Shown here: piece by piece, positions 1-24,442 of the stretch
How the letters are laid out: every line of letters begins with the position of its first letter
Numbering within the stretch: position 1 is the stretch's first letter
Assembly (NCBI GenBank): GCA_938016505.1
Contig: CALLWN010000070.1
Span: 1 to 24,442 of the forward strand
Length of the DNA: 24,442 nucleotides
Direction of reading: 5' to 3'
Origin: an uncultured Sphingomonadaceae bacterium
GTDB taxonomy: Bacteria > Pseudomonadota > Alphaproteobacteria > Sphingomonadales > Sphingomonadaceae
Notes under the pieces: model-generated
Databases searched by the model: none
Told to the model about the DNA's origin: nothing
The model's input: the letters and a program-made list of their open reading frames with translations, nothing else
Translations under genes and position numbers: made by a program

Positions 1-604
1 CCTCGATCACGGTCGCGCGAGTGATGCGGATGAGAAGCGCCATCGTCCGCAGTCCGAGCACGGCGACGGGAAGGACCAGGCCGCGCGGGGAGAAGTCGGC
101 GAGGGCGGGCAGCCACTTCAGCTCGGCGGCGAAGAGCCAGATGGCGAGCAGGGAGAGCCAGAAGCTCGGCGTAGCGGCGAAGACGAGGCTGAGCACACGC
201 ACGGCGGTATCGAGCGGACCTCTTCGCGCGGCTGCCAGCACGCCCAGCGGAAGCGCGACGGCAACGCTGCACGTGACCGTCGCGGCGGCCAGGGCGAAGG
301 TGGCGGGGAATCGCTCAGCGATGAGGCGGGCGACCGGTTCGCGGTTGACGTACGACGTGCCGAGGTCGAGCCGCGCGGTGTCAGCAAGCCAGGCGAGGTA
401 GCGGAGCCAGAGGGGGCGGTCGAGTCCGAGCTCGGCGCGGACCGTTTCGACGTCGCGGTCGGTGACGAGTTCGCCGGAGCGGAGGGACGCGACGCGTTCG
501 GCGGGGTCGCCGGGGGCTGCCTCGAGCAATCCGAAGACGACGATGCTGACGAGCAGGAGCAGCGCTCCGGACTGCAGGATGCGGACGATCGCGAGACGAG
601 CCAT
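1..604 (-). CDS. ABC transporter permease, DppB/NikB type (C-terminus cut by window edge)
   Basis: Inner-membrane permease of a peptide/nickel-class ABC importer; partner of the substrate-binding lipoprotein encoded upstream in the same operon. The frame opens with ATG at 604-602 and stays open to the window edge, giving 201 codons. The N-terminal signal-anchor helix (about residues 8-28) is followed by a PGDP motif, the periplasmic segment typical of the family (LDRPLWLRYLAWL), then RFPATFALAAATV and TPSFWLSLLAIWLFA membrane stretches and a LVLPVAVLGLRTMALLIR segment, the usual order in DppB/OppB/NikB proteins. The start ATG shares its A with the TGA of the methyltransferase gene, so translation is probably coupled. 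The substrate (peptide, nickel, other) cannot be decided. Roughly the C-terminal third, with the EAA loop that meets the ATPase, is outside the window. Confidence 0.9.
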   Translation of the reverse strand, partial: MARLAIVRILQSGALLLLVSIVVFGLLEAAPGDPAERVASLRSGELVTDRDVETVRAELGLDRPLWLRYLAWLADTARLDLGTSYVNREPVARLIAERFPATFALAAATVTCSVAVALPLGVLAAARRGPLDTAVRVLSLVFAATPSFWLSLLAIWLFAAELKWLPALADFSPRGLVLPVAVLGLRTMALLIRITRATVIE

Positions 605-1431
605 CAGCGGACGGCGAGCAGGATCCGGTTGTCGTAGACCTGCCAAATCTGCTCCGCTTCGCGGAAGCTCGCGTCGAGGAGGGCAGCGCGGTGGACTGGC
701 GCGGTGGTGTGGACGAGGTCGCGTTCACCGAAATCGGTGCGCAGGGCACCGATGGCGCGCTCGCGCTCGACGTTGCGCCAACGGAAGCGGCGGTCGCGCT
801 CAGCGAAGAGGGGTGCGAGTTCGGGGACGGCGCGGAGGTGCGCCCACCAGGCTTCCCAGGTTTCGCCGCCGGCCGCGACGGCTTCGCGCTCGTGGCGCTG
901 CCGCATGGCTTCGGTGAGGCCGCGCAGGGCTTCGTCGCGCGGCGGGAAGCGCATCTGGTCGCCGTTCATGAAGATGCCGCCGGGTCGGATGCGGCGCGCG
1001 AGTTCGCGGTAGAGTTCGACGATGTCGCCGGCATCGAGCCAGTGGATGGCGGTCGTGGAGAGCACGGCGTCGAGCTGGCCGGGAGGGAGGACGTCGGCCC
1101 AGGCAGGGTCTTTGACGTTGGCTTCGAGCCAGGAGAGGCGGCCGCCGCCGTCGCCGTGGGCGCTCTTGCCGATGGCGACCAGGACAGGGTCGAGGTCGAG
1201 GGCGACGACGCGAGCTCGCGGGAATCGCCGGAGGATGCGGGCGCTGATGGCGCCCGGGCCGGAGAGGAGGTCGAGGACGAGCGGGGCATCGCCGCAGAAG
1301 TGCTGGACGATATCGAGCATGACGGTGAAGCGCTCTTCCCGGTGCGGGATGTAGGTTTCCTGCTGGCGCTCCCAGCGCTCGTACCAGGGCGAGAGGTCGA
1401 TGGGAGGATTGGCTGCGGGGGTGATCGTCAT
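604..1431 (-). CDS. class I SAM-dependent methyltransferase
   Basis: A 275-residue cytoplasmic protein with a Rossmann-type methyltransferase fold. Motif I is LVLDLLSGPGAIS at residues 51-63, the acidic end of strand beta-2 is ALDLD at 77-81, and LDAVLSTTAIHWLD (about 120-133) matches the motif IV/post-IV region of UbiE/Tam-like small-molecule methyltransferases. The substrate is unknown; nothing in the sequence points to a corrinoid methyltransferase of the CobI/CobJ type, which have a different fold. ATG at 1431 overlaps the TGA of the acetyltransferase gene (ATGA), and its own TGA overlaps the permease ATG. Its position between transport genes is unusual and may reflect operon packing rather than function. 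Confidence 0.85.
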   Translation of the reverse strand: MTITPAANPPIDLSPWYERWERQQETYIPHREERFTVMLDIVQHFCGDAPLVLDLLSGPGAISARILRRFPRARVVALDLDPVLVAIGKSAHGDGGGRLSWLEANVKDPAWADVLPPGQLDAVLSTTAIHWLDAGDIVELYRELARRIRPGGIFMNGDQMRFPPRDEALRGLTEAMRQRHEREAVAAGGETWEAWWAHLRAVPELAPLFAERDRRFRWRNVERERAIGALRTDFGERDLVHTTAPVHRAALLDASFREAEQIWQVYDNRILLAVR

Positions 1432-1952
1432 GCTCCCGTCTCCTGAGATTTGGGTCCCGGGGTCACCGGGCGTTCGAGGGGCAGCTCGAAATAGGCGATG
1501 CCATCGTGCTCGAGCACCGGGGTGCAGAGGCGGCGCCAGAGACGGAGCGCCTCTTCGTTGTCGCAGTCGGTGTGCAGCGAGATGACGGCGTAGCGGCCAG
1601 ACGCCCAGAGGCGAGCCAGTTCGATGAGCTGGAGGGCGATGCCGTGCCCGCGGAGGGCCGGGTCGACGGTGACCCGGCCGAGTTCGCAGGTGGCTGCGGG
1701 GTCGTAGCGGCCGGCGAGGGGGCCGGATTGCGGGCTGCGGTGGCGGACGGCTGCGAAGCCGACGACGCGGCCCGCCTCGACCGCGACGAAGGCTGCCTGG
1801 CGGGGGGAGGCGAGGTATTCGGATTCCATCGCCCGGATGTCACCATGCCAGCGCGCCACGACCTCTGGCCCGAACTTCGCAGTGTAGACGCGGGTGACGA
1901 GGTCGCGGGCGCCTTCCACGTCGGCGGATGTCAGCTGGCGGAAGAATGGCAC
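1428..1952 (-). CDS. GNAT family N-acetyltransferase
   Basis: A 174-residue acetyltransferase of unknown substrate. The acetyl-CoA pyrophosphate-binding motif A is visible as VDPALRGHGIALQL (about residues 96-109), preceded by the strand FVAVEAGRVVGFAAV (55-69) and followed by the helix/strand pair of motif B around LHTDCDNEEALRLWRRL. I place the start at GTG 1952-1950, one base after the TGA (1956-1954) of the upstream binding-protein gene. The longer open frame would run inside that gene and adds low-complexity Arg/Ser/Thr sequence with no GNAT character. The stop overlaps the methyltransferase ATG. Role relative to the transporter is not evident. Confidence 0.85.
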   Translation of the reverse strand: MPFFRQLTSADVEGARDLVTRVYTAKFGPEVVARWHGDIRAMESEYLASPRQAAFVAVEAGRVVGFAAVRHRSPQSGPLAGRYDPAATCELGRVTVDPALRGHGIALQLIELARLWASGRYAVISLHTDCDNEEALRLWRRLCTPVLEHDGIAYFELPLERPVTPGPKSQETGA

Positions 1953-1953
1953 G

Positions 1954-3549
1954 TCAGCCCTCGAGGCGCATGTCAGGCGTGACCCGGTAGCTGTCGAGCG
2001 GGTGGGGGGAGAAGTTCTTGACCTTTTTCGAGGTTGCAACGACCAGCTTGGGGTTGAAGAGGTACACGATGGGGACGTCGCTGGCGAGCTGCTCCTGGAT
2101 GGTCTTGAGCGCGGCTTTCCGGCGCGCCTCGTCGGCGGTGGCGATGTACTCGTCGTAGGCGGCGTTCACGGCGGGGTTGCTGTAGCGGTCCTTATTGCGG
2201 GAGGAGGGGACGTAGAGGAGGCCGATGGCGCGGCTGAGTTCGCCGAAGCCCGCAGGGCCGATCGAATAGGCGGCAGCCTGGAAGGCGTTGTCGCCGATCG
2301 TTTTTTCGATGTCGGGCACTTTTTCGATGGCGGCGTCCATCCCGACGGCTTTGAGCATGTCGACCGCGACGACGGCGGCCTGCTCGAGTTCGGCGCGGCC
2401 GGCGTAGGTGTTGATTTTGAACGCGAGGCGCTGCCCATTCTTTTCGCGGATGCCGTCCGGGCCGGGTTTCCAGCCGGCGGCGTCGAGCACGCGCCGGGCT
2501 TCGGCGGCGTCGAATTTCTGGATGGGCATGAGGTCCTGGTGCCCGACGGCATCGGGGGCGAAGGCGTAGGCCGGGGTCGCGGCCCCTTCCATGATGCCCT
2601 TCACCATGGCTTCGCGGTCGATGGCGAGGGCGAAGGCGCGCCGGACGGCAGGGTCATCGAAAGGCGCGGCTTTGACGTTGAGGACGATCATGTGCTGGCG
2701 CGCCCACGGCGCAACGAAGACCTGGAGACCGGCAGCCTTGAGGCGATCCACGTCGGAGGGCAGGAGGGCCTGGGCGAGTTCGACATCTCCGGACTGCACA
2801 GCGAGGGAACGGGCGTTGGTGTCGGGGACCTGGCGGAACTGGAGCGTCTTGATCCAGGGCGGACCGCCCCGGTAGCCATCGAAGGCTTCGAGCGTCATGG
2901 ACTCGCGGGCGGTGAACTGGGTGACGCGGTAGGGGCCCGTGTAGAGGAACTGGTCGCCAGGGAGCGCTTTCTTGATGGCGAAGGTGGCATCCGCGAGGAA
3001 GGCCGGGAGGAGGCCGAGGGGCTTCGGCGTCTTGACGGTGAGTTCGTAGCCGCTGGCAGAGAACCCCGTCTCCCTGGGCAGGCGGTCGGCGGTCGCGGGC
3101 TGTTTTTCGATGGTGCGGAGGAGGGAGTCGCGGACTGCCGCAGCGTCGCACGGCGAGCCGTCCCAGAACGTCACGTCATCTCGGAGCGTGATTTTCCAGG
3201 TGAGGTCGTCGATGCGATCGAAGCGCGCCGCGATCCACGGTTCGAGCTGGAGGGAGGGCGTGAACCGCATGAGGCATTCGGCGGCGCCGACGGCCTGGAG
3301 GTTGTATGCGGCGCTGGAGCCGGAATCGGCGTCGAGCGAAGCGGCGAGGAAGGGCTCGGCGAACCGCATGGTGCCAGAGCTCGGCCCGCGCCGGGCTGCA
3401 GTCGGCGTCGGGGAGGGGCTGCCCCCGGCTTCCGGGGCAGGTGTTGATTCTGCTTCGTCATCACCGCCGCAGGCAGCGGCGACGGCAGGAAGGGAGAGGA
3501 GGCCGGCAGCAGCGACGCCTTTCACGAAGGTTCGGCGAGAGAGGGGCAT
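1954..3549 (-). CDS. ABC transporter substrate-binding lipoprotein, SBP_bac_5 family
   Basis: A 531-residue extracellular solute-binding protein of the peptide/nickel class (DppA/OppA/NikA-like). The N-terminus has a twin-arginine motif (SRRTFVK, residues 4-10), a hydrophobic h-region and a lipobox ending at Cys27 (AAAC), then a Thr/Pro/Ser-rich linker, so it should be Tat-exported and lipid-anchored. The mature part has family landmarks: YNLQAVGAAECLMRFTP, the LTWKITLRDDVTFWDGSP strand pair, TGPYRVTQF, and AVRRAFALAIDREAMVKG. Start ATG 3549 was chosen over upstream ATGs because it begins directly before the signal peptide and has GAGGT 6 nt upstream. It is first in a leftward operon with acetyltransferase, methyltransferase and permease genes. 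Substrate unknown; a B12 link is only positional. Confidence 0.92.
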   Translation of the reverse strand: MPLSRRTFVKGVAAAGLLSLPAVAAACGGDDEAESTPAPEAGGSPSPTPTAARRGPSSGTMRFAEPFLAASLDADSGSSAAYNLQAVGAAECLMRFTPSLQLEPWIAARFDRIDDLTWKITLRDDVTFWDGSPCDAAAVRDSLLRTIEKQPATADRLPRETGFSASGYELTVKTPKPLGLLPAFLADATFAIKKALPGDQFLYTGPYRVTQFTARESMTLEAFDGYRGGPPWIKTLQFRQVPDTNARSLAVQSGDVELAQALLPSDVDRLKAAGLQVFVAPWARQHMIVLNVKAAPFDDPAVRRAFALAIDREAMVKGIMEGAATPAYAFAPDAVGHQDLMPIQKFDAAEARRVLDAAGWKPGPDGIREKNGQRLAFKINTYAGRAELEQAAVVAVDMLKAVGMDAAIEKVPDIEKTIGDNAFQAAAYSIGPAGFGELSRAIGLLYVPSSRNKDRYSNPAVNAAYDEYIATADEARRKAALKTIQEQLASDVPIVYLFNPKLVVATSKKVKNFSPHPLDSYRVTPDMRLEG

Positions 3550-3655
3550 GGACGTACCTCGCGAGTTTTCGATACTTTGTCTCATGCAGGCCGCATCAGC
3601 GCAAGCACTGCATACGCTTGCAGATGCGATGGGTTGCATCAAGTCCCTGCGGCAG
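3550..3655. other. divergent intergenic region between the transporter operon and the B12 leader
   Basis: About 106 bases without a gene lie between the leftward binding-protein start and the rightward promoter. The region is less GC-rich than its surroundings. It contains several GCAT/ATGC words, among them an imperfect dyad GATGC (3623-3627) ... GCATC (3636-3640), which could be an operator, but no known regulator site is recognisable. The leftward gene's ribosome-binding site GAGGT lies at 3560-3556. I could not identify a convincing leftward -35/-10 pair. Nothing else is seen. Confidence 0.4.
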
Positions 3656-3685
3656 TTGGCATACGCGAGCGGGCGGTGGTAGAGT
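3656..3685 (+). promoter_or_regulatory. predicted sigma-70-type promoter of the btu/cob operon
   Basis: TTGGCA (3656-3661) and TAGAGT (3680-3685) are separated by 18 nt, and the riboswitch aptamer begins about 8 nt after the -10 element, which is where a transcript start would be expected. The second riboswitch leader has the same arrangement (TTGTTG, 18 nt, TAGATT) at the same distance from its aptamer, which raises confidence. Transcription start has not been measured. Confidence 0.5.
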
Positions 3686-3692
3686 CGCGGGC

Positions 3693-3784
3693 GACGTCCG
3701 TTTGCGAACCCGGTGCGAATCCGGGGCTGTCCCGCAACTGTGAGCCGCCCGAAGGTGGCGGCGAGCCAGGTCGCCAGCGGCGTC
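3693..3784 (+). ncRNA. cobalamin riboswitch 1 (aptamer)
   Basis: The core matches the B12 riboswitch consensus: AACCCGGTGCGAATCCGG, then GGCTGTCCCGCAACTGTGA, a variable hairpin (GCCGCCCGAAGGTGGCGGC), and the B12 box AGCCAGGTCGCC. The closing stem pairs GACG-U-CCG (3693-3700, one bulged U) with CGGCGTC (3778-3784). It lies in the 5' leader of the btuC-F-D/cob genes, and binding of cobalamin is expected to reduce their expression (established for the family). Downstream elements are listed separately. Confidence 0.93.
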
Positions 3785-3785
3785 A

Positions 3786-3846
3786 GTGTCTAGCCCGCGG
3801 GGAAACGGGTAGTGGACACGTGGTTCGGCGCTTCGCCTTCCATGTG
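3786..3846 (+). promoter_or_regulatory. two overlapping, mutually exclusive hairpins after riboswitch 1
   Basis: Hairpin A pairs GTGTC (3786-3790) with GACAC (3815-3819), with an inner CCCG/CGGG stem (3794-3797 with 3806-3809) and loop CGGGGAAA. Hairpin B pairs CACGTGG (3817-3823) with CCATGTG (3840-3846, one G-U) and has an inner GGCG/CGCC stem (3827-3830 with 3834-3837). The bases 3817-3819 belong to both, so A and B cannot coexist. The loop CGGGG of A can pair with UCCCG (3730-3734) in the aptamer, as expected for an L5-L13 kissing loop. Pairings were seen by eye; the switching role is inference. Confidence 0.55.
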
Positions 3847-3857
3847 ACGAGCCCACT

Positions 3858-3885
3858 GCCCCTCCAGCGCGAGGGGCATTTCGTT
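3858..3885 (+). terminator. terminator-like hairpin of leader 1
   Basis: Perfect 7-bp stem GCCCCTC (3858-3864) / GAGGGGC (3871-3877) with a 6-nt loop, followed by ATTTCGTT. The leader of the second operon has a hairpin with the same core arms at the same relative place. It probably acts as a riboswitch-controlled attenuator, although the U-tract is imperfect. A further perfect stem GCCCGG/CCGGGC with a GAGA tetraloop follows at 3886-3901. Confidence 0.6.
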
Positions 3886-3911
3886 GCCCGGGAGACCGGG
3901 CGCGCGCTCTG

Positions 3912-3943
3912 CGGGCATCTTCGGCCGACGGCCGGGATGCCCG
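3912..3943 (+). promoter_or_regulatory. large leader hairpin between terminator 1 and the permease gene
   Basis: CGGGCATC (3912-3919) pairs with GATGCCCG (3936-3943), with an inner GGCC/GGCC stem (3923-3926 with 3930-3933), followed by TTCGTC. It may be a second attenuator or an mRNA-stabilising structure. The rest of the leader up to 4007 holds only GC-rich sequence and the GGGGAG ribosome-binding site of the permease gene. Confidence 0.4.
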
Positions 3944-4007
3944 TTCGTCACTCGAGGGCCGCTGCCGGCGACGTGGCGCGGCCCGGGCCCCGCGGCGGGG
4001 AGCCCGG

Positions 4008-5111
4008 ATGGACGCAAAGCTGATCTCGGCAGTCGAGGACCCGCGATGGGAGGCCACGGAGGCGCAGCTCCGGGCGCAGGGTGCGCGGCGGTTTGCCGCG
4101 GCGATGGTGGCGCTGGCGGGGCTGTGGGTGTTCGCCGCGGTGGCGGCCGTGGCGAACGGCCCGGTGCGGATTCCGCCGGGGCACGTGGTATCGAGCCTCG
4201 CCAGCCGGGCCGGCATCGACGTCGGGACGCATACCGAGCGCGAGCGGCTGGTGATCGAGCGGCTGCGGCTGCCCCGCGTCGTGCTGGCGACGCTGGCGGG
4301 GGCATCGCTGGCGGCGGCAGGGGCGACGATGCAGGCGCTGTTCCGGAACCCGCTGGCGGACCCGGGACTGCTGGGCGTGTCGTCGGGAGCGGCCACGGGG
4401 GCTGTCGCGGCGATCGCGGCCGGGCTGGGCGCCGTGTCGATGTGGTGGGTGTCCGGGGCGGCATTCGGCGGAGCGCTGGGGGCGGTTGCGCTGGTCTATG
4501 TGCTGGGGTCGCCGGGCGGGCGCCCTGCGCCTTCGAGCCTGCTGCTGGCGGGCATCGCGGTGAGCGCATTTCTCGGGTCGGTGACGGCGGTGATCATCGC
4601 GCTGGTGCCGCCGGACGAGGCCCTGCGCGGCATCCTGTTCTGGCTCGCGGGCGGGTTCGCCGGGGCTTCGTGGGACTACGTGCGGGTGGCGGTGTTCCCG
4701 GTGGCTGCCGGGCTCGCGGTGCTCGGGGCGGCGGGGCGCCCGCTGAACTTGCTCGCGATTTCCGATGACATCGCGGCCACGAGCGGCGTGCGGGTCGGGC
4801 GAACCCGGGCTGCGCTGCTGGGCGCGACGACGCTGGTGACTGCGGTTTCGGTGAGTGTGAGCGGGACGATCGGGTTCGTGGGGCTGGTGGTTCCGCATCT
4901 GCTGCGGCTCGTCATCGGGTCCGACTACCGGTACCTGCTGCCGGCGTCGATGCTGGCCGGCGCGGCGGTGCTGGTCGGGGCAGACACGGTGGCGCGGACG
5001 GTCGTGAGGCCGGCCGAGCTGCAGGTCGGGATGGTGACGGCGCTCATCGGGGCGCCGGTTTTTGCGGCGATCCTGCTGCGGCAACGGTCGCGGCTGGCAA
5101 TCCAGGTCTGA
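4008..5111 (+). CDS. btuC: corrinoid ABC transporter permease, BtuC/FecCD family
   Basis: A 367-residue multi-spanning permease of the FecCD family that imports corrinoids, haem or siderophores; the B12 riboswitch upstream and cob genes downstream make a corrinoid the likely substrate. Family landmarks are visible in order: RLRLPRVVLATLAGASLAAA, GATMQALFRNPLADPGLLGV, SSGAATGAV, the long hydrophobic runs, SDDIAATSGV, VSVSGTIGFVGLVVPHLLRL and GADTVAR. Start ATG 4008 has GGGGAG about 6 nt upstream. The first 28 residues are a charged cytoplasmic extension. The binding protein starts about 20 nt downstream, and the ATPase follows, giving a complete BtuCDF-like importer. Specificity for B12 rather than a siderophore rests on context. 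Confidence 0.92.
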   Translation: MDAKLISAVEDPRWEATEAQLRAQGARRFAAAMVALAGLWVFAAVAAVANGPVRIPPGHVVSSLASRAGIDVGTHTERERLVIERLRLPRVVLATLAGASLAAAGATMQALFRNPLADPGLLGVSSGAATGAVAAIAAGLGAVSMWWVSGAAFGGALGAVALVYVLGSPGGRPAPSSLLLAGIAVSAFLGSVTAVIIALVPPDEALRGILFWLAGGFAGASWDYVRVAVFPVAAGLAVLGAAGRPLNLLAISDDIAATSGVRVGRTRAALLGATTLVTAVSVSVSGTIGFVGLVVPHLLRLVIGSDYRYLLPASMLAGAAVLVGADTVARTVVRPAELQVGMVTALIGAPVFAAILLRQRSRLAIQV

Positions 5112-5131
5112 CTCTAGGGAGGAATTTGGCA

Positions 5132-6241
5132 TTGAGGACGAAACGATGGCTGAAGCGGCTCATTCCCCTGGCGCTGAGCGCGCTGGCGCTGGCGGCGCTG
5201 GCCGGGGCGTGCGGCGGCGACGATGACGACGCGGGGTCGACCCCGCCGCCGGCGGCAACGTCTGCGGCCGCGACGCCGACCGAATCGCCGGCGAAGCGCA
5301 TCCAGGAGCGGCTGCAGGGGGTGCCGGGCATCGTGGACCCGGCGAACCTGTCGTGGCCGCGCGAGGTGGAGGGGCTGAACGGCAAGCGGACGATCAAGGC
5401 GAAGCCGTCGAAGATTCACACGATGTCGGCCGGCATCGACGAGATCACGCTTTCGCTGGTGCCGCTCGAGCGGGTGGTGGCGGTCGGTTCGGCGACGAAG
5501 AACCCCGATACGACGAGCTTCGCGCCGCTGGTGCAGAACCTGCCGACAGCGGCGCGCGAGCCGGAAGCGGTGATCGCGACCGGCGCTGAGCTGGTCATCG
5601 CGACGCCGACGCAGAAGGCGGACGTCGTCGCGGCGATCGAGAGCGCGGGCGTGACGGTGGTGCAGCTGAACCTGGACCCGACGCCGGCGGGGCGGCTGAA
5701 CGCGATCCTGCTGCTCGGCTACATCTACGGGGAGGAGGAGCGGGCGATCGCGCTCGCCGACGAGGTCCAGGCGCGCTACGAAAAGGTCGTCAGCGTCACG
5801 GGCAAGAAGAGCGAGGCGGAGAAGCCGCTCATCGCAAGCGTAACGAAGTACACGTCGCTGTACATGGCGGGCGCGGGCTCGACGGGCGAGGGCATCATCA
5901 CCGCAGCAGGCGGCCGGAATGCCGGGACGGCGGCTGGACTCAAAGGGAATCCGCAGATCGGGCTGGAGGCGATCGTGGCGGCGAACCCGGACATCATCAT
6001 CATCCCGATGCCGGCGGAGGCGGGGAACAAATTCAAGGCGGAGCTGCTGGCCGAGCCGAGCCTCGCGGCGGTGCCTGCAGTGAAGAACAGCAAGGTGTAT
6101 GTCGTCCCGCCCTCGCTTTACACGACGAATTCGTTCGCGAACGTGCGCGCAGTGGAGCACCTGGCGCACATCCTGTGGCCTGCGGAGTTCCCGGTCGCGG
6201 ACCCGCCGCAGTTCAGCCTCGCGGGCCAGGCGGCGCGGTAA
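5132..6241 (+). CDS. btuF: corrinoid-binding lipoprotein, BtuF-like (Peripla_BP_2)
   Basis: A 369-residue lipid-anchored binding protein that should deliver corrinoid to the BtuC-type permease. The signal peptide is RTKRWLKRLIPLALSALALA with lipobox LAGAC and acceptor Cys27, followed by an Asp/Gly then Pro/Thr/Ala linker. The mature part has the two-lobe Peripla_BP_2 pattern: HTMSAGIDEITLSLVPLERVVAVG, AVIATGAELVIATP, VTVVQLNLDP, and in lobe two GLEAIVAANPDIIIIPMP and NSKVYVVPPSLYTTNSFANV. I chose TTG 5132 over TTG 5126 because GGAGG (5118-5122) is 9 nt from the former and only 3 nt from the latter; there is no ATG/GTG nearby. It follows btuC after 20 nt and precedes the ATPase gene by 13 nt. 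Confidence 0.9.
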   Translation: MRTKRWLKRLIPLALSALALAALAGACGGDDDDAGSTPPPAATSAAATPTESPAKRIQERLQGVPGIVDPANLSWPREVEGLNGKRTIKAKPSKIHTMSAGIDEITLSLVPLERVVAVGSATKNPDTTSFAPLVQNLPTAAREPEAVIATGAELVIATPTQKADVVAAIESAGVTVVQLNLDPTPAGRLNAILLLGYIYGEEERAIALADEVQARYEKVVSVTGKKSEAEKPLIASVTKYTSLYMAGAGSTGEGIITAAGGRNAGTAAGLKGNPQIGLEAIVAANPDIIIIPMPAEAGNKFKAELLAEPSLAAVPAVKNSKVYVVPPSLYTTNSFANVRAVEHLAHILWPAEFPVADPPQFSLAGQAAR

Positions 6242-6254
6242 CGGGGGAGGACCG

Positions 6255-7076
6255 GTGAGGACGAGCCAGTTCGTGCTGTCGGCGGAAGGTGTCGGCTACC
6301 GGGCCGGCGGCCGCTGGCTCGTCCGCGATGTTTCGCTGACGGTAACCCCCGGGGAGTTCGTCGCGGTGATCGGCCCGAACGGGGCCGGCAAGTCGACGTT
6401 CGCGCGGCTGCTGGCCGGCCTGCTGCGGCCAGCCAGCGGCCGGGTCCGCTTCGAGCTCGACGGGCAGGCTGCGGGGCCGCGGGCTGCCCGGCATCTCGCC
6501 TACGTCCCGCAGAGCGTCCCCGAGGCGGCGGGGTTCACGGCCGGCGAGATGGTGCTGATGGGGCGCTATCCGCACCGGGGGGCGCTCGCCCGTGAGACGC
6601 GGGAAGACCGCGAGGCTGCAGCAATGGCGATGGCGTGGATGGGGGTGCTGGAGCTTGCCGGCCGCCGCTTCGCCACGCTCTCGGGGGGCGAGCGGCAGCG
6701 GGTGATGGTGGCGCGGGCGCTGGCGCAGGCGGACAGCCTCGTCATCCTCGACGAGCCGACCGCGTCGCTCGATGTCCGGCACCAGCTGGAGCTGCTGGAG
6801 CGCCTCCGGCTGCTCGCTTCCGCGGGGATGGCGTTCGTCGTCGTGCTGCATGACCTGCAGCTGGCGGGGCGCTGGTGCGACCGGCTGCTGTTGCTGGACC
6901 GCGGGACGGCGGCCGCGTCGGGGGCACCGCGCGAGGTGCTCGACCCGGCTGTGCTGAGCCGGGTGTACGGGCTCGAGGCCCGCGTGAGCTGGGACGAGGG
7001 CGGCGCGTGCCGCGTGGATTTCGGCCTGCGGGAGCGGTTCGCGCCCGCAGCATCACCTGGCGGGGTGCGGAGATGA
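6255..7076 (+). CDS. btuD: corrinoid ABC transporter ATPase, BtuD-like
   Basis: A 273-residue ATP-binding subunit that should power the BtuC/BtuF-like importer. Walker A GPNGAGKST is at residues 40-48, the Q-loop at YVPQ (83-86), the ABC signature LSGGERQ at 142-148, Walker B LVILDEP at 162-168 and the H-loop His at 199 (LHD). All catalytic residues are present. A C-terminal extension after residue 225 resembles the short regulatory tail of FepC/HmuV-type ATPases. Start GTG 6255 has GGGGAGG 4 nt upstream; a longer frame would overlap btuF. Its TGA overlaps the ATG of cobO (ATGA), tying uptake to corrinoid adenosylation in one transcript. Confidence 0.93.
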   Translation: MRTSQFVLSAEGVGYRAGGRWLVRDVSLTVTPGEFVAVIGPNGAGKSTFARLLAGLLRPASGRVRFELDGQAAGPRAARHLAYVPQSVPEAAGFTAGEMVLMGRYPHRGALARETREDREAAAMAMAWMGVLELAGRRFATLSGGERQRVMVARALAQADSLVILDEPTASLDVRHQLELLERLRLLASAGMAFVVVLHDLQLAGRWCDRLLLLDRGTAAASGAPREVLDPAVLSRVYGLEARVSWDEGGACRVDFGLRERFAPAASPGGVRR

Positions 7077-7633
7077 CGGACGGCGAGCATCAGCCGGTGA
7101 AGGGGCCCCGGAAGAAGAAGGGGCTGCTCATCGTGAACACCGGCAACGGGAAGGGGAAGACGACGGCGGCGCTGGGCATGGTGCTGCGCGCCTGGGGCCG
7201 CGGCATGCCGGTCGAGGTCTACCAGTTCATCAAGCCGCCGACGGCAAATTTCGGGGAGCACCGGGCGGCGAAGCGGCTGGGCATCCCCGTGCACCCGCTG
7301 GGCGACGGCTTCACGTGGAAGTCGAAGGACCCGGAGAAAACGAAGGGGCTTGCGCTGGAACAGTGGGAACGGGCGAAGGCGCGGTTGCAGGACCCGGAGC
7401 TGGCGATGCTGGTGCTGGACGAGTTCACCTATCTGCTGCACTACGGCTGGCTGGAAACGGAGGAGGCGGTGACGGCGCTCCAGGGGCGGCGGCCGATGCT
7501 CCACGTAGTCGTCACGGGCCGGTATGCGCCCGACCAGCTCATCGCGGCGGCGGACCTCGTGACCGAGATGACGCTCATCAAACACCCCTACCGCGAACAG
7601 GGGATCAAAGCGCAGCCTGGAGTGGAGTTCTGA
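7073..7633 (+). CDS. cobO: corrinoid adenosyltransferase CobO/BtuR
   Basis: A 186-residue cytoplasmic enzyme that transfers the 5'-deoxyadenosyl group of ATP to Co(I) corrinoids, acting both in de novo synthesis and in salvage. The P-loop NTGNGKGKTTAALG spans residues 22-35, followed by the family motifs RAWGRGMPVEVYQFIK, MLVLDEFTYLLHYGWL and the C-terminal HPYREQGIKAQPGVEF, close to the typical ending of CobO/BtuR/CobA. Length is normal. The ATG overlaps the btuD stop and cobT begins 2 nt after the stop. The basic segment KGPRKKKG before the P-loop is usual for the family. Confidence 0.95.
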   Translation: MTDGEHQPVKGPRKKKGLLIVNTGNGKGKTTAALGMVLRAWGRGMPVEVYQFIKPPTANFGEHRAAKRLGIPVHPLGDGFTWKSKDPEKTKGLALEQWERAKARLQDPELAMLVLDEFTYLLHYGWLETEEAVTALQGRRPMLHVVVTGRYAPDQLIAAADLVTEMTLIKHPYREQGIKAQPGVEF

Positions 7634-7635
7634 CG

Positions 7636-8676
7636 ATGGAGATCGAAATCCCGGCAATCGACGAAGCAGCCGCGGCAGCGGCAGCGCGCCGGCTGGACCG
7701 GCTGACGAAACCGCAAGGGAGTCTCGGACGGCTCGAGGAGCTGGCGATCCGGCTGGCGGGCATGACCGGCGACCCATGGTGCCGGTTCGAGCGGCGGGCA
7801 GTCGTGGTGATGGCCGCAGACCACGGGGTGACCGAGGAGGCCGTCTCGGCGTATCCCTCCGAGGTGACCCTGCAGATGGTGGCGAACTTCGCGGCGGGCG
7901 GAGCGGGCATCAACGTGCTCGCCCGGAAGGCGGGCGCGCAGGTCGTGGTGGTGGACCTGGGGGTGAAGACGCCGCCGGGCATCCCGGGCGTGCTCGACCG
8001 GCGCCTCGGGCCCGGAACGAAGAACATGACGCGGGAGCCGGCGATGACGCGCGCGCAGGCGGAGGCGGCGGTCGCGACGGGCCGCGAACTGGCCGCCCAG
8101 CTCGCTGCGGGCGGCGCGACGCTGCTGCTCACCGGGGAGATGGGCATCGGCAACACGACGGCAGCGAGCGCGGTGACGGCTGCACTGACCGGCCGCGCCC
8201 CGCGGGAGGTGACCGGGAGGGGCACCGGGCTCGATGACGCGGCATTCGCGCATAAGGTGGCCGTCGTGGAGCGGGCGCTGGCGCTCCATCGGCCGGACCC
8301 TGCCGACCCGGTCGGCGTGATGGCGAGCGTCGGCGGGTTCGAAATCGCCGGCCTCGCGGGGCTGATCCTGGGAGCAGCGGAGCGAAGGGTCCCGGTCATC
8401 GTCGACGGGTTCATCACGGGTGCGGCGGCGCTGACCGCTTGCGCCATCGCGCCGGGGGCGCGGGCGTACCTCATCGCTTCGCACCGCTCGGTCGAGCCGG
8501 GGCACGGGGCGATCCTGGACGCGCTGGGGCTGGAGCCGCTGCTCGACCTGCGGCTCCGGCTGGGCGCAGGGCCGGGCGCGGCGCTGGCGCTGCACCTGGT
8601 GGATGCGGCAGTGGCGATCCGCGATGAGATGGCGACGTTCGATGAGGCCGGGGTTTCGGAGCGGACCGACGGGTGA
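7636..8676 (+). CDS. cobT: nicotinate-nucleotide--dimethylbenzimidazole phosphoribosyltransferase CobT, with altered catalytic Glu
   Basis: A 346-residue enzyme that activates the lower-ligand base (classically 5,6-dimethylbenzimidazole) to alpha-ribazole phosphate using nicotinate mononucleotide. Family motifs are intact: LTKPQGSLGRLEELA (23-37), VMAADHGV (58-65), LLTGEMGIGNTTAASA (164-179), TGRGTGLDD, VGGFEIAGLAGL, VDGFITGAAALTA and SHRSVEPGH. The exception is the C-terminal motif usually written RLGEGxGA: here residues 308-315 read RLGAGPGA, so Ala311 (codon GCA, 8566-8568) stands where the Glu regarded as catalytic base in Salmonella CobT (Glu317) should be. The other important Glu (of GEMGIG) is kept as Glu168. 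ATG 7636 follows cobO by 2 nt. It may be active with altered base specificity, or weak. Confidence 0.93.
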   Translation: MEIEIPAIDEAAAAAAARRLDRLTKPQGSLGRLEELAIRLAGMTGDPWCRFERRAVVVMAADHGVTEEAVSAYPSEVTLQMVANFAAGGAGINVLARKAGAQVVVVDLGVKTPPGIPGVLDRRLGPGTKNMTREPAMTRAQAEAAVATGRELAAQLAAGGATLLLTGEMGIGNTTAASAVTAALTGRAPREVTGRGTGLDDAAFAHKVAVVERALALHRPDPADPVGVMASVGGFEIAGLAGLILGAAERRVPVIVDGFITGAAALTACAIAPGARAYLIASHRSVEPGHGAILDALGLEPLLDLRLRLGAGPGAALALHLVDAAVAIRDEMATFDEAGVSERTDG

Positions 8677-9425
8677 CCGGGCTCGCGGCGGCGCTGGGGC
8701 TGCTGAGCCGGCTGCCAGTCCGGGTCCAGGCGTGGGAGCCGGAGCGGGCGGCGATGTGGCTGCCCGCCGCTGCGGCGGCGCTGGCGGCGCCGGTCGCACT
8801 GGCGGCGTGGGCGGCGGGCGAACTGCTTCCAGCGTCGGCGGCGGCGGCTGTCACGGTGGCGGCCTGGGTCGCCGTGACGGGAGCACTGCACCTCGACGGC
8901 CTGGCGGATTGCGCCGATGCTGCGCTGGTGCCGGCGGACCGGGAGCGGCGCGCGGAAATTCTCCGCGACGTGCACCACGGGACGTTTGCGGTCGCGGCGG
9001 TCGGCCTGGTGCTGCTGGTGAAGTACGGCTGCCTGGCATCGATGGGCCCGTTCGATGCAGCCGGCGCGGCGGCGGGTGCGATGGCGGCGAGCCGCGGGAT
9101 GCTGCCGGGGATAGCGCGGGCGTTCCCGCCGCTGCGGGCGGAGGGGATGGGTGCGGCATTCCGCGCCGGCTGCACGCCGATGGTCTCCGTACTGAGCGCG
9201 GCGGCGGGCATCGGGAACAGCGGCCTCGTGCTTGGGCCCTGGGGAATCGCTGCCGCGGGGTGCGCCGCGGCGGCAGCCGGGCTGACCGCGTGGGGGCTCA
9301 GCCGGGCGTTCGGCGGGCTGAACGGCGACGGCTACGGCGCGTGCATCGAGCTGGCGGAGTGCGCGGCGCTGGTGGCCGCCGCCGGGCTCGCGGGAGTGAT
9401 GGCGCCGTGGTGGTTCGCCGCATGA
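8673..9425 (+). CDS. cobS: adenosylcobinamide-GDP ribazoletransferase CobS
   Basis: A 250-residue integral membrane enzyme that joins adenosylcobinamide-GDP to alpha-ribazole (phosphate), the last committed step of nucleotide-loop assembly. The metal-binding motif is HLDGLADCADA (residues 73-83), the following conserved block is ILRDVHHGTFAV, and the C-terminal FGGLNGDGYGACIELAE matches the family GGxTGDxxGA motif. The usual form of the first motif is HLDGLADTxDG, so Cys80 and Ala83 are mild deviations. Five or more Ala/Leu-rich membrane segments are visible. GTG 8673 overlaps the cobT stop (GTGA), and the TGA overlaps the cbiB ATG. Confidence 0.93.
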   Translation: MTGLAAALGLLSRLPVRVQAWEPERAAMWLPAAAAALAAPVALAAWAAGELLPASAAAAVTVAAWVAVTGALHLDGLADCADAALVPADRERRAEILRDVHHGTFAVAAVGLVLLVKYGCLASMGPFDAAGAAAGAMAASRGMLPGIARAFPPLRAEGMGAAFRAGCTPMVSVLSAAAGIGNSGLVLGPWGIAAAGCAAAAAGLTAWGLSRAFGGLNGDGYGACIELAECAALVAAAGLAGVMAPWWFAA

Positions 9426-10333
9426 TGGGGCGGCGGGCGGCGGTGCTCGGGGCGGCGCTCGCCCTCGACGCCGCCTTCGGCGAGCTGCCGAACCGGTGGC
9501 ACCCGGTGGCCTGGCTGGGGCGGGCAGCCGGGCGGCTGGACCGGCTACTGACGCGCCGAGGGCAGCGAGACACGGCGGCGGCCGGGCTGGTCTTCACCGG
9601 GCTGGCAACGGGCGGCGCGGCGGTCGCCGGGGCGGCGCTGGAGCGGCGGCTGCGCGGCCGGGGACTGGCTGGCCTGGCGGCCGAGGCGATCCTGCTGAAG
9701 CAGTCACTGGCGCTTCGGGCGCTTTTCGAGCACGCGGACGCGGTACGGCGCGCGCTCGAACGGGAGGACCTCGCGGGAGCGCGCGCGGCAGCCGGCCGGA
9801 TGGTGAGCCGCGACACGCGGGAGCTGCCGGGTGAGCTCGTCGCATCAGCGGCCATCGAATCTGTCGCGGAGAACCTGTCGGACAGCGTCATCGCGCCGGC
9901 GGCGTGGTACCTCGCGGGCGGGCTCGCGGCAGCGTATGTCTACCGGGCGGCGAACACGCTGGACGCGATGGCCGGCTACCGGTCGCGCGGGAGGTTTGGG
10001 ATGGTGCCCGCGCGGCTGGACGACGCGCTGAACCTGGTGCCGGCGCGGCTAACCGCGGCGGCGGTGCTGGCGGTTCGCCCGCGCGCACTCGTCCGCTGGC
10101 GGAACGTGGCGAGGGATGCGCGCTCGACGGCCAGCCCGAACGCGGGCTGGCCGATGGCGGCGATGGCGCACGCGCTCGGGGTTCGGCTGGAGAAACGGGG
10201 CCACCATGTGTTGAACGGCGCCGGGCGCTACCCCGGCCACGGGGACATCCGGCGGGCGCTGGGCGCTACAGCGGGCGCCGCCGGGCTCCTGTATGCGCTG
10301 GTGCTTGCCGCCGGCCTTGGGGCGAGGCGGTGA
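9422..10333 (+). CDS. cbiB: adenosylcobinamide-phosphate synthase CbiB
   Basis: A 303-residue membrane protein that attaches (R)-1-amino-2-propanol phosphate to adenosylcobyric acid. Also called CobD in the Pseudomonas nomenclature. Characteristic blocks are LDAAFGELPNRWHPVAWLGR at the N-terminus, RDTRELPGELVASAAIESVAEN split across residues about 135-156 and continuing LSDSVIAPAAWY, then NTLDAMAGYR, RLDDALNLVPARL and SPNAGWPMAAMAHALGV. Two successive ATG codons (9422, 9425) are possible; the first overlaps the cobS stop as ATGA. Length and motif order are normal for the family. Its TGA overlaps the GTG of the decarboxylase that makes its aminopropanol phosphate substrate. Confidence 0.94.
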   Translation: MMGRRAAVLGAALALDAAFGELPNRWHPVAWLGRAAGRLDRLLTRRGQRDTAAAGLVFTGLATGGAAVAGAALERRLRGRGLAGLAAEAILLKQSLALRALFEHADAVRRALEREDLAGARAAAGRMVSRDTRELPGELVASAAIESVAENLSDSVIAPAAWYLAGGLAAAYVYRAANTLDAMAGYRSRGRFGMVPARLDDALNLVPARLTAAAVLAVRPRALVRWRNVARDARSTASPNAGWPMAAMAHALGVRLEKRGHHVLNGAGRYPGHGDIRRALGATAGAAGLLYALVLAAGLGARR

Positions 10334-11391
10334 GCGGCCGGGTCGTCCATGGCGGCGTCCGGGCCGAAGAGCTGTCCGCGGCGGCGGCAGCCGGCCTCTC
10401 GCTGGTCGACCTGAGCGCGAGCCTGAACCCGTACGGGCCGCACCCCGGCATCGTCGCAGCGGCGCGGGCGGCCGAGGTGGCCCGCTACCCGGAGCCGGAC
10501 GCGCGCTCGCTTCGCGCGGCATGGGCCGAGCGATGGGGCGCAGCCCCCGAACAGGTGCTCGCGGGGAACGGGACGAGCGAGCTGATCTACCTCGTGTGCC
10601 GGGCGTTCGGGAACGGGGGGCGGTGTCTCGTGTTCGCGCCCACGTTCGGCGAGTACGCTGCGGCGGCGCGGGCCGCGGGGATGGAGGTGCTGGAAACGCC
10701 GCATCCCGGGGCCGGGAAGCACGGCGCGGAGCCCTGGCGGCTCATCGAGGAGCTGCAGCCGTCGCTGGTTTTCCTGTGCAACCCGAACAATCCGACCGGC
10801 GACCTTTGGCCGCGGGAAGCGGCGCAAGCGCTGGCGGCGGCAGCGGCCCGGGGCGGAGGGCGGCTGGTCGTCGACGAGGCGTACATGCCGTTCGCCTGGC
10901 CCGAGGACGAACGCGCGGCGCCGGGGCCGGGGCTGCTCGTGCTGCGCTCGCTGACGAAGGTCCACGCCGTGCCGGGGCTGCGGCTGGGGTTCCTGCTGGG
11001 TCCGGAAGGGGATATCGCGGCGGTGGAAGCGCAGCAGCCGCCGTGGGCAGTGAGCGCTCCCGCGCTGGCCGCGGGGCTGGCGGCGACGGAGCTGGAGGAC
11101 TTCTGCCGCGAGAGCGCGCGGCGGGTTGCCGCGACCCGGGCGGCGCTGTTCGATGCGCTCGACCGGGCGGGGTTCGCGGCACGGCCGTCGCTGGCGAACT
11201 TCCTGCTGGTCGATGTCGGCGATGGGGCGAGGTTCCGCGCGGGTCTGCTGCGGCGGGGGTTCGTGGTGCGCGATTGCGCTTCCTTCGGGCTGCCGTCGTG
11301 CGTGCGCGTCGCGGTGCCGCACGATCGCGATGCCGCGCGGCTGGTCGAAGCCATGGTGGAGGTGCGCGAATGGCTCGCGGCGGAGTCCTGA
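10330..11391 (+). CDS. cobD: threonine-phosphate decarboxylase CobD (PLP-dependent; CobC in Pseudomonas nomenclature)
   Basis: A 353-residue fold-type I PLP enzyme that decarboxylates L-threonine O-3-phosphate to aminopropanol phosphate for CbiB. Visible motifs: LSASLNPYGPHP (29-40), AGNGTSELIYL (78-88, PLP phosphate pocket), FAPTFGEYA (stacking aromatic), CNPNNPTG (150-157), DEAYMPF (182-188, Asp to the PLP pyridine N) and SLTKVHAVPGLRLGF with the Schiff-base Lys210. The closest alternative, histidinol-phosphate aminotransferase HisC, shares these motifs, but the position between cbiB and cobQ and the N-terminal VVHGGVR favour CobD. GTG 10330 overlaps the cbiB stop (GTGA). The next gene probably begins inside its last codons. 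Confidence 0.92.
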   Translation: MSGRVVHGGVRAEELSAAAAAGLSLVDLSASLNPYGPHPGIVAAARAAEVARYPEPDARSLRAAWAERWGAAPEQVLAGNGTSELIYLVCRAFGNGGRCLVFAPTFGEYAAAARAAGMEVLETPHPGAGKHGAEPWRLIEELQPSLVFLCNPNNPTGDLWPREAAQALAAAAARGGGRLVVDEAYMPFAWPEDERAAPGPGLLVLRSLTKVHAVPGLRLGFLLGPEGDIAAVEAQQPPWAVSAPALAAGLAATELEDFCRESARRVAATRAALFDALDRAGFAARPSLANFLLVDVGDGARFRAGLLRRGFVVRDCASFGLPSCVRVAVPHDRDAARLVEAMVEVREWLAAES

Positions 11392-12869
11392 TGGTCCAGG
11401 GGACAGCCTCGTCGGCGGGCAAGAGCCTGCTGGTGACGGGGCTGTGCCGGCTCTTCGCACGGCGCGGCGTCAACGTGGCGCCATTCAAGGCGCAGAACAT
11501 GTCGAACAACGCGGCCGTGGTGCCGGGCGGGGGCGAAATCGGGCGGGCGCAGTATGTACAGGCGCTCGCTGCCCGGGTGATGCCGCGGGTCGAGATGAAC
11601 CCGGTGCTGCTGAAACCGGAAGGGAATTTGCGGTCGCAGGTAGTGGTGCTGGGGAAGCCGGTGGGGACCCTGCACGCTGCGGCGTACCAGGAAGCGAAGG
11701 CCCGCATCTGGGAGGATGTGACGGCGGCGCTGGACCGGCTCCGGGCGGAGTTCGACCTGGTGATCATCGAAGGGGCCGGGAGCCCGGCGGAGATCAATCT
11801 GAAAGCGCGGGACATTTCGAACATGCGGGTCGCGCGGCACGCGGGCGCGCCCGTGCTGATCGTGGGCGACATCGACCGGGGCGGGGTCTTCGCGCACCTC
11901 TACGGCACGTACCACCTGCTGGAGCCGGAGGAGCAGGCGCTCGTGAAGGGGTTCGTCATCAACAAACTCCGGGGCGATCCGTCGCTGCTGGAGCCGGGGC
12001 TGCGGGATATCGAACGGCTGACCGGGGTGCCGGTCGTGGGGGTCGTGCCGTGGATCCGGGAACCGGGCATCGCTGAGGAAGACTCGGTCGCGCTGGACCG
12101 CCGGCGCGACGATCATGGGCCGTTCCGTGGGGTGGACGTCGCCGTGGTCCGGCTCCCGCGCATCGCAAACTTCGACGATTTCGACCCGCTGGAGCGGGAG
12201 CCCGACGTGCGGGTGCGGTACGTCGAGTATCCCTGGCAGCTGGGGGAACCGGACCTCATCGTCATCCCGGGGACGAAGGCGACGCGGGACGACCTCGGAT
12301 GGCTGCGGGCGAGCGGGATGGCGGAGGCGATCTCGGCGCGGCGTGCGGAAAGGACTCCGGTGGTCGGCATCTGCGGCGGATTCCAGATGCTCGGGCGGAC
12401 GATCGTCGACCCGCTGGGGCTGGAGGGCGCGCCCGGGGCTGCGGAAGGGCTGGGCTGGCTCGATTGCAGGACACGGTTCGCCCCGGGCAAGGTGACACGG
12501 ACGAGCCGGGTGCGGATGGACGGCGGGCCGGGGCTGCTGGAGAGCTGCGGCGGCCTCACCGTCGAGGGGTACGAAATCCACGCGGGGCTGACGGAGATCG
12601 CGAACCCGGCGGCCTGGACCGAAGCGGGCGAGCCCGTGGGGGCAGCGTCGCCGGACGGGATGGTCTTCGGCTGGTACGTGCACGGCGGCTTCGGCAGCAG
12701 GGAATTCCGGGCGCGGCTGCTGGGCAACGTCGCGCGGATGCGGGGCAAGCCGTTCGTGCCGGGGAGCGACGAAGGGCCGGACGCAGCTTTCGAGCGGCTG
12801 GCGGACGTGCTGGAGTCGTCGCTGGATATCGAGCGCATCGCCGGCTGGGCGCTCGGCGGCGGAGCGTAG
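11370..12869 (+). CDS. cobQ: cobyric acid synthase CobQ
   Basis: A 499-residue glutamine-dependent amidotransferase that amidates four carboxylates of adenosylcobyrinic acid a,c-diamide. The N-terminal dethiobiotin-synthetase-like domain has the P-loop GTASSAGKS (11-19), KAQNMSNNA and VIIEGAGSPAEINL. The C-terminal class I glutaminase-like domain has the nucleophile Cys335 in VVGICGGFQML and His438 in GWYVHGGFG. I choose ATG 11370 rather than ATG 11391: the N-terminus then has the usual length before VQGT, and GGAGGT (11358-11363) lies 6 nt upstream. This makes a 22-nt overlap with cobD. The later ATG would share one base with the cobD stop and remains possible. cobU follows after 2 nt. Confidence 0.95.
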   Translation: MARGGVLMVQGTASSAGKSLLVTGLCRLFARRGVNVAPFKAQNMSNNAAVVPGGGEIGRAQYVQALAARVMPRVEMNPVLLKPEGNLRSQVVVLGKPVGTLHAAAYQEAKARIWEDVTAALDRLRAEFDLVIIEGAGSPAEINLKARDISNMRVARHAGAPVLIVGDIDRGGVFAHLYGTYHLLEPEEQALVKGFVINKLRGDPSLLEPGLRDIERLTGVPVVGVVPWIREPGIAEEDSVALDRRRDDHGPFRGVDVAVVRLPRIANFDDFDPLEREPDVRVRYVEYPWQLGEPDLIVIPGTKATRDDLGWLRASGMAEAISARRAERTPVVGICGGFQMLGRTIVDPLGLEGAPGAAEGLGWLDCRTRFAPGKVTRTSRVRMDGGPGLLESCGGLTVEGYEIHAGLTEIANPAAWTEAGEPVGAASPDGMVFGWYVHGGFGSREFRARLLGNVARMRGKPFVPGSDEGPDAAFERLADVLESSLDIERIAGWALGGGA

Positions 12870-12871
12870 CG

Positions 12872-13426
12872 GTGGGACGGCTCGTGCTGGTGACCGGAGG
12901 CGCCCGGAGCGGGAAGAGCCGGTACGCGGAGGAGCGGGCTGCCGGGGCCGGGGCGCCGGTGGTGTACGTCGCCACGATGGAGGCCGCGGACCCGGAGAGC
13001 GCGGCGCGCATCGCCGCGCACCGGCAACGGCGGCCGACGGGCTGGACGACGGTCGAAGAGCCGGTGGACCCCGCCGGGGCGCTGGAGCGGGCGCCGGGGG
13101 AAGCGACGGTGCTGGTGGAGTGTCTCGCGACGTGGTGCGGGAACCTGTTCTTCCGCGCCGGCGCAGATGATGATGCGCCGGGCGACGTGTGGGACCGGCT
13201 CACTGCGCAGGTCCTCGCGGGGGCGGAGGCGCTGACCCGGGCGGCGCGGGGCCGTACGGGGCTCACCATCGTCGTCACGAACGAGGTTGGATGGGGGATC
13301 GTGCCGGCGGGCCGGATGACGCGGGTCTACCGGGATGCGCTGGGTTCGGCGAATCAGGCCGTCGGAGCGGCGGCGGACGAGGTGGTGCTGGTGGTGGCAG
13401 GGCGGGCGGTGCGGCTGCCGGGGTAG
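12872..13426 (+). CDS. cobU: adenosylcobinamide kinase / adenosylcobinamide-phosphate guanylyltransferase CobU
   Basis: A 184-residue bifunctional enzyme (CobP in Pseudomonas) that phosphorylates adenosylcobinamide and then forms adenosylcobinamide-GDP for CobS. The P-loop is GGARSGKS (9-16); the guanylylated His is His50 in AAHRQRRPTGWTTVEEP; further motifs are LVECLATWCGNL and VTNEVGWGIVPAGRMTRVYRD with LGSANQAV. GTG 12872 begins 2 nt after the cobQ stop. It is the last gene of the first riboswitch transcript: its TAG at 13424-13426 is followed within about 8 nt by the promoter of the second leader. Confidence 0.95.
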   Translation: MGRLVLVTGGARSGKSRYAEERAAGAGAPVVYVATMEAADPESAARIAAHRQRRPTGWTTVEEPVDPAGALERAPGEATVLVECLATWCGNLFFRAGADDDAPGDVWDRLTAQVLAGAEALTRAARGRTGLTIVVTNEVGWGIVPAGRMTRVYRDALGSANQAVGAAADEVVLVVAGRAVRLPG

Positions 13427-13433
13427 GCGGCCG

Positions 13434-13463
13434 TTGTTGAGGGCGGCGCCGGCGTGGTAGATT
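13434..13463 (+). promoter_or_regulatory. predicted sigma-70-type promoter of the cobN operon
   Basis: TTGTTG (13434-13439) and TAGATT (13458-13463) are 18 nt apart, and the aptamer starts 8 nt after the -10 element. Spacer length, -10 type and distance to the aptamer match the promoter of leader 1. A -35 alternative TTGAGG (13437-13442) would give a 15-nt spacer. Confidence 0.5.
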
Positions 13464-13471
13464 CCGGTGGT

Positions 13472-13565
13472 CAGCACGGCAGCGCGAACCCGGTGGAAAT
13501 CCGGGGCTGTCCCGCAACTGTGATCCGCCCATGGGGCGGTAAGCCAGGTCGCCGGTGCCGTGCTG
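13472..13565 (+). ncRNA. cobalamin riboswitch 2 (aptamer)
   Basis: A perfect 10-bp closing stem pairs CAGCACGGCA (13472-13481) with TGCCGTGCTG (13556-13565). Inside lie the conserved GAACCCGGTGGAAATCCGG, GGCTGTCCCGCAACTGTGA, a variable hairpin (CCGCCCATGGGGCGG) and the B12 box AAGCCAGGTCGCC. It sits in the leader of the cobaltochelatase/cobalt-uptake operon, whose expression should fall when cobalamin is abundant. The closing stem differs in sequence from riboswitch 1 while the core is shared, supporting two functional aptamers. Confidence 0.94.
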
Positions 13566-13623
13566 GTGTCTAGCCCGCGGGGATACGGGTGAGGGACACG
13601 TGGCTCCAGCCGGTCGCCATGTG
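13566..13623 (+). promoter_or_regulatory. two overlapping, mutually exclusive hairpins after riboswitch 2
   Basis: Hairpin A: GTGTC (13566-13570) with GACAC (13595-13599), inner CCCG/CGGG (13574-13577 with 13586-13589), loop CGGGGATA. Hairpin B: CACGTGGC (13597-13604) with GCCATGTG (13616-13623), one G-U pair. The bases 13597-13599 are shared, so only one can form. Leader 1 has the same pair of helices although the sequence enclosed by hairpin B differs. Loop A can pair with UCCCG in the aptamer core. Pairing seen by eye; function inferred. Confidence 0.55.
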
Positions 13624-13631
13624 CCAAATCG

Positions 13632-13660
13632 ACGCCCCTCCTCGCGAGGGGCGTTGTCGT
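13632..13660 (+). terminator. terminator-like hairpin of leader 2
   Basis: Stem ACGCCCCTC (13632-13640) / GAGGGGCGT (13646-13654) with a 5-nt loop CTCGC, followed by TGTCGT. The GCCCCTC/GAGGGGC core is the same as in leader 1. The downstream U content is poor, so termination strength is uncertain. Confidence 0.55.
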
Positions 13661-13681
13661 CGGCACGGCAGCGCAGCCGCG

Positions 13682-13706
13682 GGCGGAGGCAGCGCCTGCC
13701 TTCGCC
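13682..13706 (+). promoter_or_regulatory. leader hairpin between terminator 2 and cobN-1
   Basis: GGCGGAGGCA (13682-13691) pairs over 10 bp (one G-U) with TGCCTTCGCC (13697-13706) around a GCGCC loop. Leader 1 also has a large hairpin in this position, with unrelated sequence. Role unknown. Apart from the short ORF at 13771, nothing else is recognisable between it and cobN-1. Confidence 0.4.
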
Positions 13707-13770
13707 CTGCCGAACCGGAGAGCGGGGTGTGCCACCTTCCGCGGGCGGGCGAAGGAGGAGGCACGCAGCG

Positions 13771-13815
13771 ATGCAGGGACCCGGGGCCGCACGGCCGGGG
13801 AGCAGCCGAAGATGA
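13771..13815 (+). CDS. possible 14-residue leader peptide overlapping the cobN-1 start
   Basis: ATG 13771 is preceded by an unusually strong ribosome-binding site GAAGGAGGAGG (13751-13761, 9 nt away). It opens a 14-codon frame (MQGPGAARPGSSRR) whose TGA (13813-13815) overlaps the ATG (13812-13814) of cobN-1 as ATGA. cobN-1 has its own moderate site GGGGAG (13797-13802, 9 nt). This looks like a translational-coupling leader ORF, but the peptide resembles nothing known and the arrangement could be chance in GC-rich DNA. Confidence 0.35.
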   Translation: MQGPGAARPGSSRR

Positions 13816-16800
13816 CCGGGCGCGCTCCGCGGAGCATCGTCATCGTGACGGCGTACGACGCGGACGCGGCGGCGGTTGCGGCGGCAAAGACGGCGCTCCC
13901 GCAGGACTTTCCGCCGGTGCTGGTGTTCGGCCCCGGGGAGGCTGCCGCACAGCCGGAGCGCGTGCTGGCGGCGGCCCGGCAGGCGGGGGTGGTGGTCGTC
14001 CGGCTGCTCGCCGGGCCGGAATCGATCGGCGGGGTGTTCGCGCCGCTGGTCGCCGCGTGCCGGGCTGCCCGGGCGGCGCTCATCGTCCGGCGGGCCTACC
14101 CGATGGCGAGAGAGCGTCTCGCGGAGTATTCGACCGTCGACGCAGCGGAAGCCGAGCTGGCGCTCGCGTACTTCCTCCATGGCGGACCCGGGAACGCGGA
14201 GCAGGCGCTGCGCTTTCTCGCCGACCGGCACCTCGGCGGCGCGTTCGGGTGGCGGCCGCCGGAGCCGATGCCGTGGGAAGGCTTCTACGTGCCGGGGCAG
14301 CCGCTGACGGCGGGCAGGCCGGCGCTGAAGCTGGCGCCGTGGTGGCGGGATGGGCGGCCGGCGGTTGGGGTGCTGTTCTACCGCAACCTCGTTCAGATGG
14401 GCGAAACGGCGCTGGTCGAAGCGCTGGCGGAGGCGCTCGGCCGGCACCGCTGCAATGCCGTCCCGGTCTACGCGTACGGGCTGCGGGAGGATTCGAACGG
14501 CCGGGACAATGCGGGGGCCGTGCGGGCGCTGCTCAGCGGCGACGACGGCCGCCCGCTGGTGCAGGCGGTGATTTCGCTGATGCCGTTTTCGGCGTCCGTC
14601 CCGGGGCGGGAAGGGCGGGCCGAAGCCACCCCGGGCGTGGCGGCGCTCGGCGTCCCGGTCATCCAGGGGGCGATGAGCCAGGGGCAGCTGGCCGCGTGGC
14701 GGGAGAGCGCCACGGGGCTGAGCCCGCTCGATGTCGCGCTGTCGGCGGCGCTGCCGGAGCTGGACGGGCGGCTGATTTCGGCGCCGGCGGGCTTTCGCGA
14801 GCCGGCGGAGGAGAGCGGACTGGTCCGCATCGCCTGGGAGCCGGACCGGCTCGACCGGCTGGCAGGGCTCGCGGCGCGGTGGGCCCGGCTCGCGACGGTG
14901 CCGAACGAGGAGAAGCGGGTCGCCATCCTCCTGAACAACCCGAACGGGCGCGAGTCGCGCATCGCTGCCGCGTTCGGCCTGGACGCGCTGGCCTCGGCGG
15001 TGCGGCTGCTGCGCGCCCTGGCCGCTGCGGGGTTCGCTGTCCGCGACATCCCGGATGGGGGCGACGCGCTGGCCGACCTCCTCCTGCGGACGTGCCCGAA
15101 CGACCCGGCGGCGGCGACGGCGGAGCAGCTGGCGACGGCCCCGGCGCGGGTATCTGCGGAACGGTACCTGAAGTGGTTCGCCGGGCTGCCGGGGCGGGTG
15201 CAGGAGGCGGTCACCGACCACTGGGGGCCTGCGCCGGGCCGGGTGTTCGTCGACGGCGGGGAGATCGTGGTGCCCGGCGTGGTGCTGGGCAATGTGTTCG
15301 TGGGGCCGCAGCCGCAGCGGGGCTTCGGACTCACCCGGGAGGCGATCCTGCACGCGCCGGACCTCCCGCCTTCGCACCAGTACCTTGCGGCGTACCTCTG
15401 GCTGCGGGAGGTGTTCGGGGCGGACGCCGTGGTGCAGGTGGGCAAGCACGGCAACCTGGAGTGGCTGCCAGGCAAGGGAACGGGGCTTTCGAGCGCGTGC
15501 TTCCCGGACGTCGCGCTGGCGGACGTGCCGCTCGTCTACCCGTTCATCATGAACAACCCGGGCGAGGGGACGCAGGCGAAGCGGCGGGCGGCCGCGGCGG
15601 TCGTCGACCACCTCGTCCCGCCGATGGCGGAAGCCGGGAGTTATCGCGAGCTGGCAGAAACGCGCGCAGCGCTCGAGGCGCTGCGGGACGCGCTCGAGAA
15701 CTGCGCCGAGCCCGGGAGGGTAGCCGCGCTGGCGGAGCGGGCGGCCGATGCGGTCCGGCGTGCGCGGCTCGAGCGGGACTTCGGGCTGGAGCCGGGGGCG
15801 GCGTGGGAGCCGGCCCGGCTGGCGCGCGATGGACTGCATTACCTCGAGGAGCTGGCGAACGGGCTCATCCCGGCGGGCCTGCATGTGCTCGGGGAAACGC
15901 CCCCAGGGGATGCGCTGGCGGACCTGCTGCTGGCGATCGACCGCGGCCACGGCGAGCGGTCGCTGGGCGCTGCCGTCGCGCGGCGGCTCGGCTGCGGATG
16001 GGATGGCGGCGGGCTGCCGGACCACGCGGCAGCCATCACGCGGGACGTCGTGGAGGCAGCGGTGCGGCAGGGACCTGCGGCGGCGCGGCGCGCGCTCGCG
16101 GCCCGCCTCGGCGGGGACGACCCGGAGGCGGCGCTTGCCCTCGATGAGCTGGCGGTGCGCGTGCTGGCGGCCATCCGGCGGGTGCCGGACGAAGTCGAGC
16201 ACGTGGTGCGGGCGCTCGAGGGGCGGGCGGTCCCGCCGGGGCCGGCGGGGGCGCCGACCCGGGGGCAGTCGGATGCGCTGCCGACGGGGCGGAACTTCTA
16301 CGGTCTGGACCCGCGGGCGCTGCCGAGCCGGCAGGCGTGGGAGACCGGGAAAGCCGTCGCGGAGGCGGTCATCGCGCGGCACCTCGAGGAGGAGGGCGCC
16401 TATCCCGAGTCCGTCGCCATCATCGCGTGGGGCACGGCGAACATTCGGACCCGCGGCGAGGACGTCGCGCAGGCGCTCCATTTCCTCGGCTTCGAGCCAG
16501 TGTGGGACGAGCGGTCGGGACGGGTAACGGGGGTTCGCGCGGTGCCGCTGGACCGGCTGGGACGGCCGCGGGTCGACGTGGTGGTGCGGGCGAGCGGGTT
16601 CTTCCGGGACAGCTTCGCGGCAGCGATCGGGCTGGTCGACGAGGCGGTTTGCCGCGCGGCTGCGCTGGACGAGCCGCCGGAGCACAACTTCGTCCGCAAG
16701 CACGTGCTGGCGGATGTGCAGGCCGGGGTCAGCATGGAGGAAGCGCTGGCGCGGGTGTTCGCGCCGCGGCCCGGCGCCTACGTCGACGGGGTCGCGCAGG

Positions 16801-17501
16801 CTGTCGAGGCGGGCTGCTGGGAGACGAGGCGGGACCTGGCGGAGATCTATGCGCGGTGGGTCGATCACGCTTACACGCGGGACCGGTACGGCGTGCCGGC
16901 GCGGGACGCGCTCATTCGGCGGGCGGCGGAGCTGAGCGTGGTGCTGAAGACGCGGGACAACGAGGAACATGACGTCTTCGACACCGACGACTACTTCCAG
17001 GATTTCGGGGGGATGGTCGCGCTGGCGCAGGAGCTCGGGGGCGGGCGGGCGAAGGCGTGGGTCGGCGACAGCACTCGGCCGTGGCAGCCGGGGGTGCGCA
17101 GCGCCGAGGAGGAGGCGCGGCGGACGTTCCGGCGGCGCGTCGTGAACCCGAAATGGCTCGAAGCGATGGAGCGGCACGGATACCAGGGAGGTTCGGAGAT
17201 GCTCAAGACGGTGGACTATGCGTTTGGGTTCGATGCCACGGCGAACGTGCTGGAGGACTGGATGTACGAGCGGCTGGCGCAGGAGTACGTTTTCGACGCT
17301 GCCCGGCGGGAGTTCCTCGAGCGGCACAATCCGTGGGCGCTGCGGGACATGGCGGCCCGCCTGCTGGAGGCGGCGCGCCGGGGGATGTGGGAAGCGCCGC
17401 CTGGCGACGCGGTCGCGCGGCTGGAGGCGGTCCTGCTGGAGGCGGAGGGCGCGATCGAAGACCGCGGTGCGGCTGTGCCAGCCGAGGGGGCGGCGCGGTG
17501 A
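13812..17501 (+). CDS. cobN: cobaltochelatase large subunit CobN (copy 1)
   Basis: A 1229-residue H-type chelatase subunit that binds the corrin ring (hydrogenobyrinic acid a,c-diamide) and inserts cobalt with an ATPase partner. Conserved blocks in order: VGVLFYRNLVQMGETALVEAL, GLSPLDVALSAALPELDGR, LLNNPNGRESRIAAAFGLD, VVQVGKHGNLEWLPGKG (VGKHGNLE at 543-550), YPFIMNNPGEGTQAKRR, LPTGRNFYGLDPRALPSR, IAWGTANIRTRGEDVAQAL, RPRVDVVVRASGFFRDSF, DNEEHDVFDTDDYFQDF and VVNPKWLEAMERHGYQGG. Length is normal for CobN. Mg-chelatase BchH/ChlH is the main alternative; the B12 riboswitch, cob neighbours and cbtAB argue for cobalt. First gene after leader 2; its TGA overlaps the GTG of the ATPase gene. Confidence 0.93.
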   Translation: MTGRAPRSIVIVTAYDADAAAVAAAKTALPQDFPPVLVFGPGEAAAQPERVLAAARQAGVVVVRLLAGPESIGGVFAPLVAACRAARAALIVRRAYPMARERLAEYSTVDAAEAELALAYFLHGGPGNAEQALRFLADRHLGGAFGWRPPEPMPWEGFYVPGQPLTAGRPALKLAPWWRDGRPAVGVLFYRNLVQMGETALVEALAEALGRHRCNAVPVYAYGLREDSNGRDNAGAVRALLSGDDGRPLVQAVISLMPFSASVPGREGRAEATPGVAALGVPVIQGAMSQGQLAAWRESATGLSPLDVALSAALPELDGRLISAPAGFREPAEESGLVRIAWEPDRLDRLAGLAARWARLATVPNEEKRVAILLNNPNGRESRIAAAFGLDALASAVRLLRALAAAGFAVRDIPDGGDALADLLLRTCPNDPAAATAEQLATAPARVSAERYLKWFAGLPGRVQEAVTDHWGPAPGRVFVDGGEIVVPGVVLGNVFVGPQPQRGFGLTREAILHAPDLPPSHQYLAAYLWLREVFGADAVVQVGKHGNLEWLPGKGTGLSSACFPDVALADVPLVYPFIMNNPGEGTQAKRRAAAAVVDHLVPPMAEAGSYRELAETRAALEALRDALENCAEPGRVAALAERAADAVRRARLERDFGLEPGAAWEPARLARDGLHYLEELANGLIPAGLHVLGETPPGDALADLLLAIDRGHGERSLGAAVARRLGCGWDGGGLPDHAAAITRDVVEAAVRQGPAAARRALAARLGGDDPEAALALDELAVRVLAAIRRVPDEVEHVVRALEGRAVPPGPAGAPTRGQSDALPTGRNFYGLDPRALPSRQAWETGKAVAEAVIARHLEEEGAYPESVAIIAWGTANIRTRGEDVAQALHFLGFEPVWDERSGRVTGVRAVPLDRLGRPRVDVVVRASGFFRDSFAAAIGLVDEAVCRAAALDEPPEHNFVRKHVLADVQAGVSMEEALARVFAPRPGAYVDGVAQAVEAGCWETRRDLAEIYARWVDHAYTRDRYGVPARDALIRRAAELSVVLKTRDNEEHDVFDTDDYFQDFGGMVALAQELGGGRAKAWVGDSTRPWQPGVRSAEEEARRTFRRRVVNPKWLEAMERHGYQGGSEMLKTVDYAFGFDATANVLEDWMYERLAQEYVFDAARREFLERHNPWALRDMAARLLEAARRGMWEAPPGDAVARLEAVLLEAEGAIEDRGAAVPAEGAAR

Positions 17502-19492
17502 GCGGCCCGGTCTTCCCGTTCACGGCCATCGTGGGGCAGGACGAGGTGAAGCTCGGGCTGCTGCTCACGGTCATCGACCCGGGCATCGGCGGCATCCTCA
17601 TCCGCGGGGGAAAGGGGACGGGGAAGTCGACCGCAGTGCGCGCGCTGGCCGCGCTCTTGCCGCCAGTCGAAGCGACGGACGGATGTCCGTTTGCCTGCGC
17701 CCCCGCGGAGCAGGCGGAGTGCCCGGGCGAGCACACGGCCGGCGCTGGCGCCGTTTCGCGGCCGCCGAGGCTGGTCACGCTCCCGGTGGGCGCCTCGGAG
17801 GAGCGGCTCATCGGGTCGCTCGACATCGAGGCGGCGCTGAGCCGGGGCGAGCGGAAGGTCGAACCAGGGCTGCTCGCGGCGGCGCACCAGGGGATTCTTT
17901 ATGTCGATGAAGTGAATCTGCTGGCAGACCACCTCGTGGATGCGCTGCTGGATGCGGCGGCGATGGGCCGGAACTACATCGAACGGGACGGCGTGTCGGT
18001 GAGCCACCCGGCGCGGTTCGTGCTCGTGGGGACGATGAATCCTGAGGAAGGCGAGCTGCGGCCGCAGCTGCTGGACCGGTTCGGGCTGATGGCCGAGGCG
18101 GAGAGTGCGCTGGCCCCGCCAGAGCGGGCAGAGGTGGTGCGGCGCCGGATCGCCTTCGAGCTGGACCCGGCCGGCTTCGCGGCCCGCTGGCAGCAGGCGG
18201 AGGATGAGCTCGCGCACCGATTGCGCGGGGCCCGGGCCGGGCTGGCGCGGGTCGAGGTGCCGGAGGCGGTTCTCGAGGCGATTACGGGGATTTGCGCGGC
18301 GTGCGAAGCGGACGGCCTCCGGGCCGACCTCGCGCTGTACCGCGCAGCGCGGGCGCACGCCGCCTGGGCAGGGCGCGGCCGGGTGACGCTCGATGACGTG
18401 CGGGCAACGGCGCCGCTCGTGCTGGCGCACCGCCGCCGGCGGCTGCCGTTCGAGCAGCCCGGCCTCGACCGGGATCAGCTCGAACGGGCACTGCGGGAAT
18501 TCGAGCAGGGCGACGACCCGGGCGACGAGCGCGGCGGGGAGCCCGGCGGCGAGCCCGCTGACCTGCCGCCGGGGCCTGGCGGGGCGCCTCGCGAATCGAA
18601 TGGCGCGGGGGGATCCGCGAGTGACCGGCGGCAGCCGGACCGGGGGCCGGGCGGGGCCGGGGAGCGGCCTGCAGGGGTCGGTGAGGCCCTTGCGCTGCGG
18701 CCGCCGCCTCTGCCGCGGAGACAGCTGCAGGCGCAGCGGACGGCCGGGCGGCGGCGGCGCGGCGCGGAGGGTATGCGCGGCCGCCACGCTGGAGCGAAGG
18801 GGTTCGAAGCAGGGCGCGATATCGACGCCGCGGCGACGATCCGGGCGGCGGCGCTGGAGGGCTGCCCGCGGCTGCCGGTGGCGCGCCGCCACTGGCGCGC
18901 AAAACGTCGTCGCGCGGAGGCGCCGGCGCTCATCCTGCTGATCGTCGACGCCAGCGGCTCGATTGGCGCCCGGAAGCGGATGGAAGCCGCGAAGGGAGCG
19001 GTGTTCGGGCTCCTGCAAGACGCCTACCTCCGGCGGGACCGGGTGGCCTTCGTGGCGTTCGATGGGCGCGGCGCGCGGCTGCTGCTGGCGCCGACGCGGA
19101 GCGTGGACCACGCCCAGCGGGCCCTGGCGGAGTTCGGGACGGGCGGCCGGACGCCGCTCTGGGCAGGGCTGGAGGAGGCTGCCCGGCTCGTCGTCCGGGT
19201 CCGGCGGAAGGAGCCGGAGCTGCCGGTGCTGGCCGTCGTGGTGACGGACGGCCGCGCGAACGCGGGGACCGGCGGGCTGGACCCGGTGGCTGCAGCGATG
19301 ACGCGGGCGGCCGCGCTTCGGGAACTGGGGGTAGACGGCATGGTGCTGGATACGGAGCAGGGGGCGGTCAGGCTGGGGGTCGCTCGGCGCCTGGCCGGGG
19401 CGCTGGGCGGGAGCCACGTCGCCCTCGACGACCTGGAGCCGGCGGCGATCTGGTCTGCAGTCCGGGCGCGGCGCGCCGAGGCGGCCGGATGA
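17498..19492 (+). CDS. chelatase AAA+ ATPase/VWA subunit (ChlI-ChlD fusion type, CobN partner)
   Basis: A 664-residue subunit that should supply ATP-driven remodelling for CobN, doing in one chain what CobS and CobT do in proteobacteria. The AAA+ part has Walker A GGKGTGKST (37-45), Walker B ILYVDEVN (133-140), sensor-1 GTMNPEEG (178-185) and LLDRFGL. A flexible Gly/Pro/Asp/Glu-rich, then Arg-rich linker (about 347-450) leads to a C-terminal von Willebrand A domain with MIDAS motif DASGS (484-488), GTGGRTPLW and VVVTDGRAN. Cys63, Cys67 and Cys75 form the Cys cluster often seen in this subfamily. GTG 17498 overlaps the cobN-1 stop, and the TGA overlaps the cobN-2 ATG. With no other I/D-type genes here, it probably serves both CobN proteins. 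Confidence 0.92.
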   Translation: MSGPVFPFTAIVGQDEVKLGLLLTVIDPGIGGILIRGGKGTGKSTAVRALAALLPPVEATDGCPFACAPAEQAECPGEHTAGAGAVSRPPRLVTLPVGASEERLIGSLDIEAALSRGERKVEPGLLAAAHQGILYVDEVNLLADHLVDALLDAAAMGRNYIERDGVSVSHPARFVLVGTMNPEEGELRPQLLDRFGLMAEAESALAPPERAEVVRRRIAFELDPAGFAARWQQAEDELAHRLRGARAGLARVEVPEAVLEAITGICAACEADGLRADLALYRAARAHAAWAGRGRVTLDDVRATAPLVLAHRRRRLPFEQPGLDRDQLERALREFEQGDDPGDERGGEPGGEPADLPPGPGGAPRESNGAGGSASDRRQPDRGPGGAGERPAGVGEALALRPPPLPRRQLQAQRTAGRRRRGAEGMRGRHAGAKGFEAGRDIDAAATIRAAALEGCPRLPVARRHWRAKRRRAEAPALILLIVDASGSIGARKRMEAAKGAVFGLLQDAYLRRDRVAFVAFDGRGARLLLAPTRSVDHAQRALAEFGTGGRTPLWAGLEEAARLVVRVRRKEPELPVLAVVVTDGRANAGTGGLDPVAAAMTRAAALRELGVDGMVLDTEQGAVRLGVARRLAGALGGSHVALDDLEPAAIWSAVRARRAEAAG

Positions 19493-22400
19493 GCGGGGCC
19501 GAGGCCTGCGCGGGCGGCTGCGGGAGCGCGGGCTGCGGGGAGGCGGCTGTGCCGCGCCGCCGCGGCCAGCGGAATATCGTGACCCGGGCCGACGGGCGGC
19601 TGGTGAACGTCAACCGGCAGCTGGGGCAGCTGTTCGTGTGCGCCCACGGGTGCTGCTGCGGCCGCGAATCGGAGGGGAAGCCGCCGGGGTTCTTCGATCG
19701 GTATCACGCGGAATGGGAGCGGCGGAAGCTGCGCAACAAGGTGCACCTGAACATGGGCGGCTGCCTCGGGCCGTGCCCGCTGGCGAACGTGTGCATGCTG
19801 CTGTTCGACGGCGTGACGGTGTTCTTCCACTCGATGAACTCGGAGCGGCTGGTGACGGCGCTGTTCGACTACATCGAGTCGCTGGTGGCGGCGGGACGGT
19901 ATCTGCCGCCGGAGGGCGAGCTGGGTGCGCTGGCGTTTTCGGCGATGGCGAACGATGGCCGTGGCCGGGCAGCCGAAGCGCGGGAGGGCACGGCGGACGG
20001 CGGCGCGGCGGAAGAGCAGCGGGGCATCCTCGTGCTTTCGCACTCCGACACGGACGTGCTGTGCTTCGCGGCCGCGGCGCGGGAACTGGGTGATCGCTTC
20101 GTGCCGGTCACGGTCCGGAACATCTCGGGGCTGCGGGACGCAGAGGACGCGGCGGCGCTGTTCGAGCAGCTGGTCCCGCGGGCGGCGGTCACGGTGGCAA
20201 TCGTGCACGGGGGGCGAAGGTCGGTGCCGGCCATGGAGCGGCTGGCGGAGCTGAGCGAGGAGCACGGGGGCTGGCTCGTCGCGGTCCCGGGGACGGAGGA
20301 GCTGGACGAGGGGCTGATCGGGCTTTCGACGGCGGGCGCGGGGATGGCGCTGGCGGTGCGCGCCTACCTGCAGGAGGGCGGCATCGAGAACTCTCGCGAA
20401 TGCCTGAAGATGCTCGGCGACCACCTGCTGAGTCTCGGGGTAGGGTACCGCGACCCGGTTCCGCAGCCGCGGACGGGCTTCTACCACCCGCGGTTCGCGA
20501 ACCGGGAGGCATGGCTCGCGGCGCGAACACCCGGGGCGCCGGCAATCGGGCTGCTGTTCTACCGGTCGTTCTTCCTCTCGGGGGACACCGCCTTCGTGGA
20601 TGCGCTCGTGGAGGCGGGCGAGGCGCTCGGGGCCGACGTGCTCCCGGTGTTCGGCTATTCGCTGAAAGACGACCCGGACCCATCGGGCAGGACGGCGGTG
20701 CTCCGGGCGCTGTGCGGAGACGACGGCCGGCCGCTGGTCGACGCCGTCGTGAATACGATGTCTTTTGCCCTGGGGAGCGCGGGGAGGGAGCCGGGCGAGG
20801 GGGATTGGCAGGTGGCGGTGCTCGAGGAGCTCGGGCTGCCGCAGGTCCAGGGTATCGCCATTTCGACGTCGGTAGCGCAGTGGGAGCAGTCGGCCACCGG
20901 TGCGGGGCCGCTCGATGTGGCGATGTCGGTCGCGATCCCGGAGCTCGACGGCCGGGTCATCGGGGTGCCGGCATCGTTCAAGGAGCGGGACGGGGCGGGG
21001 ACGGTGCGGCGGATTCTGCCCGCGGACCGCGCAGCGCGGCTGATGGGGCTGGCTGCCCGGCTGGCGATGCTGCGCCGGAAGCCGAATGCGGAGAAGCGCG
21101 TCGCGATCATCCTGACGAACCACCATGCGAAGGCATCGCGGATTGCGAACGCGGTGGGGCTGGACTCTCCGGAGAGCGTGGTGCGGCTGCTGCGCCGGCT
21201 GGCGGAAGCGGGGTACACGGTGGGGCCGATCCCGGCGGACGGCGAGGCGCTGATGCGGGAGCTGACGGCGCGCGGCCACTACGAAGAGGAGACGCTGACG
21301 GAGGCGATGCTGGATGGGGCGGCGGCACGGGTGCCGGCGGAGCGGTACCGCGAGTGGTTCGGGGAGCTGCCAGCGCACCGGCAGGCCGAGATGGCCACGC
21401 GGTGGGGCGCGCCGCCGGGGAGGCATTACCTCGACGCGCGAGGCAACCTCGTCGTGGCCGGGCTGGTGCTGGGGAACGTCTTCGTGGCGGTGCAGCCCCC
21501 GCGCGGCTACTCGATGGACCGGACGGCGATCATGCATCAGCCGGACCTGCCGCCTCCTCACCCCTATTTCGCGCTCTACCGGTGGCTGCGGGAGCCTGCG
21601 GAGCGCGGCGGTTTCGGCGCCGACGCCATCATCCAGGTGGGGAAGCACGGGTCGGCCGAGTGGCTGCCCGGGAAGGGCGTCGGCCTGGGCTCGGACTGCT
21701 ACCCGGACCTGTTCGTGGGCGACCTGCCGGTGGTGTACCCGTTCATCATCGACGGGCCGGGCGAGGGAGCGGCGGCCAAGCGGCGCACGCACGCTGTGAT
21801 CGTCGACCACCTGCCGCCGCCAATCACGAACGCAGAGCTGTACGGCGAACTGGCGGAGCTGGACCGGCTCGTGGACGAGTACTACCTGCTCGAACGGACG
21901 GACCCTGGGCGGCTGCCCTACCTGCAGCGCCAGATTTGGGACGTCATCCGGCAGGCGGGGCTGGCCGATGAGCTGGACCGGCTGCTGCAGGACGGCGGCG
22001 ACGGGCATGTGCACGAGTGGGACCCGCGGGAGCACGAGGACGGGGTGCCGTACGCGCTTTCGGACCTGAGCGGGGAGGGGTTCGCGCACCTGGTCGAAGC
22101 GATTCACACGTACACGCACGAGCTGGGGGCGGCGCCGATCCGGGCGGGCCTCCATGTGCTGGGCGAACTCCCGCGAGGCGACGAGCTGGTCGACTTCACG
22201 GCCGCGATGCTCCGCGTGCCGAATGGCGACGTTCCGCCCCTGGCGGAGGCGGTGGCGGCCTGGTGCGGTATCCCGGGGGACGTACTGGCGCTGCCGGCGG
22301 GGCAGCGCCTGGAAGGCGCCACCGGCGGACTGCCGGGGGACGTTCCCCGGACGGCGGGCGAGCTGCAGGAGCGGCTGGGCGAGCTGGGACGGGGGGCGCT

Positions 22401-23844
22401 GCGGGCCGTGGTCCTCGAGGCAAGGGCGCCGGCGGAGGCCGCGGCGGAGGCGGGGCCGTGTCGCGGCGAACGAGAGCCGCTCGTCGCGGTGCTCGGCTTC
22501 GTGCGGGAGCGGCTGCTGCCGGCGCTGGAACGGACGGATGATGAGCTGGGGCACGTGCTCGATGCGCTCGGGGGGCGCTACGTTCCGCCGGGGCCAGCCG
22601 GGGCGCTGACGCGGGGGATGGCGCACGCGCTGCCGACGGGGCGGAACTTCTACGCGGTGGACCCGCGGGGCATCCCGAGCCGGGTGGCCTGGGAGGTTGG
22701 GCAGGAACTGGCGGCGGCGACGGTGGACCGCTACCGGCGGGAGAGCGGGGAGCTGCCCCGTTCGATTGGGATTTCGATGTGGGGCACGACGGCGATGCGC
22801 AACGGCGGCGAGGACGTTGCGCTGGTGTTGGCGCTCATCGGAGTCGAACCGACGTGGCAGCGGGAGAGCCGGCGAGTCACGGGGTTTCGGGTGCGTTCGA
22901 TCGAGGAGCTGGGACGGCCGCGCGTGGACGTCGTATGCCGGGTTTCGGGCTTCTTCCGGGACGCGTTCCCCGGGGTCATCGAGTTAATGGGCGAGGCGTT
23001 CGATGCGGTAGCGAACCTGGATGAGCCGCTGGAGGTGAACCCTGTCCGAGCGCACCGGCTGGCGCGGGCGGCGGCGCTCCGGGATTCGGGCCTGAGCGAG
23101 GCGGAGGCGTGGCAGCGGGCCGGGGTGCGGGTGTTCGGGAGCGCGCCGGGGGTGTACGGGGCGGGCGTGCTGCAGCTGCTGGATGAGGCGGCGTGGGAGG
23201 ACTCGGCGGAGATTGCGGAGACGTTCATGGCGTGGGGCGGGCACGCGTATGCGCCGGGGATGTACGGGGTGCCGCTCGGCGACGAGCTGCGGGACCGGCT
23301 TCGGCTGGTCGACGCAGCGGTGCAGAACCAGGACAACCGGGAGCACGACATCCTCGATGCGGACGACTATTTCCAGTTCCAGGGCGGGATGGCGGCAGCG
23401 GTCCGGCTGCTGCGCGGGCGCGGGCCGCGGCTGTACTTCGGGGACAGTTCGGACCCGAGGCGGCCGAGGGTTCGCCAGACGGAGGATGAGCTGGACCGCG
23501 TGATGCGGTCGCGGGTGCTGAATCCGAAGTGGATTGCGGCGATGCAGGAGCACGGCTACCGGGCCGGGACGGAGTTCGCGGCGACGGTGGACTACCTGTT
23601 CGGCTGGGCAGCCACGGCCGGCATCGTGAAGGACTGGCAGTTCGAGCGGGCGGCGGAGCGGTACGTGCTCGATGCGGAGATGCAGCGGTTTCTCGGGCGG
23701 CACAACCCGTGGGCGCTGCGGGATATGGCGCGCCGGCTCATGGAGGCGGTTCGCCGCGGGCTGTGGCGGGCGCCGGAGGGGATGGAGGCGCGCCTCGAGG
23801 CGGCGCTGCTGGAAGCGGAGGGGGCTATCGAAGACCGGATGTGA
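19489..23844 (+). CDS. cobN: CobN-family chelatase large subunit (copy 2) with N-terminal [2Fe-2S] ferredoxin-like domain
   Basis: A 1451-residue fusion. Residues 1-20 are a small Cys-rich tail (Cys7, 11, 16). About residues 27-145 resemble a thioredoxin-like [2Fe-2S] ferredoxin (CbiW/COG3411 type): FVCAHGCCCGRE (Cys51, 55, 56, 57), then GGCLGPCPLANVC (Cys92, 96, 102). A Gly/Ala/Glu linker leads to a complete CobN from about 175: GLLFYRSFFLSGDTAFVDAL, GPLDVAMSVAIPELDGR, IIQVGKHGSAEWLPGKG (VGKHGSAE at 717-724), YPFIIDGPGEG, LPTGRNFYAVDPRGIPSR, RPRVDVVCRVSGFFRDAF, DNREHDILDADDYFQFQGGM, VLNPKWIAAMQEHGY. Where copy 1 has GNLE, this has GSAE. ATG 19489 overlaps the ATPase stop. It could be a second cobalt chelatase, a redox-coupled variant, or act on another metal; context favours cobalt. 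Confidence 0.9.
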   Translation: MSGAEACAGGCGSAGCGEAAVPRRRGQRNIVTRADGRLVNVNRQLGQLFVCAHGCCCGRESEGKPPGFFDRYHAEWERRKLRNKVHLNMGGCLGPCPLANVCMLLFDGVTVFFHSMNSERLVTALFDYIESLVAAGRYLPPEGELGALAFSAMANDGRGRAAEAREGTADGGAAEEQRGILVLSHSDTDVLCFAAAARELGDRFVPVTVRNISGLRDAEDAAALFEQLVPRAAVTVAIVHGGRRSVPAMERLAELSEEHGGWLVAVPGTEELDEGLIGLSTAGAGMALAVRAYLQEGGIENSRECLKMLGDHLLSLGVGYRDPVPQPRTGFYHPRFANREAWLAARTPGAPAIGLLFYRSFFLSGDTAFVDALVEAGEALGADVLPVFGYSLKDDPDPSGRTAVLRALCGDDGRPLVDAVVNTMSFALGSAGREPGEGDWQVAVLEELGLPQVQGIAISTSVAQWEQSATGAGPLDVAMSVAIPELDGRVIGVPASFKERDGAGTVRRILPADRAARLMGLAARLAMLRRKPNAEKRVAIILTNHHAKASRIANAVGLDSPESVVRLLRRLAEAGYTVGPIPADGEALMRELTARGHYEEETLTEAMLDGAAARVPAERYREWFGELPAHRQAEMATRWGAPPGRHYLDARGNLVVAGLVLGNVFVAVQPPRGYSMDRTAIMHQPDLPPPHPYFALYRWLREPAERGGFGADAIIQVGKHGSAEWLPGKGVGLGSDCYPDLFVGDLPVVYPFIIDGPGEGAAAKRRTHAVIVDHLPPPITNAELYGELAELDRLVDEYYLLERTDPGRLPYLQRQIWDVIRQAGLADELDRLLQDGGDGHVHEWDPREHEDGVPYALSDLSGEGFAHLVEAIHTYTHELGAAPIRAGLHVLGELPRGDELVDFTAAMLRVPNGDVPPLAEAVAAWCGIPGDVLALPAGQRLEGATGGLPGDVPRTAGELQERLGELGRGALRAVVLEARAPAEAAAEAGPCRGEREPLVAVLGFVRERLLPALERTDDELGHVLDALGGRYVPPGPAGALTRGMAHALPTGRNFYAVDPRGIPSRVAWEVGQELAAATVDRYRRESGELPRSIGISMWGTTAMRNGGEDVALVLALIGVEPTWQRESRRVTGFRVRSIEELGRPRVDVVCRVSGFFRDAFPGVIELMGEAFDAVANLDEPLEVNPVRAHRLARAAALRDSGLSEAEAWQRAGVRVFGSAPGVYGAGVLQLLDEAAWEDSAEIAETFMAWGGHAYAPGMYGVPLGDELRDRLRLVDAAVQNQDNREHDILDADDYFQFQGGMAAAVRLLRGRGPRLYFGDSSDPRRPRVRQTEDELDRVMRSRVLNPKWIAAMQEHGYRAGTEFAATVDYLFGWAATAGIVKDWQFERAAERYVLDAEMQRFLGRHNPWALRDMARRLMEAVRRGLWRAPEGMEARLEAALLEAEGAIEDRM

Positions 23845-23901
23845 TCGCGGCGCGGCGCGCCGCGGGCGCAGGAATCACGACGTAATGAAAGGAGCTATGG
23901 A

Positions 23902-24120
23902 ATGTCGGTTTCATCTTCGGCTGCTGCAGGGAGGGCGCAGGGCCGCGCGGCCAGGCTGCCGGGCCGCAGCGTCGTGGCCGCAGGGGCGGCGCTGGCGCTG
24001 GCCGGGGTGCTGCTGTACCTGGCGGGATTCGAGCAGGGGGCCGTAGCGCTGTTCGACGGGACGACGGTGCACGAGTTCGTGCACGATGCGCGGCACGCGC
24101 TGGGATTCCCATGTCACTGA
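23902..24120 (+). CDS. cbtB: cobalt transporter subunit CbtB
   Basis: A 72-residue protein with one predicted membrane helix (about residues 23-43) and the C-terminal signature VHEFVHDARHALGFPCH, giving His57, His61, His65, Cys71 and His72 as likely metal ligands, which is diagnostic of CbtB. It works with CbtA in cobalt uptake and is typically B12-regulated. ATG 23902 has AAAGGAG 7 nt upstream. The 57-nt gap after cobN-2 is the largest inside this operon and holds a perfect 14-bp palindrome CGCGGCGCGCCGCG (23851-23864) but no riboswitch, so expression probably depends on leader 2. The last 10 nt overlap the cbtA start. Confidence 0.92.
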   Translation: MSVSSSAAAGRAQGRAARLPGRSVVAAGAALALAGVLLYLAGFEQGAVALFDGTTVHEFVHDARHALGFPCH

Positions 24121-24442
24121 CCCAGGCACGGCGGCAGGGATTCGACGGGGAAGCGCGCGCAGCGCGCCGGGACATGGGCGGCGACACGCTCGACGTCCTC
24201 CTGCGGGGGTTGCTGGCGGGAGTTGCGGCGGGGATCGTGGCGGCGCTGGTCGCGTGGTGGGCGGTGGAGCCGAGCCTCGAGGAGGCGATCGCGCTGGAGG
24301 ACGCGGCCGCGGAGGAGGCGCCGGGCCACAGCCACGCGGAGCCGCCGGTTTCGCGCGGCGTGCAGCGCACGGCGGGCCTCGCGGCGGGGACGGTCGCTGT
24401 GGCGGTTGCAGGCGGGTTGCTGGCGGCGCTGGCGGGCCTGGG
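24111..24442 (+). CDS. cbtA: cobalt transporter subunit CbtA (C-terminus cut by window edge)
   Basis: The N-terminal 110 codons of the multi-spanning CbtA permease. LLRGLLAGVAAGIVAALVAWW (about residues 30-50) is the first membrane helix, followed by EPSLEEAIALEDA, a short His-containing loop (His73, His75) and the family motif PPVSRGVQRTAGLAAG before the second helix. ATG 24111 overlaps cbtB by 10 nt (ATGTCACTGA). ATG 24174 is an alternative that removes 21 hydrophilic residues and is nearer to the usual CbtA N-terminus. The remaining helices lie beyond the window. Confidence 0.88.
   Translation, partial: MSLTQARRQGFDGEARAARRDMGGDTLDVLLRGLLAGVAAGIVAALVAWWAVEPSLEEAIALEDAAAEEAPGHSHAEPPVSRGVQRTAGLAAGTVAVAVAGGLLAALAGL

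Follow-up and report, generated by a model that had tools for sequence, protein, structure and literature searches.

A ferredoxin-fold domain with extra cysteines on a bacterial cobaltochelatase probably helps to handle the metal and likely carries a selenocysteine codon in a few relatives

The window (the whole stretch of DNA analysed, 24,442 nucleotides) contains two CobN genes with a gene for a ChlI/ChlD-type partner subunit between them (Table 1). The stop codon of the partner gene overlaps the start of CobN2. CobN2 scores 1097 bits against TIGR02257 (cut-off 822), which identifies it as a CobN cobaltochelatase, and its Pfam match to PF02514 spans residues 292-1430 and model positions 2-1087 of 1090. 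An additional N-terminal domain precedes this region, joined to it by a tether of 24-54 residues (median 32, counted from F150 to L183 in 121 aligned rows). CobN1 lies far from CobN2 in the CobN tree.

Table 1. Features of the CobN2 locus, with positions in the window.
Feature	Position	Strand	Basis or remark
CobN1, second CobN, without the domain	13812..17501	+	PF02514
ChlI/ChlD-type AAA+/VWA partner subunit	17498..19492	+	PF01078, PF17863, PF13519
CobN2, cobaltochelatase large subunit with N-terminal ferredoxin-fold domain, 1451 aa	19489..23844	+	translation; PF02514; TIGR02257
Six-cysteine thioredoxin-like ferredoxin domain of CobN2 (predicted fold), residues ~27-150	19567..19938	+	
Cys51 codon of CobN2	19639..19641	+	Cys in 121/121 rows
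Cys55-Cys56-Cys57 codons (CCC triple) of CobN2	19651..19659	+	TGA at first (L045, L058) or middle (L127, L132) codon in relatives
Cys92-Leu-Gly-Pro-Cys96 motif of CobN2	19762..19776	+	both Cys in 121/121 rows
Tether, domain to CobN part: variable, Ala/Gly/Pro/Glu/Ser-rich	19939..20019	+	
CobN/Mg-chelatase catalytic region of CobN2	20362..23778	+	PF02514

The direct fusion of the domain to CobN, which the earlier note had read from this gene, is genuine. The same domain order was found in other genomes: at 60 of 80 loci, in many species, a single ORF holds the domain together with all or part of CobN. The domain is common to 312 database proteins, and all 120 among the matches listed bear PF02514. 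In the CobN tree (47 fused and 43 other rows; CobN matches spanning fewer than 1000 residues were left out, and no branch separated the BchH outgroup from all the other rows) the fused CobNs make up one starred group. Domain and CobN do lie in overlapping different frames at L010 and L083 and the T. flava copy (L014) is split into several ORFs, but the one-frame fusions in many species and the tree grouping rule out genes mis-joined by a frameshift, and an artefact of this kind, or a random cysteine pattern, has practically no chance of being the explanation.

Ordinary CobN proteins do lack the domain, as had been claimed: it is absent from a control set made up of the 20 CobN loci that scored best in the group of the source genome (G000), presumed to be Pseudomonadota. 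Of 299 genomes in this group, a CobN/BchH-family match is present in 92, and a strong match to the domain occurs only in G000 itself, those in the other genomes being at 1e-6 or weaker. A literature search of titles and abstract openings, covering few subscription journals, returned no description of the domain, of a ferredoxin-CobN fusion, or of a CobN selenoprotein.

Fold prediction gives the N-terminal domain a thioredoxin-like ferredoxin fold, in agreement with the earlier call by motif. Its nearest fold relatives are the thioredoxin-like [2Fe-2S] ferredoxins (Azotobacter FeSI, 5abr; Aquifex, 1m2a; NuoE/HydB-type domains), which have the four ligand positions in common with it: C51, one of C55-57, C92, and C96 fall at the canonical [2Fe-2S] positions. 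Unlike these relatives, the CobN2-type domain has a short first Cys-Cys loop (2-6 residues), after which comes a conserved CCC triple, and it is fused to metal-handling proteins. Two invariant cysteines are present beyond the four that a cluster requires. The cysteine pattern of the earlier note stands for residues 51, 55-57, 92, and 96 but not for Cys102, which was rejected as a ligand since it is not part of the conserved motif in the 121-row alignment. All six cysteines are retained in 308 of 310 unique rows, across several phyla (12 rows shorter than 100 aa were left out). The ferredoxin model NF041613 scores 21.9 bits, below its curated cut-off of 195, and no Pfam ferredoxin family matches the domain at E up to 1; it was therefore filed as a distant branch and not as an NF041613 family member. 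On its predicted structure, the domain belongs to a branch of the thioredoxin-like ferredoxins with six cysteines. CbiW of B12 operons, a small ferredoxin, is likewise thioredoxin-like and found near B12 genes, a likeness by description only.

In a few relatives one cysteine codon of the domain is likely a selenocysteine codon. Among 100 domain matches (loci L009-L088 and L119-L138) there are four in-frame stops; all are TGA and all fall within the CCC triple. Two CobN fusions have TGA at the first cysteine, with the frame open for 840 (L045) and 929 (L058) further codons; CobN of L045 is in two frames further downstream. Two paralogues of one genome, G409 (L127 and L132), have it at the middle cysteine. 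In all four the TGA thus stands where homologues have a cysteine and the frame is open beyond it. A tRNA-Sec was detected in G409 (74.3 bits, cut-off 47; ARAGORN tca), and from these codons we infer that selenocysteine is probably inserted. A SECIS hairpin is not usable as proof. Hairpins after the TGA have z-scores of -2.28 and -2.67 in the G409 copies, +0.36 in L045, and -0.90 in L058, and 98 cysteine copies fold as stably at the same place (mean -13.2, sd 3.7 kcal/mol; identical stretches counted once, 102 of 125 matches). A 2026 selenoproteome review lists a CobW-related selenoprotein and a (2Fe-2S) CopZ-family selenoprotein (PMC13188914).

Outside CobN, the domain occurs beside other metal proteins. 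At 5 of the 20 loci not called CobN-fused its gene comes directly after the alpha gene of a nitrile hydratase, the matches being less than 60 bases apart, and the gene order is beta-alpha-[domain protein]. Nitrile hydratase operons are described as having the order beta-alpha-activator, with the activator P14K as a metallochaperone (PMC3511329). All five alpha subunits contain VCTLCSC, given as the cobalt-type motif (PMC2770081). An NHase_beta_N part stands C-terminal to the domain in all three scanned proteins of these loci (L029, L034, L067) and, by eye, in L033, while the protein of L055 ends at the contig end; four database proteins have NHase_beta_N N-terminal to the domain. By motif and gene order, the domain is fused to activator-like proteins in putative cobalt nitrile hydratase operons. 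Fusions to YHS were found at two loci by Pfam and at three more by eye, and a copper-type P-type ATPase, bearing the motifs CPC and GMTCxxC, adjoins 4 of the 6 loci of the YHS branch. A cobW gene lies within the flank examined at 7 of the 20 loci not called CobN-fused. The link to zinc is only via COG0523 and one ABC-3 permease gene.

Some contexts have no metal link: L130 lies beside ilvB/ilvN (Pfam), a setting that L126, L128, L129, and L131 resemble by ORF sizes, L137 beside hemA/hemC, and L049 beside Na/Ca exchanger and NMT1 genes. Two neighbours at L081 were assigned no family by the family search. In the domain tree (102 rows, 141 columns, 25 of 97 inner branches starred; L014 and L134-L137 left out) the YHS branch is grouped (97, starred) and the other context labels switch several times.

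For CobN the supply of cobalt is a known difficulty. When cobalt is at ordinary levels, CobNST reportedly depends on CobW for its Co(II), and GTP hydrolysis by CobW is described as solving Co(II) supply to CobN-type chelatases against an unfavourable gradient (PMC10206600). A cobW gene lies beside cobN at 19 of the 20 control loci. None was found in the flanks of the 60 fused loci (0/32 over 16 kb). In 25 genomes picked from these 60 loci, CobW_C proteins are present in 8 and no CobW_C match was found in 17, including T. flava, whose record is titled a complete genome. The loss of cobW is nevertheless not tied to gain of the domain, because sister CobNs without the domain are also without cobW. 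Among Chloroflexota CobN loci lacking the domain (14 loci in 13 genomes, picked from 44 genomes), cobW was absent from all 14 flanks, some of them on short contigs, and CobW_C was absent in 7 of the 13 genomes; these 7 are among the 8 genomes whose CobNs the tree places as sisters to the fused ones. The strict idea that the domain replaces CobW was not kept.

The domain may work like CobW. COG0523 proteins have been linked to cobN, iron-type nitrile hydratase, and zinc (PMC2770081), the same kinds of clients as those of the domain, except that its nitrile hydratase is cobalt-type. COG0523 proteins have a conserved thiol cluster, CxCC, where the domain has CCC, and a Sec-containing CobW-related protein is listed (PMC13188914), as candidate Sec codons are found in relatives of the domain. 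The two differ in that CobW/COG0523 proteins are free GTPases, whereas the CobN2-type domain has another predicted fold and is tethered to the chelatase; the GTPase domain PF02492 is not among the Pfam matches of CobN2 (P0001) at E up to 1. Judged from sequence, the domain resembles this family in apparent function only and is not a member. The N-terminal domain of Archaeoglobus CopZ, which has Cu(II)-reducing activity, offers another parallel. In this [2Fe-2S]/Zn domain, too, an Fe-S unit is joined to a metal chaperone (cited in PMC7558416), a likeness to the CobN2 domain by description only, and Sec forms are listed for CopZ-family relatives (cd10141; PMC13188914).

The domain probably helps the cobaltochelatase to handle its metal, because copies of it also accompany other proteins for cobalt, copper, and zinc, and because it has a likely selenocysteine codon in a few relatives. 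That it is a metal-handling module of several metal systems, which on CobN most likely provides the Co(II) to be inserted or conditions it, has close to an even chance of being right. The flexible linker would tether the domain to CobN, Cys51, one of Cys55-57, Cys92, and Cys96 may hold a cluster, and the proposed role of the remaining one or two cysteines of the triple is to bind the metal or to reduce it. The domain would then pass Co(II) towards insertion, a job done elsewhere for CobN by the free GTPase CobW.

A role specific to B12 redox chemistry, as the earlier note had suggested, is rather unlikely. A [2Fe-2S] electron-transfer domain would bring the corrin product from Co(II) towards Co(I), ready for CobO, or hold cobalt in its reduced state during insertion. 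The fold of electron-carrying ferredoxins and the retained ligand positions agree with this, and selenocysteine, should it be inserted, is a residue often found in redox proteins. One protein (P0130) is a CobO-domain fusion, L036 has a separate ordinary-type ferredoxin domain, without the CCC triple, fused to CobO and adjoining a copy of the six-cysteine domain, and the L070 copy has as its neighbours a Peripla_BP_2/FecCD/ABC-ATPase uptake set together with a TonB plug protein. However, no corrinoid takes part in the contexts with nitrile hydratase, CPC-ATPase/YHS, or CobW. As these contexts and the two extra invariant cysteines are left unexplained, metal handling, possibly redox-coupled, fits more of the facts. 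A structural or redox-sensing Fe-S domain dispensable for catalysis is improbable. Several chelatases are described as containing Fe-S centres unnecessary for activity (PMC7689651), and sister CobNs exist without the domain, but its six cysteines are conserved over several phyla, it is reused in unrelated metal proteins, and a codon of its triple became TGA with the frame kept open.

More tentatively, the metal-handling reading may extend to an undescribed, GTPase-free family of metal-delivery domains: thioredoxin-like ferredoxin domains with a conserved CCC triple that would act for CobN, for cobalt nitrile hydratase, and for copper-ATPase/YHS as well as COG0523/zinc systems, their extra thiols binding the client metal beside an Fe-S cluster, with selenocysteine there in some species. 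If so, the family would include selenoprotein cobaltochelatases. One domain forms a link between the synthesis of B12, the maturation of nitrile hydratase, and copper and zinc handling. The TGA variants mark the residues to mutate first, and a chelatase with a built-in supply or redox module would make the supply step testable in one polypeptide.

CobN2, one of two CobN proteins encoded in the window, carries a ferredoxin-fold domain fused to its N-terminus. PF02514 covers residues 292-1430, TIGR02257 scores above its cut-off, and about 175 additional residues precede the CobN part. A single ChlI/D gene is flanked by the two CobN genes; its GTG start overlaps the stop of CobN1 (the CobN without the domain) and its stop is overlapped by the ATG of CobN2, so translation of the three genes looks coupled. 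The window also encodes CobO, and the intervening putative B12 genes were picked out by eye in the ORF list.

Coordinates of the genes and in-frame TGA codons discussed in the text
Feature	Location	Strand	Remark
CobO gene	window 7064-7633		
CobN1	window 13812-17501	+	CobN without the domain
ChlI/ChlD-type AAA+/VWA gene	window 17498-19492		GTG start
CobN2	window 19489-23844	+	single 1451-residue protein, cobaltochelatase-type CobN
TGA in CCC triple	L045:8100-8102		CobN fusion
TGA in CCC triple	L058:235-237		CobN fusion
TGA in CCC triple	L127:6093-6095	-	in-frame
TGA in CCC triple	L132:6166-6168	-	in-frame

The window is 97.7% identical to Tepidiforma flava over positions 11474-24442. Its source genome falls in a "phylum" group distinct from Ktedonobacter's and without the domain, and on another contig of that genome (C312, locus L008) a PF02514 gene adjoins genes resembling, by eye, bchL-bchM-puhA. 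The window contig is therefore probably a binning error in the MAG of a phototrophic proteobacterium. In the T. flava genome (L014, NZ_CP115149) both CobN genes are split into several ORFs, a result of sequencing error or decay, while the window copies are intact.

The cysteine pattern 51/55/56/57 plus 92/96/102 had been proposed earlier as that of a thioredoxin-type [2Fe-2S] ferredoxin. Six of these residues (51, 55, 56, 57, 92 and 96) are invariant in 121/121 aligned rows, comprising the window protein and 120 listed among 312 database matches, whereas Cys102 varies and was dropped from the motif. Domain length is 123 residues in 116 of these rows, and the linker to CobN measures 24 to 54 residues across them. 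Among 310 unique rows of at least 100 residues, 307 match C-x(2-6)-CCCG followed by C[LMI]GxC, and P0224 (CVGPC) is the 308th to retain the cysteines. The other two, P0198 and P0199, have GGCCG in place of GCCCG, possibly because a gene caller rendered a TGA as glycine. Conservation was partly forced by retrieval, as the genome scan used the pattern CLGPC[PAS]LAN and the protein searches depend on 5-residue words in common. The scan pattern did not include the CCC triple (Cys55-56-57). Four of 20 weak matches outside the source genome were inspected and align like ordinary ferredoxins, with a long first loop and no triple.

The same domain order was sought in other genomes and recurs: in 60 of 80 loci (the best 80 of 115 relatives found) a single ORF contains the domain together with CobN or a part of it. 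Among 251 sampled genomes of Ktedonobacter's phylum, the domain was matched in 40 (E up to 1e-3; 36 below 1e-20) and the CobN/BchH family in 44. A FastTree CobN phylogeny of 90 rows places every one of the 47 fused rows in one starred group of 49, and in the two members scored as lacking the domain (L010, L083) it is present in an overlapping frame. This group spans Chloroflexota, Acidobacteriota, Planctomycetota and one Verrucomicrobiota MAG, together with two records titled Proteobacteria/Rhodanobacteraceae. Its closest sisters are nine domain-less CobNs from eight genomes of the Ktedonobacter-phylum sample; CobN1 lies in a distant Tepidiforma-only branch. The rooting is unsure because the BchH outgroup was split up and very long branches lead to three rows. 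The pattern is most simply explained by one fusion that later spread by descent and transfer.

CobN fusion was not called in 20 of the 80 loci, although at least L083 (overlapping frames) and L051 (cut by a contig end) are probably fusions as well. In five loci (L029, L033, L034, L055, L067) the domain gene lies 3' of a nitrile hydratase alpha gene, with less than 60 bases between the matches and beta upstream of alpha. The cobalt motif VCTLCSC is present in all five alphas and in four further full alphas found. An NHase_beta_N part comes after the domain in all three nitrile hydratase-linked proteins scanned and before it in four database proteins. The position of the domain protein is that of the activator in a beta-alpha-activator operon; in one other operon system of this kind the activator, P14K, is described in PMC3511329 as a metallochaperone.

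Genes resembling cobW flank seven loci (L047, L059, L062, L063, L064, L066, L072), with Pfam confirmation for L059, L066 and L136, which overlaps L062; L059 also has an ABC-3 permease. Next to L070 are a Peripla_BP_2/FecCD/ABC set and a TonB plug protein; the neighbourhood of L084 includes two ATPases, one P-type and one ABC. The more distant branch L119-L123 combines the domain with a YHS domain at the C-terminus, assigned by Pfam in L120 and L121 and by eye in the rest. Of six loci in this branch, four (L119-L122) have a same-strand neighbour no more than 450 bases away that encodes a P-type ATPase bearing CPC and GMTCxxC motifs. One database protein, P0130, is a fusion to a CobO domain. At L036:3300-4097 a CobO with an ordinary-type ferredoxin domain at its N-terminus lies upstream of a CCC-type domain gene. 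In Herpetosiphon aurantiacus (L133) the second copy of the domain is in two halves, separated by an integrase-core (rve) gene, and lies near an ABC-3 permease gene. Counter-examples to a metal context are L130 beside ilvB/ilvN, L137 beside hemA/hemC, L049 by Na/Ca exchanger and NMT1 genes, and L081 by genes without a family. The divergent C-x2-CCCG branch (L126, L128-L131) lies near ilvB/ilvN with no evident metal link (Pfam call for L130, ORF sizes for L126, L128, L129 and L131).

In four of 102 unique collected copies one codon of the triple is TGA. Genome G409 has two such copies (L127, L132), each with TGA in the middle codon (TGC TGA TGC GGC). In two CobN fusions, from a Thermomicrobiales MAG (L045) and an Anaerolineae MAG (L058), it is the first codon, and the frame beyond remains open for 840 and 929 codons, respectively. 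When 100 domain matches (L009-L088, L119-L138) were read through all stops, these four TGAs were the only stops of any kind, which is not what random nonsense mutations would produce. G409 contains tRNA-Sec; in the search for it 14 of 18 genomes scored above 60 bits, with T. flava at 47.3 against a cut-off of 47. TGA terminates other long ORFs on G409 contigs, some of them spurious. Hairpins after the TGA were equalled in 3 of 200 shuffles for G409, 119 of 200 for L045 and 37 of 200 for L058, and Cys copies fold equally well at this position. Selenocysteine is therefore likely in the G409 copies and plausible in the CobN fusions, which are possible selenoprotein cobaltochelatases. A 2026 selenoproteome review (PMC13188914) includes, among proteins with selenocysteine forms, one related to CobW and one of the (2Fe-2S) CopZ family; its main text mentions neither CobN nor nitrile hydratase.

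Without CobW, a GTPase, cobalt transfer to CobNST is described as unfavourable in PMC10206600, and cobN is usually adjoined by cobW according to PMC2770081. One HMM, applied to both sets, found a flanking cobW at 19 of the 20 highest-scoring CobN loci of the source genome's "phylum" group, presumed Pseudomonadota, and at 0/60 loci of domain-fused CobN (0/32 of those over 16 kb). CobW_C was not found in 17 of 25 fused-CobN genomes searched, many being MAGs. Domain-less Chloroflexota CobN loci likewise have no flanking cobW (0/14), which weakens a causal link between the domain and CobW absence. CobW_C was not found in seven of the 13 genomes carrying these loci, and these are seven of the eight with the sister CobNs. 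These lineages cope without an adjacent CobW, whether the domain is present or absent.

The fold label has a precedent: "(2Fe-2S) ferredoxin domain-containing protein" is the NCBI name of some stand-alone copies. As far as the literature was searched, the novelty lies in the CCC branch and the TGA variants, and in the sharing of this branch by cobalt, copper and zinc systems. The domain is most likely a tethered metal-handling module, at a little under even odds. Electron transfer, the earlier note's reading, is less likely if taken alone but keeps a real share of the probability, and both activities may hold. In such a module four cysteines would occupy the ferredoxin positions, possibly holding a [2Fe-2S] cluster, and one or two spare thiols of the triple would serve to bind the client metal or to reduce it. 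When attached to CobN, the domain would raise the local supply of Co(II) or hold it in the right state.
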